DNA of 64,000 nt from positions 62,001-126,000 of the forward strand of contig QFXH01000006.1 of NCBI GenBank assembly GCA_003402345.1, written 5' to 3'. Below are positions 1 to 64,000 of the stretch, piece after piece. Positions within the stretch are counted from its first letter, which is position 1. Every line of letters begins with the position of its first letter. The notes under the pieces are model-generated. The model was given only the letters and a program-made list of their open reading frames with translations, was not told the origin of the DNA and did no database searches. The DNA is from Candidatus Nitrotoga sp. MKT. GTDB taxonomy: Bacteria > Pseudomonadota > Gammaproteobacteria > Burkholderiales > Gallionellaceae. The translations under genes were made by a program, and so were the position numbers.

Positions 1-22
1 ATAATAAACAGACGTGAAAGGT

Positions 23-1279
23 TCATGCCCCGTCTTTATTCTCAGTCTGGGGTTTACGCCGATTTTGACGCCCATCCCCCCGACGTGGGCCTTTGCTTTC
101 TCCACCCCGTTCGCCAGGGGAGTTTATCTCCACTTTTGCGCCTTGCCGGAGCTTGTCTGCGCCGTCGATAACTACTTTTTCGCCCGGGATCAAACCCTTC
201 TCAACCGCCACAATATTGCCCGAAATTGGTCCGAGCACAACAGGCCGCAGGCTCACTGTTTTATTGTCATCCACAACATAGAAAAAAGTACCCTGTGTGC
301 CGCGCTGGGACGCTGAAGTCGGAATTAAAGTAACCCCATGCCGAGTTTCGATGTGCAAGTGGATATTGACGAACTGATTCGGAAAAAGGGCGTTGTCAGA
401 ATTTGTAAATTCTGCCTTAAGCTTAACAGTTCCAGTTGTTGCATCAATCTGGTTATCTATCGTCAGCAACGTGCCGATTGCCAACTTATTCTTATCGTCA
501 CGATCCCACGCTTCAACTACCAGCTGTTGGTTCGCTTGCAGTTTACTCAGGACGGTAGTGAGATTGTCAGAAGGAATTGAGAAAATGACAGTAATCGGCT
601 GGGTTTGAGTAATAACAACCAAACCGCCCGTATCAGTGGTGCGCACCATGTTGCCTGTGTCAACCAAGCGTAGCCCAAGGCGGCCAGCAATCGGAGCCGT
701 AACATGAGTGAAAGCAAGCTGAAGTTTGGCGTTATCCACCAAAGCCCTATCTGTTTGCACCACCCCTTCATACTGTCTTACTAACGCTTCCTGCGCATCG
801 ACCTGTTGCTTAGCGATAGAGTCTTTCGCCAACAAGCCGCGATAACGGGCCTGATCAAGCCGCGCATTGGCAAGTAACGCCTGATCCCGCATTAATTGTC
901 CGTTCGCTTGATCAAGTTGCGACTGGAAAGAACGCGGGTCAATTTCTGCAAGCAAATCTCCAATCTTCACAACTTGACCTTCACGAAAAGCAACTCGAAC
1001 AATCTGACCATCAACGCGGGGTTTGACCGTTACAGTGTTGCGTGCGGTAACGGTGCCCAATGCGTTAATCACCACATCGATGTCACCTGTCCGGGCGATT
1101 GCAACCGCCACTGGCACAGGTCGGCTTGCACCATCCTTGCCACCACGTCCCATTGGCGGCGTTGGCGTTGGCGTTGGCGTTGGCGTTTGCTTTTCCTGCT
1201 TCCCATAGAATAAAAAGATCGCAAGTACTCCAGCGGCAACTAAAACTCCGATCGTAATCCACAGGGCTTTATTCTTCAT
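23..1279 (-). CDS. RND efflux periplasmic adaptor subunit (MdtA-like)
   Basis: Membrane-fusion protein that links an inner-membrane RND pump to an outer-membrane channel. The 418 residues show one N-terminal membrane anchor (about residues 5-26), a Pro/Thr-rich linker (33-42), then the lipoyl/barrel half-motif (GTVTARNTVTVKPRVDGQI), an alpha-helical hairpin rich in Gln/Ala (about 110-180), the second lipoyl half (VTAPIAGRLGLRLVDTG) and a beta-barrel/membrane-proximal domain. The C-terminal tail is Gly/Arg/Lys-rich. Length and motif order fit the MdtA branch. The stop codon lies 22 bases from the window edge, so the RND permease gene expected next in the operon would lie outside. The substrate cannot be read from the sequence. 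Confidence 0.93.
   Translation of the reverse strand: MKNKALWITIGVLVAAGVLAIFLFYGKQEKQTPTPTPTPTPPMGRGGKDGASRPVPVAVAIARTGDIDVVINALGTVTARNTVTVKPRVDGQIVRVAFREGQVVKIGDLLAEIDPRSFQSQLDQANGQLMRDQALLANARLDQARYRGLLAKDSIAKQQVDAQEALVRQYEGVVQTDRALVDNAKLQLAFTHVTAPIAGRLGLRLVDTGNMVRTTDTGGLVVITQTQPITVIFSIPSDNLTTVLSKLQANQQLVVEAWDRDDKNKLAIGTLLTIDNQIDATTGTVKLKAEFTNSDNALFPNQFVNIHLHIETRHGVTLIPTSASQRGTQGTFFYVVDDNKTVSLRPVVLGPISGNIVAVEKGLIPGEKVVIDGADKLRQGAKVEINSPGERGGESKGPRRGDGRQNRRKPQTENKDGA
1158..1187. repeat. Hexanucleotide tandem repeat GGCGTT x5
   Basis: Five perfect copies of GGCGTT lie inside the adaptor gene and encode the Thr-Pro repeat of the linker just after the membrane anchor. The 6-base unit keeps the reading frame, so copy-number change would alter linker length only. 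Confidence 0.9.
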
Positions 1280-1464
1280 TCAGTGTTCCTACCATTAAAT
1301 TTGATGCAATTTTTGATTGCTTCTAGGGCACCTCTAAATAGGTGATTTATATTTTCTTTACTCTTATCAATTCATTAAATATAAACCCGCCCTTATCAAC
1401 ATAATTTTTCTATTGAATCATCAATATATCTTTGCATATTACCATTGCTGCCTATATCACGTTT

Positions 1465-1968
1465 CTATTGTTCGCGATCTTCCGATGACATGTTCTCCCA
1501 GCGTTCACGCATTTTTTTGCGGTGGGCGTCACGTTCAGCCGGTGACATTTTTTGCCAGTGCTCTTTCATCTTTTCACGCATTTTATGTCGTTCCTCGGGA
1601 GGCATGTTTTCCCAATGCTCGCGCATTTCCTTACGCTTTTCAGCGCGTTGCTCCAATGTCATCGCCTCCCATCTCTTATACATTTCCTTACGCTCACCCT
1701 CAGGCTTTTTTGGGGACACGCATTGCCATTTCTCGTTTATCTCAGGATGTTCTTCAATACGCTGATCAGGTGTCTTGTTTTTCCATTCCTTACGTATTGC
1801 CTCACGGACTTTGATTTGCTCTTCAGACAATTCATTTTGTATTTGCCCGATATGGACAGTCTGTGTACTGTCATTAACTGTTTCAACCGCATAAACAGGT
1901 ATAACGACGCAAATCAAAACACTGGCCACGATAAGCAATTTAAAGATGTTATTAAAGTTCATAGTCAC
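1465..1968 (-). CDS. Periplasmic Glu/Arg/Met-rich repeat protein (DUF3106-like)
   Basis: Secreted protein of 167 residues with a signal peptide (hydrophobic residues about 9-26, cleavage probably after VYA). The mature part has almost no hydrophobic core. It is built of about 19-20-residue repeats of the form W-x-x-M-(P/S/T)-x-E-x-R-x-x-(K/R)-x-x-M-(R/K)-E, seen at least four times from about residue 85 to the end. This resembles the DUF3106 family and loosely the helical LTxxQ proteins. A GTG (1968) with GGGA six bases upstream is a possible start; the ATG at 1962 is the alternative. It is divergent from the OmpR/EnvZ-type pair. Function is unknown; a periplasmic metal or stress role is a guess from context. 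Confidence 0.75.
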   Translation of the reverse strand: MTMNFNNIFKLLIVASVLICVVIPVYAVETVNDSTQTVHIGQIQNELSEEQIKVREAIRKEWKNKTPDQRIEEHPEINEKWQCVSPKKPEGERKEMYKRWEAMTLEQRAEKRKEMREHWENMPPEERHKMREKMKEHWQKMSPAERDAHRKKMRERWENMSSEDREQ

Positions 1969-2334
1969 GGATATTCCCGTAAATTAAGTGCATAAATAAT
2001 GTATGGCGTACCTAAAATTCTTCACAATTATAACGACGTATGTGGCTTGGCTAACGAAACGCGGGGATTCACGAATATTTTTCGTGCACACGTCGAGTGT
2101 ATATTTTAAATACTCACCTCACCTGCGCACCTTTATTAGAAGTTTTTGGTGTGGTTTTTATTAACTGATTTTTGTGTAAATTGCTTGAACTAACCTCTTT
2201 AATAGCTGCCTAGAATGGTTATCCCGATTGAACTGTAAGAATAAGTTTTTTCCAAGAAAAAATTTGTAACAGTTTGTTTCAACCAAGGGGCCACGACACA
2301 ATTCTTTACAGCTTAAACTAAGGTTGGCTTTATC
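1969..2334. other. Divergent intergenic region, AT-rich
   Basis: This stretch separates the repeat-protein gene from the response-regulator gene and must hold both promoters. I see a 6-bp hairpin (CACGAA/TTCGTG, near 2071-2087) and long A/T runs, but no promoter element I can assign with confidence and no credible ORF. Confidence 0.5.
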
Positions 2335-3063
2335 ATGCTCGCCATGGACAACATGCATCGCATTCTAATTATTGACGACGACTCCCGCTTACGCTCGTTG
2401 TTGTTGCGTTATCTTGGCGAACAAGGCTTCATAGTGAAAGCGGCCATTGATGGTAGCGAGATGGATAAAGCCTTAGCGCTAAACCATTATCATCTTCTGG
2501 TGCTGGATCTAATGTTGCCCAATGAGGATGGATTATCAATTTTGCGTCGTTTGCGTGGAGCGGGAGAGAATGTGCCGGTGATTTTACTCACCGCCAAGGG
2601 CGACGAAATAGATCGTATTATCGGATTGGAAATGGGAGCGGATGACTATCTTCCCAAGCCATTTAATCCACGCGAACTGGTGGCGCGTATCCATGCAATT
2701 TTGCGCCGCAAGGGAACCCAACCGGTTGGTGCGCCGCAAACAGAAGAAAAAATAGTTACATTCGGCGTGTATGAATTAAATTTGGCGACGCGTGCGTTGA
2801 GTAAGTCAGGCGTACCCATCGCACTCACCACCGGCGAATTTGCATTACTCAAGACACTCGTCACGCATCCTCGCCATCCTTTATCGCGCGACAAACTCAT
2901 GGAGTTGGCACGCGGCCGCAACCATGATCCATTCGATCGTGCCATAGACGTACAAATTTCCCGGTTGCGCAAACTCATTGAAGCAGATCCCGCCCATCCA
3001 CGTTTTATCCAAACGGTTTGGGGACATGGTTATGTATTTGTACCGGATGGAATCACGCCTTGA
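2335..3063 (+). CDS. ompR: OmpR-family response regulator
   Basis: Two-component transcription factor of 242 residues. The receiver domain (about 8-122) has the acidic pair IDDD near the start, the phospho-acceptor D58 in VLDLMLPNEDG, the conserved Thr in LLTAKG and the Lys in YLPKPF. The C-terminal winged helix (about 142-238) ends in the typical TVWGHGYVF. ATGs at 2344 and 2353 are alternative starts; family alignment would favour the later ones (MHRILIIDDD). The stop overlaps the kinase start by four bases (TTGA). The name ompR follows overall similarity and pairing with an EnvZ-type kinase; targets are not shown by the sequence. Confidence 0.9.
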   Translation: MLAMDNMHRILIIDDDSRLRSLLLRYLGEQGFIVKAAIDGSEMDKALALNHYHLLVLDLMLPNEDGLSILRRLRGAGENVPVILLTAKGDEIDRIIGLEMGADDYLPKPFNPRELVARIHAILRRKGTQPVGAPQTEEKIVTFGVYELNLATRALSKSGVPIALTTGEFALLKTLVTHPRHPLSRDKLMELARGRNHDPFDRAIDVQISRLRKLIEADPAHPRFIQTVWGHGYVFVPDGITP

Positions 3064-4358
3064 TTAATTGGCCAAAAACTTTACTGGTACGCGCCCTGTT
3101 ACTCATCATGGCTCTGATCGTACTATCTTTAACGGCAGCTCTAGCCATTTTTCGTCAAGTCGAACATGAACCACGTGCACAGCAGATGGCACAACTAGTT
3201 GTATCGGTGGTCAATCTCACACGCGCTGCCGTGCTGTCCGCCGCGCCTGAATGGCGCTCTGCACTGCTCGCCGAACTAGCTGATGCGGAGGGGTTACGTA
3301 TACAGATGGCGGACAATAATGATGTGCTTACACCCTTGCCAACCCATCCTCCTGAATTACATTTAATGACAAAAAAAGTGCGCGCAAGCTTAGGCCAGAA
3401 TACGCGCTTCGCTGCGGAACATAACGGTGTGGAAGCGCTATGGGTGAGCTTCTACATCGGCAGCAATGAATTCTGGGTGGCATTACCCAAAGAGCACGTC
3501 GAACATCCGGTTTCGCAAGTATTGTTGATATGGGTCAGCTTGGTGTTTGGATTGGCCTTACTCGGCGCTTATTTCATCGCACGACAGGTGGCATACCCCT
3601 TACAGCAACTCGCGCAAGCGGCACAACGAGTAGGCCAAGGTGCGACGCTGCATCCATTACCGGAACGGGGCGCGCATGAAATCGTTGCAGTAACACGCGC
3701 CTTTAATCAGATGTCCGCCGACCTCACCGCAAATGAGCGTGAACGCGCTTTAGTGTTGGCAGGTATATCGCATGACCTGCGCACTCCTTTGACACGCGTG
3801 CGATTGGCAGCTGAATTTATCGCCGATGAATCCTTACGCATGGGGCTGGCCGCCGATGTAGAGCAGATGAATGCAGTCATCCAGCAATTCCTCGACTATG
3901 CCCGCCTGGATGAAAATGAAGCCGTTATCCAATTGGATATAAAACCACTCGTGCGCGAAGTTGCTGAGCGGTTTGAACAGCAAGCAGAATCGCTTACGCT
4001 CGAACTGCATGATGTGCCTATGCTGCGAGTCAGGCCATTGCTTTTAAAACGCGCACTCTCCAATCTGCTGGATAATGCTATCAAACATGGCGGAGGAAAG
4101 ATCACGTTGCAGCTCAAGCAGGAAAAAAGTCAAGTCATCCTGGCTATAACAGATCGCGGTACTGGTATTCCTGCGACGCAACGCGAAGCTGTCAAGCGGC
4201 CATTCGCCCAGCTGGGAACCTCACGCGGCAACGTCACCGGAACAGGATTGGGATTGGCAATTGTTGAACGTGCGGCACGCTTGCACGGCGGCGAATTCCG
4301 TTTGGAAGATAGTGTAACGGGCGGATTGGTGACTCAACTAATTTTTCCATGCGCCTGA
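3060..4358 (+). CDS. envZ: EnvZ-type sensor histidine kinase
   Basis: Partner kinase of the upstream regulator. I place the start at TTG 3060, which overlaps the regulator stop by four bases; an upstream in-frame start at 3018 would overlap it by 46 bases. The protein is about 432 residues: TM1 (about 8-28), a periplasmic region of about 120 residues, TM2 (LLIWVSLVFGLALLGAYFIA), a HAMP segment beginning at VAYPLQQL, the H-box (GISHDLRTPLTR), the N-box (LSNLLDNAIKHGG), and G1/G2 boxes (DRGTGIP, GTGLGLAIVERAA). All catalytic boxes are intact. The stimulus is unknown. The closest neighbour downstream is a Spy-like chaperone gene, which suggests an envelope-stress circuit. Confidence 0.9.
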   Translation: MINWPKTLLVRALLLIMALIVLSLTAALAIFRQVEHEPRAQQMAQLVVSVVNLTRAAVLSAAPEWRSALLAELADAEGLRIQMADNNDVLTPLPTHPPELHLMTKKVRASLGQNTRFAAEHNGVEALWVSFYIGSNEFWVALPKEHVEHPVSQVLLIWVSLVFGLALLGAYFIARQVAYPLQQLAQAAQRVGQGATLHPLPERGAHEIVAVTRAFNQMSADLTANERERALVLAGISHDLRTPLTRVRLAAEFIADESLRMGLAADVEQMNAVIQQFLDYARLDENEAVIQLDIKPLVREVAERFEQQAESLTLELHDVPMLRVRPLLLKRALSNLLDNAIKHGGGKITLQLKQEKSQVILAITDRGTGIPATQREAVKRPFAQLGTSRGNVTGTGLGLAIVERAARLHGGEFRLEDSVTGGLVTQLIFPCA

Positions 4359-4571
4359 AATAATTATCAGATTGAGTGTGCTATAACTAATCCTTCTACA
4401 CCGCTTAATGATCCTTACCAAGCATTAATCGCAGCTTATTTTTATCCCGCCATAGAAACAAATTTTTACACTTTATTCCCTACCGCAAACACTTTGCTTA
4501 CATTTTCCCCATAGGATGCTCTATACGCACATCACCGCGTTAACCGAAAAACTTATTACAGGAGAAGAGCC

Positions 4572-5027
4572 ATGAACTTTAGTAAAAAAAACCTTAGCGC
4601 CATACTTTGCATAAGCTTTGCTGCTTTACTGGGCAACAGCGCGTTAGCCCACGAAAAGATGGAATCAAAAGGTGAATGTAAACATTCTTGGAGTAAAAAA
4701 GATGGATACACTGCACACTTTGATAAACGCATGTCAGCCTTGCAAACATCTCTTCAACTGACACCCAGTCAAGAAGCGTCATGGGCTGAATTTTCGAACA
4801 AATTGAAGCCAGTTAAAATAGATAGGCCTGAAAATCAAGACTGGAAGGATCTGAGTACGCCAGATCGTTTAGACCGAAGGCTGGATCAAATGAAATCCCA
4901 TGAAAAAGAAATGGCTGACCATGCAGCGGCTGTACGTACGTTTTATGACACATTAACCCAAGACCAGAAGAAAATATTTGACAAACATTTTCAACCTCAT
5001 CATTCCAACTCATATGACAAAAAATAA
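4572..5027 (+). CDS. Spy/CpxP-family LTxxQ periplasmic protein
   Basis: Periplasmic helical protein of 151 residues, possibly a chaperone or stress sensor. The signal peptide ends at about residue 26 (NSALA). Two LTxxQ signatures are present, LTPSQEASW and LTQDQKKIFD, separated by about 65 residues as in Spy/CpxP. The N-terminal mature part has His/Cys residues that could bind metal. The start has the SD GGAGAAG a few bases upstream. It follows the OmpR/EnvZ-type pair by 213 bases on the same strand, so it may be a target of that pair. Confidence 0.85.
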   Translation: MNFSKKNLSAILCISFAALLGNSALAHEKMESKGECKHSWSKKDGYTAHFDKRMSALQTSLQLTPSQEASWAEFSNKLKPVKIDRPENQDWKDLSTPDRLDRRLDQMKSHEKEMADHAAAVRTFYDTLTQDQKKIFDKHFQPHHSNSYDKK

Positions 5028-5125
5028 TGTCCCCGAAACATTGCTGCATCAGTCTGACTCCATACAACTACAGCGGATCTTTAGTCCAGCCAATAATGCA
5101 TCAAATTTAGGAGGATAAGCTTTTG

Positions 5126-5151
5126 TCGGGCAGCAGGGCGATGCTGCCCGA
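5126..5151. repeat. Perfect 10-bp inverted repeat (hairpin)
   Basis: The arms TCGGGCAGCA and TGCTGCCCGA flank a six-base loop, about 100 bases downstream of the Spy-like gene. No T-run follows on either strand, so it is a stable hairpin but not a textbook intrinsic terminator. The rest of 5028-5378 holds the dyad at 5210-5238 and no gene I can support. Confidence 0.6.
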
Positions 5152-5209
5152 TTGCTTCCGCGCCGTAACCAGTTTTTTGTCCAGCATGCCACGAAAACGT
5201 TAGGTTCTA

Positions 5210-5238
5210 TGTTTACAGCCCAACAAAAACTGTAAACA
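5210..5238. promoter_or_regulatory. Symmetric dyad upstream of yceI, possible operator
   Basis: The arms TGTTTACAG and CTGTAAACA are perfect 9-bp inverted copies separated by 11 bases. They lie about 140-170 bases before the YceI start. The layout (half-sites about two helical turns apart) suggests a dimeric regulator site; the regulator is unknown. Confidence 0.4.
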
Positions 5239-5378
5239 AATGTATCAAACGATTGTTTTATAATAGACCGGGTGGTAGAATTTTTGGGTTGTTGCGTTAA
5301 GATGTCTGCGGCTGCCGCAATATTTAGATTTTCCATGCGGCCTGTGCGTACCGTTTCTAATATATTAAGGAGAGCCCG

Positions 5379-5948
5379 ATGCTGAAAAAAAATATCATTG
5401 CCGTACTTTTGTCTGTAAGTTTGCCATTTGCCGCCCATGCCGCAGATTCATATAGCATGGATCCTCAACATACCTACGCCCATTTCAGTGTTAATCATCT
5501 AGGCTTTTCCACCATGCAAGGGCGTTTCGATAAAAGTAGTGGCAAAGTAACTTTAAATCGTGCCGCAAAAAGTGGGTCGGTGGATGTCACCATTGAAGCG
5601 GCTTCAATCACCACTGGTTTTGGCAAGCGCGATGACCACCTTCGTTCACCAGATTTCTTTAATGTCACCGAATTCCCCAGTCTTACATATAAGTCAAGTG
5701 CGATAAAATTCAAGGGGGATACTCCAGTCAGTGTGGAAGGTAATCTCACCCTACTCGGCGTAACCAAGCCAGTAACACTTACCATACTTGCCTTCAAGTG
5801 CGCCAATCACCCAATGAATAAAAAAGAGATGTGTGGTGCAGATGCCACTGCACAAATTAAACGCTCAGACTTTGGCATGAAATTTGGTTTGCCTAACATA
5901 GGCGATGACATAAAATTGACGTTCGAAGTAGAAGCGTACAAAGATTAA
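5379..5948 (+). CDS. yceI: YceI family periplasmic protein
   Basis: Small secreted lipocalin-like beta-barrel protein of 189 residues; family members bind isoprenoid-type lipids. The signal peptide is residues 1-21 (ending AAHA). The mature protein starts with DSYSMDPQHTYAHFSVNHLG and has the family pattern D-x-x-H-x-x-x-x-F-x-x-x-H, followed by the GRF and RDDHLRSPDFFN motifs. The ATG has a strong SD (AAGGAGAG) seven bases upstream. Monocistronic by spacing. Role in this organism is not shown. Confidence 0.93.
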   Translation: MLKKNIIAVLLSVSLPFAAHAADSYSMDPQHTYAHFSVNHLGFSTMQGRFDKSSGKVTLNRAAKSGSVDVTIEAASITTGFGKRDDHLRSPDFFNVTEFPSLTYKSSAIKFKGDTPVSVEGNLTLLGVTKPVTLTILAFKCANHPMNKKEMCGADATAQIKRSDFGMKFGLPNIGDDIKLTFEVEAYKD

Positions 5949-7254
<1,306 letters not shown>

Positions 7255-7340
7255 CCTGTAGTGCACATCCGATTGCTTGACCTGAGGGGATGCGGCAGAT
7301 TTATTGTACAACGTACGACCTATACCCTGCTCCAGCCGGA

Positions 7341-9920
7341 TTAAACCCGCTGCGCAAACGCCTCAAAATCTTGGACTGGCAGTGGCCGACTGAAGAAATA
7401 ACCTTGGTAGGCATGGCAACCTATACTGGCTAAAAAATCGCGCTGCAGCTCAGTTTCAACCCCCTCTGCAATGACCCCCATTCCGAGGCTCTGCGCCAAC
7501 GCCACAATAGTCCGCGCGATGGCAGCGTCATTAAGGTCGGTGAGCACATCGCGAACAAACAATTTGTCGATCTTCAATTGGTTCAACGGCAAGTGCCTCA
7601 AATAAGAAAGTGAAGAATAGCCAGTACCAAAATCGTCAAGCGAAAAACCTACCCCACTGGCTTTCAACGCAATCATCTTTTCGACGATGTCCCCAACATT
7701 GTCCACCAATAGGCTTTCAGTCAGTTCCAGCTTAAGCCGGTTCGGGTTAATACCTGCCTGGCTGATTGTTGCCATTACTTTCTCCACAAAATCAGCTTCG
7801 AGGAACTGCTGGGCACTCACATTCACCGCTATTGTGAGATGGGCCATTTCAGGCCGGACGGCCCATAGCGCAAGCTGGGCACAGGCAGTTTCCAGTACCC
7901 ATTGGCCCAATGGCAGGATCAACCCTGTTTCTTCAGCAAGAGAAATGAATTCGGTAGGTGGCAACATACCGCGTCTGGGGTGTTGCCACCGTACCAGCGC
8001 TTCCGCACCCGTGGCACGGCCATCACTAGCCACCTGAGCCTGGTAGTGAAGCACAAATTGATTATGCTCGATCGCTATACGCAGATCCATTTCCATGGCG
8101 GCACTTTCGATGACGATAGTCTGCATGGCTGGGTCAAAGAAACGCAAGCCATTGCGGCCCATTGCCTTTGACTTGTACATGGCAAGATCAGCTTGCTTCA
8201 GTAAATCGTCAATAGATGTCGCCTTATCCAGGAACAATGTGGCACCGATGCTCGCTGTACTATGGTGATGGATACCTTCAAGCTGATAGGGTTGACTAAT
8301 GGCAGTAAGGATTTTTCTACCTACGGCTTCAGTTTGGGTGGCAGCTTCCTCAATGGTGTCCGCCAATCCCTCCAGAACCACCACGAATTCGTCGCCACCC
8401 ATCCTCGCTACCGTGTCACCCTCACGTACACTAGTAAAAATACGTTGTGCGACTTGCTTGAGTAGCAAATCACCCTTGTCATGGCCCGATGTGTCGTTCA
8501 ACGTCTTGAATTGATCGAGATCGATGAACAGCACCGCACCAAAAGTCCCATTGCGGTTACTAGTGGCCATGGCACGTTTCAGGTGATCCTGCAAGAGCCT
8601 GCGGTTGGGCAAATGGGTTAGCGGATCAAAGAAGGCCAATTCCGTGATTTTGTCTTCTGCTAACTTGCGTTCCGTAATGTCAATGTGTGAAGCCACATAG
8701 TGGGTGACCATCCCTTTGCTGTTTTTGACAGTACTAATAGTGAGCAATTTTGGAAAAATCTCACCATCTTTACGCCGGTCCCATATTTCTCCCTGCCATG
8801 TTCCAGTTTCCTGGATAGCTTTCCACATCGCGCGATAGAAATCGGCATCGTGGCGGCCAGAGTTAAGTATGCGCGGCTTTTTGCCAATGAGTTCCTCTGC
8901 CGTATAGCCTGTACTCTCACAAAATGCCCGATTGACCCGCAGGATCAAATTATCCGCATTGGTAATCATCAAGCTTTCCTGCGACTCGAAAGCAACAGCG
9001 GCAATGCGAAGCTCGGCCTCTGCATGCTTACGCTCAATTTCATTGACATACAACTTGATCTGCATTTCGGACAGGCCAGCAAGCACGCTGTTTTCCATAC
9101 CAGGTTTAAGCGTTATGTTGGTAGAAAAATCCCCACTGCCGATTCGAACTAAATTGCTGTGGATTTCGTCAGCAGTGCCACCCAGTGTTGTGCGCAAGGA
9201 AGTATAAGTCCGCCAGAGCAAGAAGATCACCCCAAGTGCGGTCACGATGAATATCAGCCGAAACGTTAGCGCGACATCCTCCGCATCATGGATTGCATCA
9301 AGTGTTCTCTTTTCCATCAATACATGAACCTCATTGATGGGCTTCATAACCCTTGCCTTACCTTGGTAGTACTCGTCACTATGTAACATCAAATTAGCCC
9401 TCTCCCGGTTCACTTTCGTATTCAGGCGGGATGAGTCAACCAATTTCATGGCCGCGAATCCAAGGGCAGCCAAATGATCCGAATTCACTTTAGCTTCCGT
9501 CAGTTTGCCAAGTTCTTCGACAGTAAAACCAGACTGACGCATCAAGTCCAGCAAAGCAACGGTTTGTCCATTCTCTATAGGGGGAGACTGGGTATTTGCC
9601 AGCACCATATCCCAGTAGCCATAAAAGTACCCATATGGCCGCGACATCTTGCCGTCACGGATGTCCAATATTTGCTGATAATATTTCTTATACCGGGGAT
9701 CACTGGTCACTACGAATGCTCTGGCCATCCGTGTTAAGTCATCTGAGCTTTGAAGTAATTGATCAGTCAACTGAAAGGAAATTAACCGTTGTTCATTTGC
9801 ACGATCAATCTTTTTTTCGGTGACAACATAAATACTAAAAAGAATAGAAAGCGCAAAAAAGGAGAGCACTGACAGCGCAATCTTTGAAGCTACATCTCTA
9901 TAAGTTTTTTTTGAATTCAT
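7341..9920 (-). CDS. Membrane PAS-GGDEF-EAL protein (c-di-GMP turnover)
   Basis: Bifunctional candidate for making and degrading cyclic di-GMP. Its 859 residues comprise TM1 (about 13-34), a helical extracytoplasmic sensor region (about 36-217), TM2 (about 218-237), a HAMP-like linker, a PAS domain (about 303-420), GGDEF (about 425-590) and EAL (about 605-850). The active-site GGDEF is residues 508-512. An inhibitory-site RxxD (499-502) lies five residues before it. The EAL motif is intact at 640-642 (EALVRWQ), as is the DDFGTGYSSL loop, so both activities may be retained. It is the first gene after cheB on the same strand, 186 bases away, which makes a link to motility control likely but unproven. 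Confidence 0.93.
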   Translation of the reverse strand: MNSKKTYRDVASKIALSVLSFFALSILFSIYVVTEKKIDRANEQRLISFQLTDQLLQSSDDLTRMARAFVVTSDPRYKKYYQQILDIRDGKMSRPYGYFYGYWDMVLANTQSPPIENGQTVALLDLMRQSGFTVEELGKLTEAKVNSDHLAALGFAAMKLVDSSRLNTKVNRERANLMLHSDEYYQGKARVMKPINEVHVLMEKRTLDAIHDAEDVALTFRLIFIVTALGVIFLLWRTYTSLRTTLGGTADEIHSNLVRIGSGDFSTNITLKPGMENSVLAGLSEMQIKLYVNEIERKHAEAELRIAAVAFESQESLMITNADNLILRVNRAFCESTGYTAEELIGKKPRILNSGRHDADFYRAMWKAIQETGTWQGEIWDRRKDGEIFPKLLTISTVKNSKGMVTHYVASHIDITERKLAEDKITELAFFDPLTHLPNRRLLQDHLKRAMATSNRNGTFGAVLFIDLDQFKTLNDTSGHDKGDLLLKQVAQRIFTSVREGDTVARMGGDEFVVVLEGLADTIEEAATQTEAVGRKILTAISQPYQLEGIHHHSTASIGATLFLDKATSIDDLLKQADLAMYKSKAMGRNGLRFFDPAMQTIVIESAAMEMDLRIAIEHNQFVLHYQAQVASDGRATGAEALVRWQHPRRGMLPPTEFISLAEETGLILPLGQWVLETACAQLALWAVRPEMAHLTIAVNVSAQQFLEADFVEKVMATISQAGINPNRLKLELTESLLVDNVGDIVEKMIALKASGVGFSLDDFGTGYSSLSYLRHLPLNQLKIDKLFVRDVLTDLNDAAIARTIVALAQSLGMGVIAEGVETELQRDFLASIGCHAYQGYFFSRPLPVQDFEAFAQRV

Positions 9921-10106
9921 TTTTCAGCTTAGTCCCTTACGCAACCAAGATGTATAGAGAAAGGTAAAAATAGCTTAGCGCGTAACGAATTCTCCCATAT
10001 CCCAACTGAAAATGGCGTGATTGAATAAACCTATGTTTCCCTGTTGTCCAGACGCTAAAGCCGAATGACACAAAAGGTTGTAATACATCAAGCCTCCCAG
10101 CCCCAT

Positions 10107-11174
10107 TTATTTCCCTAAAATAGCCCAATGCATTTCATGTAATGGCACTATTTTTTTTGCGGCTCCCAGCTTAATGGCTTCTTTGGGCATACCAAATACA
10201 ACACACGTCGCTTCATCTTGCGCCACCGTGGGCGCACCTGCGTCCAGCATTTCTTTCAGGCCCCGCGCGCCATCGTCACCCATGCCAGTCATGATGATGC
10301 CGGTGGCATTTTTTCCCGCAAACTTGGCTACCGAGCGGAACAGTACGTCCACTGACGGGCGGTGGCGGTTCACCAAGGGGCCGTCCACTACTTCAACATG
10401 GTAATACGCGCCACTGCGCTTTAACAGCATGTGCTTACCACCAGGCGCAATCAGGGCGAGACCTGGCATAACGCGGTCGTTATTTTTAGCTTCTCTCACT
10501 TCAATTTGGCACAGGCCGTTGAGGCGTGAAGCAAATAAGGCAGTAAATTTTTCCGGCATATGCTGCACGATGACAATGCCGGGGCAGACTCGCGGTAGTG
10601 CTGTGAGCACGGCTTCCAGTGCCTGTGTGCCTCCGGTCGAGGTGCCGATGGCAACAATGCGTTCGGTAGTTTGCGCCATGGAGTGGGCAGTGGCTGCTGG
10701 GAGAATAGCATCGGCATTCAGTTTTTCCGCCACTTGCGGTAACGGTGTCGCCGCCCTGATCGTGCGCCTGACGTTGGCCTGGGCTGCCGCCCTGACTGCA
10801 CCTACTAGGTCGTTTGATGATTCTTGCAAAAAATTTTTTAACCCGACTTTGGGTTTGGTAATAATTTCAACTGCGCCAGCGGCAAGCGCTTGCATGGTGG
10901 TTTCCGCGCCTTTTTCCGTGAGGGTGGAGCAGATCACCACCGGTGTGGGGTGTTCGGCCATGATCTTTTTGAGGAAGGTGATGCCGTCCATGCGCGGCAT
11001 TTCTACGTCCAGCACGATGACATCCGGCCATTCGCGGGTCATTTTTTCCATGGCAAAGATGGGGTCAGATGCCGCGCCAATTACTTGAATGTCCGGTTCC
11101 TGATCCAATACCGCCTGTAGTACTTGGCGCACGACCGCCGAGTCATCAACCAATAACACTTTAATTTTTTTCAT
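10107..11174 (-). CDS. cheB: Chemotaxis methylesterase/glutamine deamidase CheB
   Basis: Removes methyl groups from chemoreceptors and deamidates their glutamines. Of 355 residues, the receiver domain covers 1-125 with D56 as phospho-acceptor ([11 protein letters not shown]). A linker follows, then the catalytic domain (about 170-350) with the Ser-His-Asp triad: S179 in IGTSTGG, H205 in VQHMPEKF, and the Asp of [11 protein letters not shown]. It is the last gene of the cheR-cheD-cheB set, 16 bases after cheD. Confidence 0.97.
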
Positions 11175-11190
11175 TTATTTATGCCTTTAA

Positions 11191-11718
11191 TCATGCCTGG
11201 ATTACGCCGGGTTTGCGTACCCAGACATTGCCGTTATTAATATCAAATATGATCTGCCGATGGCTATTCCCGCCCAGGTCTTCGGCTGCAACAACGAATC
11301 CATGCGATGCGGCAAGCGAGCGGGCAGCAGTCATGTTTTTGCAGGAGATGTTCATGCATGCATTGATCGTATCAATGCAGTTGTTACGGTCACATTGGTT
11401 CCTTTTTATGCCGGAAAACATGTTGCCTGCCCCAAATAATTTCACGGTATATTCTGAGGGGTGTGTTTTGGCTGCACGAATTTCCCGCTCGAACATTTGC
11501 ATGGCTTCCTTTGCGTAACGCCCATCAAGGGAAGCTCCTGAGGTGTTTTCCCGGGAAGGCAGCAGGTAGTGGCACATGCCACCAATCAGTTTTGTCGGGT
11601 GCCACATCGTGATCGATACACACGATCCAAGAAGCGTGCGAAGACGGGTGTTCGTGTCACCGAAATAAAAATCGCCAGGCTGCAAGAATATCTCGATGAC
11701 ATGCTTTGACTGCTTCAT
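11191..11718 (-). CDS. cheD: Chemoreceptor glutamine deamidase CheD
   Basis: Deamidates receptor glutamines and in some species binds CheC. The 175 residues include the family motif LGSCVSITMWHP with the catalytic Cys, then GGMCHYLLPS with the catalytic His, and FGAGNMF. The start overlaps the cheR stop by four bases (ATGA), which supports translational coupling. No cheC gene is visible in the window. Confidence 0.96.
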   Translation of the reverse strand: MKQSKHVIEIFLQPGDFYFGDTNTRLRTLLGSCVSITMWHPTKLIGGMCHYLLPSRENTSGASLDGRYAKEAMQMFEREIRAAKTHPSEYTVKLFGAGNMFSGIKRNQCDRNNCIDTINACMNISCKNMTAARSLAASHGFVVAAEDLGGNSHRQIIFDINNGNVWVRKPGVIQA

Positions 11719-12521
11719 GGCTTGCGGTATATAGACGGGGAAACTAACTTTAGGGCATCGGTGATTCCGTTGAGGCTTTCAGAATGGCTGACAATAAAGT
11801 ATCCGCCCGGTTTCAACATCGGCAACATGCGCGCTACAACTTGGCGTTTTGTATCCATGTCGAAGTAGATCATGACATTACGCAGGAAAATAACGTCAAA
11901 TTCGCCCAGCTTCGGTAGCGTTGTGTTCAGGTTGATTTGCATGAATTGCATGCGGCTGCGCAGGTTGCGCTCAATCATGAACGTGCCTTCTTGGGTGCCC
12001 GTGCCTTTCAGGCAATGCTTGGAGAGTAGGGATTGCGGAATGTTGTGCGCCCGTTCCATGTCGTAGTGGCCCGAGCGGGCTTTTTCGAGAACGCGGGTGC
12101 TGATGTCGGATGCGACGATTTCCCAAGGGGTGTTAGGCAAGCCGTCGGCAAGTGTCATGGCGAGGCTGTATGGTTCTTCGCCGGAGGAGCTGGCCGCACT
12201 CCATAAACGAAATGTTTTGCCCGCTTGTGCTTTGGGCAAAATTTGCCCCCGCAGAAAATCAAAATGTTTGGGTTCGCGAAAAAAATAGGTTTCGTTGGTG
12301 GTGAGCAGGTCCAGTGCGATCTGTAATTCCGCCGCTTCGGTATTTTGAGTAATCAGCCGAAAATAATCTCCGTAGCTGTTTAAATCATGGTGCTTCAGCC
12401 GCTTGGATAGCCGCCCTGAAACCAATGCTTTCTTTGCGTCGGAGAGATTAATCCCGGCGGTGCGATGTAACCATGAACGGAACTGGTTAAATTCATCATC
12501 TCTTAGCGTGGCGGTATGCAT
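11715..12521 (-). CDS. cheR: Chemotaxis methyltransferase CheR
   Basis: SAM-dependent methyltransferase for receptor glutamates. The 268 residues have the N-terminal helical domain (about 5-70) and the SAM-binding domain with the diagnostic SAASSSGEEPYSLAM and the NVMIYFD segment. No receptor in this window ends in the CheR-tethering pentapeptide (NWETF-like), so CheR probably acts without tethering. It is separated from the upstream PAS-MCP by 172 bases that contain a perfect dyad (AAACGATT-TT-AATCGTTT, 12622-12639) of unknown role. Confidence 0.97.
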   Translation of the reverse strand: MHTATLRDDEFNQFRSWLHRTAGINLSDAKKALVSGRLSKRLKHHDLNSYGDYFRLITQNTEAAELQIALDLLTTNETYFFREPKHFDFLRGQILPKAQAGKTFRLWSAASSSGEEPYSLAMTLADGLPNTPWEIVASDISTRVLEKARSGHYDMERAHNIPQSLLSKHCLKGTGTQEGTFMIERNLRSRMQFMQINLNTTLPKLGEFDVIFLRNVMIYFDMDTKRQVVARMLPMLKPGGYFIVSHSESLNGITDALKLVSPSIYRKP

Positions 12522-12693
12522 AGTTTTGTTGTTCTACAGTTTGTTATAAACGTTTGGCTTACCTGAAATGGGCAAAACCACCCGAGTGGCGGGTACATGA
12601 TGGGTTAAGCTTGGTACGATTAAACGATTTTAATCGTTTGCATCCAAACTGCGCTTACTCCTACCACTCCGATATATATTGCATGCACTGGCA

Positions 12694-14253
12694 TTAACCA
12701 GCCCGATGCCCAGCAAGATTTCTATCCTTGAAAAATCCCATGACCTGATGCAACAGATGTGCCTGACTGTGGACCTCTTCTGAGGTCGCGGCTAACTGCT
12801 CAGACGCCGAAGCATTTTGTTGCGTGATCTGACTCATCTGCGACATGGCAGTATTAATCTGGGCAGCACCACTCGATTGCTCTTCCGAAGCGGCGGTAAT
12901 CTCCTGCACCAAGTCTGAGGTTTTGTTGATTGCCGGTACCATATCATTCAACAACTTACCTGCCGATTCGGCTTTCTGCACACTTCCAGATGCCAGTTCG
13001 TCAATTTCTTTCGCTGCAATCTGGCTGCGCTCGGCCAGTTTACGCACTTCCGCCGCCACCACAGCAAAGCCTTTTCCATGCTCACCAGCACGTGCAGCTT
13101 CGATTGCGGCATTTAAGGCCAGCAAATTAGTCTGATAAGCAATGTCGTCCACGATGCCAATTTTCGCCGCAATCTGTTTCATCGCAAGCAATGTTTCTGT
13201 GACCGCTTTTCCTCCATCGACCGCCTGTTTAGATGCCTGCATAGCCATGTCATCTGTAATCTTGGCGTTCTCGCTGTTCTGCGAAATTGAAGCGCTAATT
13301 TGCTCAACTGAGGCAGAAGTCTCTTCCACGCTCGCTGCTTGCTCGCTGGATGATTGACTCAGGCTTTGCGCCGTCGCGCTCATTTCTTCAGAAGCTGATG
13401 ACAACACGTTAGTCGCACCGCGAATATCAGAAACAATGCTAGCGATGTTTCCGGCCATGGTATTAATCGCATGCATCAGACGTCCAATTTCAGTATGATT
13501 ACCCGCCGATTTCAGCAACTGAACGTCCCCAGAAGCAATGACTTGGCAAGCCCGCACCGCATCGTCAAGCGGGCGCAACAATTTGTAAAGCAGGGACCAC
13601 CATATCAATCCTACAGCTGCCAATGTGGCGGCAATAATCATGCCCAACCACACTGTAGCGGCGCCCCCCGCCGCCCCTTGGCTCATCTGCAACAACCGCC
13701 CCCCGCCCAGGATAACGACCATGCCAATAAAAATACAGGCAGCCGATATTCGAGCCTTGAGGCTGGATTCACTGATAGCCGCCAGGCAACCGCGCCAGCC
13801 GGTTGAAACGATTTGTCCTTCTTTGACCGTGATACCTCTTGCGGTTCCCTCACGAAACTGGCGGTAAACTCGCTCCGCACGCTCCACCTGTGCACGGGTT
13901 GGCTTTGTGCGCAAGGACATGTACCCGGTAATTTTTCCGTTTTCATAAATAGGGTTGGCGTTCGCCTCTATCCAGTAATAATCGCCATTCTTGCACCGAT
14001 TTTTGACCATCCCGCGCCACGGCTTTCCAGCTTTTAATGTTTTCCACAAATCGCCGAACGCCGCTGGCGGCATATCTGGGTGACGCACAATATTATGATG
14101 GGTACCCATTAAATCTTCCGCCGAAAATCCACTAATCTCCATGAAAGTGCTGTTGACGTAAGTAATTTGTCCCTTGGTATCCGTTTTTGAAACGATGTAT
14201 TCACCATCTTTGAGATGACGCTCAACGTTAGTTACTGGCATATTTACGCGCAT
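12694..14253 (-). CDS. PAS-containing chemoreceptor (Aer-like)
   Basis: Energy or redox taxis receptor. I place the start at ATG 14253, which has AGGGGA six bases upstream; an in-frame GTG/ATG farther upstream has no better site. About 519 residues: PAS domain (about 20-120, with [13 protein letters not shown] and [16 protein letters not shown], typical of Aer), two adjacent membrane segments (about 165-215) without a periplasmic domain, HAMP, and a full MCP signalling domain with the hairpin tip [20 protein letters not shown]. The PAS motif suggests FAD binding as in Aer, but the cofactor is inferred. Confidence 0.93.
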
Positions 14254-14334
14254 AGTATTTCCCCTATTTAAATGTATAGCATTGTTCAGCCACAAAGATT
14301 TCTTTCAACTTTGTGAAGAACGCCTAACCTTCAC

Positions 14335-14361
14335 ATATCGGTCCTGTCGCAGTATTTTTTA
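14335..14361 (-). promoter_or_regulatory. Candidate sigma-28 promoter for PAS-MCP-cheRDB
   Basis: Read on the minus strand: -35 TAAAAAAT, an 11-base spacer, -10 ACCGATAT, compared with the sigma-28 (FliA) consensus TAAAGTTT-N11-GCCGATAA. It is 82 bases upstream of the receptor ATG at 14253. A dyad CCTGTCGC/GCGACAGG (14343-14375) overlaps the spacer and -35 and might be the end hairpin of the cheW transcript. Confidence 0.5.
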
Positions 14362-14422
14362 ACACTGGCGACAGGGCATATACAGTCAGTAATCAACCAC
14401 CTTCACTAACTATAGTGGTCAG

Positions 14423-14974
14423 TTATTGCTGGCCTATGCTTAACACTTCAGAACTTACCTCTATCCCATTTGCCCCTGAAAGCATGGCCATTTCATCCAC
14501 CGACAGCACACGGTCAGCGTTGAGTATGATGACGAATTGGCCATCCACTTTACCCATGCCACTAATAAAGTCAGCCCGGATTCTGGCACCAAAACTCGGT
14601 GCAGGCTCAATGTCAGCGGCAGGTATTTCCAGCACTTCTGATACCGAATCCACGACCACTCCAACATCCTGCTTTTCGTCATCCCCTTCAACTTCAATGA
14701 TGACGATACAGCTGCGCCGCGTGACTTCGGATGCGGTGCGGCCAAAGCGGGCCGACATATCTACCACCGGCACCACTGCACCCCGCAGGTTAATCACTCC
14801 ACGGATAAAGTCCGGCATCATGGGTACGGTAGTAAGGTTGCCGTATTCAATGATTTCCTTGATGCCAAGGATACTGATAGCAAACATCTCGCCACCGATC
14901 AAAAAAGTGAGATATTGCCCCTTGTCTTGCTGCAAGACAGCCGCATAAATTTCATTTTTAGCTAGTGCGCCCAT
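14423..14974 (-). CDS. cheW: Chemotaxis coupling protein CheW
   Basis: Adaptor that links chemoreceptors to CheA. It has 183 residues with the SH3-like double-barrel pattern: YLTFLIGGEMFAISILGIKE, GVINLRGAVVPVVDMSARFG with the conserved NLRG-x-x-x-P, and VGVVVDSVSEVL. The SD AGGAGA precedes the ATG. It sits 12 bases after the upstream MCP. Confidence 0.97.
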   Translation of the reverse strand: MGALAKNEIYAAVLQQDKGQYLTFLIGGEMFAISILGIKEIIEYGNLTTVPMMPDFIRGVINLRGAVVPVVDMSARFGRTASEVTRRSCIVIIEVEGDDEKQDVGVVVDSVSEVLEIPAADIEPAPSFGARIRADFISGMGKVDGQFVIILNADRVLSVDEMAMLSGANGIEVSSEVLSIGQQ

Positions 14975-14986
14975 GGCTGTCTCCTA

Positions 14987-16627
14987 TTAGAATCGAGCAA
15001 ATTCAGCTTCATTTGGGATACCGGCAAGGGCATGCATAACAGCCTTCGCCTTGGCCGGACGCATAGCTTTACTGTTAGATGCCGCCACCTTGTTCACGGC
15101 AGCCTGACGCTGTTGGTTGCCAGCGGTATTTTCAACCTTAAAGAACCCCATCGTCTGTTGCAGTTGCTCCGCCTGACCGCTCATTTCTTCAGCGGTTGCA
15201 GCCAGCTCTTCAGATGCGGATGCATTCTGCTGGGTAATCTGGCTTAACTGACTCATGGCGGTATTAATCTGGCTTACGCCGGCAGATTGCTCTTCCGATG
15301 CGGCACTGATCTCTTGTACCAAGTCAGAGGTCTTGTTGATGGAAGGCACCATTTCGTCCAACAGCTTGCCAGCTTTCTCCGCCATCCCTACGCTGCTGGA
15401 GGCCAACTGGCCGATTTCCTGCGCCGCTACCTGGCTGCGTTCTGCCAGTTTACGCACCTCCGCTGCAACTACCGCGAAACCCTTACCGTGTTCACCCGCC
15501 CGGGCTGCTTCAATGGCAGCATTGAGCGCAAGCAAATTCGTCTGATAGGCAATGTCATCGATGATACTGATTTTTTTGGCAATTTCCTTCATGGCCGACA
15601 CTGTCTGCTGCACTGACTCGCCACCCTCGGTCGCCTCTTTGGCCGCCTTGCTCGCCATACCATCGGTAACCTTGGCATTTTCTGTATTTTGATTGATGGA
15701 AGCGCTCATCTGCTCGATCGAGGCACTGGTTTCTTCCACGCTGGCTGCCTGCTCACTAGTGGCCTGGCTCATGGATTGCGCGGTCGCACTTACTTCTTCA
15801 GAAGCACTGGAAAGACTATCCGAGGCACTACGTACTTCGGTAACAACCTGCGACAATTTACCCACCATGTTTTGCATAGCTGCAAGTAATTGGCCGGTTT
15901 CATCTTTAGACGTTACTTCGATCTTTGCGGTCAAATCACCTTCGGCCAGCCGGTTTGATGCATTCACGGCAATATTCAGAGGCTTGGTAATACTGCGGGT
16001 AACCCAAAAGCCAATACCTGTAGCCATTGCCAAGGCAATCCCTACCAGCGTCAGCATTAAATTGCGTGCCGTGTTATAGCTGTCGGCGGCTTCCTTGACG
16101 GCTACCTGAACCAAATCAGTTTGAAAATCGTTAAATTTACTCAAGCTGCTTTGATAAGCGCCCAAGATTGGGCGCAGTACATTAGTCAAATACGCTTGGG
16201 CCTCATCCTTCTTCCCTTCATTAATAATATTTATCAAGACCTTATAGCCATCAACATATTTGGCTCGGTTATCCATGACTTGCTGCAGCATCTCCTTTCC
16301 CTTCGGCAAGACAATTGTTTTTTGCAATTTCTCTACGCCTTCACCAATTTTATTTTTTGCTTCAGCAATAATTCCTTCTTGTTTCTTCATGTCATCGCGA
16401 TTATCAGAGAGCATCATGTTTCTTAGCGCGATGGCAATAGTAGCTGTTCCGCTCCTTATATCCGTCACGATACCCATTTTCATATATCGATCATTCACGA
16501 CAAGATTCAGCGTATCGTTTTGCTGCGAAAGCCGTGAAATAGCTAAAGCCGCAACAATTATCAGTAAAACCACCACCACGCCAAAACCCAATCCCAAACG
16601 CATACCTATCTTCAAATTATTAAACAT
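14987..16627 (-). CDS. Methyl-accepting chemotaxis protein, 4HB sensor type
   Basis: Transmembrane chemoreceptor of 546 residues. TM1 is about 10-31. A four-helix-bundle periplasmic sensor (about 32-187) follows, starting with RLSQQNDTLNLVVNDRYMKM. TM2 is about 188-208, then HAMP (ITKPLNIAVNASNRLAEGDL) and the MCP signalling domain with the conserved tip ([20 protein letters not shown]). The C-terminus (NEAEFARF) lacks a CheR-binding pentapeptide. The ligand cannot be inferred. Confidence 0.95.
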   Translation of the reverse strand: MFNNLKIGMRLGLGFGVVVVLLIIVAALAISRLSQQNDTLNLVVNDRYMKMGIVTDIRSGTATIAIALRNMMLSDNRDDMKKQEGIIAEAKNKIGEGVEKLQKTIVLPKGKEMLQQVMDNRAKYVDGYKVLINIINEGKKDEAQAYLTNVLRPILGAYQSSLSKFNDFQTDLVQVAVKEAADSYNTARNLMLTLVGIALAMATGIGFWVTRSITKPLNIAVNASNRLAEGDLTAKIEVTSKDETGQLLAAMQNMVGKLSQVVTEVRSASDSLSSASEEVSATAQSMSQATSEQAASVEETSASIEQMSASINQNTENAKVTDGMASKAAKEATEGGESVQQTVSAMKEIAKKISIIDDIAYQTNLLALNAAIEAARAGEHGKGFAVVAAEVRKLAERSQVAAQEIGQLASSSVGMAEKAGKLLDEMVPSINKTSDLVQEISAASEEQSAGVSQINTAMSQLSQITQQNASASEELAATAEEMSGQAEQLQQTMGFFKVENTAGNQQRQAAVNKVAASNSKAMRPAKAKAVMHALAGIPNEAEFARF

Positions 16628-16669
16628 AATTTATTCTCCACGTAAATACATTAAAAAAACTTGCTAAAT

Positions 16670-18874
16670 CTAAGAGCACGATAATTGATGAGGAGCTTGC
16701 CTGGTTGAAACATGCTGTGATTCTCGATTGACGGCCTGCTGAACCAACGATGGCACATCCAAAATCAGCGCCACTTCGCCACTACCAAGTATGGTGGAGC
16801 CACTGATGCCGCGCAGGGTGCTGAATATCTTGCCCAGTGGTTTGATTACGGTCTGGAATTCCCCCATTAACTCGTCGACCACCAGCCCCGCTTTTTGGCC
16901 TGCACAGGTCACCACAACCACGTTTTCGCGCCGCGCCCCAGCACCCTCGACTTCAAAATGCTCACGCAGCATGACAAAAGGCAACACCTCACCGCGCAAA
17001 TTGAGATAGCTGCGCTCACGTGTTAACTGGCGGTCAGTTTCAGTTAGCTCTATACATTCCTGCACCATATCCAACGGCACTATGTAGCTGGATTTACCTA
17101 CACCTACCAAGAAACCGTCGATAATCGCGAGGGTAAGTGGCAAACGAATACTGACTGTAGTACCTTGGCCTACCGTACTGTCCAGATCTACTGCGCCACG
17201 TAGTGCGGTGATGTTACGTTTAACCACATCCATCCCTACGCCTCGGCCTGAAAGATTGGTGATAGCTTCTGCAGTAGAGAAACCTGCCTCAAAAATCATA
17301 TTGTAGATTTCTTGATCAGACGGCGTTACGTTAGGGGCAATCAGCCCGCGATCCCTGGCCTTTTGCAGAATTCGATCACGGTTAAGACCTCCCCCATCAT
17401 CGACAATCTCAATCACGATGCTGCCCGAATCGTGATAAGCGTTAAGCCGCAGCGTACCTTTGGCTGACTTACCCCTAGCCTGTCGAATTGAAGCCGATTC
17501 GATACCGTGATCCATGGCGTTACGCACCAGATGCATAAGTGGATCGCCAATCTTTTCCACAACAGTCTTATCCAGCTCGGTATCAGCGCCGGTAATTATC
17601 AACTCAATATCCTTGCCCAGTTCGCGGCCTACATCGCGCACCACGCGCTGAAAGCGGTTGAAAGTTTCACCAATTGGAACCATGCGCAGGCGCAACGCGC
17701 CATCGCGGATTTCCTCCACCAGCCCCGACATTACCGAAGCGGCTTCCTGTAACGAGTTATCGCTCACACGCTGGGCAAGTAAACTGACACCGGCTCCAGC
17801 GATAACCAACTCACCCACCATATTGATCAATTCGTCCAATTTGTCTGCCTGCACGCGGATGTAGCGACTTTCCTTGTTTTTACTATCCTTGGATTGGGTT
17901 TGCTTATCCAAAGCAGCTTGCACGACCTCATGTTCAACCGAACGTTGCTCCACCAAAATTTCGCCCAAAGGTGTTGTCGAGCCATCAGGACGGGCGCTGG
18001 TTTGTTGTTCGCTTAACCCAGATTCAAGCTCTTGTTGGGTAAGCGCTCCTGTAGCCACTAAAATTTCACCCAAGCGTGTTTCACTTTCTGGCAACAAGCA
18101 AATTAATTCGATGTATTCCGTAAGTTTGCTGTGCGGTGGCAAAATGTGGACAAGGCTGCCTTCCCGCGCAAATTCAAATACTCCGGCGATAGTCGCTTTA
18201 TCGGCCTCTGATTTAAAATCAATTTCAAAACCGAGGTAGCACGATTCCGCATCCATTTCATCGGCAAGCGGCAGGGCGTCGAACATGGTGGTGATAGAAA
18301 CAATTTCTCCGAGAGTAGATAAATAGCGAAGGAAAGAAAGCGGGTCCATCCCATCTCTCATTACGTTCTGGCCAAAGCGCAAAGAGATATGCCAATTGTC
18401 CGTCTCTACCAAACCGCCACCGCTGGATTGCAATGGAATTTCTTCCTCAACTTGAACCGCATGGCCCATCCCAGAATTATCCTGGTAGGCCTGAAGCCGA
18501 ACACGCAAACCATTTTCCCGAACAATAGCTTCTGCATCCAATTGTTCGCCTTGGGCAGCAACAACATTAACCAAGTGCAACATGTGATCACCGCTTTCAA
18601 GCAGTACCGCGATCAGATTAGCCTCAATAACAACGTCTCCATCGCGTACCCTGTCCAACACATCTTCAACAATATGGGTAAAACTGACGATGGGATCCAA
18701 CCCAAACAAACCGGCTGATCCTTTAATAGTGTGCGCAGCGCGGAATATAGCGCCAATCGTGTCGGCATCATTCGGATCAACTTCAAGCCGCAACAGCGCG
18801 TCCTCCATATCTTGCAGAAGCTCGCGTGCTTCGGCGATGTAAGTTTGCAGTGCTTGATCGAGATCTAAACTCAT
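16670..18874 (-). CDS. cheA: Chemotaxis histidine kinase CheA with MshEN-like insert
   Basis: Central kinase that phosphorylates CheY and CheB. In 734 residues: P1 Hpt domain with phospho-His H48 (AAHTIKGSAG), a P2-like region (about 158-248), two 24-residue motifs at 267-290 and 302-325, P3 dimerisation (about 336-400), P4 ATPase (N-box HLVRNAMDHGIE, G boxes VDDGGG and GRGVGMDVV) and P5 CheW-like (about 585-715). The first 24-mer reads R-L-G-x2-L-x3-G-x-L-x4-L-x3-L-x2-Q, the pattern of the MshEN c-di-GMP-binding motif. The second keeps the spacing but has lost Arg1, Gly10 and Leu17. The start is two bases after the STAS gene. Confidence 0.96.
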   Translation of the reverse strand: MSLDLDQALQTYIAEARELLQDMEDALLRLEVDPNDADTIGAIFRAAHTIKGSAGLFGLDPIVSFTHIVEDVLDRVRDGDVVIEANLIAVLLESGDHMLHLVNVVAAQGEQLDAEAIVRENGLRVRLQAYQDNSGMGHAVQVEEEIPLQSSGGGLVETDNWHISLRFGQNVMRDGMDPLSFLRYLSTLGEIVSITTMFDALPLADEMDAESCYLGFEIDFKSEADKATIAGVFEFAREGSLVHILPPHSKLTEYIELICLLPESETRLGEILVATGALTQQELESGLSEQQTSARPDGSTTPLGEILVEQRSVEHEVVQAALDKQTQSKDSKNKESRYIRVQADKLDELINMVGELVIAGAGVSLLAQRVSDNSLQEAASVMSGLVEEIRDGALRLRMVPIGETFNRFQRVVRDVGRELGKDIELIITGADTELDKTVVEKIGDPLMHLVRNAMDHGIESASIRQARGKSAKGTLRLNAYHDSGSIVIEIVDDGGGLNRDRILQKARDRGLIAPNVTPSDQEIYNMIFEAGFSTAEAITNLSGRGVGMDVVKRNITALRGAVDLDSTVGQGTTVSIRLPLTLAIIDGFLVGVGKSSYIVPLDMVQECIELTETDRQLTRERSYLNLRGEVLPFVMLREHFEVEGAGARRENVVVVTCAGQKAGLVVDELMGEFQTVIKPLGKIFSTLRGISGSTILGSGEVALILDVPSLVQQAVNRESQHVSTRQAPHQLSCS

Positions 18875-18876
18875 TT

Positions 18877-19212
18877 TTATTGTCCTTTTTTCTCATTGCA
18901 AGAAAGTACTACCGGGTCGCCAAAATAGGGCGCCAAATTGCACATATCCAGCACATCCAGCACCGCACGGCTGTGCCCGGTTAATCGCAGGCTAGTACCG
19001 TGCCTTTCAGCTTCGCGCTTAGCCAAGATAAGAATTTGCAGACCAGCGCTATCCATTTCACTAACCTCTGATAAATCAATTTCCCGCTCACACGGCTGAG
19101 CCATATGGGTCATTAATTCATCCTTAATTTCAGCGGCAGTGTAGATAGTCATGTCGCCATCAATATGCAGTAAAGACTGTCCATCTTTATTTGTTGTTGA
19201 ACGGATAGGCAT
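18877..19212 (-). CDS. STAS-domain protein in che operon
   Basis: Anti-anti-sigma-like single-domain protein of 111 residues. The phospho-Ser loop segment is IDLSEVSEMDSAGLQIL, where SEMDSAG matches the usual D-S-(A/S)-G motif with its Ser conserved. Lies between cheY and cheA with two bases to cheA, so it belongs to the operon. Such STAS proteins are common beside CheA in proteobacteria, and their role there is not well defined. The SD AAGGAAA precedes the ATG. Confidence 0.9.
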   Translation of the reverse strand: MPIRSTTNKDGQSLLHIDGDMTIYTAAEIKDELMTHMAQPCEREIDLSEVSEMDSAGLQILILAKREAERHGTSLRLTGHSRAVLDVLDMCNLAPYFGDPVVLSCNEKKGQ

Positions 19213-19245
19213 GATATTTCCTTATGTAGTCCTCATTGCCAATCT

Positions 19246-19614
19246 TCATGGCAATATCAATTTAGCCACGGCGGTAAGCATTTGCGCCGGTTGGAACGGT
19301 TTAACGACCCAAGCCTTGGCACCTGCTGCCTGCCCTTCCTGTTTCTTTCCTTCCTGAGACTCAGTGGTGAGCATGATGATCGGCGTGAACTTGTAATTAG
19401 GCAGTTTTTTAACTTCTTTGACGAAGGTAATCCCATCCATGTTGGGCATGTTCACATCGCTGATAATGAGATGAATTTTTTGCCCATTAAGTTTTGTCAG
19501 GGCATCCTTGCCATCACATCCCTCAATCACGTCATAACCTGCACCTTTTAATGCGATGCTGACGACCTGCCTCACACTTGCGGAATCGTCAACTATCAAT
19601 ATTGCCTTACCCAT
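19246..19614 (-). CDS. cheY: Chemotaxis response regulator CheY
   Basis: Single receiver domain of 122 residues; when phosphorylated by CheA it would bind the flagellar switch. Acidic pair VDDS, phospho-acceptor D53 (IISDVNMPNMDG), Thr in LTTES and Lys in VVKPFQP are all present. The SD AGGAGGGG is strong. No cheZ gene is visible in the window. Confidence 0.95.
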   Translation of the reverse strand: MGKAILIVDDSASVRQVVSIALKGAGYDVIEGCDGKDALTKLNGQKIHLIISDVNMPNMDGITFVKEVKKLPNYKFTPIIMLTTESQEGKKQEGQAAGAKAWVVKPFQPAQMLTAVAKLILP

Positions 19615-19623
19615 ACTCCCCTC

Positions 19624-20862
19624 CTAAAAAAATGTGATTTCTTGTTTCGTGGCTTTCATAGCCTCGCTGGATTGAACACCGCGATGGGTGTGCACTTGTT
19701 CCTGGGTGGCATAGAGCGCCTCCATTTCCGCCAACCATGCTTTAATATCGAGATGTTTAACCGGGATGGATGCCGCCTTATCCTGCTTGAATTGCTGCAA
19801 GTGCTGATGCAGCTTTTCCATATTGTTGCGCACATGAACCAATATCTGGCTGACACGATCCTGAAATTGAAGTGAAACCAACACGTCAGATAACTCATTG
19901 CGAATACCTGTACTTTCCTGTTGCAGCTGTTCAGCGGAGTCTGACAAATTCGAAGTGACGTTAGTAAAGCTTTGCAAAACCTGTTGAATAATCAATTCAG
20001 AGTTTGCAACTGATTTGGAATCATGTTCGGAAGAGCTTTCAGCGATCTTAAATACGCTAGCGATTGCGTTGCTGATAATATCCACGGTGCCTGACATTTT
20101 TTTACCGGTTTCACTGGAAAGGCTGGATAGTTTGCGCACTTCATCTGCCACCACAGCGAACCCGCGCCCTGCTTCTCCGGCACGTGCAGCTTCAATCGCG
20201 GCATTTAAAGCGAGCAAGTTTGTTTGAGCGGCAATCTCCGCTACTTTGACGGCCATGGCTCTCAGCTCACCGGTGTAATCGTTGAGACTTCTAACTTGTT
20301 CCAGCATGTCATTGCGACTATGCTGCGCCTCCCTAAGGGAATCGATCACACTGTTCAGCGATGACTCGCTTTGCGTCATTACCGCCATCGCCCCGCCCTC
20401 TGTACTACCTGCCAAGTCATTAGCGGCGTTCTGCGAAGCGCGTACCGATGCCTCCAGTTTTGCGTTAATGCCGACAAAACGATTGGCCAAGTCCATGATG
20501 GCTGTTTCGGTCTGATTACGAGTAGTTTCAACTTGCCTTGACCAAATAGGCACCACCTCCGTGCAAACATCTTCCAAACCGCCCGCGTCAGCATTCGCAA
20601 GCTCAATGTCAAATCTTGCTTTGGCATTGTCCAACTCCTGCGCTACGGCCAGCTTAAGCAAAGCGCGATGGCGGCGAACTCCCCACTCTCCGACAGCAGT
20701 CGATATTCCAATAAGGGCTACAGCAGACACAATGTTCACCCAGCCCATTCCCCCTAGAATAAGCAACAACAAAGCCCCGGCAATACCGAGCCCCGAAGCA
20801 ATACCCCTACAAAATGTTGCAGTCGCTTTATGTGCTATCGGATTAATTTTTTTTGTTGCCAT
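19624..20862 (-). CDS. Chemoreceptor with minimal periplasmic part
   Basis: MCP of 412 residues. Two hydrophobic helices (about 20-38 and 42-60) are separated by only a few residues, so almost nothing is exposed to the periplasm. There is no evident HAMP. The signalling domain (about 195-300) has the conserved tip [20 protein letters not shown] and [17 protein letters not shown]-terminal helical extension follows ([20 protein letters not shown]). It is the first gene of the che operon, downstream of a good sigma-28 promoter. A decayed copy of its 5' half lies at 21509-21946. Confidence 0.93.
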
Positions 20863-20919
20863 AATGTCGTCCCCCGCTTTCTTTTCAGCTTTTAATTAAA
20901 ATTGAAATCGCCAACATAT

Positions 20920-20946
20920 TTAGCGGCGATTTTTCAAGAATCTTTA
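20920..20946 (-). promoter_or_regulatory. Sigma-28 (FliA) promoter of the che operon
   Basis: On the minus strand: -35 TAAAGATT, spacer of 11 bases, -10 GCCGCTAA, seven of eight matches to each half of TAAAGTTT-N11-GCCGATAA. It ends 58 bases upstream of the first che-operon ATG (20862). The same element is conserved in the duplicated copy at 22296-22322. Confidence 0.75.
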
Positions 20947-21181
20947 ATGCTAAAGCAGCGTTATATGACTTGTAGTTGGTAACTCTTCGATAGTGCAAAA
21001 TGAGCGAAAAGAAATAGTCAGCTAAAAATCCATCCATCCTTCGACGAGCTCAGGACGATTGAATTTGCTTCTTTTGTGGGGATTGAAAATTGATTGCCCG
21101 CTCTATTTCACATAGAGCCGCTAAAACTAAAAACGTAGAAACTTACATACGAATTGCTACATGTAGTTAAAAAGAGATAAT

Positions 21182-21477
21182 TCAGACACAGCCAAAAAAA
21201 GATTTCTGTGCAGCTTCCAGGCTAATTTTTTGTTGGGTTAGATCACTGATCGCCTTATTGAAATCCAAGTCCTGCAGTTGTGATAGCGTTTGTTTGTATT
21301 GCTCACCTATACTTTCACCCGTGCTTTGTAAAGCTTCCAGCTCACTTAGACGAGTCCCCAACGAGGCGCGCACTGTCAACACATTATCGATGCCGCGATC
21401 CAGACTATTTAACGCTTGGTTGCGGCTGTTGGTAAATTCCGCTGCCGCTCTACAATGCTGCTTGTACTTATACGCAT
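21182..21477 (-). pseudogene. flgL remnant with large internal deletion
   Basis: Both ends match flgL (22563-23789): the first codons (ATG at 21477, complement of CGCATGG) and the last roughly 85 codons (for example MLTVRASLGTRLSELEALQS). About 0.9 kb of the middle is missing, with the join near 21449-21455. A one-base insertion in an A-run near the 3' end changes the last codons to FFGCV. It is followed upstream (21481-21520) by about 40 bases matching the flgK 3' end. Confidence 0.85.
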
Positions 21478-21508
21478 GGCTTACGCCCCCCCTAAACTTA
21501 ACAAAGTA

Positions 21509-21946
21509 TCAAGCAAGATAGAGGCTTCTAACTTGTTCCAGCTTGTCGTTGCGACTATGCCGCGCCTCCCTGAGGGACATGATGGCTGCTTCGGTCTGGT
21601 TACGGGTATTTTCAACCTGCCTGGACCAAATAGGCACCACCTCCGTGCAAACATCTTCCAAACCGCCCGCATCAGCATTCGCAAGCTCAATGTCAAATCT
21701 TGCTTTAGCATTGTCCAACTCCTGTGCTACGGCCAACTTAAGCAAAGCCCGATGGCGGCGAACTCCCCACTCTCCGACAGCAGTCGATATTCCAATAAGG
21801 ACTACAGCAGACACAATGTTCACCCAGCCCAATCCCCCTAGAATAAGCAGCAACAAAGCGCCGGTAATACCAAGCCCTAAAGCAATACCCCTACAAAATG
21901 TTGCAGTCGCTTTATGTGCTGCCGGATTAATTTTTTTTGCTGCCAT
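21509..21946 (-). pseudogene. 5' remnant of the che-operon chemoreceptor gene
   Basis: The 145-codon frame matches residues 1 to about 195 of the chemoreceptor at 19624-20862. It has an in-frame deletion of about 53 codons after NQTEAAIM and ends where the sequence switches to the flgK 3' end (about 21520). It lacks the signalling domain, so it cannot act as a receptor. A short membrane peptide could still be made. It is separated from its former sigma-28 promoter by the 285-bp element at 22006-22290. Confidence 0.85.
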
Positions 21947-22005
21947 AATGTCGTCCCCCGCTTTCTTTTCAGCTTTTATTTAAAATTTAAATCGCCAAAA
22001 TATTT

Positions 22006-22290
22006 CTTGATTAGTTACATGCCTCAGCCACCTGAATACTGATTTGAGGGCATGGGATGGTAGTCGCTACGCCCTTCGAGGACGCGGGAGGATTCGCGCT
22101 CAATCATAACTTGCAGCGGCTTAAGCTTCATCAGCCTGGCTGTTTTGTAGCTCACATCCAGATATTGAATTCGATTCATTGCCATGACGCATCTCCTTGG
22201 ATAGGCGCCTATTATTAATCCCTCAGTGACTCGCTACATGAGCCTGTACGCAGAAAATTGCACCCAACTGAGATATGTAACTAATCAGGT
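22006..22290. mobile_element. 285-bp inverted-repeat element (MITE-like / IS remnant)
   Basis: The ends form imperfect 22-bp inverted repeats: CTTGATTAGTTACAT at 22006 and its complement (ATGTAACTAATCAGG) ending at 22289. The element is flanked by direct copies of AATATTT at 21999-22005 and 22291-22297, consistent with a target-site duplication. The paralogous spacer at 20900-20930 has no such insert, which serves as an empty site. One short ORF lies inside. Confidence 0.75.
22024..22185 (-). CDS. 53-residue ORF in the inverted-repeat element, possible transposase remnant
   Basis: It starts at ATG 22185 with a strong SD (AGGAGA, six-base spacing) and its stop lies inside the left terminal repeat. 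The N-terminus MAMNRIQ and the later segment VSYKTARLMKLKPLQVMIER resemble, from memory, two separated parts of IS1595-type transposases (the start, and the region just before the DDE domain). That suggests an internally deleted copy. The DDE catalytic part is absent. The family assignment is uncertain. Confidence 0.45.
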   Translation of the reverse strand: MAMNRIQYLDVSYKTARLMKLKPLQVMIERESSRVLEGRSDYHPMPSNQYSGG

Positions 22291-22295
22291 AATAT

Positions 22296-22322
22296 TTAGC
22301 GGCGATTGTTCAAGAATCTTTA
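22296..22322 (-). promoter_or_regulatory. Duplicated sigma-28 promoter now facing the inverted-repeat element
   Basis: It has the same -35 TAAAGATT and -10 GCCGCTAA with an 11-base spacer as the che-operon promoter. The element inserted directly downstream of the -10, so any transcript would enter the 53-residue ORF before the MCP remnant. Confidence 0.65.
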
Positions 22323-22507
22323 ATCCTAAAACAGCGTTATATGACTTGTAGTTGGTAGCTCTTCGATAGTGCAAGATGAGCGAAGAGAAGAAATGGTCAG
22401 CTAAAAATTCATCTATCCTTCGACGAGCCCAGGACGAACGGATTTGCTTCGTTTGCGGGGATTGAAAGTTGATTGCCCACTCTATTTCACATAGAGCCGC
22501 TAAAACT

Positions 22508-22534
22508 ATTGATCCGGCATGGTGCCGGATCAAT
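22508..22534 (-). terminator. Perfect 12-bp palindromic hairpin after flgL
   Basis: The arms ATTGATCCGGCA and TGCCGGATCAAT have a 3-base loop, 29 bases past the flgL stop. On the minus strand AGTTTTA follows, so it may terminate the flg transcript. The homologous spacer at about 21120-21150 lacks it, showing that it was inserted as a unit. The same GATCCGGCA/TGCCGGAT arms recur around 36172 and 36284. Confidence 0.55.
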
Positions 22535-22562
22535 AAAAACGTAGGAACTTACGTACGAATTG

Positions 22563-23789
22563 CTACATATAGTTAAAAAGAGATAATTCAGACACAGCCA
22601 AGAAAGATTTCTGCGCAGCTTCCAGGCTAATTTTTTGTTGGGTTAGATCACTGATCGCCTTATTGAAATCCAAGTCCTGCAGTTGTGATAGCGTTTGTTT
22701 ATATTGCTCACCTATACTTTCACCCGTGCTTTGTAAAGCTTCCAGCTCACTTAGACGAGTCCCCAACGAGGCGCGCACTGTCAACACATTATCGATGCCG
22801 CGATCCAGACTATTTAACGCTTGGTTGCGGCTGTTGGTAAATTCCGCTGCCGCTGCCGCTCCACCCAGTGAATTAGTCGTTTTCAAAGCAGTAATCAAAT
22901 TGGAGATAGTCTTAAAGATACTTTCGTTGGTGCTAGGCGCTACGGTAAAAACATCGCCGCTCGCTGGCGCCCCTGTGATATCAAACTGCAAGCCATCAAA
23001 ACTGATTACCTGTCCGCTAACGTAGGGCGTACCCGCTGCTATTGGCACCGGTACCAATGCCCCTGGCGTAATATTGGTCACACCATAAGTTGTCACACCA
23101 GCGACCACGCTGAACGTCACTTGATAATTATTTCCAGTAAGCAAGGCCGGATTAGTAGTCGCCCCTAAACTGACAATGCCACTCCCGGTATTCGCGGCTG
23201 CCGCCTCGACGTTAAACGTTCCGTTGCCATCTTTGACGCGCATAAAAATGTCTGCACCGGACTCACTGGCCGCCAATTGCCTGGAACCGCTAACCTGAAT
23301 CATGCGCTGGCCATCATCAGTTTGATACTGGACACCCGCACTGGTGTTGGCAAACGGTTGTGTTCTGCCCTGAAAACCAGAAAATAAATAATTACCGATT
23401 CCATCTGTGCTATTTGCCAGCGTCAGCAGCTCTTCCAGACGCCCACTCAAATCCGTCGCAAAGGTTTGCTTATCAGAATTCGTTAGCCCCCCATTACCTG
23501 CATTAACCGCTACTGTTCTGACATCCTGCAGCAAATTTGTTACGCTTTGCAAAATGCTCTCGGATAACGAAGCAGAATGTTGCACAACATTTCGGTTGGT
23601 CGCATATTGTGAATTGCTAGCATCCGATTGTGATATCTCCAGTGCGCGGGCTGACGCAATCGGATCGTCTGCCGGAGTAAGAATGCGCCGCTGAGCGGCA
23701 ATCTGCTGTTGGGTGTGCAACAACTGGGTCTGCTGCTGATTAAGCAAATTTAAGTTGGCACTGTAAATGCTGCTTGTACTTATACGCAT
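22563..23789 (-). CDS. flgL: Flagellar hook-filament junction protein FlgL (HAP3)
   Basis: Joins hook and filament together with FlgK. It has 408 residues: a conserved N-terminal coiled segment (MRISTSSIYSANLNLLNQQQ), QRILTPADDPIASARALEIS, a variable Ala/Thr/Gly-rich centre, and a C-terminal helix (LDFNKAISDLTQQKISLEAA). It begins three bases after the flgK stop. It is the intact copy; a remnant lies at 21182-21477. Confidence 0.96.
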   Translation of the reverse strand: MRISTSSIYSANLNLLNQQQTQLLHTQQQIAAQRRILTPADDPIASARALEISQSDASNSQYATNRNVVQHSASLSESILQSVTNLLQDVRTVAVNAGNGGLTNSDKQTFATDLSGRLEELLTLANSTDGIGNYLFSGFQGRTQPFANTSAGVQYQTDDGQRMIQVSGSRQLAASESGADIFMRVKDGNGTFNVEAAAANTGSGIVSLGATTNPALLTGNNYQVTFSVVAGVTTYGVTNITPGALVPVPIAAGTPYVSGQVISFDGLQFDITGAPASGDVFTVAPSTNESIFKTISNLITALKTTNSLGGAAAAAEFTNSRNQALNSLDRGIDNVLTVRASLGTRLSELEALQSTGESIGEQYKQTLSQLQDLDFNKAISDLTQQKISLEAAQKSFLAVSELSLFNYM

Positions 23790-23792
23790 GGC

Positions 23793-25709
23793 TTACGAGC
23801 CCCCTAAACTTAACAAAGTATCAAACAAGGTATTGGCGGTTTGAATCACCTTGCCCGCAGCTTGATAGGCACGCTGATACCGCATCAGGTTAGCAGCTTC
23901 TTCATCCAGATTCACTCCAGAAATCGATTGTTGCGTCTGAATAATTTGATTAACCATGCTAGTTTGCGCCAAACTAGTTACTTCCAGCTCATGAGTTTTA
24001 TTACCCACCTGACTGACCAATTGCGCATAAGCACCCTGATAAGAAGCAGTTCCGCCCGCAATTGTATTTTTGGTTTGCAAATTTGCCAGCAATAATCCAT
24101 TACGGTTATCCGCTGTAGCATTGGTGTTGCTTGCCACCGTGAAAGTGTCCCCAGCTGCCGGGGCACCGGTAATCTGCATAGTCCAACCGTTATAGGTGAT
24201 AGCTGCACCCGCGGTATAAGCTACACCGGCAACCGGAGAGCCCGGTATTCCTGTGCCCGTCACAGTATAGGTAGTCGGTGGACTATCGAAAACAATACTG
24301 ACTGGTTGCTGCAGATTGGCATTAACAGGAAGAATTGCATTGACGGTGCCCTCGCTAATGCGCCCCGAACCGATATTAGTCAATGACGCATTAGTACGAA
24401 TTGGCGCCGCCGCTGCGATCTTGGAAGTATCACTGATAGCAACAGCAATATCACTCGCTCCATTTATGGTCGGGCGTATCAAATAGCTATCGCCCGCCAT
24501 CGCTCCCGCAGTGGTCGTTATCGTAAGGCCATCCACCGTTTGTGGCAAAGTAGCTAAAGCCGTAACCGTGTTATCCGAAAGACGTGTCAGCGTATAAGCC
24601 GTCCCCCCGTTGAACCGCAACGAATAATCGCTACCGGTCAGTGCCGCAGAACTGGCAATGCTGGCGCTAACAGTAGCGGTACCAGTATTTGCTGCATTGG
24701 TATTGACTAAAGGCACAGGCTGAGTAAAAAAATTACCGCCTAACGCACCATTCAGATCCTGCCCGAGCTTATGCTGTTGATTAAACGTATCCGCCAATAC
24801 CAGGGCCACCCGGCCCAAGGCGTTTTGTTCGACATCCAGGGACTCGCTGCGGAAGGCTATCAGCCCCCCCAAATTCCCCCCCTGAAAACTATTTTGCTGC
24901 GCCCGTACAAAGGTCGCGCCTGAACCATATGCCACTTCGACTTTAGAAGGATCGCTGAAAGACTGGACAGCCTTTAAAGTAATGGCCTGCTCTCCTACCA
25001 CCAGTGCTTGTCCAGTTCCGATGAATACGTTGAAAGTACCATCGCTTTGCTTGACTACACTCGCCTTAATTTCCTTATTCAACTGCGATATAAGTTGGTC
25101 ACGCTGATCCAATAAATCGTTAGGCGTTTGCTCATTAAATGCAGCTTGTGCCAACACAATATTCTTGTTTATTGATGCAATTTGCTGTGCATAGCTATTA
25201 ATGGTTGTTACGCTACTGCTAATCTGGCCATTAATGCTGTTATTGATGTCGCTCATGCGCTGATTTAATGACTGAAACCGCGACACCAAAAACTGTGCGC
25301 TACCCAGCATGGCTTGCCGCGCGGCTTGCGACTCCGGCGAAGTGGCAACATTATTTACCGCGCTGAAAAGCTCCTGCAATGCAGGCGACAGACCGGCATC
25401 GGAATCAGCCAGCATGTTATCGATCTGTCCAATCTGCTGGTAATAGGTTTCCAATTGGCTTGCCTGCGCCTGCCCTTGCAAAACTTGATTAGACAGAAAT
25501 TCGTTATATATTCGTTTGACAGTACTGACATCTACTCCTTGGCCAATAAACCCTGCGCCAGTCAATTGAGGTAAACGCGTAGCTAACACAACCTCCTGCC
25601 GATTAAAACCGGGCGTATTCGCATTGGCAATATTGTGTTCAGTCGTCGACAGCCCAATTTGGGCTGCATTTAATGCACTGACCCCGCTCCCGAAAATACC
25701 GATTCCCAT
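23793..25709 (-). CDS. flgK: Flagellar hook-associated protein FlgK (HAP1)
   Basis: First junction protein between hook and filament. 638 residues with the rod/hook N-motif (ALNAAQIGLSTTEHNIANAN), GFNRQEV, and the C-terminal motif VNLDEEAANLMRYQRAYQAA typical of flagellar axial proteins. The centre carries a variable beta-rich insertion. The SD AAGGAT precedes the ATG. The next gene upstream, flgJ, ends 190 bases away, and a weak sigma-28-like element lies in that gap. Confidence 0.97.
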   Translation of the reverse strand: MGIGIFGSGVSALNAAQIGLSTTEHNIANANTPGFNRQEVVLATRLPQLTGAGFIGQGVDVSTVKRIYNEFLSNQVLQGQAQASQLETYYQQIGQIDNMLADSDAGLSPALQELFSAVNNVATSPESQAARQAMLGSAQFLVSRFQSLNQRMSDINNSINGQISSSVTTINSYAQQIASINKNIVLAQAAFNEQTPNDLLDQRDQLISQLNKEIKASVVKQSDGTFNVFIGTGQALVVGEQAITLKAVQSFSDPSKVEVAYGSGATFVRAQQNSFQGGNLGGLIAFRSESLDVEQNALGRVALVLADTFNQQHKLGQDLNGALGGNFFTQPVPLVNTNAANTGTATVSASIASSAALTGSDYSLRFNGGTAYTLTRLSDNTVTALATLPQTVDGLTITTTAGAMAGDSYLIRPTINGASDIAVAISDTSKIAAAAPIRTNASLTNIGSGRISEGTVNAILPVNANLQQPVSIVFDSPPTTYTVTGTGIPGSPVAGVAYTAGAAITYNGWTMQITGAPAAGDTFTVASNTNATADNRNGLLLANLQTKNTIAGGTASYQGAYAQLVSQVGNKTHELEVTSLAQTSMVNQIIQTQQSISGVNLDEEAANLMRYQRAYQAAGKVIQTANTLFDTLLSLGGS

Positions 25710-25740
25710 AAAATCCTTGTCACACTTTTCGTGTTAAAAC

Positions 25741-25767
25741 TTATCGTATGTACTCAGCGCAAAATGA
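25741..25767 (-). promoter_or_regulatory. Weak sigma-28-like element upstream of flgK
   Basis: On the minus strand: -35 TCATTTTG (4 of 8 matches), an 11-base spacer, and -10 TACGATAA (6 of 8). It is 32 bases upstream of the flgK ATG. flgKL is sigma-28 controlled in many bacteria, which makes it plausible, but the -35 is poor. Confidence 0.3.
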
Positions 25768-25899
25768 AAGGTTAACAATAACCGCAATTTTTTCCCTCAC
25801 TGGTGAGAACAAAAACGCTCCGCCTGGCCTAAAAACTGTAGGACGTTTTATTGTCGAATTATCGACGCCCCGAAAAATTTCTTGAATTGAACGACGCCA

Positions 25900-26811
25900 T
25901 TAACTTATTGTGTTAATCCGATTCATGACTTTTACCAATTTATCCGCATAACCAGGATCAGTCGCATAACCCGCCCGCTGTAATGCGTGGGCTAATTCAG
26001 GGCTCCCCTGCCCTGATTTCAATACTTGGGCGTAACGTGGATTGTCCCGCAACAGATGGGCATAATCGTTGAATGCCTCGGCGTAGGATGAATAAGCGCG
26101 GAATTTTTCCACCTGCTTGCTCGCTACTCCATTGTGGTACTCGGTAGTGGCCACTTCCGCTACCTTTCCGCTCCAGTTTCCACCCGCCTTGATACCGAAT
26201 AAATTAAAACTGGTACTACCGTCAGGCATGCGTATCTCCCGTCGACCCCAGCCACTCTCCAGCGCCGCCTGCCCCATTACCAGATGCGTCGGGACACCGG
26301 TTTCCTGGCTCGCTTGCACGGCATGAGGTGTCATACGGCGCACAAAATCTTGCTGCAGCGAGGTGGGCTGGGATGAGCTATTTTTCATTCCATTCACAAA
26401 ATTATCACCATATGGCACAGGCATCACACTAGCAGGGCGTGTTGGCATAGCCGATACGGATTCTGCCCGTGTCTGGGCAATATCAGGGCTGGCTGACCGG
26501 CTCAATTGCTTGATCATAATGTCAGCCAAACCCACTCCCCGGCTGGACATGTTTTGCACCAATTGCTGATCCAGCATCCCGGTAAACATTTTGGTTTGTT
26601 CGTTATCAAACATGCCGTCTTGTGGTGTAGCCTCACGCATGGACTTCAGCATCATATTCATAAATACTGTTTCAAATTGTTGCGCAACCAGCTTTAATGC
26701 TTGGTCGGGCGATTGTTTGGCCTGCATACGCAGCTTATCCAAGCTTTGCGCACTCACCGCCAAGCTACCGGAAATATCAGCCCTACCGGAAATGTCGATT
26801 GGATTATTCAT
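25900..26811 (-). CDS. flgJ: Flagellar rod cap / peptidoglycan hydrolase FlgJ
   Basis: Bifunctional: an N-terminal rod-scaffold domain (about 25-100, with LKLVAQQFETVFMNMMLKSM) and a C-terminal beta-N-acetylglucosaminidase domain (about 150-303, with the catalytic-Glu segment GQAALESGWGRREI). I prefer ATG 26811, which has GGGA eight bases upstream; ATG 26820 is the alternative. The dual-domain form is the one typical of beta- and gammaproteobacteria. Confidence 0.95.
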   Translation of the reverse strand: MNNPIDISGRADISGSLAVSAQSLDKLRMQAKQSPDQALKLVAQQFETVFMNMMLKSMREATPQDGMFDNEQTKMFTGMLDQQLVQNMSSRGVGLADIMIKQLSRSASPDIAQTRAESVSAMPTRPASVMPVPYGDNFVNGMKNSSSQPTSLQQDFVRRMTPHAVQASQETGVPTHLVMGQAALESGWGRREIRMPDGSTSFNLFGIKAGGNWSGKVAEVATTEYHNGVASKQVEKFRAYSSYAEAFNDYAHLLRDNPRYAQVLKSGQGSPELAHALQRAGYATDPGYADKLVKVMNRINTIS

Positions 26812-26899
26812 TGTCAGCATCCCAATAAATTTATTGTTCGAAATCAGACAGACAGTTGATACAATTCATAATGCGGTTGTTATATTTATCGGAAGTTCA

Positions 26900-28024
26900 T
26901 CAAATGATTTCGAGTTCAGCGCGCAACGCCCCAGCAGTCTTCATCGCTTGTAAGATAGCCAACAAATCCTGTGGAGTCGCACCTATCGAATTCAACGCTT
27001 TCACCACTTCGCCCAATGACACGCCTTTATTCAGCATGACCAATCCCCCTTTATCAGACTGAATGTCGATTGTGGATTTGGGGACCTGCACTGTCTTACC
27101 CTGGGAGAATGGGTTAGGTTGGCTCACCGCGACATCGGTGTTGATTACCACTGTCAGGTTGCCATGTGAAATGGCGCAATTCTCCAGCGTCACCATCTGA
27201 TTCATAACAACCGAACCGGTACGTGCATTTACGATTACACGCGCCCCACCCTGAGCGGGGTCAACCTGCAAATTTTCGACCTGTGAAACAAACGCCACGC
27301 GCGCGCTGCCTGTTGGCGCACGCACCTGAATAGTTCGGCCATCGATAGCCGCAGCAATTTCGGTAGACGGCGAAAGCGCTAAATTGATTGCATCGGCAAG
27401 GCGTGTGGCGGTAGTAAAATCCATGACGTTTAATTCAAGATTAATATAATCGCCCTGCCCCAATACAGTCGGCACGGCCCGTTCTACGGTCGCACCTCCG
27501 GGAATACGCCCGACACTCAAATGATTGACCTGCACCTTGGCATTACCGGCTGCCGCGCCCACACCCCCGACCAGTAAATTGCCCTGCGACATGGCATACA
27601 CCTGACCATCCGCACCTTTAAGTGGCGTCATTAAAAGTGTCCCTCCACGCAGACTTTTTGCATTACCCATTGAAGAAACTGTAACGTCTATAGTTTGCCC
27701 GGGACGCGCGAATGGTGGGAGCGTTGCCGTCACCATGACTGCCGCCACATTTTTTAATTGCAGGGTAGTATTGGATGGCAAACTCACGCCCATTTGCGTC
27801 AGCATACTGATTATGCTTTGCACGGTGAATGGCGTTTGTGTGGTCATATCACCGCTGCTATCCAAACCAGCAACCAAGCCATAACCAAGCAACTGGTTTT
27901 CCCGTACCCCTTGAATGCTGGCGAGATCCTTAATGCGTTCAGCGGATGCGGTAACAGGCGTAACAACCAGCAGAGCCAATAATATTGTTCTGGCAATTCG
28001 CATCATCATTTTAAATATATGCAT
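26900..28024 (-). CDS. flgI: Flagellar P-ring protein FlgI
   Basis: Forms the periplasmic P-ring around the rod in the peptidoglycan layer. The 374 residues start with a signal peptide (cleavage probably after VTASA), then the conserved AERIKDLASIQGVRENQLLG and GYGLVAGLDSSGD. Length is normal. It follows flgH by 14 bases on the minus strand. Confidence 0.97.
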   Translation of the reverse strand: MHIFKMMMRIARTILLALLVVTPVTASAERIKDLASIQGVRENQLLGYGLVAGLDSSGDMTTQTPFTVQSIISMLTQMGVSLPSNTTLQLKNVAAVMVTATLPPFARPGQTIDVTVSSMGNAKSLRGGTLLMTPLKGADGQVYAMSQGNLLVGGVGAAAGNAKVQVNHLSVGRIPGGATVERAVPTVLGQGDYINLELNVMDFTTATRLADAINLALSPSTEIAAAIDGRTIQVRAPTGSARVAFVSQVENLQVDPAQGGARVIVNARTGSVVMNQMVTLENCAISHGNLTVVINTDVAVSQPNPFSQGKTVQVPKSTIDIQSDKGGLVMLNKGVSLGEVVKALNSIGATPQDLLAILQAMKTAGALRAELEII

Positions 28025-28038
28025 TGCATTAGCGCCTT

Positions 28039-28719
28039 TTAGAACGGCAATACGGACATAAATACGCGACCCAGCATGCTCGTGACGACAGACATATCAA
28101 TATGATTAGCGCCCTTATACTCAATATGCGCATCTGCCACTTGTGTAGATTGCACGGTATTGGTACCAGAAATGGTGAACGGATTCACTACTCCAGAAAA
28201 ACGGATGAACTCATTAGCTTGATTAATCGCTACCTGTTTCTCACCGCTAACTAATAAATTGCCACTTGTTAACACTTCAACCACAGTCACGGTGACGGTG
28301 CCCGTAAAAGTATTGTCACCCGCATTATTGCTCTTGTTATTCAAACTACCGTTTGAGTTACCGGCAATGCCTATCCCATTTATCCTCGACGCACCGCCCG
28401 GAATTTGTGTAACGATCGGCGTTTCCACAGAAATACTTCCTTTGTGTTCCGCGCCGCTACTGGATTTCCCGGTAGCGGAAGTCGTTTCAGAAATGATAAT
28501 GGTAAGGATGTCGCCTACGTTGCGTGCGCGTTTGCCTTCATACAATGGCCGCTCGTTCTGTCCAGCTTGAAATATGGCGCCGTTATTGTTATTGGCACCT
28601 ATTGTCCTATCAGACGCACGTGCAGTCATAGGCTGATGGACGTTAGTCGAAGGGACTTGCGCGCAACCCACAAAAACCAACATCACGCTACCTATCATCC
28701 AGCTAAACAAGTTCAACAT
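28039..28719 (-). CDS. flgH: Flagellar L-ring lipoprotein FlgH
   Basis: Outer-membrane L-ring subunit. Start chosen at ATG 28719, with GGGA six bases upstream, giving 226 residues; the upstream GTG at 28731 has an SD too close to use. The lipobox is FVGC, giving an acylated Cys at about residue 19. Family motifs NDILTIIISETTSA (here VGDILTIIISETTSA) and the C-terminal VNPFTISGTNTVQSTQVADA are present. Confidence 0.96.
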   Translation of the reverse strand: MLNLFSWMIGSVMLVFVGCAQVPSTNVHQPMTARASDRTIGANNNNGAIFQAGQNERPLYEGKRARNVGDILTIIISETTSATGKSSSGAEHKGSISVETPIVTQIPGGASRINGIGIAGNSNGSLNNKSNNAGDNTFTGTVTVTVVEVLTSGNLLVSGEKQVAINQANEFIRFSGVVNPFTISGTNTVQSTQVADAHIEYKGANHIDMSVVTSMLGRVFMSVLPF

Positions 28720-28736
28720 TACGTATCCCACTCCAT

Positions 28737-29519
28737 TTACATCTGCGATAATTTTTGCAGCATCTGGTCTGAAACCGTGATTGCCTTGGAATTGATTTCA
28801 TAAGCACGCTGCGTCTGTATCATATTAACCAGCTCCTCAACGACGTTGACATTAGAAGTCTCCACATAGCCTTGAACCAATAGTCCGGCGCCATTAGTGC
28901 CCGGTACATTGGTGTTAGGCGTTCCAGACGATGCAGTTTCTACATATAAATTCTCGCCTTGGCTTTGCAGGCCAACCGGATTAATGAAAACAGCCAATTG
29001 CACGCTGCCGATCTGCACGGGTGCCGCCACTCCAGCCTGCGTCACCGACACCGTACCATCACGGCCTATGGTAACGCCGGTGGCATTGATTGGAATAGTC
29101 AAAGCCGGCTGCACCACAAAGCCGCTAGCAGTCACCAGCTGTCCCTGGCTATCTGTCTGAAATGATCCGCTGCGTGTGTAAGCCGTCGTACCATCCGGCA
29201 TTAACACCTGAAAAAATCCCGCACCCTGTATTGCTATATCAAACTGATTGCTGGTTTGCTGTAGATTGCCCTGAGTTTGAATACGCTCGGAGGCAGTAGG
29301 ACGCACGCCAGTACCAATCTGCAAACCAGATGGAATCTGGGTTTGTTGCGAAGATTGCGCACCAGGCTGGCGGACAGTTTGATACAGCAAATCCTCAAAT
29401 ACCGCTCGCGAACGCTTAAAACCAGTAGTGCTAACATTTGCAAGATTGTTAGCGATTACGTCCATCTGGGTTTGTTGCGATTCCAGTCCCGTTTTAGAAA
29501 TCCATAAAGAACGTATCAT
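28737..29519 (-). CDS. flgG: Flagellar distal rod protein FlgG
   Basis: Distal rod subunit. ATG 29519 gives [20 protein letters not shown], the canonical N-terminus, and a length of 260 residues, the common FlgG length; it has AAAGG nine bases upstream. The rod signature [18 protein letters not shown] and the C-terminal [20 protein letters not shown] are intact. Confidence 0.97.
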
Positions 29520-29568
29520 ACCCATCATCCTTTCAAAATTTATAAGAGCGCAATTAGCCGCGCCAAAA

Positions 29569-30312
29569 TCAAGCGTTCATATTTAGTAACTGGCTAGCCT
29601 GTCTGGCATTGTTGTCAGCGCTCTGCAACATCTTCATCTGCATATCAAACTGCCGCGCCAGCGAAATCATACTCACCATTGCTTCCACAGTATTCACATT
29701 GCTGCTTTCCAAATTACCGGGAGCCACCTTCACCGCTATATCAGCTGCAGCAGGCTTGCCATCCTTGGTGCGGAACATACCGTCATCACCGCGTACCATC
29801 TGCTCTTCTGCCGGATTCACCAGCTTGATCCGCCCAACCAAGACGACCTGATTAGGTGGCAATCCGGTAGGGACGGTTGATATAGTGCCGTCCTTTCCTA
29901 CAGTAACTTCGGTGTTTGGCGGAATGGTAATCAAACCGGTGTCACCGGCCACATTTAAGCCAGCACGGGTCTGTAGAATACCTTCGGGTGAAACCTGAAA
30001 ACTGCCATTACGGGTATATGCCTCACTGCCGTTTTCCATCTGTATGGCAATCCAACCGTCGCCTTGTACTGCCATGTCCAGATTCCGCCCGGTTGGCTGC
30101 ATTACCCCAGGTGTAAAATCGGCACCAGCCGTCGAATCCACCACAAAAGCGCGCGTCGGTAAACCTTCACCAACCAGCGGCACTGCCCGGAAAGCATTAA
30201 CGGCAGCGCGGTAACCTGGCGTGTTAACGTTGGATAAATTCTGTCCCACCGACGCCTGCTGTTGCAGTATGTGCGATGCTCCGCCCATGGCTGTGTAAAT
30301 AAGCCTGTCCAT
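29569..30312 (-). CDS. flgF: Flagellar proximal rod protein FlgF
   Basis: Rod component of 247 residues. It starts [20 protein letters not shown], carries [19 protein letters not shown], and ends with the axial-protein motif [20 protein letters not shown]. The SD AGGAGAGGAG is very strong. Confidence 0.96.
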
Positions 30313-30347
30313 ACTCCTCTCCTCAGTTAAACAACAGTCAGGTAACT

Positions 30348-31610
30348 TTAGCGCAAGTTGGTAATCGTTTGCAGCACTGAATCCTGCGTCTTGATGGTTT
30401 GTGCGTTAGCCTGATATACACGCTGCGCCACAATCATATTCACCAACTCAGCGGTCAAATCCACGTTGGAATCTTCCACAGCGCTTGATTGCACCACACC
30501 CAAACTTGAGCTACCCGGTGTACCTATCAATGGTGGGCCAGAGCTTGCGGAGGACATCCACTCATTGTTACCTAAAGGCTGCAAGCCCTGCGGATTGGCA
30601 AAATTAGCGAGTAAAATCTGTCCCAATGCCTTGGATTCCCCATTGGTATAACGGCCCACAACGGTCCCATCCGCGCTAGTACTAAACCCACTCAATTGAC
30701 CGGATGTATAACCATTTTGGGTCAGCTCATTCACTGCAAATGTCGCACCAAATTGCGTGGTCTTAACAAAATTGAACATCAAAGGCTGAGGTGTAGTCGA
30801 ACCTGTCCCGTAAACTATGCCGCCAGGTACAGGTACTAACCCTGTTACTGGGGTAATTAAGGTACCGGTTGCGTTAAAAGTTAAGGTAGGCGACGTTCCT
30901 AACAAGGTATTCGCTGCAGTCGCAGGTGTTCCGTCCAAGCCGAGATCATCCACGGTCATGTGGACATCCCAAGTGTTCACAGTTGCATTTTTAACAAAAT
31001 ATGTAGTCGCAATATGGCTATTACCCAAACTGTCATATAGCGTCAATGCGGTAGAGCTGGTGTATGAGGTTGAATCAGTTGGGCTAAAAACAGCCGTGGC
31101 AGGCACTGATTTACGGGAATCCAGGTTTATGCCAACTGAAGACGTGGAAGAAGGCTGGGGAGTAAGAGCCTGGGTAGAAATTTGCAATGGCGCTGAACTA
31201 CCCAGCGAAATGGTTCCTGTCACCGGATTAACCGCTAAACCAGTTAATTTATGACCCTGCGAGTTCACTATAAAACCATTTCTGTCCAATTGAAACTGGC
31301 CATTTCGGCTATAAGATGACACGCCATTGTTATCCATTTGATAAAACCCCTGGCCGCTAATCGCTATATCCAGAGGATTATTGGTTACACTGATATTTCC
31401 TTGCCCAAATTGCTGGGCCACAGTTGAAACTCTCGTGCCAATCCCCGCCGCTGAACCACCCGAGCCACCCAAAATATTGGCATACACATCCGCAAATTGC
31501 GCTTGTGATTGCTTAAAACCAACGGTACTCGCGTTAGCTACGTTATTACCAATTACATCCAGATTCTTGGCCGCAGCATTTAACCCGCTTAATCCTTGTT
31601 GAAATCCCAT
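30348..31610 (-). CDS. flgE: Flagellar hook protein FlgE
   Basis: Main hook subunit, 420 residues. N-motif GFQQGLSGLNAAAKNLDVIG with GNNVANASTVGFK; C-motif SNVDLTAELVNMIVAQRVYQ. The centre (about 140-330) is Ser/Thr/Gly-rich and variable, as usual. The SD AAGGGGAG precedes the ATG. Confidence 0.97.
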   Translation of the reverse strand: MGFQQGLSGLNAAAKNLDVIGNNVANASTVGFKQSQAQFADVYANILGGSGGSAAGIGTRVSTVAQQFGQGNISVTNNPLDIAISGQGFYQMDNNGVSSYSRNGQFQLDRNGFIVNSQGHKLTGLAVNPVTGTISLGSSAPLQISTQALTPQPSSTSSVGINLDSRKSVPATAVFSPTDSTSYTSSTALTLYDSLGNSHIATTYFVKNATVNTWDVHMTVDDLGLDGTPATAANTLLGTSPTLTFNATGTLITPVTGLVPVPGGIVYGTGSTTPQPLMFNFVKTTQFGATFAVNELTQNGYTSGQLSGFSTSADGTVVGRYTNGESKALGQILLANFANPQGLQPLGNNEWMSSASSGPPLIGTPGSSSLGVVQSSAVEDSNVDLTAELVNMIVAQRVYQANAQTIKTQDSVLQTITNLR

Positions 31611-31625
31611 GACACTCCCCTTAGG

Positions 31626-32309
31626 TTAGATAATTTGCTTTACCGCAGACATTGCAACGCTACCTGCCGACCCTACATCCAACGTAGCTCCATTTACTCC
31701 TGGGGTGACAGCGTTGACCATGCCAAATGTCAGTGCATTAGCTTCAACTTTATCGCCAGCCCGCAGTGCTTCCACCGAAAATTTGTAGGTTCCATTTATG
31801 GCAGGCGTACCCGCATCTGTCTGGCCATCCCATGCCAGCGCTGTCACACCCACCTTCTGCGGACCCATTTGCAATGTGCTTACAGTTTTACCCGCAGCGT
31901 CCTGTATCAGCACTTTTACGCTGTCCGCAGGCTGAGTCAGCTCTATCCCACCGATTGCCTTACCATCTTTCAGGGTAATCGCAGAGCCTGGAATCAAAAC
32001 CCCGTGCCCTATCATGCTGGTGGCCGATAAAGACTGTCCAATTGACATACTGTCACTTAACGCTTGCAAGGTAGCGTTAAGCTTATCAATACCGGTTACC
32101 GTACTAAGTTGCGCCATCTGCGAGGTCACCTGCGCGTTATCCATCGGATTCAGCGGATCCTGATTTTTCATTTGAGTAACGAGCAATTTCAAAAATCTAT
32201 CTTCCGTATTAGAGGCATTGGTTTCAGTTTTCGACGCAGAATTACTCTTGGCATTAAGCGAAGAAATAATTGCGGAAGCGGAACTGGTATCTTGGGTTGG
32301 GCTAATCAT
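31626..32309 (-). CDS. flgD: Flagellar hook-cap scaffold FlgD
   Basis: Caps the growing hook during assembly. In 227 residues it has the conserved FLKLLVTQMKNQDPLNPMDN and QMAQLSTVTGIDKLN, followed by a FlgD Ig-like / tudor part with the GTYKFSVEALRAGDKVEA segment. It is 14 bases downstream of flgC on the minus strand. Confidence 0.96.
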   Translation of the reverse strand: MISPTQDTSSASAIISSLNAKSNSASKTETNASNTEDRFLKLLVTQMKNQDPLNPMDNAQVTSQMAQLSTVTGIDKLNATLQALSDSMSIGQSLSATSMIGHGVLIPGSAITLKDGKAIGGIELTQPADSVKVLIQDAAGKTVSTLQMGPQKVGVTALAWDGQTDAGTPAINGTYKFSVEALRAGDKVEANALTFGMVNAVTPGVNGATLDVGSAGSVAMSAVKQII

Positions 32310-32323
32310 GGCTTATCCTTTCG

Positions 32324-32728
32324 TTACTGGCCTATGGACAGAGTCTTGAGCAACAAACTCTTGGAGGTATTCATCACCTCCACATTATTTTGGTAGGAAC
32401 GCGAAGACGAAATCATGTTCACCATCTCTTCCACCACATTGACATTGGGCAGCGTGACATAGCCCTTTTCATTGGCCATTGGATGCTTGGGGTCGTACAG
32501 CATTTTCATCGGTGAAGCATCTTCCACTACCCCCAACACTTTTACACCGGCTCCCCCGCCATCCCCCATCGGCGTAGCGCTAAACATCACCTGCTTGGCA
32601 CGATACGGCTGGCCATTTGCACTAGTCGTGCTGTCGGCGTTGGCCAGATTGCTTGCCACCACATTCAGGCGCTGCGATTGGGCTGTCATTGCAGAACCTG
32701 AGATATTAAAAATATTAAATAACGACAT
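32324..32728 (-). CDS. flgC: Flagellar proximal rod protein FlgC
   Basis: Rod subunit of 134 residues. N-motif [20 protein letters not shown] with [21 protein letters not shown]-motif [20 protein letters not shown]. Normal length. It follows flgB by five bases. Confidence 0.96.
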
Positions 32729-32733
32729 AATGG

Positions 32734-33138
32734 TTATCCTTGCAACGCGGTTAATACACTTTTTAGCTGGTTATCCAAAAATCTCAAACTGGCTTCATAG
32801 CGCAAGGCATTATCAGCAAACTGCGCACGCTCGACATCCATGTCCACCGTATTACCGTCCGCACTAGGCTGTACTACATTGCGGAACATTACCGGTGCAC
32901 CCAATACATTTTCACCCGTGCCACCGCTTAAGTGATGGGGCGCGCTCCCTGCCAACTGCAATTTCACCCCGCTACCTGACATTGCGCCTTGTAACGCCTT
33001 GGCAAAATCAATATCTTTCGCCTTGTAGTTGGGTGTGTCGACGTTAGCGATATTGGAAGCGATAAGCTCCTGACGCGCCGAGCGTAGGTTCAGCACGGTT
33101 CGATTAAACTGTAATGCGCTGTCAATTTTGCTGACCAT
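32734..33138 (-). CDS. flgB: Flagellar proximal rod protein FlgB
   Basis: First gene of the flgBCDEFGHIJKL run. ATG 33138 has GGAGG eight bases upstream and gives the standard [11 protein letters not shown] start with 134 residues; an in-frame extension to 33183 has no family support. Contains [20 protein letters not shown]. No flgA or flgM gene lies immediately upstream. I found no sigma-54 or sigma-28 promoter in 33139-33405 that I would defend. Confidence 0.96.
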
Positions 33139-33429
33139 ACTGCTTACCTCCTTCATTACTTTTATACTTCTTCCATGACGCACATATTAATCACCCATGC
33201 GCTATGGCTATTGAACGAATAAGCCTAGAAAATCGTCTTAATTTCCACGTTATAAATGCAGAAAAAACGAAGCGCCCGAAAGCTGTCCACTAAAATAAAT
33301 AAACAAAACATGGGGTCAGACGGAAAATTGCAACCAAAATGTTATGAATAACAACAGCCACTTCAACTTATTCCCGATTTCAGTCAAACTGACAAACCTC
33401 ACCACATGCCACTTCAGGTTGAAAAAGAT

Positions 33430-33942
33430 ATGAACAAATTATTCATGGCATTGATTTTGTTATTAACGGGGTGCGTTGGAATTCCTGAAAATGTGAAACC
33501 CGTTGAAAATTTCAAGTTAGAGAACTATCTCGGCAAGTGGTATGAAATTGCGAGGCTGGATCATTCATTTGAACGGGGTTTATCTCGAGTAACAGCAAAT
33601 TACAATTTACGAGATGATGGCGGTTTACAAATAATAAATCGTGGTTATTCTGCAAAAGAAAATAAATGGAAAGAAGCCGAAGGGAAAGCCTATTTCGTAA
33701 GAGAGCCAGATCAGGGTTACTTGAAAGCTTCTTTCTTTGGCCCCTTCTATGGTTCTTATATCGTATTTGAACTTGACCATAAAAATTATCAATATTCACT
33801 TGTATCCGGCCCTGACAAATCTTATTTTTGGATTCTGGCAAGAACACCGCAACTAAATGACAATATAAAAAGTGCCCTCATAGAAAAAGCTGCGGCATTG
33901 GGGTTTGACACGAGCAAATTGATACATCCCAATAACGACTAA
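33430..33942 (+). CDS. blc: Outer-membrane lipocalin (Blc family)
   Basis: Lipid-binding lipoprotein of 170 residues from ATG 33430, the start that places the signal sequence correctly (MNKLFMALILLLTGC, lipobox LTGC). The lipocalin fold motifs are GKWYEIARLDHSFERGL and the C-terminal FWILARTPQL. The family usually binds fatty acids or lysophospholipids during envelope stress. No operon partner is evident. Confidence 0.93.
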   Translation: MNKLFMALILLLTGCVGIPENVKPVENFKLENYLGKWYEIARLDHSFERGLSRVTANYNLRDDGGLQIINRGYSAKENKWKEAEGKAYFVREPDQGYLKASFFGPFYGSYIVFELDHKNYQYSLVSGPDKSYFWILARTPQLNDNIKSALIEKAAALGFDTSKLIHPNND

Positions 33943-34059
33943 TCAGCCATTACGGAAAAAAGCGATGCCATAATTGCCCGCTGCATTTGTTATTAAACGG
34001 GTATAAAGTTTGATCACGGAGGTTTGCATCATGAAAGCGGCTAAATTGAGGAGTAGACA

Positions 34060-34929
34060 ATGATTAGACTGACTTATGCCAGCACCACAAACCAAGAATG
34101 GAGTCCAGAGGAGCTGTTAAGTCTGTTAAAGCAATCCCGGACAAATAACGGCGCTAAAAATATAACCGGAATTCTCCTCTATTCAAACGGAACTTTTTTT
34201 CAAGTTTTGGAGGGTGACGAAGCAACCGTTGAAGACTTGTATAAGACAATAGAAAAAGATCCGCGTCACAAAAACTGCACGCTCATTGAAAAACTCAATA
34301 TAACTGAACGGGCATTCCCATATTGGAGCATGGGCTTTGAAAAAATAACGCCCAAAGAATTAAGAAAAATGGAAGGTCTTAATAACTTCTTCGAACATGA
34401 TTTCACTCCTGCCGGTTTTGCTTCACATAAGAACATTATTGGTCCTTTATTGACCCACTTACGTAGCAAACTTGTAAAACAAGTGAGCACCGAAAGTCAT
34501 GAAGAACTTCCAACAGAGCATAATGATCCATTTATAAAATACTTACACCGTACTATACGGATAGGCGTTAAGTTTTTGTCCATATTAATGGTCGCTGTCA
34601 TCCTGTTGAGCATTGCTGATGTACTTTATGTTATCTGGGTAAAAATTAGTAACTCGCCGCATTTTCTGATGACCACAAATGACCTGCTGGAAACATTTGG
34701 GTCTTTTTTGGCCGTATTGATAGCTATCGAAATTTTCCTAAATATAACCATATACATCAGGAGTGATGTAATACCAGTCAAACTGGTTGTAGCCACTGCG
34801 TTGATGGCCATTTCGAGAAAAGTCATCGTTTTTGACTATAAACACTTGGCTCCCGAATATGTAAGTGCTTCAGCCTTGGTACTGATCGCCCTGGGTATCA
34901 CCTATGTGCTGGTTAAAAAAAGCGACTAG
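34060..34929 (+). CDS. BLUF photoreceptor fused to a PsiE-like membrane domain
   Basis: Predicted blue-light sensor, 289 residues. The N-terminal BLUF domain (1-97) has the flavin-site residues expected of active members: Y6 (RLTYAS), N34 (NITGILLY), Q48 (FFQVLEG) and W89/M91 (FPYWSMGFE). A linker of about 70 residues follows. The C-terminal part (about 165-287) has four predicted membrane helices (about 172-193, 210-232, 240-251 and 267-285) and the pattern ALMAISRKVIVFDYKHL with a final hydrophobic helix, which resembles the PsiE (phosphate-starvation-inducible E) family. The output is therefore membrane-bound rather than an enzyme. It is followed after 42 bases by an MFS gene on the same strand. 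BLUF assignment is firm; PsiE assignment is by pattern recognition. Confidence 0.85.
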   Translation: MIRLTYASTTNQEWSPEELLSLLKQSRTNNGAKNITGILLYSNGTFFQVLEGDEATVEDLYKTIEKDPRHKNCTLIEKLNITERAFPYWSMGFEKITPKELRKMEGLNNFFEHDFTPAGFASHKNIIGPLLTHLRSKLVKQVSTESHEELPTEHNDPFIKYLHRTIRIGVKFLSILMVAVILLSIADVLYVIWVKISNSPHFLMTTNDLLETFGSFLAVLIAIEIFLNITIYIRSDVIPVKLVVATALMAISRKVIVFDYKHLAPEYVSASALVLIALGITYVLVKKSD

Positions 34930-34971
34930 CACGTTACTGAAAAACGCTTATATATTTTCCCTAACCATGAA

Positions 34972-36171
34972 ATGAAAGTTGATCCAGCGGTCAAGAAATT
35001 GGGCTTGCACCCAGACGTACTCAAGCTGGGTCTGGTGAGCTTTTTAACTGACCTTAGCTCCGAGATGATTTTTTCCGTTTTCGCGATTTTCTTTACAACC
35101 ATCGCAGGGGCATCCGCCGCTTTGCTTGGCATGATCGAGGGACTTGCCGATTTGTCCGCATCCTCGTTGAATTACTTAGCTGGCTGGTTGTCCGATCGGA
35201 CCGGAAAACGCAAAATATTCGCTCTGGCCGGATATGGTTTTTCCGCGCTGGCTAAAATCATTCTGTTAATCACCAGTTCGGTCGTGGGACTCAGCATATT
35301 TCGTGTCATCGAGCGGCTGGGCAAGGGTTTCCGCGGGCCGCCACGGGATGCCTGGCTTTCGGCAGTATCCGACAAAAACACGAGGGGATATTCATTCGGA
35401 GTGCACAAGGCCCTCGACAAATCTGGAGCCATTCTTGGCCCACTTGTAGCGTACGCCCTGCTCTCGTGGCTTGGGGACGGCGCCTCGACGTTCCGGATCC
35501 TGTTCTGGGTCGCGCTCATTCCCGCCTTGCTCGGCATCGTGGTCTTAAGTCTCATCAAAGATCAACCAGGGGTTCAACACCCACGCGAGAACATGTTGGA
35601 AACATGGAAAATTCTCAGCCCAGAATTCAAACGCTATCTCGTCGCAGCAGGAATTTTTTCGCTGGCCTATTTCAGTTTCGGCTTTCTACTGTTGCGTGCA
35701 CACAGCGTCGGATTTTCAGTCAAGGACATCGTGTTGCTTTATGCCTTGTTCAATATTGCATTCGTTGTTGCATCACCGCTGATAGGCAAACTTGGCGATC
35801 ATTTTGGAAGGGCGCGGATAATTATGCTGGGCTACCTGATCTATCTGTTGATGAGCCTGGGCTTCGCATTCGCGACCACACAATGGCAAGTCATTGTCCT
35901 GTTCATCATCTATGGCGTGTTTTATGCGATCGACGAAGCCCAGAGCAAGGCATTTATCGCGGATATTGAATTGGAGCGGCGCGCATCTGCGATCGGCCTC
36001 TATAGTTTTGTGACTGGCCTGATCTACCTGCCTGCATCACTGATCGCTGGGGCGTTGTGGTTAATGCATCCGTCCAGCGCTTTCTTTGTGGCCGCATGTT
36101 TCGCTTTTACCGCACTGACAGTATTCGTATTCTTGCGGCCAGACCAAAAACACTGTTCTAACGCTTATTGA
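34972..36171 (+). CDS. MFS transporter
   Basis: Major facilitator protein of 399 residues with about 11-12 membrane helices. The loop 2-3 motif is present as GWLSDRTGKRK, and the segment VIERLGKGFRGPPRDAWLS is typical of a group of bacterial MFS proteins annotated only generically. Substrate unknown. It lies 42 bases downstream of the BLUF-PsiE gene with no obvious SD, so cotranscription is possible. It appears more GC-rich than its neighbours by eye. Confidence 0.88.
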   Translation: MKVDPAVKKLGLHPDVLKLGLVSFLTDLSSEMIFSVFAIFFTTIAGASAALLGMIEGLADLSASSLNYLAGWLSDRTGKRKIFALAGYGFSALAKIILLITSSVVGLSIFRVIERLGKGFRGPPRDAWLSAVSDKNTRGYSFGVHKALDKSGAILGPLVAYALLSWLGDGASTFRILFWVALIPALLGIVVLSLIKDQPGVQHPRENMLETWKILSPEFKRYLVAAGIFSLAYFSFGFLLLRAHSVGFSVKDIVLLYALFNIAFVVASPLIGKLGDHFGRARIIMLGYLIYLLMSLGFAFATTQWQVIVLFIIYGVFYAIDEAQSKAFIADIELERRASAIGLYSFVTGLIYLPASLIAGALWLMHPSSAFFVAACFAFTALTVFVFLRPDQKHCSNAY

Positions 36172-36293
36172 TCCGGCACAGTTTATCCAAGAAGCCGTTC
36201 GCATTAAGCTTGTCGAAATGTGAATGGCTTCTTATGCTTCGACAAGCTCAGCACGAACGGCAGTCAAATTCAATTCGTGCCGGATTAATAATA
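36168..36293. repeat. Nested palindromic element between convergent genes
   Basis: The outer arms (TTGATCCGGCAC near 36170; GTGCCGGATTAATAA ending near 36293) enclose an inner inverted repeat. This runs from GCCGTTCGCATTAAGCTTG on the left to its partner TTCGACAAGCTCAGCACGAA on the right, about 21 of 24 pairs. It sits between the MFS gene and ntrC, which converge on it, and may terminate both. The TTCGAC(A/G)AGCTCAG core also occurs at about 21048 and 22431. Confidence 0.7.
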
Positions 36294-36303
36294 TCGCGGC
36301 TAT

Positions 36304-37701
36304 TTATTGATCCAATCCCAATTCCTGAATCTTGCGTGTCATCGTATTGCGCCCCATACCCAAAAGTGCCGCAGCTTCTATGCGTTTACCATCAGTGTGT
36401 TTAAGCGCTTGGGTGATAAGTGTGCGTTCGAACTGCTGGTTTAAATTGTCTAGTATATTTTGATCGCCACGTTGCAATGCAAGCGTGACTTGAAGACCCA
36501 ATTCACAACGCCAATCGTTGGATGGAGTGTCAGTGACAGCGGACGCTTCTCGCCATTCAAGTGGCAGGTCGGCAATTTCTATCTGTTGTGATGGCGTCAT
36601 TACAGTGAGCCAATGACAAAGGTTTTCCAATTGCCGCACATTGCCGGGAAAATTCTGTGTCGCAAGATAATTCAGTGTGTCCTCGCTGAAAGTTTTTTGT
36701 TCAACAGAAAGTTCACCTGCTTTTTTATGCAAAAAATATTTCGCCAACAAGGGAATATCCTCACGCCGTTCACGTAGTGGGGGCAAACGCAGACGGATGA
36801 CGTTGAGACGATGAAATAAATCTTCACGAAATAAGCCTTCTTTTACCCGCTCATCCAGATTCTGGTGCGTGGCTGCAATAATGCGTACATTGGTTTTAAT
36901 CGGCTGGTGCCCTCCAACGCGATAATAATTTTTGTCCGACAGCACGCGCAATAAACGTGTTTGCAGCTCCGCCGGCATGTCGCCGATTTCGTCAAGAAAC
37001 AGTGTGCCCCCTTCGGCTTGCTCAAATCGGCCACGGCGGGTGGCAGCCGCGCCAGTAAACGCACCGCGCTCATGGCCAAACAACTCCGATTCGAGCAAAT
37101 CTTTTGGAATAGCCGCAGTGTTAATGGCGATGAAAGGTTCGTTGGCGCGCGGGCTATGGCGGTGCAGAGCTTGCGCTACCAGCTCCTTGCCGGTACCGGA
37201 TTCGCCGTTGATAATCACAGTTGCATGGGAGTGTGCGAGCCGTCCAATAGCACGGAACACTTCCTGCATCGCTGGTGCTTGTCCCAGGATATCAGGTGCA
37301 GTTGCGACTGATTGCTCTTCTATAGGTGCGTCAGCACGCAGGCTTTGTTCTAATGCGCGGCGGATTAGTGCGACAGCCTGGTCGACGTCAAACGGTTTGG
37401 GCAGATACTCAAATGCTCCGCCTTGAAATGCCGACACCGCACTTTCCAGATCAGAATAAGCAGTCATGATAATGACTGGCAAGCTCGGAATCCTTTCCCG
37501 TATTTTGTGCAAAAAATCCAGTCCAGAGCTGCCGGGCATACGGATATCACTAATGACAACTTGCGGCGTACTGTGCCGCAGCGCGGCTAAAGCTTCATCG
37601 GCCGAAGCGAAGCTTGTAAAGTTAATATCCGAACGTGTCAAAGCTTTTTCCAGCACCCAGCGTATGGAACGGTCATCATCAATGACCCAAACAGGTTTCA
37701 T
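36304..37701 (-). CDS. ntrC: Nitrogen regulatory response regulator NtrC
   Basis: Sigma-54 activator for nitrogen-limitation genes. From ATG 37701 the protein has 465 residues: receiver domain with D52 (VVISDIRMPGSSG), AAA+ domain with Walker A (GESGTGKE), the sigma-54-contact loop GAFTGA and Walker B (GTLFLDEIGD), and a C-terminal Fis-type helix-turn-helix (AAALLGMGRNTMTRKIQELG). It follows ntrB by 22 bases. The window contains two promoters with NtrC-like sites (near 43600 and 52350). Confidence 0.96.
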   Translation of the reverse strand: MKPVWVIDDDRSIRWVLEKALTRSDINFTSFASADEALAALRHSTPQVVISDIRMPGSSGLDFLHKIRERIPSLPVIIMTAYSDLESAVSAFQGGAFEYLPKPFDVDQAVALIRRALEQSLRADAPIEEQSVATAPDILGQAPAMQEVFRAIGRLAHSHATVIINGESGTGKELVAQALHRHSPRANEPFIAINTAAIPKDLLESELFGHERGAFTGAAATRRGRFEQAEGGTLFLDEIGDMPAELQTRLLRVLSDKNYYRVGGHQPIKTNVRIIAATHQNLDERVKEGLFREDLFHRLNVIRLRLPPLRERREDIPLLAKYFLHKKAGELSVEQKTFSEDTLNYLATQNFPGNVRQLENLCHWLTVMTPSQQIEIADLPLEWREASAVTDTPSNDWRCELGLQVTLALQRGDQNILDNLNQQFERTLITQALKHTDGKRIEAAALLGMGRNTMTRKIQELGLDQ

Positions 37702-37723
37702 ATTGGCTCCCATTTTGTTCACT

Positions 37724-38776
37724 TTATTTTAGTGGCAACATTACAGAGAAGCAGGTACGTCCCGGTTCACTGTCAAACTCTATGCTGCCTTCATGTTGGC
37801 TAACAAAATCTTGCGCCAGGGTCAGTCCCAGGCCATGACCATTATCACGGCCAGTGACCAGTGGATAAAATATCTTATCTTGCAAATGTACGGGGATACC
37901 CGGGCCATCGTCGATGACCTGAACGATTACCGCCAAGCGATGGCGTTTCTTCATCAATGTTATTTGGCGCGAGATGCGTGTGCGTAGCACAATATTGCCT
38001 TGTCCCTGCATGGACTGCGCAGCATTACGTACAAGATTGAGGGTTGCCTGAATAAGTTGCTCCTTGTCGCCCGTGAGTACTGGCAGGCTGATGTCGTAAT
38101 CACGCCGGATAGACAATTTTTCTGGGAATTCAGCTAGAACCACGCTACGCACCCGTTCAAGTACTTCATGAATGTTAAGGGAGGAACATAAATTGGGTTT
38201 ATGTTGCGGGGTAAGCAGTTTTTCCATTAGCGAAACTAAACGGTCAGTTTCCTGGATGACGACTTGGGTGTATTCACGTAAGCTGGGTTTCTCCAGTTCA
38301 TGTTCCAGCAATTGTGCAGCACCCCGTATGCCACCCAACGGGTTCTTGATTTCATGTGCCAAGTTGCGTAGCAGAAGGCGATTAGCTTGAGTTTGGTCTA
38401 ACATCTGTTCTTCACGCGCTAATTTTAGCGAACGCTCAATCGTATGAAATTCAAGTAGCAAATAGTTGTTTAATTGCAGCGGCGTAGCGGCGCAACGCAA
38501 ATGCAGCTTGCCATGTGGCGGTATGCCCAGCATCAGGTCATGTTCAATATAACTGGCGTTATTGGTTACTGCATGCTGCATTGCAGCAGTAAGTTGCTCA
38601 GTGTGGGTGAAAATATGCTGTATCGGGTAACCGATCAGGCTTTTGCTACTTAAGGCAAACAGGTTTTCCGCAGCCGAATTAAGATAAGTGATATGCGATT
38701 GCTCATCCAGCAAAATAACTGCCGTAGCAAGGTATTCAAAAGTAGGTAGAAAGGTGTCGGCTACAAGCATTTTCAC
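37724..38776 (-). CDS. ntrB: Nitrogen regulatory histidine kinase/phosphatase NtrB
   Basis: Soluble kinase of 350 residues without membrane segments. It has an N-terminal PAS domain (about 10-115), H-box H141 (NLAHEIKNPLGGIRGAAQLL), N-box LNLVRNAAQSM and G boxes DDGPGIP and GHGLGLTLA. Normally controlled by PII (GlnB/GlnK); a PII gene is in this window (51644-51982). No glnA is found immediately upstream. Confidence 0.96.
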   Translation of the reverse strand: MKMLVADTFLPTFEYLATAVILLDEQSHITYLNSAAENLFALSSKSLIGYPIQHIFTHTEQLTAAMQHAVTNNASYIEHDLMLGIPPHGKLHLRCAATPLQLNNYLLLEFHTIERSLKLAREEQMLDQTQANRLLLRNLAHEIKNPLGGIRGAAQLLEHELEKPSLREYTQVVIQETDRLVSLMEKLLTPQHKPNLCSSLNIHEVLERVRSVVLAEFPEKLSIRRDYDISLPVLTGDKEQLIQATLNLVRNAAQSMQGQGNIVLRTRISRQITLMKKRHRLAVIVQVIDDGPGIPVHLQDKIFYPLVTGRDNGHGLGLTLAQDFVSQHEGSIEFDSEPGRTCFSVMLPLK

Positions 38777-39001
38777 TCTTTGAAATAATTACTCCATGGT
38801 TTATTAAAAAATCTATCGCCCGGCTAAACACGGGTTGGGCGACAAATATACAGGATGCTTTCATCAGGTTTGTTTTTTAAAAAATTGCAATGATTGCAAA
38901 AAATTCACCGCAACCCCACAGTAAAGCAAAAAACCCGCTTTTATTCTATTGTGGCGGCTACCATTCCGACAACCATCAAAATTGATACACCATAATTATC
39001 C

Positions 39002-39814
39002 CTACAATTGAGCGTGTTTATTCGTTCTGCCATATGTCGCATACAAGAGCATACCGGTACAAATCGAACCTCCAATTAAATTTCCCAGGGTGACCGGAAC
39101 TTGGTTCCAGAACCACCATTGATAAACGCTGATGTCAGCACCCAATAGAATTGCGGTAGGTATTACGAACATATTGACGACACAGTGTTCAAAACCTAGT
39201 GCAAAAAATGTCATGATCGGCAGCCAGGGAGCAATGATTTTTCCAATCGTTGAAGTAGAGATCAAACCTAACACTACGCCCAAAGTCACCATCCAATTAC
39301 AGAGAATGCCATTGATCAAGGCAGCGAGCCAGCCAATTGAACCTGCATGCTGGTAAGCAAGTGTTTTAGCCTGAGCGACCACAATAATTTTTTCTGTCAA
39401 TCGGCCACCTGGGGCAGGCGAAGTTCCAGTCAATGCCAAGGCCAGCAACCCACCAAAAAACAGGCTGCCCAGCAAATTCCCTAGAAAAACCCAGCCCCAA
39501 TTCCGCAACATTTCCCTGCCACTTATTTTTCCATCAGCGACACTCATCGGTAGCAACGCAAAGCTGCCTGTCACTAATTCCAATCCGAGTAGTACGATCA
39601 TCACAAAGCCGACAGGGAAAATAACCCCCATCACCAGTGCAGCAGCGCCTCCCGTAAATCCATCTGAGACCCTGAACGCAAGTGCAGCCGCAAAACCCAA
39701 CAGTACCCCGGAAAGGAAACCCCGAAGCAGCATATCCCTAACACCAAGAGATGCTTTTTTTTCGCCGACAACAACAAGCTGCTCTATTAACTTGATAGGT
39801 TGCACATAATCCAT
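39002..39814 (-). CDS. nirC: Formate/nitrite transporter family protein (NirC-like)
   Basis: Pentameric FNT channel subunit, 270 residues from ATG 39814 (AAAGG eight bases upstream); GTG 39823 and ATG 39820 are less well placed. Six membrane helices. The motifs GFAAALAFRVSDGFTGGAAA and the pore-lining NGILCNWMVTLGVVL fit the FNT family. It is the last gene of cobA-nirB-nirD-nirC, 41 bases after nirD, so nitrite uptake is the likely role. Confidence 0.93.
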   Translation of the reverse strand: MDYVQPIKLIEQLVVVGEKKASLGVRDMLLRGFLSGVLLGFAAALAFRVSDGFTGGAAALVMGVIFPVGFVMIVLLGLELVTGSFALLPMSVADGKISGREMLRNWGWVFLGNLLGSLFFGGLLALALTGTSPAPGGRLTEKIIVVAQAKTLAYQHAGSIGWLAALINGILCNWMVTLGVVLGLISTSTIGKIIAPWLPIMTFFALGFEHCVVNMFVIPTAILLGADISVYQWWFWNQVPVTLGNLIGGSICTGMLLYATYGRTNKHAQL

Positions 39815-39864
39815 TTTCATCACCTTTAACGTTATGAAATTAACCTTCGGATAATTCTGTAACT

Positions 39865-40176
39865 TTATGCAAGCGATAAATACACCACATTATTTTCTAC
39901 TTTGACCGGATAAGAACGCGTGCACCCTACGTCTGGGGCCACTGCTTTGCCGTCATCCAGACAGATATTCCAGCTATGCAACGGGCAAGCAACTTTTTTC
40001 CCGAATACGATGCCTTGTGACAAATGGCCACCTTTATGCGGACACCGGTCGAGCAGCGCAAATACCTCTCCATCCGCAGTGCGGAACAGTGCGATGTCCC
40101 CCTGTTTTGTCGTAACCACGCGCGCGCCCAGAGGCGGTATTTCTTCTAAGGTTGTGACTTCATGCCAAGTGTTCAT
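39865..40176 (-). CDS. nirD: Nitrite reductase small subunit NirD
   Basis: 103 residues from ATG 40176 (SD AGGAG). It is a Rieske-fold protein and, unlike E. coli NirD, keeps a complete [2Fe-2S] ligand pattern: RCPHKGGH followed by ACPLHSW (CxH...CxxH). The upstream in-frame extension overlaps nirB and is not needed. It works with NirB in reducing nitrite to ammonium. Confidence 0.95.
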   Translation of the reverse strand: MNTWHEVTTLEEIPPLGARVVTTKQGDIALFRTADGEVFALLDRCPHKGGHLSQGIVFGKKVACPLHSWNICLDDGKAVAPDVGCTRSYPVKVENNVVYLSLA

Positions 40177-40189
40177 GATTTGCTCCTTT

Positions 40190-42613
40190 TTAAATTTCCA
40201 GCGATTCAAATTCACGCGCATTGATGTTTTCTTTAGACCATGGGTTTGTTGCACCCTGTAGCGCATAGAGCAATCTTGCGTATAGCGCTTTGCGATTGGC
40301 TGCATTCTCTACGACATGTTTCTTGACATGGTCCAAACCAACCCGTTCGACGTAATGTACTGTGCGATCCAGGTAATGTGCTTCTTCGCGATAAAGCTGA
40401 GCGAATGCGCCGGTGTACTCCATCACTTCATCGTGAGTCTTTACCTTCACGAGAAATTGCGCGACCACGGTCTTGATGCCGCCGTTACCCGCCACATAGA
40501 TTTCCCAACCTGATTCCACGCCGATTATGCCCACATCTTTGATCCCTGATTCCGCACAGTTACGCGGGCAGCCAGACACGGCAACCTTGAATTTGTGCGG
40601 CATCCACATATGGTCAAACGCGCGCTCGATGTCGATACCCATTTGTGTCGAGTCTTGCACACCAAAACGGCACCACTCGCTGCCCACGCAGGTTTTGACC
40701 GTACGCAAGGCTTTTCCATAGGCATAACCTGATGGCATGTCCAGATCTGCCCATACCTTCGGCAAGTCTGTTTTTTTTACGCCGAGTAAATCTATACGTT
40801 GTCCACCTGTCACCTTAACCGTCGGGATGTTGTATTTTTCTGCTACATCAGCGATACGGCGCAGTTGCTGTGGTGTGGTTATGCCACCGTACATGCGCGG
40901 CACTACCGAGAATGTGCCGTCTTTTTGTATGTTGGCGTTGGCGCGCTCATTGATGAAGCGTGATTGTGGATCGTCCTTTGCTTCATGCGGCCAAGCGCAT
41001 AGCAGGTAAAAGTTCAATGCCGGCCTACACTTGGCACATCCATTGGTGGTGTTCCAGTTAAGGAATATCATGGTTTGCAAGATCGAAATCAACTTCTCCT
41101 CGCGGATTGCTTTGCGCACTTCCTCATGACTGTGAGAAGTACAGTCACATAAAGGCTTCACGGTCGTAGCGGGTGGTGCATAAGCCCCCCCGACGGTGGA
41201 AGCGAGAATTTGTTCGACCAGTCCGGTACATGAACCACAGGAAGCAGAAGCCTTGGTATGCTTGCGTACATCCTCCAGCGTGAATAATCCTTTTTCCTTG
41301 ATTGCCTTGACAATAGTTCCTTTGCATACCCCATTGCAGCCGCAGACTTCCATCGCGTTTGTCATGGTGGCCGCAAGGTTTTGCCCTTGAGAGCCGGCAT
41401 TGCCTAGATGGGATTGGCCGAATATTAATTGGTCACGGATTTCGGCGACATTTTTACCATCACGTATCATCTGGAAATACCACGAGCTATCCTTGGTATC
41501 GCCATACATCACTGCGCCGATCAGCGTATTGTTGTTCAGTACCAGTTTTTTGTATCTCCCGCTGGTGACATCGTGCATAACGATCTCATTCGTTTCTTTG
41601 CCGCCAGTAAAATTCCCGGCCGAAAACAAATCTACTCCGGTGACTTTAAGCTTGGTGGAGGTAACCGAGCCTTGGTAGTATGCGATTCCCATGCGCGCCA
41701 GATGATTAGCGCAGACCTTGGCCATATCGAATAGCGGGGCGACCAAACCGTAAGCAATGCCGCGATGTGAAACGCACTCACCCACTGCATAAATACTGGG
41801 GTCATAGGTTTGCATGGTATCGCTCACCACAATGCCGCGATTACAGTAAACCCCGGCTGATTCTGCCAGCGCAACATTCGGGCGAATGCCAACTGCCATC
41901 ACCACCAGGTCGGCAGGAATCTCACTGCCATCCTTGAAGCGAATCGACTTTACGCGGCCATGGCCATCGTCTACTAACTCTTGAGTCTGCTGCTCCAACA
42001 TGAATTTCAACCCCTTGGCTTCCAAAGCGGATTGCAGCATTTGGGCTGAATTGTCATCCAGTTGGCGTTCCATCAACCATGGCATGAGATGCACCACGGT
42101 GACATCCATACCTCTAAGCGCCAAACCATTGGCGGCTTCCAGCCCGAGCAGACCGCCGCCGATAACCACCGCATGCTTATATTTTTCCGCTGCGACTATC
42201 ATCGCGTTGGTATCTTGAATATCGCGGTAACCAACCACACCCGCCAATTCCTTGCCGGGAACCGGCAGGATGAAGGAACTGGAACCCGTCGCCAGCAACA
42301 ATCTGTCGTATTCGGCTTCTCTGCCATCTTCAGCCACCACCACCTTGCTTTTTCGGTTGATACGCACAACCTTTTTGTTTAGGTGCAAAGTGATGTTGTT
42401 TTGCTTATACCAGTCAATATCGTTCAGGATAATGTCCTGGATGCCTTGTTCGCCCGCCAATACGGGGGATAACATGATACGGTTGTAATTAGGATAGGGC
42501 TCGGCACCAAATACAGTAATGTCATACAAATCGGGCGTCAGTTTCAATAACTCTTCCAAAGTCCGTACGCCCGCCATTCCATTACCCACCATAACCAGCT
42601 TCATTTTTTTCAT
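40190..42613 (-). CDS. nirB: Assimilatory nitrite reductase large subunit NirB
   Basis: NAD(P)H-dependent siroheme nitrite reductase, 807 residues. It has FAD/NAD-binding domains (1 to about 300, starting KLVMVGNGMAGVRTLEELL), a BFD-like [2Fe-2S] segment (CGCNGVC at about 421 and SCGSCTG at about 459), and siroheme/[4Fe-4S] ligands TCVGSEWCRFG (about 641) and SGCPRNCAESG (about 681). All cofactor cysteines are in place. The gene lies between cobA, which makes the siroheme precursor, and nirD. Confidence 0.97.
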   Translation of the reverse strand: MKKMKLVMVGNGMAGVRTLEELLKLTPDLYDITVFGAEPYPNYNRIMLSPVLAGEQGIQDIILNDIDWYKQNNITLHLNKKVVRINRKSKVVVAEDGREAEYDRLLLATGSSSFILPVPGKELAGVVGYRDIQDTNAMIVAAEKYKHAVVIGGGLLGLEAANGLALRGMDVTVVHLMPWLMERQLDDNSAQMLQSALEAKGLKFMLEQQTQELVDDGHGRVKSIRFKDGSEIPADLVVMAVGIRPNVALAESAGVYCNRGIVVSDTMQTYDPSIYAVGECVSHRGIAYGLVAPLFDMAKVCANHLARMGIAYYQGSVTSTKLKVTGVDLFSAGNFTGGKETNEIVMHDVTSGRYKKLVLNNNTLIGAVMYGDTKDSSWYFQMIRDGKNVAEIRDQLIFGQSHLGNAGSQGQNLAATMTNAMEVCGCNGVCKGTIVKAIKEKGLFTLEDVRKHTKASASCGSCTGLVEQILASTVGGAYAPPATTVKPLCDCTSHSHEEVRKAIREEKLISILQTMIFLNWNTTNGCAKCRPALNFYLLCAWPHEAKDDPQSRFINERANANIQKDGTFSVVPRMYGGITTPQQLRRIADVAEKYNIPTVKVTGGQRIDLLGVKKTDLPKVWADLDMPSGYAYGKALRTVKTCVGSEWCRFGVQDSTQMGIDIERAFDHMWMPHKFKVAVSGCPRNCAESGIKDVGIIGVESGWEIYVAGNGGIKTVVAQFLVKVKTHDEVMEYTGAFAQLYREEAHYLDRTVHYVERVGLDHVKKHVVENAANRKALYARLLYALQGATNPWSKENINAREFESLEI

Positions 42614-42637
42614 GACATCACTCCTATTTACAAATTT

Positions 42638-43390
42638 TTAAGCGGCCAATTGCTGCGAAATTTGTTCCGCCATTTCGGCAAATTGCACTACTTCGCCAAT
42701 AACCACGATCGCCGGGCTAGCCATTTTTTCGGCAACAACCAAGGATTCAAGTTGCCCTAGCGTGGCCACTACCTGCCGCTGATTAGGCAACGTACCGTTC
42801 TGAATTGCGGCTGCGGGCATATCTATCGATAACCCATTCGCTATCAATTGCTGCACAATGTGCCCTAAATTAGACATGCCCATATAAATAACCAGAGTGG
42901 TCCCTGTCGCCGCCAATGCCTGCCAATTCGGTTCCTCTGCTCCTTGCGTATGGCCCGTGACAAACGTTACTCCATGCGTACAGTTTCTATGCGTTAGCGG
43001 AATATTCAAAGCAGCCGTAACTGCCATGCCGGAAGTAATGCCACTGATCACGGATACCGAAATACCGGCTTGCCGCAAAGCTTGTAGTTCCTCACCCCCG
43101 CGCCCGAACATAAACGGATCACCACCCTTGATGCGCGCTACCACCTTGCCTGCACGCGCCAGTGAAATCATCTTTTTATGGATAAATGCTTGTGGCGTCG
43201 AATTACACCCTCCGCGTTTCCCTACATGAACAATCTGCGCGTTGCCTCGGGCAAATTCCAGAACATCAGGGTTCACTAAATCATCAATCAGAATGGCATC
43301 CGCCAATCCAATGGCCCGCACTGCACCAAGAGTCAACAGCTCCAAACTGCCTGGCCCTGCCCCTATCAAATATACCTGTGCATTTTTCAT
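42638..43390 (-). CDS. cobA: Uroporphyrinogen-III C-methyltransferase (siroheme synthesis)
   Basis: Makes precorrin-2, the precursor of siroheme needed by NirB. ATG 43390 (SD GGAG) gives 250 residues; the upstream TTG at 43453 would place 21 unlikely residues first. Family motifs: YLIGAGPGSLELLTL, HVGKRGG, KGGDPFMFGRGGEE and PLTHR. It is a stand-alone SUMT rather than a CysG fusion. First gene of the nitrite operon, about 100 bases after a sigma-54 promoter. Confidence 0.95.
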   Translation of the reverse strand: MKNAQVYLIGAGPGSLELLTLGAVRAIGLADAILIDDLVNPDVLEFARGNAQIVHVGKRGGCNSTPQAFIHKKMISLARAGKVVARIKGGDPFMFGRGGEELQALRQAGISVSVISGITSGMAVTAALNIPLTHRNCTHGVTFVTGHTQGAEEPNWQALAATGTTLVIYMGMSNLGHIVQQLIANGLSIDMPAAAIQNGTLPNQRQVVATLGQLESLVVAEKMASPAIVVIGEVVQFAEMAEQISQQLAA

Positions 43391-43495
43391 GTTTACTCCA
43401 TTTTCTCGACTGGTCCGTTGGCACATGGACAAAACATCCAGCGACACACACAAACTAAAATTTAAATCAGCTTATGGTTTAGATGATTAGTTATA

Positions 43496-43511
43496 AGCAA
43501 TATTAATGCCA
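43496..43511 (-). promoter_or_regulatory. Sigma-54 promoter of cobA-nirBD-nirC
   Basis: On the minus strand TGGCAT-TAATA-TTGCT matches TGGCAC-N5-TTGCW with one substitution, and the invariant GG-N10-GC spacing is exact. The transcription start is expected about 12 bases downstream, giving a leader of roughly 95 bases before cobA. Confidence 0.75.
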
Positions 43512-43570
43512 TATTTTTTTATATTTAAATCAATAAATTATTAAATTAATACTATGGATTAAGCTTGGAT

Positions 43571-43619
43571 TGCACGATGTCAGTGCCATTGCTATCGGAA
43601 AGTGCTTGTAATTGGTGCG
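43571..43619 (-). promoter_or_regulatory. Paired NtrC-like enhancer sites upstream of the nitrite operon
   Basis: Two 17-bp sites: TGCACG-N5-AGTGCC (43571-43587; exact GCAC-N7-GTGC core) and a weaker TGCTTG-N5-GGTGCG (43603-43619). Centres are 32 bp apart, three helical turns, and the pair begins 60 bases behind the -24 element. This is the usual geometry for NtrC enhancers. Confidence 0.65.
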
Positions 43620-43975
43620 CTTGAAAAAATGACGGCAGGAGAAGTTAAAAATCCGGAATAATTCATCTACCCAATTACAGTAGCCTGAAGATAATTGAAA
43701 TCCAGCATTTCTTAATCGAATATGTTAATAAAAATCATTTAATAACAATTAGATAATATGCATTTATAACTCAAGCATCGGAGACTTCATCATCCTTCAG
43801 AATCAAGTTCATGTCGCGTAAAGTCGGGGCATGGAGTGGCATGGCATTGATAAGGCGAATGTTGGACAGCATGAACTTTTGTGCAGTAACGTCTCAACAA
43901 AATTGGAAGGCGTATTACAGAAAAATGTAGACAAAAACGTAATGAGGGGTGACCAGACCAGGTTAAACAACATCT

Positions 43976-44015
43976 AAATTAAAGTCCCCCCGGCTTTGCA
44001 AGGGGACTTTAATTT
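43976..44015 (-). terminator. Strong hairpin terminator after the lipoprotein operon
   Basis: Perfect 14-bp arms AAATTAAAGTCCCC and GGGGACTTTAATTT enclose a 12-base loop, 20 bases past the stop of the 156-residue gene. The A/T-rich stem base gives T-rich 3' ends on both strands, so it may act bidirectionally. Confidence 0.75.
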
Positions 44016-44034
44016 ACACATTACCAAGAGCTTT

Positions 44035-44505
44035 CTATTGTGGCTTGCGAAAGACAACATCCAACGAGTCAATTGCCACAATTGCTGATTCCGGGTGCTT
44101 CGCCCGAGCCGTTGCGGCAATACTTACGCCAATCTTGCATGTTCCTTTTGGCAGGCTTATTACATAGCGCGAGCAACCTTTCGTATCAGGGCCGCTAAAG
44201 GTTAGTGGGCGCGCCCGTTTATGTATCAGAATTGTCGAACTAACAGTTGAACGATCCGTTTTGATGATAGCGCCCCACACATCAAGCAAAATTTCTGTCA
44301 CGGCTTCTACAGGAGATACCAGCCTCAAAGTCAAGTCGCAGCGTATGTGGCTACCACTTCGCTTCACCGTACCCGCTTGGGCTTGCATTTTGTCAAATAA
44401 CACACTGACCGCAGTGCCATCAGGCACAACAGTGACTCTAGTGTTAGCGGAGCCACTGTGTGTTGATTGGTTTCCAAACGTAATGCCTTTAAATGCCGGG
44501 TTCAT
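44035..44505 (-). CDS. Hypothetical beta-rich protein
   Basis: No family recognised with confidence. 156 residues with no signal peptide. The pattern of alternating hydrophobic residues (VTVVPDGTAVSVLFDKM, CDLTLRLVSP, STILIHKRARPLTFSGPDTK) suggests a beta sandwich and is faintly like DUF4360, but that family is normally secreted. Two cysteines sit in CDLTL and GCSRY. It is the last gene before a strong hairpin and 112 bases after the large lipoprotein gene, so it probably belongs to that transcript. Confidence 0.65.
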   Translation of the reverse strand: MNPAFKGITFGNQSTHSGSANTRVTVVPDGTAVSVLFDKMQAQAGTVKRSGSHIRCDLTLRLVSPVEAVTEILLDVWGAIIKTDRSTVSSTILIHKRARPLTFSGPDTKGCSRYVISLPKGTCKIGVSIAATARAKHPESAIVAIDSLDVVFRKPQ

Positions 44506-44617
44506 GCCTTTCTCCCTATTTTGATGGAACTATTTCGGTTGGCCATTTTTTGGCTTTGGGTACACAGCCCCATCCAGTATTTAATTTGTACATAAACCAA
44601 AAATCTTTGGCAGTTCC

Positions 44618-47600
44618 TCACTGTCCGCCTGCCGTTTGTCCAACAAAACCGATGGCGATTTCGTAGGCTTTGACGGCCTCAAGCCGATTGGCGGCGGTAG
44701 TTTCAATTAAAGAATCAGCCAATATGGTCACTTTTCGCGCTGCCGCAAGCCGATTGGATTTAGCCAAGGTGTAAGCATCCTCTGCCCCTTTGACAGAAGT
44801 ACGTGATCCGGCCAATACACCATCGGCACCCTCCCACTCAGTCTTCGCAGTGGCAAGCCTTTCCTTGGCTGCTTTTAAGTTATTTTTGGCACTTTCGATT
44901 TCTGATGACGCAGTCAAACCCTCAAATATGCCCTGCTGAATTTTCTTTTTACTATCAGCGGCATCTCTCTCAGCTATCTTGGTAGACACTTTAGCATTCG
45001 TGTCTTTGATAGTGGAATCGAGCTTATCTTTCGCATCATTAAGGTCAGTCGTGGCTTTTTCTAATGCTGTCTTGTCCTTATCGGCAGTTGTATCAGCATC
45101 ATATTTTTTCTGCTCAATGTCTTGTTGTTTAGTCGCGTTTTCCAATGCCTTATACTTGGCATTCATTTCATCCTCCCTCTCCTTATTGGCAATATCCAAA
45201 GCATCCTGTGCTGCTTTCAATCCAATCTCGGCATTGGTTAACACCACCCTTTTTTCAGCGATTTTTTCGGGCGCAGTCATAGTATCAAGCGATGCCTGCT
45301 TATTTGTCACGTCAACATCAGCTTCTTCCCATTTTTTTTTCTTGTCAGCCACAATAACATCCTTAGCCTTAAGGTCTGCCTTTGCATTTTCATAGACGTC
45401 CCTCTTGGCCGCAATCAGCTCATCGTCTTGGATAATTGCTTTCACCAGCCTGCTGCGCATATTGCGTACTTCAACCAGTGATTTAACGATCGCATCAGAA
45501 GCGCTGATATTGGCCGCTTCGCTGGCGGCGGCTTTGGCCGTGCCCAAAGCTCGCGCATCGGCGATTTTCGAAGCTTCAAGAAGGTGTTTGGCAGTAACTA
45601 ATTCAGCGGGGTTGGCGAGCAAAGCCGTCAATTTCTCGAAACTGGTCTTTGGGGTTTCATCAAAATTAATGCCCTGCCATGCCGCACGAATGTCAGTTGG
45701 CAATTGGTCCAACTTACCGATCAGGCCATCGACATTCATCGTAGTAGCGTCTACGTATTCTTTACGGTACTTAGCCAACACCTTCTCCAATCCGGCGGTA
45801 TTTGCGCCACTGCCCGACTGCTTGGCTTTAAGTTCGTCTTTTAAAACTTGGCGGTTTGGATCGTCAAGTTTTAATTTTGCCAATTCCCGTCTAGTTTCCA
45901 CCTGTCCCAGCAAATCGAGATTCACTTTGCCGCCCATATTAAATAAGGCCAAACTCTGTGCACTTTTTATGATGCTTTCCGGGTCGGACGACAATCCTTT
46001 AACATACCAGTTGCCAACATCATCTTTGACGATGGCAAAGTCGGTTGCGCCGCCACCACGGACCTTAACTGTGTTGATGGTTTGCCAAAATTGCTTGTCT
46101 ATCTCAAGTTTTGTATTCCTAAACTCATTATTAAAATCATATAATTGTTTACAGAAAAGAGAGGGCATCAGTAAATTTTCGCAATTGCTATTGCTATCCT
46201 GCAGCGAAGTGTTGGCGAAAGCGTTGCGCAAATAAGCGTTAGCCGAACGAAGATAAGCAAGGCCACCTCGTTGTTCATAGGCCAGTTCCAATGCTTGATT
46301 CAGTGCAGTTATATCCCCACCTCTGGAGGCCGCTTCCAAACGTTGATGTTGCAATTGTGCGATGACATCATCCAGAACATCGCGTTGGTTTTTTACCTCA
46401 GATCCACCAACAAATTGAAACGATTTTGAAATTGGCATATTTTTTAATACATTGATTGCGGTTAAATATTTATCATTTTCAAGTGGGACAGGTTTAGATG
46501 CGGATTGCTTCTCGAGTTCAAGCAGCAACAGGTTACGCAAGCCAAAAACATCGTCAATCTTGGCAGTTTCAGCTTGTTGCAGTACCGTTTGTTTTATTAA
46601 TTTAATTGCTTCACGAGCCTTTGTCATATCAGATAACTGGCTCTCATTCTTGTTAAATATGATAAGTGCTTGCGATTCATTATCTATAGCGTTTTGACGA
46701 CCTTCCAGTTTAAGTTTGTCCTCCTCTAGTTCCACTAAGACATATTTCCCCAGCTGGTTAAACACTTCTTTATACGTACCGTTTGCAATGCCCAAATTAC
46801 TTCGACAGTTTGAAGCAGGCGAATTACCGTTACATCCAAATAAGTGAATGAAATAATCGTCGGCATTATTTCGGCGCGCATATTCCGGCGCTGGTGGTAG
46901 TAGTACAGCACCTCGAGGTTTTGTCTTATTCTCGTTAAACCATGTTTTCAGTATCGTCAAGACATCATCAGCCGATCTATTTTTTTCATAATCCGATGAA
47001 AAAAGACTAGCAATTTCAAGTTGATCGCTAGCAACTAATCTATCAGTCGGATTAACTCCTTCGACCTTGATATCGTAGTTACCAAAGGCTGTGCGATAAG
47101 CATCCAACGCTTGTTGAGCAAGTTTCGCGTTGTCAGCAAGGTCTTTTTGTTTGACTTTAATAGTTTGTGGCGTGATATTTTCTATGTGAAATGTATTTTG
47201 CAGAGCTGTTTTTTTATTCTCATTTTCTTGAATGGTTACGCCTAATTCTTGTACCAAGATATCGAATGCCTTATGCGCTCCCGGTGCAAAAGCAAGCCGC
47301 GCTGCGGCTAACTCGCTATCTTTGCGATCCACTAAACGCTGATCATGCGCAGCGCGCCTGCGTAAATCATTGGCATGCACAATAAGTGTATTGCCCAGTG
47401 ATTGAAGTACTGCAAATTTTTCTGCATAACCATTATTAGTTTCTTTATCGTAATTTGCAGTGCCGTTATTAAAGGACAAGCTATGATTGTTGGCTGAATT
47501 ATTGTCATTTGTAGTGTCCTTACCAAAAGCCAAAGAATGATTGTTGACAATAAAAAGAATTTTTTCAGCAAACAAAACGAGTGATTCATTTAGACGTTCT

Positions 47601-48685
47601 TTAGCAACGCGGACTTTATTTTTCAGCTCTATATCTTGAGGGGATACGCTCGCTTTATTATTGAAATCAATAAAATTTGTTGCCAGCCTATTAATACCAC
47701 ACGAATCCCTTCCATTATCATGAGTCTTTAATCGGTCTGCTGGTAGATCTAGAACGGTGCAATCGTACTCCGCACTTTGGGATTTTTCAAAATTCTTGAT
47801 CTCTTTAACTGTATGTGTACCAAAAGTCCTAAATTGTTTATTAATTAACGCATTACTGTGAATAATGGAATGATATAATTCATCAAGCTCATCCTGTCCT
47901 AATTGTTCACCATCATCCAGTATTAATTGCTGGTGTTCTATAATAATGGAGTTGTTATTTGCAATTGCCTGGCTAGAAGATTTATTTGTTGGACGAAGTT
48001 TCTTTTTAAACGCATTAATTTCATCTTCAATCTGGTTTAAATTGCATTCCATATTTTTATTTTTTGAAGAGCTTGTATCTAAAGAGCTTGTAGAAGAACT
48101 ACCTGGACAATTCGATTCCGGCTTCTCGAGACTCTCATCCTTTAAAATTTTTTGTTTATAACTATCGAGAACTCCTAACTTCCTTTCCAATTCTGTCTGT
48201 GCATCAGTTTTTTTCTTTAAAATAAGCAACTTTCTTCTAGGCTTCGAGAGTGCTGAGATTTCTGATTTAAGGAGTTCAATACGCAATAAGTATTTTTGTC
48301 GGTAGGACTCAGTTGCTTGCTTACCCAAAGCTTCTTGCTCATCTTCATAGAGTGCAAGTATGGAATCTAAAAAGTAGACATTTTCAGTCTGAAAAATACA
48401 TCCACTATAGTCATCTCGGTTACGTTCTACACAAAGCTGATCATATTTTTTTTTATTAATATCTTGCTCGTTAGATATATAACGCCTGCGTAATTCCACA
48501 ATAATCGGTTTGGCCGAGATGGCCAGCGCCGCATATTGCTGTAATTGGATGTCCTCATGATTTGACAATGGCCCTTTGTATTCATCCACATCTATGTGAA
48601 GTACGGAGCAGGCACTTAGTGAAAGCGCCGTAACAAAAGCCAGGCAACGCCCGCCAACACCATTAATCATATAAGCATGTTTCAT
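44618..48685 (-). CDS. Very large coiled-coil lipoprotein, function unknown
   Basis: 1355 residues. The signal peptide ends in a lipobox (ALSLSAC), so the protein is probably anchored in the envelope by acyl chains. No domain recognised. The N-terminal half is mixed helical and charged, with an Asn-rich stretch (about 385-420) containing a repeated NNHSL(A/S)F motif. The last about 270 residues (from about 1085) are an almost continuous Ala/Lys/Glu/Asp-rich coiled coil with little aromatic content (for example DELIAAKRDVYENAKADLKA). It starts two bases after the preceding lipoprotein gene, so the two should be translated together. Coding potential is supported by length alone. Confidence 0.85.
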   Translation of the reverse strand: MKHAYMINGVGGRCLAFVTALSLSACSVLHIDVDEYKGPLSNHEDIQLQQYAALAISAKPIIVELRRRYISNEQDINKKKYDQLCVERNRDDYSGCIFQTENVYFLDSILALYEDEQEALGKQATESYRQKYLLRIELLKSEISALSKPRRKLLILKKKTDAQTELERKLGVLDSYKQKILKDESLEKPESNCPGSSSTSSLDTSSSKNKNMECNLNQIEDEINAFKKKLRPTNKSSSQAIANNNSIIIEHQQLILDDGEQLGQDELDELYHSIIHSNALINKQFRTFGTHTVKEIKNFEKSQSAEYDCTVLDLPADRLKTHDNGRDSCGINRLATNFIDFNNKASVSPQDIELKNKVRVAKERLNESLVLFAEKILFIVNNHSLAFGKDTTNDNNSANNHSLSFNNGTANYDKETNNGYAEKFAVLQSLGNTLIVHANDLRRRAAHDQRLVDRKDSELAAARLAFAPGAHKAFDILVQELGVTIQENENKKTALQNTFHIENITPQTIKVKQKDLADNAKLAQQALDAYRTAFGNYDIKVEGVNPTDRLVASDQLEIASLFSSDYEKNRSADDVLTILKTWFNENKTKPRGAVLLPPAPEYARRNNADDYFIHLFGCNGNSPASNCRSNLGIANGTYKEVFNQLGKYVLVELEEDKLKLEGRQNAIDNESQALIIFNKNESQLSDMTKAREAIKLIKQTVLQQAETAKIDDVFGLRNLLLLELEKQSASKPVPLENDKYLTAINVLKNMPISKSFQFVGGSEVKNQRDVLDDVIAQLQHQRLEAASRGGDITALNQALELAYEQRGGLAYLRSANAYLRNAFANTSLQDSNSNCENLLMPSLFCKQLYDFNNEFRNTKLEIDKQFWQTINTVKVRGGGATDFAIVKDDVGNWYVKGLSSDPESIIKSAQSLALFNMGGKVNLDLLGQVETRRELAKLKLDDPNRQVLKDELKAKQSGSGANTAGLEKVLAKYRKEYVDATTMNVDGLIGKLDQLPTDIRAAWQGINFDETPKTSFEKLTALLANPAELVTAKHLLEASKIADARALGTAKAAASEAANISASDAIVKSLVEVRNMRSRLVKAIIQDDELIAAKRDVYENAKADLKAKDVIVADKKKKWEEADVDVTNKQASLDTMTAPEKIAEKRVVLTNAEIGLKAAQDALDIANKEREDEMNAKYKALENATKQQDIEQKKYDADTTADKDKTALEKATTDLNDAKDKLDSTIKDTNAKVSTKIAERDAADSKKKIQQGIFEGLTASSEIESAKNNLKAAKERLATAKTEWEGADGVLAGSRTSVKGAEDAYTLAKSNRLAAARKVTILADSLIETTAANRLEAVKAYEIAIGFVGQTAGGQ

Positions 48686-48687
48686 TT

Positions 48688-49362
48688 TTATTGCTCCTTC
48701 AAACGGTCATTACTGGCTTCGCTATTCAACTGATCCAGCCGCTCGTGTTCAGTTTTTACACGTAATAATTCTTTGAACAACCCTTGTTCCAGTGCCGGGC
48801 CACTATGCCCTTGTGTTACCGCAGCAACGATCCCCAACGCTTCATCGACCGCCTGAAAAAATTTTTCGGGGCTGTTACCCATCGCAATCACCAGGCGATG
48901 GTCTTTTGGTGCTTCACGGAACCCTTCGGGGCCAAATAACACTAGCCTGCGGCCAGTCAATTTCGTTTGCATGCCTTCTTCAGCTTTAGAAATTTTCACG
49001 CCATAACTTTTCACGCCATCACTATTCACATCATCAAAGCGCGCCGTTGATCCCAAAGAATCAATGACTGCGGCTGGCACCCACCCTGAGGCATAACGTG
49101 TGAAGTTGAAAAAGCTGGACTGGCCTTTGACACGCACCCGATAAATCGTCGGCGGCAGTTGTTCCTGTGGGTCAAATACGCCCAGGTAATAAATTTGCTC
49201 CAGTGCGGTGGTTGGGAAGACCGTTCCTGCCAGGGTACCTTCGCCGGCAGCAATATTGCGCTGTGCAACGTGGCTCAAACCGCCACATGCACTGCAAAGC
49301 AGGCATAGTGCCAATGGAATCAGGCGATAAATAAAACGTATTGTGTTTTGAATGGGCTGCAT
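48688..49362 (-). CDS. Hypothetical lipoprotein
   Basis: 224 residues with a signal peptide and lipobox (LLCSAC, giving a lipidated Cys at about 26). The mature part has a beta-rich region (TIYRVRVKGQSSFFNFTRYA, GRRLVLFGPEGFREAPKDHR) and a helical C-terminus (LLRVKTEHERLDQLNSEA). No family recognised. It is the first gene of the three-gene set with the 1355-residue lipoprotein, and the products may act together in the envelope. Confidence 0.8.
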   Translation of the reverse strand: MQPIQNTIRFIYRLIPLALCLLCSACGGLSHVAQRNIAAGEGTLAGTVFPTTALEQIYYLGVFDPQEQLPPTIYRVRVKGQSSFFNFTRYASGWVPAAVIDSLGSTARFDDVNSDGVKSYGVKISKAEEGMQTKLTGRRLVLFGPEGFREAPKDHRLVIAMGNSPEKFFQAVDEALGIVAAVTQGHSGPALEQGLFKELLRVKTEHERLDQLNSEASNDRLKEQ

Positions 49363-49509
49363 GGGATCACCTCGGCATTAGGTAGAAAGTAAAAACGTGC
49401 TAAAAACTGAAAAACTAGCTTTGTGGCGTGGGGCAATTGATCTTACCGACAGCTGCACGTGCTGCGGCAATGCACACCAGCGGAAAAACGCGCGGACTGT
49501 GGGTGCTAC

Positions 49510-49549
49510 AGGTGACAGGTGACAGGTGACAGGTGACAGGTGACAGGTG
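49510..49549. repeat. Heptanucleotide tandem repeat AGGTGAC x5 plus a partial copy
   Basis: Five perfect copies (49510-49544) and a truncated sixth. A 7-base unit changes frame with each copy gained or lost. It lies about 150 bases upstream of the lipoprotein operon start. Confidence 0.9.
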
Positions 49550-49962
49550 GCATATGTGTTCCCCCTTAAGAAAAATGCCGCTGGTACTTGTTCCCATCTG
49601 CGTGGGAATCATTTGAAACGAAAGATTGCTGTTTCCTATACTACTGATTCTAAGGTAAATAATGAACCTAATTCCAGAAAGTGTCAATAATCGTAGTAAG
49701 GTTATTTAACAAGATTAACAAAGCATTGGTTACTTAAGATGTCGCCAGCAGATGGAATATGGCCTTCATCAACGCCAACGGTCTATTATCTGCGTGGCAT
49801 TAGCCTTGATCGAAGGATCGTTTCTACGTAAACATCGTTAAAGAGGCGGGAAGCCCGATATTGTTGCCCGGTGGCCAGCACCGGACAACAGGGAAGCGTT
49901 ATGCTGATAGCCGTGATCTAAAAAGTGCAGCAGATCGCAAAGCGCCCATAACCAGTTTCCCC

Positions 49963-50077
49963 TAAGGAAACACTGATTAATCCAGAATCGTCGTTCCCGC
50001 GAAAGCGGGAACCCAGTTAAATCAATAAGCTGGATCCCCGCTTTCGCGGGGATGACGAATTAATCAGCGTTTCCCTA
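49963..50077. repeat. 115-bp composite inverted-repeat element
   Basis: Outer 19-bp arms, TAAGGAAACACTGATTAAT and ATTAATCAGCGTTTCCCTA (17 of 19 pairs), enclose two strong hairpins, GTTCCCGC-GAAA-GCGGGAAC (49993-50012) and ATCCCCGC-TTTC-GCGGGGAT (50034-50053). Looks like a non-autonomous dispersed repeat; the GCGAAAGCGGG core is common in betaproteobacterial intergenic repeats (general knowledge). It ends about 50 bases from the amtB stop and could attenuate that transcript. Confidence 0.75.
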
Positions 50078-50130
50078 ACACTCGCGAAAATAGGCTCTCT
50101 AGACATGGGCGATGCTTAAGATGAAACAGA

Positions 50131-51633
50131 TTAGAAGTTATAGGCGCGTTCGCCGTGACTTGCAGTATCCAACCCCTCACGCTCCTCTTCTTGCTTGACA
50201 CGCAAACCGATGGTCATATCCACAATCTTGTAACAAACAAAGGCAACCACGCCGGACCAGATTATCGTGGTAAGCACGGCTTGCGCTTGTATCCACACTT
50301 GCCCGCTAATAGTGGTATCGACGATGGTGTTGTTGACGTAATCAACGATACCGGCACCGCCCATACTCCAGGTGTTGAACACGCCAGTAAGTAATGCACC
50401 CAAAATGCCCCCGATGCCGTGGATACCGAACACATCCAGCGCGTCATCTGCCCCCAGCAGTTTCTTCAGGCCAGTTACGCCCCAGAAACAAGCCACGCCA
50501 GCCAGTGCACCGATAATCAGTCCGCCGCCTACGCCCACCCAGCCGCAGGCGGGAGTAATGGCAACCAAGCCCGCGACCGCTCCAGAAATCGCCCCCAGTA
50601 CGGATGGTTTGCCTTTCAATAGCTGTTCAGCCAACGTCCATGTGAGTGCGGCAGCGGCAGTGGCAACCAGCGTGTTGACAAAGGCCAGCGTGGCCGCACC
50701 TGATGCTTCCAAAGCCGAACCCGCATTGAAGCCGAACCAACCAACCCACAGCAGGGAACCGCCTATCATGGTCATGACCATGTTGTGTGGTGCCATTGGC
50801 TCCTTGCCGTATCCGATGCGCTTACCAACCATGAATGCACCGACCAAACCCGCAACAGCCGCATTGATATGCACCACAGTGCCGCCTGCGAAGTCCAATG
50901 CGCCCTTCTGGAACAACCATCCTGACGCTGCCGTTGCAGTATCAGCCGCAGCCTGGGTAGTGTAGGCATCCGGCCCCATCCAAAACCACACCATGTGCGC
51001 AATCGGCAGATACGCGAAGGTAAACCACAATGCAGAGAACAACAGCACAGCGGAGAATTTCATCCGTTCGGCGAAAGCACCCACGATCAATGCAACGGCG
51101 ATGGCGGCGAAGGTAGCTTGAAAAACTACGAAAGCGAATTCAGGAATCACCACACCCTTGCTGAAAGTTGCCACATTGGCAACACTGCCGGTGGCCGGAT
51201 CAAATATGCCCTTCAGGAACAACCTGTCAAATCCGCCGATAAATGCATTGCCCTGTGTGAATGCCAGCGAGTAACCGTAAATTGCCCACAGCACGATGAT
51301 CAGCGAAAAAATGGCGAACACCTGCATCAGGATGGACAACATATTTTTGCTGCGCACCAGGCCGCCATAAAATAGCGCGAGGCCAGGGATAGACATCATG
51401 ATGACCAACAGGGTGGCCGTCAGCATCCACGCCGTATCACCCTTGTTGGGGGTAGGAGCGGCAGCGTGGGTGGCTGCCACTTCGGCAGGCTTGACTGCGT
51501 TAGTTGCCGTAGGAGTCTGGACTGTGGTGGTTGTCGATGCTGTCGCAAGAGCCGCGGACTCCTCCGCAAATGCTGGAACGGCTAGACCATACAGCATGCC
51601 GAACAACGCAAAAAGTGCAAAAAATTTGTTCAT
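50131..51633 (-). CDS. amtB: Ammonium transporter AmtB
   Basis: Trimeric ammonium channel, 500 residues. Signal peptide (ending AFA), an Ala/Thr-rich spacer of about 45 residues, then 11 membrane helices. Family motifs GDTAWMLTATLLVIMMSIPG, ALFYGGLVRSKN and HGIGGILGALLTGVF (the last carrying a pore His). It follows glnK by 10 bases and is expected to be gated by GlnK. Confidence 0.97.
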   Translation of the reverse strand: MNKFFALFALFGMLYGLAVPAFAEESAALATASTTTTVQTPTATNAVKPAEVAATHAAAPTPNKGDTAWMLTATLLVIMMSIPGLALFYGGLVRSKNMLSILMQVFAIFSLIIVLWAIYGYSLAFTQGNAFIGGFDRLFLKGIFDPATGSVANVATFSKGVVIPEFAFVVFQATFAAIAVALIVGAFAERMKFSAVLLFSALWFTFAYLPIAHMVWFWMGPDAYTTQAAADTATAASGWLFQKGALDFAGGTVVHINAAVAGLVGAFMVGKRIGYGKEPMAPHNMVMTMIGGSLLWVGWFGFNAGSALEASGAATLAFVNTLVATAAAALTWTLAEQLLKGKPSVLGAISGAVAGLVAITPACGWVGVGGGLIIGALAGVACFWGVTGLKKLLGADDALDVFGIHGIGGILGALLTGVFNTWSMGGAGIVDYVNNTIVDTTISGQVWIQAQAVLTTIIWSGVVAFVCYKIVDMTIGLRVKQEEEREGLDTASHGERAYNF

Positions 51634-51643
51634 GGCATTCCCC

Positions 51644-51994
<351 letters not shown>

Positions 51995-52244
51995 TTATGT
52001 GTTGTAGGGCGTAAGCAACATTATTCAGAACCTACTATTGATGGATTAGTATCGCTTCTTCAAAAATGCAAACTATAGGTACTGTGCTTGGGAAAACATT
52101 TGGCCGATCCCTTCTGTGCTGCCGTAGCTGCTATTTGGGCTAACATTTAGCTTTTACGGAAGCGACAATAGATCATCCAGTCTTGCACATGACGTTTCTT
52201 TCTAAAATTGCGGGCGAAACTAAAGAATGTCTAATCATTACAAA

Positions 52245-52260
52245 AGCATCTTCCGTGCCA
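52245..52260 (-). promoter_or_regulatory. Sigma-54 promoter of glnK-amtB
   Basis: On the minus strand TGGCAC-GGAAG-ATGCT: the -24 half is a perfect match, the -12 half has one mismatch to TTGCW, and GG-N10-GC spacing is exact. Predicted start near 52233. Confidence 0.7.
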
Positions 52261-52322
52261 TTATAGTTTATTTAGCAATAACAATAGGTTGATGGATGCC
52301 ATAAAAATAAATAGGGTATCGA

Positions 52323-52371
52323 TGCACCAATTTTATGCATCTTCAAATGTATGTCGCACTAATTGGGTGAG
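52323..52371 (-). promoter_or_regulatory. Paired NtrC-like enhancer sites upstream of glnK-amtB
   Basis: Site 1 is TGCACC-N5-TATGCA (52323-52339) and site 2 is CGCACT-N5-GGTGAG (52355-52371), against TGCACC-N5-GGTGCA. Centres are 32 bp apart and the pair starts 63 bases behind the -24 element, almost the same geometry as at the nitrite operon. The rest of 51983-52597 holds no gene I can support. Confidence 0.6.
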
Positions 52372-52597
52372 ATATGCCGCTTGGGTCAGTTTTTGCCACA
52401 TTAATGCCCGCCAGGACTGCGGACTGTTGCGGGCGTGGGTAAAAACCCATACACGGCCAATAAGAACTAGGTTTTAACCCCCCGATCGGTGGCTCTAACA
52501 TTAAATAGCGCCACTGCGGCAGCCATCCTGTGTGGCATCATCAATGAATACCCGCTCATCGTTGCGCCCTTCAACCCGAAAAAATCCTTTCGGCCAT

Positions 52598-52628
52598 ATA
52601 AAAAGCCCCGCCAATTTTGGCGGGGCTT
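52598..52628 (-). terminator. Intrinsic terminator of the TonB-dependent receptor gene
   Basis: Perfect 11-bp stem AAGCCCCGCCA/TGGCGGGGCTT with a 4-base loop, followed on the minus strand by TTTTTAT, 27 bases after the stop codon. Confidence 0.92.
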
Positions 52629-52654
52629 ACGCATGTTTTAATGCTTGGCTAAAT

Positions 52655-55123
52655 CTAGAAATTAGCTATAAGTGACACCCTTGCGGCAATTGGTGAACCT
52701 GGTGTGATGTTGTTGTTATTATGGGCAGAGGCATAATAATTCTTATCGAACAGGTTTTCGATATTCAACTGGGCCCGCATATTCTTATCAATTTTGGCAT
52801 AAACAGCCGCATCTACCCGAGTAAAGCCCGGCAAGCGCACAGTATTATCAGTCGAGGTGTACATAGCGCCACGATTGATCACGCCAAGCCCGACACCCCA
52901 TCCAGGAGCAAAATCATACCGATTCCACAGGGAGAATGTGTTTTTTGGAAGCTCCGCCAAAACGGCCCCTTTTTTAGCGGTAGCGGATTGCGAGTTGGTG
53001 ATTTCACCATCTTGGTAGGTATATCCACCCATGACGCTCCAAGCCGAAGTAACGCGGCCTGCCAAACCTAACTCCAAGCCCTTATTGCGCTGGCCACCGC
53101 CTAAAACAGAAAGGGCTGCATTATTCGGATCGGGAAGAATCACATTGGTACGGTCCAGCTGAAACACAGCAGTGGTCAAAGCCAGGTTAGGATAGATATC
53201 CCACTTAGCTCCAACTTCCACATTTTTGAATTTTTCCGGTTCAAGTGCTTTGTTGGTCACCGTTAGCGAAGTAAGTTGTTCACCGGCTCTAGGCACGTAT
53301 GCCAAGCTATAGCTTGTATAAATTGAGACTGTCTCGATTGGCTTGTAAACCAGCCCGACTCTCGGTGAAAGAAAATTATCATTGGTATTTATATCAAGAG
53401 CAGGAGCGGCGTTATTCTTGCGGAAATCCACTTCGTACCTATCGTAGCGCAATCCGAGAATTGCTTGTAATTCAGGCAATAATTTGATCTGGTCTTGCAC
53501 ATACAGCGATGTCTGTTTTGTGACACTGTGCATATCTGCATCTGAGGCCTGTGTCCTGAATGTAATTGGAACAGCCGTAATCGGGTTATTGATAGGTGCG
53601 TTAACCGATGTAGTTGCATTATTGAAGAATCCGGTTTTACGTAAATTATTTGTATCTTGGTGACCTATTTCAAGACCAACGACCATATCATGCTTCACCT
53701 CCCCTGTGTTCAGGGAAAACAAAAGATCCGTCTGGTTAAAGAAATTATCCCGCTGGGTTGTATCGTTATAAGCATTAATCGCCACCTCGGTTCCCGCAGC
53801 ATTGATCGCGCCTGGGTATACGTTCTGATAAAACTTGTCTTGGGTTGCATAGCGTGTGCGATTGCGAATCGTTACTTCATTATCAAATTTATGCTCGATC
53901 AGTGCATTGACTGCTTTAAGTTCTGATTCCGCCGGGCTGCGATTAGGATCACCAAAAAATGTTGACGCGTTAGTGTTGAAAGGACGTCCCTGGAAAGAAG
54001 GGATACCCCGGTCTGCTACGCGCTCGTCTTTGAAATACTCCGCATTTAACACAACTTTAGTATTATCAGTTGGCATAATCGTAACGGTAGGATTAACTCC
54101 GTATCGCTTCAAATCTACGCCATTACGGTAACTGCCCGAATTTTCATACATTGCATTGAGGCGGACAGCGGCAACTTCATTAATACCTTGGCCGACATCA
54201 AGCGCCACACGTTTTGTATCAAATGATCCCACCTGTGCCGTAATTTCACGTATGGGGCTCCAGCCAGCTTCTTTAACAACCCTGTTTATAACCCCCCCGG
54301 AGCCGCCTCGGCCAAAAATCATCCCATTAGGGCCTTTCAACACTTCCACTCTCTCTATATTGTAAAGATCACGATAATACTGAACGTCATCGCGTATGCC
54401 ATCAACGAAAAAGTCCGCTGTGGAACGAGTACCACGAAAAACCAAGGCATCACGATTTCCTTCCCCCTGCGAGATACCCATACCCGGGACATAGCGTACC
54501 GTTTCAGCCATACTTTGAATGGCCTGGTCTTTAATTACATCCTGCGTCACAACGGACACAGATTGCGGCACGTCGCGCAGAAGAGTATTTGTCTTGGTTG
54601 CAGTAGTGGTTTTAGCTACTGTGTAACCAGCACTGTTTTTTGCAGAAACCAATATTACTGGTAGCGTGGTTTCATTGTCGGCTAGCTCAGGATTCGATTT
54701 TTTAGATGTTTGTGCTTTCTTTACAACATACCCGCTACCCTGCGGCACCGCTTGCAGACCACTTTCAACCAGCAATTGATTAAGGGCCGCTTGGGTGGTG
54801 TAATTTCCCTGGAGTCCTTGTGTTGTTTTTCCGCTGAGTTCGGTAGGATCAGAAGAGAGCTTAACACCTGTCTGTTTTACAAAAAGATCCAGCCCAGCTT
54901 TCAATGAACCTGCGGAAATGTTGTATGCATGTTCGGTAGTGCTGGCAACAACATTTGGCTGCGCAACCGCGGCACCCGACAAAGTGATAGTGGCTACTCC
55001 AAAACAGATTAACGCGCTATTCATTGCAATAGCGAGCTTAGTTTGGCGATGGTTGCATGAAGCTTGGATGCCAGCATGTTTTCGCGCCACGGTAGCAATG
55101 CATTTGAGGTTACGGGTATACAC
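52655..55123 (-). CDS. TonB-dependent siderophore receptor with STN domain
   Basis: Outer-membrane ferric-siderophore importer. GTG 55123 has GGAG nine bases upstream; the TTG at 55138 sits directly on that SD. About 822 residues: long N-terminal region with signal sequence (cleavage near AAVAQ), STN domain (about 60-115: YNISAGSLKAGLDLFVKQTG), plug (RDVPQSVSVVTQDVIKDQ, VRYVPGMGISQGEGN, ERVEVLKGPNGMIFGRGG), beta-barrel, and terminal Phe (VSLIANF). The STN domain usually signals to a FecR-type anti-sigma factor, but no fecI/fecR genes are adjacent. The type resembles Fiu/FhuE-like receptors; the ligand is not determinable. Confidence 0.94.
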   Translation of the reverse strand: MYTRNLKCIATVARKHAGIQASCNHRQTKLAIAMNSALICFGVATITLSGAAVAQPNVVASTTEHAYNISAGSLKAGLDLFVKQTGVKLSSDPTELSGKTTQGLQGNYTTQAALNQLLVESGLQAVPQGSGYVVKKAQTSKKSNPELADNETTLPVILVSAKNSAGYTVAKTTTATKTNTLLRDVPQSVSVVTQDVIKDQAIQSMAETVRYVPGMGISQGEGNRDALVFRGTRSTADFFVDGIRDDVQYYRDLYNIERVEVLKGPNGMIFGRGGSGGVINRVVKEAGWSPIREITAQVGSFDTKRVALDVGQGINEVAAVRLNAMYENSGSYRNGVDLKRYGVNPTVTIMPTDNTKVVLNAEYFKDERVADRGIPSFQGRPFNTNASTFFGDPNRSPAESELKAVNALIEHKFDNEVTIRNRTRYATQDKFYQNVYPGAINAAGTEVAINAYNDTTQRDNFFNQTDLLFSLNTGEVKHDMVVGLEIGHQDTNNLRKTGFFNNATTSVNAPINNPITAVPITFRTQASDADMHSVTKQTSLYVQDQIKLLPELQAILGLRYDRYEVDFRKNNAAPALDINTNDNFLSPRVGLVYKPIETVSIYTSYSLAYVPRAGEQLTSLTVTNKALEPEKFKNVEVGAKWDIYPNLALTTAVFQLDRTNVILPDPNNAALSVLGGGQRNKGLELGLAGRVTSAWSVMGGYTYQDGEITNSQSATAKKGAVLAELPKNTFSLWNRYDFAPGWGVGLGVINRGAMYTSTDNTVRLPGFTRVDAAVYAKIDKNMRAQLNIENLFDKNYYASAHNNNNITPGSPIAARVSLIANF

Positions 55124-55234
55124 GGTGTATTTCTCCAAATTTAATTAATATCAAATCAAAAAATGCCTGGTACGTAATGCACTACTAGCGGCGGGGGAGT
55201 TAGATTAAAATTTTAACTTATCTAATATTACAAG

Positions 55235-55261
55235 TGATAATAGTTCGTAATTGTATTCTCA
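55235..55261 (-). promoter_or_regulatory. Possible Fur box upstream of the siderophore receptor
   Basis: On the minus strand GAGAAT-ACAATT-ACGAAC-T-ATTATC can be read as hexamers of the GATAAT type, with strong matches in the first and last units only. It lies about 110-140 bases before the start. The remaining sequence to 55798 is AT-rich with no credible gene. Confidence 0.35.
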
Positions 55262-55798
55262 TGTCAAATACGATGCAAGACTTTACTTTGCTCAATTTAA
55301 AGCTAATCCGAAGGGAGAACGAATTTCCAACGAAAAATGATTCTGAACGGCTAGGATTCTGAATCAATCACGACTTGCCGCATCAATCCAATTCTTTAAC
55401 GCTTCAATGTACAGCCACTTTGCTACTCCAGACATCATCACCCCGTCCACTTCATACAAACACACTGCCTGCCCGCGAAATTCCTACATATCAATCCCAT
55501 TTGAAATCATTTCCATCTATGAATTCAACTATGCAACGAAAACATCGAACTCTATTTTTATATAATAATTTGTTGTTTTATATAAATAAATATTACATTA
55601 AAAGTAAATTGACAAATAATAATAGCAACCATCTTGCCGGCTGTTCCAGAATCCATACATTTGGCTGTATCATGAACTTCCGGTTAACATTAAATATATG
55701 TGCGCCAGCGAACGGATCAAAATTAATAAATTTAATACACTGGTACCAGATTTGATTACTGTAAATTTCACTACTAATTAGAGAAGGAGTTGAACATT

Positions 55799-56209
55799 AT
55801 GCCAAGTACCATTTCAAATCAGGTGGAAGATGTAGTTGCAGCCACAGAAAACATGGCTCAGCGGACTGGTACAGCACTAGGAAATGTTTTGGACGCTACA
55901 AAATCCGCCGGAAAACAAGCAGGCGCACTCGCCAGTAGCGAAATGTCTAATCTGCGTGCCGATTTAGACGATTTAATTTCTCGCATGCCTAACTTATCTG
56001 ATGTTGATTTAGAAGAGGCCAAGGAAAAATTGATGACAAAAATGGCATCTGCAAAGGAAGTCGCGAAAATTGTCGCAGCCGATGCACGCAGACATTTCAA
56101 TGAAGGGATCGATTGCTCCAGAGGATATGTAAAAGAACATCCTTTGCAAGCGGTAGGATACGCGGCTGCAATTGGTTTTTTACTTGGCCTATTAGTTTCA
56201 CGGCGTTAA
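55799..56209 (+). CDS. DUF883 family (YqjD/ElaB-like) membrane-anchored protein
   Basis: 136 residues: a long amphipathic helical region (about 15-105) rich in Ala/Lys/Glu, then a C-terminal membrane segment (GYAAAIGFLLGLLVSRR) ending in the Arg pair typical of the family. The E. coli members are ribosome-binding inner-membrane proteins of stationary phase. The ATG 55799 has AAGGAG nine bases upstream. First gene of a yqjD-yqjE-yqjK-like set. Confidence 0.9.
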   Translation: MPSTISNQVEDVVAATENMAQRTGTALGNVLDATKSAGKQAGALASSEMSNLRADLDDLISRMPNLSDVDLEEAKEKLMTKMASAKEVAKIVAADARRHFNEGIDCSRGYVKEHPLQAVGYAAAIGFLLGLLVSRR

Positions 56210-56258
56210 TTTGATTCACCGCAAGGCACTTAATAATTCTTAAGTTGAGATAACTGTC

Positions 56259-56627
56259 ATGTTTGAAAAAATCAAAAAAGCGAAACAGCTTGGCTTAATT
56301 GCGCGTGACCGTATGGGCGATTATATGGAACTGGTGCCGATCTTAATAAAGATCCAATGGCACTATTTGAGTGCCCAGATAATTAGTTATGTTATTTTGT
56401 TTTTTTTGGCATTATTAAGCCTGACTTTTTTAGGTATAGCCATTATCATTAGCTGCTGGGAAACCCCATACCGTGTAGCATCTGCATGGAGTGTTGTAGC
56501 TTTATATACCTTAATAGCCTGTGGAGTTTTCCTGACAAATCAAAATAAAACACGCCCAGACTGTCCATTTGAAACGTTACGTACCGAATTAGAGAAAGAT
56601 GCAAAGCTATTGAAGGATGCATTATGA
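56259..56627 (+). CDS. YqjE-like (phage holin-superfamily) membrane protein
   Basis: 122 residues with two membrane helices (about 40-62 and 73-93: IISYVILFFLALLSLTFLG and ASAWSVVALYTLIACGVFL) flanked by charged cytoplasmic ends. This matches the YqjE/holin-X type seen beside DUF883 genes. It overlaps the next gene by four bases (ATGA). Function unknown. Confidence 0.85.
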   Translation: MFEKIKKAKQLGLIARDRMGDYMELVPILIKIQWHYLSAQIISYVILFFLALLSLTFLGIAIIISCWETPYRVASAWSVVALYTLIACGVFLTNQNKTRPDCPFETLRTELEKDAKLLKDAL

Positions 56628-56977
56628 CAATGTTATCGTCTCTTGAAGAACAAAAGAAAATTCTCTTGGATCGGATGGAAGAAAATCGGCGTAACTATCA
56701 AAATAATTTGATCCAACAACTTTCTGTTGCTGAGGGTTCAACCGTGGAGTCCAGTAATTCAGGAGGATTTCCACGAAGCCATACTTTTAAACTCTTAACA
56801 CATCATCCCTATTTGATAGGCATCGCATTAATTGCAGCTCTGGCGGTATCTCGTGGATCGTTGAGAAATATCTTGAAGAAGAATCTTGCCTTTGGTGCCG
56901 GTATATTAACAAGCAAAGTAAAAATGTTGATTGTGCCCGTAATAATTCGTTTATTCCGATCCTATACCCGCTTCTAA
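56624..56977 (+). CDS. YqjK-like small membrane protein
   Basis: 117 residues: charged coiled N-terminus (SLEEQKKILLDRMEENRRNY), one or two hydrophobic segments (YLIGIALIAALAVSRG; AGILTSKVKMLIVPVIIRLF) and a basic tail. Identified mainly by position after the YqjD- and YqjE-like genes, to which it is coupled by a four-base overlap. It converges on lysC with 19 bases between them and no evident terminator. Confidence 0.75.
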   Translation: MTMLSSLEEQKKILLDRMEENRRNYQNNLIQQLSVAEGSTVESSNSGGFPRSHTFKLLTHHPYLIGIALIAALAVSRGSLRNILKKNLAFGAGILTSKVKMLIVPVIIRLFRSYTRF

Positions 56978-56996
56978 TAGCATAAAACTACTGACG

Positions 56997-58229
56997 CTAT
57001 GCTGGCTCCTGGTCCAAATCAAATGCTTTATGAAGCACGCGCACAGCCAGCTCCAGGTATTTTTCATCAATAACAACAGAAATTTTGATTTCCGAAGTGG
57101 AAATCATCTGAATGTTAATCCCCTCTTCCGCTAAGGTACGAAACATTTTACTGGCAATACCGACATGCGAACGCATTCCAACTCCAACTACCGATACTTT
57201 GGCAGTCTTGTTGTCGCCCACCACATTTCGTGCGCCAATGTGGCTTTGCACTTGATTTTTCAGAATATCCATCGCCTTATCAAATTCATTGCGATGCACG
57301 GTAAAAGAAAAATCGGTGGAACCATCCACACCGACGTTCTGAATTATCATGTCCACGTCAACATTGGCTTCACTTACCGGCCCCAGTATCTGGTAAGCGA
57401 TGCCCGGTTTATCCGGTACACCACGCACGGTGATCTTGGCTTCGTCACGGTTGAAGGCTATACCTGAAATAATCGCCTGTTCCATCTTTTCGTCTTCCTC
57501 AAAAGTAATCAGCGTACCATCGCCTTCTTCCTCGAAGCTGGATAGCACGCGCAACTTAACCTTATATTTTCCGGCAAATTCAACTGCGCGGATTTGCAAT
57601 ACCTTGGAGCCGAGGCTGGCCATTTCTAGCATCTCCTCGAAGGTAATGGTCTTAAGGCGGCGGGCTTCCGGCACCACGCGAGGGTCGGTAGTGTATACGC
57701 CATCAACATCGGTATAAATCTGGCATTCATCAGCGTGAAGCGCCGCAGCAATAGCTACCCCAGTAGTATCGGAGCCGCCGCGTCCCAAGGTGGTAATGTT
57801 TCCCTCTTTGTCTATGCCTTGAAACCCAGCCACTACAACCACATATCCGTTAGCTAAATCGGCGCGAATATTTTGCTCATCTATACTAAGGATACGTGCT
57901 TTGGTAAACGCGCTGTCGGTGGTGATTTTAACTTGTGCACCTGTGTAACTTTTGGCCTTCAGTCCCTCTTGCATCAACCCCATCGATACTAACCCGACCG
58001 TCACTTGTTCGCCGGTAGAAACTACCATATCCAGCTCTCGCGGATCAGGCTGTGCTTGCATTTCTTTCGCCAACGCGATGAGTCGATTGGTTTCACCGCT
58101 CATGGCAGAAACCACGACGACAATTTGATGCCCAAGCGCTTTATATTTCGCCACGCGGCGCACCACATTTTTAATGCGCTCTGGGCTGCCTACCGAAGTA
58201 CCACCATATTTCTGAACAATCAATGCCAC
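56997..58229 (-). CDS. lysC: Aspartate kinase
   Basis: Phosphorylates aspartate in the first step of Lys/Thr/Met synthesis. 410 residues with the kinase motif VQKYGGTSVGSPERI, the GRGGSDTTGVAIAAAL segment, TDVDGVYTTDPR, and two C-terminal ACT domains (about 265-335 and 345-405) for feedback control. The length matches the monofunctional class common in beta- and gammaproteobacteria. Confidence 0.97.
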   Translation of the reverse strand: MALIVQKYGGTSVGSPERIKNVVRRVAKYKALGHQIVVVVSAMSGETNRLIALAKEMQAQPDPRELDMVVSTGEQVTVGLVSMGLMQEGLKAKSYTGAQVKITTDSAFTKARILSIDEQNIRADLANGYVVVVAGFQGIDKEGNITTLGRGGSDTTGVAIAAALHADECQIYTDVDGVYTTDPRVVPEARRLKTITFEEMLEMASLGSKVLQIRAVEFAGKYKVKLRVLSSFEEEGDGTLITFEEDEKMEQAIISGIAFNRDEAKITVRGVPDKPGIAYQILGPVSEANVDVDMIIQNVGVDGSTDFSFTVHRNEFDKAMDILKNQVQSHIGARNVVGDNKTAKVSVVGVGMRSHVGIASKMFRTLAEEGINIQMISTSEIKISVVIDEKYLELAVRVLHKAFDLDQEPA

Positions 58230-58378
58230 GAGTTTCTCTATCCAAATTACAGAACAGGGTGAATTCTAACCTAAAACCAAAATACAACCCAAGCTCCAAA
58301 TGCCATTCAGCCAACTCTCCCCTTGCAGAGCGAGCAGGAGACGTTCATCTTCAAGTAAGTACGCTCTTACCGGCCGCA

Positions 58379-58408
58379 CAAAAAGAAGGCGGCTTACGCC
58401 GCCTTCTT
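58379..58408 (-). terminator. Intrinsic terminator of the BI-1 family gene
   Basis: Perfect 11-bp stem AAGAAGGCGGC/GCCGCCTTCTT with a 4-base loop, followed on the minus strand by TTTTTGTG. Located about 20 bases beyond the stop of the Bax-inhibitor-like gene. Confidence 0.92.
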
Positions 58409-58427
58409 AAACTTAATTAATCCGGCT

Positions 58428-59111
58428 TTAGTCGCGTTCACCACTAAATGCCATCAGCAGGCTTAGTAAATTGACGAAAATATTGTAAATATTCAAATAC
58501 AGCGACATGGTTGCCATTACGTAGTTCGTCTCACCACCATGTATGATTTGGCTGATGTCGTAAAGAATGTAAGCCGAGAAAAGCAATACGGCGATAGCTG
58601 AAATAGTTAGCGACAAAGCTGGAATAGCAAAAAAGATATTGGCCAGCGAAGCGATTACCAGCAAAACTAGACCAATGAACAGAAACTTCCCCATAAAACT
58701 GAAATCTTTTTTGGTAACAGTAGCGATAGTCGCCAAACTAAAGAAAATCAGTCCAGTTCCACCAGCAGCCATGCCCACAAGTTGGGCGCCATTGCGCAGA
58801 TGAAGTGCATGTTGCAAAATTGGCCCAAGAAAAACACCCGCGACAAAAGTGAAGCCCAGCAGCATAGCGATGCCCCACACGCTGTTGCGCAGCGCAGAGA
58901 CAGCGAACAGCATACCCATCATCACGGCGAACATCAGCAGCGGAGCCATGATTGGATTTTGCGCCATAAACGAGAAATTAGTGGATAAGCCGATAAATGC
59001 GCCCATGACCGTAGGAAGCATGGTAAGAGCCAGCATCATGTAGGTGTTACGCAGGACTTTATTTTGTACCAGCCCTAATGTACCTGGCTGCGAAATGGTT
59101 TGGTATTGCAT
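58428..59111 (-). CDS. Bax inhibitor-1/YccA family membrane protein
   Basis: 227 residues from ATG 59111 (GGAGA seven bases upstream); the in-frame extension to 59228 has no family support. Seven membrane helices. Family features include KVLRNTYMMLALTMLPTVMG and the C-terminal LSLYLNIYNIFVNLLSLLMA. Related proteins (YbhL, YccA) modulate FtsH or ion leakage; the role here is unknown. Confidence 0.94.
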   Translation of the reverse strand: MQYQTISQPGTLGLVQNKVLRNTYMMLALTMLPTVMGAFIGLSTNFSFMAQNPIMAPLLMFAVMMGMLFAVSALRNSVWGIAMLLGFTFVAGVFLGPILQHALHLRNGAQLVGMAAGGTGLIFFSLATIATVTKKDFSFMGKFLFIGLVLLVIASLANIFFAIPALSLTISAIAVLLFSAYILYDISQIIHGGETNYVMATMSLYLNIYNIFVNLLSLLMAFSGERD

Positions 59112-59231
59112 GGTATTTTCTCCAGAAGGTGTATTTAACAACATACGTAAGAGTATCGAAGCAGAACAAAAGTTGCAATGATTGTGTAATGGCGCCTCTA
59201 TTCGTAAACCGAACCTATAAGAACACAAAAA

Positions 59232-59969
59232 TCACTTGTCCAGCCATATAAATGTTCCCATCCTTCCCGTCACGCCATCGCGCCTATAAGAGAAGAAATT
59301 TGTGCTATCTGTATAGGTACACAGGCCGCCGCCGTATACACGCGTAATACCCAATGCGTTCAGGCGTAGACCTGCAAGTTGATAGATGTCTGTAAGCCAT
59401 TTTCCGGATGCACTAGATACAAAAGCAGCAGTCGCCCGCGGATCTTTAGCAACAAATTCTGCACGAACCTCATCACCCACTTCGAAAGCTTGCACACCAA
59501 TTGCAGGCCCCAGCCAAGCCATCAGCGTATCACAAGGCACATCCATAGCACGCACGGCATGTTCAATGACCCCATCACACAATCCACGCCATCCTGCATG
59601 CACTGCGCTGATTACGCTACCTTTATCATTGCACAACAGTACTGGCAGACAGTCCGCTGTCATAACTACACATACCGCGCCGACGTGTGCAGATACACAG
59701 GCGTCAGCTTCGGGCCAACATTCAGCCTGTGCCGCATCAACTACTGCTACACCATGCACTTGTTTAAGCCACACGGGCTCGCTTGGCAGCATTGGTTCCA
59801 ACAACATGCGATTGCGCGCCACAGCTAAAGGTACATCACCTACATTACTGCTTAAATTGAGACTATTGTAAGGAGCGACGCTGACTCCGCCGTTACGCGT
59901 GGTTTGTAGCGTCTTGACATTTTTTGGAGCAGGCCAGTCAGGGATAATGCAATGTTCAAGCAGGTTCAT
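59232..59969 (-). CDS. pgeF: Purine nucleoside/peptidoglycan-editing factor, PgeF/YfiH family
   Basis: 245 residues of the multicopper-oxidase-like domain family. The zinc ligands fit LKQVHGVAVVDA (His), MTADCLPVLLC (Cys) and SAVHAGWRGLCDGVIE (His). Family members edit peptidoglycan composition (PgeF) and have purine nucleoside phosphorylase activity. The start overlaps the rluD stop by 14 bases, the usual rluD-pgeF coupling. Confidence 0.94.
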   Translation of the reverse strand: MNLLEHCIIPDWPAPKNVKTLQTTRNGGVSVAPYNSLNLSSNVGDVPLAVARNRMLLEPMLPSEPVWLKQVHGVAVVDAAQAECWPEADACVSAHVGAVCVVMTADCLPVLLCNDKGSVISAVHAGWRGLCDGVIEHAVRAMDVPCDTLMAWLGPAIGVQAFEVGDEVRAEFVAKDPRATAAFVSSASGKWLTDIYQLAGLRLNALGITRVYGGGLCTYTDSTNFFSYRRDGVTGRMGTFIWLDK

Positions 59970-60903
59970 TCGATGTACTCCTGATATTTTTTAACAGCTC
60001 AGTTATGTCGTTTGGCATTGGGGCTTGCCATTCCAACCGTTCATTCGTTATTGGATGCTCTAGTCCGAGTTGCGTCGCGTGTAATGCCTGGCGTGGGAAA
60101 GCAGCCAAGATGTGGCGCAAATGTGGCGCGCATTTCTGCGCCCCCTTGATATATACAGAATCACCAACCAGCGGATGACGAATATAGGCAAGGTGAACGC
60201 GGATCTGATGGGTGCGCCCGGTTTCCAGTTTGCAGCGAAGCAAGGTACAGCCGGGGAAGCGCTCCACTATGGTGTAATGCGTGGTTGCTGGTTTGCCGTC
60301 CTCCACTACTGCCATTTTCGTACGCAGCGTAGGATGACGGCCTATAGGTACATTTACCGTACCAGCACGTACCACTTCGCCATATACCAGCGCATAGTAT
60401 TCGCGCTGTACGCTGCGTGCCTGCAACTGGCGCACCAGCGCTGTCTGTGCGGTAAGTGTTTTTGCAACGACCAGCAGTCCGCTGGTATCCTTGTCCAGCC
60501 TATGTACAATACCGGCACGCGGTATTTCTGAAAGTTGAGCTGCATGATGGAGCAAGGCGTTGAGCAGTGTGCCATTCCAATTGCCGCTGCCGGGATGCAC
60601 CACCAGTCCTGCCAGCTTGTTGATGATGAGTATGCTGTCGTCTTCAAACAAGATGTTTAGCTCAATATCTTCGGCCTGATAAGGTTGTTCGGCAGGATTT
60701 GATTGCAGCACAACTACAATCGCTTCGCCGCCCCATACCTTTTGTTTGGAAGTGGTGGCCGCCCCATCGAGTCGAACCTGCTGCTGCGTGATCCAGTCTT
60801 GCAGACGGCCGCGGGAATATTCTGGGAGCAGCTTGGCTAATACCTGATCAAGGCGCATCCCCGCACATTCGTCGGGAACCTTAAACGAAAGTGGTGCAGT
60901 CAT
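59956..60903 (-). CDS. rluD: 23S rRNA pseudouridine synthase RluD
   Basis: Modifies uridines of 23S rRNA helix 69. I start at ATG 60903 (MTAPLSFKVPDECAGMRLDQ), which aligns with the E. coli N-terminus. The farther ATG 60972 would share its bases with the divergent bamD start, so it is unlikely. 315 residues: S4 domain (about 15-80) and synthase domain with the catalytic HRLDKDTSGLLVVAK and GRTHQIRVHL. Confidence 0.93.
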   Translation of the reverse strand: MTAPLSFKVPDECAGMRLDQVLAKLLPEYSRGRLQDWITQQQVRLDGAATTSKQKVWGGEAIVVVLQSNPAEQPYQAEDIELNILFEDDSILIINKLAGLVVHPGSGNWNGTLLNALLHHAAQLSEIPRAGIVHRLDKDTSGLLVVAKTLTAQTALVRQLQARSVQREYYALVYGEVVRAGTVNVPIGRHPTLRTKMAVVEDGKPATTHYTIVERFPGCTLLRCKLETGRTHQIRVHLAYIRHPLVGDSVYIKGAQKCAPHLRHILAAFPRQALHATQLGLEHPITNERLEWQAPMPNDITELLKNIRSTSNEPA

Positions 60904-60970
60904 CAATGTAAGTGGGCTAGTTGCAGCAAGGTTTGCGGTATAATTGGACACTATTTTTTTGGATTTTGCC

Positions 60971-61765
60971 ATGCGCCACAGTTTAACTTTAATTGTCCTG
61001 CTTATGCTAACTGCATGCAGTATTTTCACTCCGAAGAACGAAAAACCCACTTCCGCGCTGGCAGATTCCGCCGAGGGCGTTTACGCTCAGGCCATGGAGC
61101 AGATGAACAGTGCCAATTACCCTGGTGCCATCAAGTTATTCGAAACCTTGCAATCCCGATACCCTTATGGCCGTTACGCACAACAGGCACAGATTGAGAC
61201 TGCATATGCCTACTACAAGCAAAACGAACCCGAATCAGCACTTTCTGCGGTAGAGCGTTTTATCAAGCAATACCCAAACAGCCAGCACGTAGATTACGCC
61301 TACTACTTGAAAGGCTTGGTTAATTTCGACGAAGATCTCGGCCTGTTTGGCGAAGGGTTTCAACCAGACATGTCCGAGCGTAATCCCAAAGCGCCGCGCG
61401 AAGCTTTTGATGCATTCAAAGATCTGGTCACACGTTTCCCTAACAGCAAATATGCAGCTGATTCAAAATTACGCATGCAATACTTGGTGAATGCGCTGGC
61501 ACGCCATGAAACGCAAGTCGCACGTTATTATTTACGCCGCGGCGCCAATGTCGCCGCTGTCAATCGTGCTAATGGCGTACTCATTGAATTCCCGCAGGCT
61601 CCGGCCACACGCGAAGCTCTGCAAATCATGGTGCAAGCCTACGATGCGATGGGATTGAAAGATTTACGCGACGATTCGCAACGTGTGTTAGACAAAAATC
61701 TTGCGAAAGATGGTACTAAACCAGCAGTCAATCCACTCCCGTGGTGGAAGTTTTGGAAAAGCTAA
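60971..61765 (+). CDS. bamD: Outer-membrane assembly lipoprotein BamD
   Basis: Essential BAM-complex lipoprotein, 264 residues from ATG 60971 (MRHSLTLIVLLMLTAC, lipobox LTAC). Tetratricopeptide helices follow: YAQAMEQMNSANYPGAIKLF, ESALSAVERFIKQYPNSQHV and FPNSKYAADSKLRMQYL. Divergent from rluD with 67 bases between the chosen starts, as in many beta- and gammaproteobacteria. Confidence 0.96.
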   Translation: MRHSLTLIVLLMLTACSIFTPKNEKPTSALADSAEGVYAQAMEQMNSANYPGAIKLFETLQSRYPYGRYAQQAQIETAYAYYKQNEPESALSAVERFIKQYPNSQHVDYAYYLKGLVNFDEDLGLFGEGFQPDMSERNPKAPREAFDAFKDLVTRFPNSKYAADSKLRMQYLVNALARHETQVARYYLRRGANVAAVNRANGVLIEFPQAPATREALQIMVQAYDAMGLKDLRDDSQRVLDKNLAKDGTKPAVNPLPWWKFWKS

Positions 61766-61962
61766 CAAATGCTGGGCTGTTTGTTTTAGTCGCACATAAA
61801 TAGGTTAAGCAAAAAATCGTTCAACCCATTTTTTCATATTGATTTTTATGGCTTAAAAATCCAGCAATACCTAGCAATCCCATCCTTAAAATATACCAAG
61901 GCTAAATTCATAGCTCCCACTAACCCGCACCATTCGGCTCATCTACCAGACATCGTACCTAC

Positions 61963-62520
61963 ATGTTAAAAACTATCGAAAAATGGCTTGAAGCTACACT
62001 TTGGAACGGACGTTTTGTGGTAGTGGTAGCGGTTGTGGCAAGCATGGCCGCCGCCACTGCGATTTTTTATATGGCTACGGTAGACGTGGTTTATCTGGTT
62101 GGCCACATGTTGCATTATGCTGATTCTGCGCTGACCGAAGAGGCACGCAAACTTCTTCATGACCAGACCATCTCCCATGTGGTGGAAGTAGTGGACGGCT
62201 ACCTGCTTGCAACCTTCATGCTGATTTTCTCACTCGGTATGTATGAATTATTTGTTAGCGACATTGATGAAGCTCATGGCAGCAAAACCTCCAGCAAAAT
62301 CCTGGTTATCGCAAGTCTGGACGACCTCAAAGCGCGATTAGCCAAGGTCATTTTGATGATTTTGATCGTCACCTTGTTCGAGGAAGCATTGAACATGAAG
62401 ATATCGTCCCCGCTTGACCTGCTTTATCTTGGTGGCGCTATCGCCCTGATTGGTGCATCGCTGTTCTTGACCCACAAAGCGGAAGACCACGGAAAAAATA
62501 GTGGCCATTCTATAACCTGA
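61963..62520 (+). CDS. YqhA family (UPF0114) membrane protein
   Basis: 185 residues, three to four membrane helices. Starts WLEATLWNGRFVVVVAVVAS, contains ATFMLIFSLGMYELFVSDID and the loop ASLDDLKARLAKVILMILIV, all typical of YqhA. Function unknown in general. It is followed nine bases later by a 90-residue membrane protein gene, probably cotranscribed. Confidence 0.9.
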   Translation: MLKTIEKWLEATLWNGRFVVVVAVVASMAAATAIFYMATVDVVYLVGHMLHYADSALTEEARKLLHDQTISHVVEVVDGYLLATFMLIFSLGMYELFVSDIDEAHGSKTSSKILVIASLDDLKARLAKVILMILIVTLFEEALNMKISSPLDLLYLGGAIALIGASLFLTHKAEDHGKNSGHSIT

Positions 62521-62529
62521 AAATAAATT

Positions 62530-62802
62530 ATGTTTTCGCTGCCCTCCATGTGGAACCTGATAATTTCCACCATCGTGTTTTTCATTGTTGCTTGGTATGT
62601 TCGCCGTTTTTTGGATGGGCAAGATTTTAGCAATGGTAAAAAACGGGACATACTGGTGTTTATATTTGCCTCCCTAGTGTCATGGGGTGCGGGAGAAGCG
62701 GCGGACTGGGCCCAAGAGAAAATAGAAGGAAAAAATCCAACAATAAAAAATTCGAGTGATCTCCCACAACTACAAAAAGTGATCAATCAGATACCACAGT
62801 GA
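62530..62802 (+). CDS. Small membrane protein, function unknown
   Basis: 90 residues with one or two membrane helices (about 8-24 and 40-58) and a polar C-terminal tail (DLPQLQKVINQIPQ). No family recognised. Supported by tight spacing after yqhA and by hydrophobicity; the start has no strong SD. Confidence 0.65.
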   Translation: MFSLPSMWNLIISTIVFFIVAWYVRRFLDGQDFSNGKKRDILVFIFASLVSWGAGEAADWAQEKIEGKNPTIKNSSDLPQLQKVINQIPQ

Positions 62803-62940
62803 CGAATATCACAAACACAAGCACTTAGAAAAGAAGCCTCCCATAAATCCAAAATTATATTAGGGAGCGTCCCCTAAGAAAAATCTAATAATTCACAGGC
62901 TATTTTTAGCCTATGTAATCAAATCAGCGGAAATCGTGCC

Positions 62941-63765
62941 ATGCCAAATCAATTGTCTATTATAGAACAAGCGCAAAACACGCTCATTGACTTGGGCATC
63001 AAGTTTGGCCCTAAGGTCGTTGTTGCAATCCTTATCCTGATAGTTGGCTTTTATACAGGGCGCTGGGTCGGCTCAGTCTTCCATCGCTGGCTTAGTAAAC
63101 TCCAACTCGAGCCACCGATGCGATTACTTCTGGTGCGCGTCGTGCGCCTGATGGTAGTGGGTCTATCCCTAATCATGGCGCTGCAAAATCTCGGTGTCGA
63201 ATTACTACCCCTCATCGCTGGGTTGGGTGTGGCTGGAGCTGGTGTTGCTCTTGCGATGCAAGGGGTGTTGAGCAATCTCGCGGCGGGACTCACAATTATT
63301 TTCACTCAACCGTTTAAGGTCGGAGAGTATATCGCCATAGTCGGCGTGAAGGGCAAGGTTGAGGAAATCGACCTTTTTTCTACCCAACTTAGCCAAGCGG
63401 ATTGCTCTGTAGTTGTAGTGCCTAACCGCAAGATTGTCGGAGAAATTCTGCACAACTATGGCCACATCCGGCAACTCGAGCTGAGTATACCTATCGCCCG
63501 AGCCAATGATATTGAGCGGGCGCTCATGGCAATTGACGAAGTGGTCAATGCCAATTCACGTGTATTGAGAGAACCTGCGGCATTCATTGGGGTGATGACC
63601 CTTGCCGACTCATCAATCGGCATCGCTGTCAAACCTTGGGTTAAGGCATCCGACTACGTGCCCGTGGGCGCCGAAATCAACCGGGCGATAATCGAGAAAA
63701 TTACCGCTGCTGGCGTGGACTATCCACCCTCCGAGCGTAAAATTCGCATTATCAACGCACAATAA
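62941..63765 (+). CDS. mscS: MscS-family mechanosensitive channel
   Basis: 274 residues. Three membrane helices: about 22-42, about 64-84, and the pore-lining third helix with the Gly/Ala pattern GVAGAGVALAMQGVLSNLAA. The beta domain follows (FKVGEYIAIVGVKGKVEEID; VVVPNRKIVGEILHNY), then the C-terminal alpha/beta part ending DYPPSERKIRIINAQ. It releases solutes on hypo-osmotic shock. A short hairpin at 62860-62877 lies upstream. Confidence 0.95.
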   Translation: MPNQLSIIEQAQNTLIDLGIKFGPKVVVAILILIVGFYTGRWVGSVFHRWLSKLQLEPPMRLLLVRVVRLMVVGLSLIMALQNLGVELLPLIAGLGVAGAGVALAMQGVLSNLAAGLTIIFTQPFKVGEYIAIVGVKGKVEEIDLFSTQLSQADCSVVVVPNRKIVGEILHNYGHIRQLELSIPIARANDIERALMAIDEVVNANSRVLREPAAFIGVMTLADSSIGIAVKPWVKASDYVPVGAEINRAIIEKITAAGVDYPPSERKIRIINAQ

Positions 63766-63784
63766 CGGTGCCAATTGGTAGGAT

Positions 63785-63850
63785 ACGTTTAAATTTATCT
63801 GCCAGTCTGCTCGTTAAACAACACAGTGTCGGCAGCTATCCGTTAAACGT
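63785..63850. repeat. Long imperfect hairpin between convergent mscS and VF530-type genes
   Basis: ACGTTTAA (63785-63792) pairs with TTAAACGT (63843-63850), and inside them CTGCC (near 63799) pairs with GGCAG (near 63831). Possible bidirectional terminator. Confidence 0.4.
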
Positions 63851-63862
63851 AAAAAACCATAT

Positions 63863-64000
63863 CTAAACAAATTGTTGAACTTGATGTAAATACAACTGCT
63901 CCACCTTCTTGCGAGCCCACGGCGTTCTTCGTAAAAACTTCAAGCTGGATTTGATACTGGGATCATGAGTAAAGCATCGCACTGGCACAGCGATACCCAT
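63863..64000 (-). CDS. VF530 family (DUF2132) protein, C-terminal part only
   Basis: The minus-strand frame from the window edge to TAG 63863-63865 encodes [19 protein letters not shown], then [15 protein letters not shown]. That matches the C-terminal half of the small VF530-type proteins, a family with a structure but no settled function. The gene continues past the window end; 45 codons are visible. Confidence 0.85.

Follow-up and report, generated by a model that had tools for sequence, protein, structure and literature searches.

The nitrite-oxidizing bacterium Candidatus Nitrotoga carries, in the 64,000-nucleotide stretch of DNA analyzed here (hereafter the window), a gene for a 289-residue protein in which a BLUF photoreceptor domain is fused to a PsiE domain. 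As judged from its sequence, this is a BLUF receptor with a membrane-integral output; a literature search covering few subscription papers did not recover BLUF–PsiE. Since the fusion recurs, often beside genes that counter light damage, it is likely to be a light switch in the membrane. We lean, by a modest degree, towards the view that it is a membrane-integral blue-light receptor acting in protection against photo-oxidative stress, with light activity, topology, coupling between the two halves and the protective role being what we infer from the observations below.

The gene occupies positions 34060–34929 of the forward strand as one open frame with no interruption, and a Shine-Dalgarno sequence, AGGAG (34049–34053, forward strand), lies 6 bases before the start codon. 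Pfam searches recover BLUF (PF04940) across residues 1–92 (34060–34335; E = 9.9e-32, 109.4 bits against a cut-off of 25) and PsiE (PF06146) across residues 170–288 (34567–34923; E = 2.8e-33, 115.1 bits against a cut-off of 23.9). These two matches bear out a first-pass annotation, made from the letters of the DNA, that had described a BLUF domain fused to a PsiE-like membrane half; the profile search it had proposed for the C-terminal half returns PsiE at 2.9e-34 when the last 125 residues are searched alone. NCBIfam offers no family for the 289-residue fusion at E-values up to 1. That an assembly frameshift, or the chance joining of two genes, produced this frame has a negligible probability: 57 uninterrupted fusions are found across many assemblies, and the linker between the domains is conserved and under selection. 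The two grounds on which the first-pass annotation would have fallen are thus both removed, the lack of a PsiE match by the strength of that match and a frameshift artefact by the recurrence of the joined frame. The start codon of the fusion is overlapped by a short ORF of 10 codons (34031–34063), preceded by a GGAGG of its own; it is present in one further Nitrotoga locus (L024) and is not kept in four others (L025, L026, L027 and L057).

The flavin site can be read against the short BLUF protein Tll0078 (TePixD), whose alignment to the window protein has no net gaps and shifts the numbering by +2 (query 3–96 to chain 5–98). Taking the PixD flavin-site residues to be Y8, N32, Q50, W91 and M93, this offset presumably equates them with Y6, N30, Q48, W89 and M91, to which we assign the same flavin-site roles. 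The first-pass annotation had instead listed Y6, N34, Q48, W89 and M91, and all five are indeed present in the window protein. All of the 57 full-length fusions have N30 and Q48; Y6 and W89 are each retained in 55 and M91 in 56, as against just 34 for N34. The ungapped Tll0078 offset together with this conservation pattern (57/57 versus 34/57) identifies N30 rather than N34 as the flavin asparagine; hence, four of the residues listed earlier stand while the fifth is to be replaced. By this measure of conservation, most of the fusions retain the full photochemical site. Some are perhaps not photoactive because phenylalanine replaces Y6 in two of them (L053 from Methylobacter luteus and L055 from M. 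sp. BlB1) and W89 in another two (L130 and L134). Phenylalanine at position 6 is the state of laboratory Y-to-F mutants, and the two Methylobacter proteins may be naturally light-blind.

A model of the protein shows the BLUF fold in residues 1–80 (block pLDDT 81–91); PixD and TePixD head its list of PDB matches in Foldseek, which also includes BlsA, with up to about 150 columns aligned to these proteins. The short-BLUF unit runs to about residue 143: the model has a helix at 124–143, and when stand-alone BLUF proteins are compared with the fusion profile, the match extends to positions 123–144 in several of them and to only about 91–118 in others. The closest stand-alone PsiE proteins, in turn, match the fusion from about position 138–154 onwards. 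These boundaries make the fusion look like two complete proteins joined together. The region between the two Pfam matches (residues 93–169; 34336–34566, forward strand) accordingly comprises C-terminal helices of the short-BLUF type, as indicated by conservation, the model and dN/dS, and the motif H147-E-E-L-P151 at the join, which leads into PsiE and is invariant in 35 of 35 sequences.

Hydropathy plots of the PsiE half have four hydrophobic peaks, at about residues 181, 222, 247 and 276, in agreement with the four membrane helices proposed earlier; four helices also appear in two models, whose confidence is moderate to low (mean pLDDT 66.8 for PsiE, and 48–72 across PsiE when the whole protein is modeled). 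The segment SRKVIVFD, which the same annotation had called PsiE-type, conforms to a signature derived by eye from the alignments, A-x-x-R-K-x-I, that occurs in 28 of 30 PsiE frames other than fusions. Positions invariant in the 57 fusions include N228, R234, R253 and K254, and the core from F213 to Y260 is nearly invariant in one of our alignments (A2). Comparison of the window gene with six Nitrotoga orthologues gave dN/dS values of 0.16–0.21 for residues 1–100, 0.04–0.12 for residues 101–165 and 0.07–0.22 for residues 166–289; purifying selection thus acts on BLUF, linker and PsiE alike in these six pairs. In Escherichia coli, psiE is induced by phosphate starvation, and we know of no report of a function for the PsiE family.

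A survey for other BLUF–PsiE fusions, as the first-pass annotation had advised, yielded the 57 full-length, uninterrupted examples, which come from Ca. Nitrotoga, Methylococcales and a family (f230) of another class. A scan of named contigs recovered 38 loci, whose sources include Nitrotoga, Methylobacter, Methylovulum and Crenothrix; its queries were only two BLUF-side peptides from a close alignment, so that distant fusions were possibly missed. One carrier of the fusion available in culture is the methanotroph Methylobacter tundripaludum SV96 (L038). Thirty-four of these loci are full length without a stop, the remainder being interrupted (L052 with one stop and L060 with seven in the frame read) or partial (L032 and L061). 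The final count leaves out repeats of genomes already in alignment A2 (L145–L157), as well as 13 more loci with short flanks only from the order that includes Methylococcales. Within the window's genus, the fusion is present in 9 of 19 genomes, with eight full-length copies and one split across contig ends (G015); Ca. Nitrotoga sp. CP45 and genome G003 are among the carriers in this genus. A sample of 349 genomes from the window's order, with no other member of its genus among the rows shown, produced a match at 1e-40 in the window's own genome only. By comparison, among 251 genomes from the order including Methylococcales, 43 genomes contain between them 44 matches of full length, of which the one in G447 has an internal TGA. 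A class-level sample of 369 genomes has full-length fusions in two, the window's own and a member of the latter order (G309). In a phylum-level sample of 398, there are six full-length fusions, the window's own and five from family f230, with a sixth f230 genome (G841) giving a partial match; that family has the fusion in 5 of its 74 genomes at 1e-40. Ca. Thiodictyon syntrophicum carries a further fusion, 45% identical, on its plasmid pTs485.

When the 57 full-length fusions are placed on one tree, all eight sequences from Nitrotoga fall into a single clade (support 100/96) that is sister to those from a Methylococcaceae MAG and Crenothrix polyspora (100/97 for the ten together) and is nested among methanotrophs. 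This nesting, taken with the absence of the gene from the rest of the order sample, makes transfer from a methanotroph the simplest explanation, and judging from the tree Nitrotoga probably gained the fusion in this manner. The fusion itself may have arisen once or several times: the PsiE-domain tree needs four changes, one of which is forced by strongly supported branches. At one locus (L075:6532–7718), a lone BLUF gene is divergent to a lone PsiE gene whose product is 62% identical to the PsiE of a fusion (L039). Other architectures were also encountered. By its profile match, a 484-residue frame (L086:764–2218) is another PsiE fusion, with PsiE at 359–474 behind a membrane part that is TerC-like by eye. 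Two ORFs upstream of BLUF–PsiE in an uncultured member of Methylococcales, a 1224-residue protein (L048:1578–5249) combines Pyr_redox_2, cNMP-binding and BLUF domains with a weak DoxX match.

We counted neighbors by tblastn within 6 kb of the 57 fusions, some of which have short flanks. RudS (DUF523/DUF1722; TudS-DUF1722) was found near 16 of them, a lipocalin near 12, SodB and MerR near nine each (one MerR, in L159, being a weak 33% match), LOV/PAS proteins near seven, and photolyase and cytochrome bd subunit I near three each. At least one of photolyase, RudS, MerR or lipocalin is seen at 28 of 57 fusions (L159 included) versus 2 of 30 other PsiE loci within the same distance, both of the latter belonging to one family (Fisher p = 4e-5, the loci being related and kinship ignored). 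The contrast persists at 28/57 versus 2/25 (p = 4e-4, again ignoring kinship among related loci) once five rows are dropped, namely L136 (G447, one TGA), L086, L087 and two frames of L088, which are long or odd. This four-gene contrast involves few independent transitions, and an independent-pairs test on it has almost no power. Along the tree, loci gain or lose this four-gene label 13 times or more, indicating that the neighbor association comes and goes, and 29 of the 57 loci have none of the four genes within the flanks examined, some of them short.

In one f230 locus (L169) the genes for photolyase, RudS, a 199-residue protein, a lipocalin, BLUF–PsiE and ferrochelatase run head to tail as an operon. 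Successive members of the first five overlap by 107, 4, 4 and 4 bases when the longest frames are taken, so that BLUF–PsiE begins within the last 4 bases of the lipocalin gene; a gap of 60 bases separates the fusion from the start of ferrochelatase. The 199-residue protein (L169:3171–3770) matches no Pfam family at 1e-5. In a locus from family f210 (L130), the fusion is closely flanked on both sides, by the end of photolyase at 27 bases upstream and by the end of RudS at 23 bases downstream. Stand-alone PsiE genes of one family (L083 and L163) are likewise clustered with lipocalin, photolyase, MerR and RudS, and in L163 (f202) all five are on one strand. A published account (PMC11417400) reports that RudS genes share light-responsive operons with genes for photolyase and LitR.

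Some of the same neighborhoods could be read differently, with the BLUF flavin reporting redox state rather than light to PsiE and the photoprotective neighbors reflecting general oxidative stress. The SodB and cytochrome bd genes counted above would fit such a redox sensor, as would genes for catalase, Cu/Zn-SOD and cytochrome c peroxidase that precede the lipocalin–fusion pair in three Nitrotoga loci (L025, L027 and L057), and the four fusions with phenylalanine at position 6 or 89. However, Y6 is kept in 55 of 57 fusions, and photolyase and RudS are specific to light damage; we therefore regard redox sensing as improbable and prefer a response to blue light.

In the window, the only one of the four recurrent neighbors is a lipocalin gene of the Blc type (33406–33942; Lipocalin_2, 7.8e-40), 117 bases upstream of the fusion on the same strand. 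It is kept beside the fusion in seven of the eight Nitrotoga loci with a visible upstream region (the window, L024–L028 and L057, but not L030), while the genes flanking the pair vary between loci. On the other side, an MFS transporter gene (34972–36171; Pfam MFS_1) follows on the same strand. The first-pass annotation had correctly placed it 42 bases downstream, as the ORF coordinates show, and had suggested that the light-controlled process might be tied to it. The short gap and shared strand would suit regulation of the transporter by the fusion; nevertheless, a homologue of this transporter occurs within 6 kb of just three of the 57 fusions (the window, L024 and L027), all from Nitrotoga, which leaves such a tie very improbable.

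We also considered that PsiE might merely anchor or multimerize the protein in the membrane, with lit BLUF binding or releasing a partner in solution, for example a regulator of the MerR/LitR type. Nine fusions have a MerR gene within 6 kb; in three of these (L046, L049 and L058) it is divergent from the fusion at a distance of 156–257 bases, and the L049 regulator has B12-binding domains. A precedent is available in Pseudomonas mendocina, where a short LOV protein is reported to bind PmlR2, a class II LitR (PMC9758184). Against this, the MerR regulators of L163 and L167 have no B12 domain at 1e-5 in Pfam, and the L049 LitR has no match at 1e-5 in the window's genome, a search made with a single query and no positive control that other LitR classes may escape. 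Moreover, the 300 bases upstream are not enriched in the class II LitR box: when up to 3 mismatches in 12 are allowed, 20 of 57 fusions have a box, compared with 176 out of 570 dinucleotide shuffles (p = 0.55), and when up to 2 are allowed, 1 of 57 compared with 26 of 570. The lack of box enrichment and of a LitR match also leaves light induction of the fusion gene unsupported. Finally, the near-invariance of the PsiE core in alignment A2 is beyond what an anchor would need. Hence, we consider partner switching unlikely, though less so than redox sensing, and favor a direct effect of light on the PsiE domain. In the window's genome the fusion is the only BLUF protein found, with one further PsiE and one photolyase encoded elsewhere.

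Under the favored reading, the short-BLUF unit, complete and ending at about residue 143, would be cytoplasmic and flavin-bound, and blue light would switch the hydrogen-bond network around Y6, N30, Q48, W89 and M91. The signal might then travel along the C-terminal BLUF helices and across the conserved HEELP linker to reach helix 1 of PsiE, altering the state of the four-helix membrane domain. Our leaning is that PsiE would thereby change membrane or ion permeability, or its interaction with a membrane partner, helping cells under light-driven oxidation. The sequence features thus favor the probable light-controlled membrane process that the first-pass annotation had drawn from the pairing of a BLUF receptor with a four-helix PsiE half. 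A link of PsiE to membrane energetics or ion handling is weakly hinted at by its neighbors: BLUF–PsiE lies near cytochrome bd subunit I genes in L029 (6001–8404), L034 and L133 (in L029 and L133 it precedes them by 59–158 bases), stand-alone PsiE genes lie near antiporters that look CPA2-like by eye (L078, L079 and L082), and in heat-resistance loci a PsiE gene is listed next to a KefB-type potassium efflux gene (PMC5347186). In its most specific form, which we put forward tentatively as an unlikely but conceivable case, the fusion would be a light-gated non-rhodopsin membrane protein, whose flavin domain, on the cytoplasmic side, directly makes the four-helix domain more or less permeable or alters how it handles ions, and thereby protects the light-sensitive membrane metabolism of chemolithotrophs and methanotrophs.

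Methanotrophs are subject to inhibition by light. Photoinhibition of nitrification is documented too (PMC9239080). The fusion could accordingly bear on how nitrifiers and methanotrophs respond to light. More generally, the covalent attachment of a membrane domain to BLUF would constitute a new class of output and a possible optogenetic tool, and the PsiE family would gain a testable input.

Among known systems, the short BLUF proteins PixD (Slr1694), TePixD (Tll0078) and BlsA have the BLUF fold, flavin-site residues and C-terminal helices in common with BLUF–PsiE; they are soluble chains of 136–151 residues, to which the fusion adds the four-helix membrane domain. As seen in sequence matches, BlrP1 (BLUF-EAL), the cyclases bPAC and OaPAC, and AppA have the light domain N-terminal to the output, as in BLUF–PsiE, but the outputs of BlrP1, bPAC and OaPAC are EAL or cyclase domains while that of the fusion is a membrane domain without known catalysis. 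Stand-alone PsiE proteins (PF06146) share the whole domain and the A-x-x-R-K-x-I signature with the fusion, but have no sensor domain and are found beside light-damage genes in only 2 of 30 loci. Lastly, the LitR/CarH light-response operons have photolyase and RudS genes that also adjoin part of the fusion loci, in several lineages; in contrast to these operons, BLUF–PsiE shows no LitR box enrichment upstream and would have its light sensor built directly into the membrane protein.
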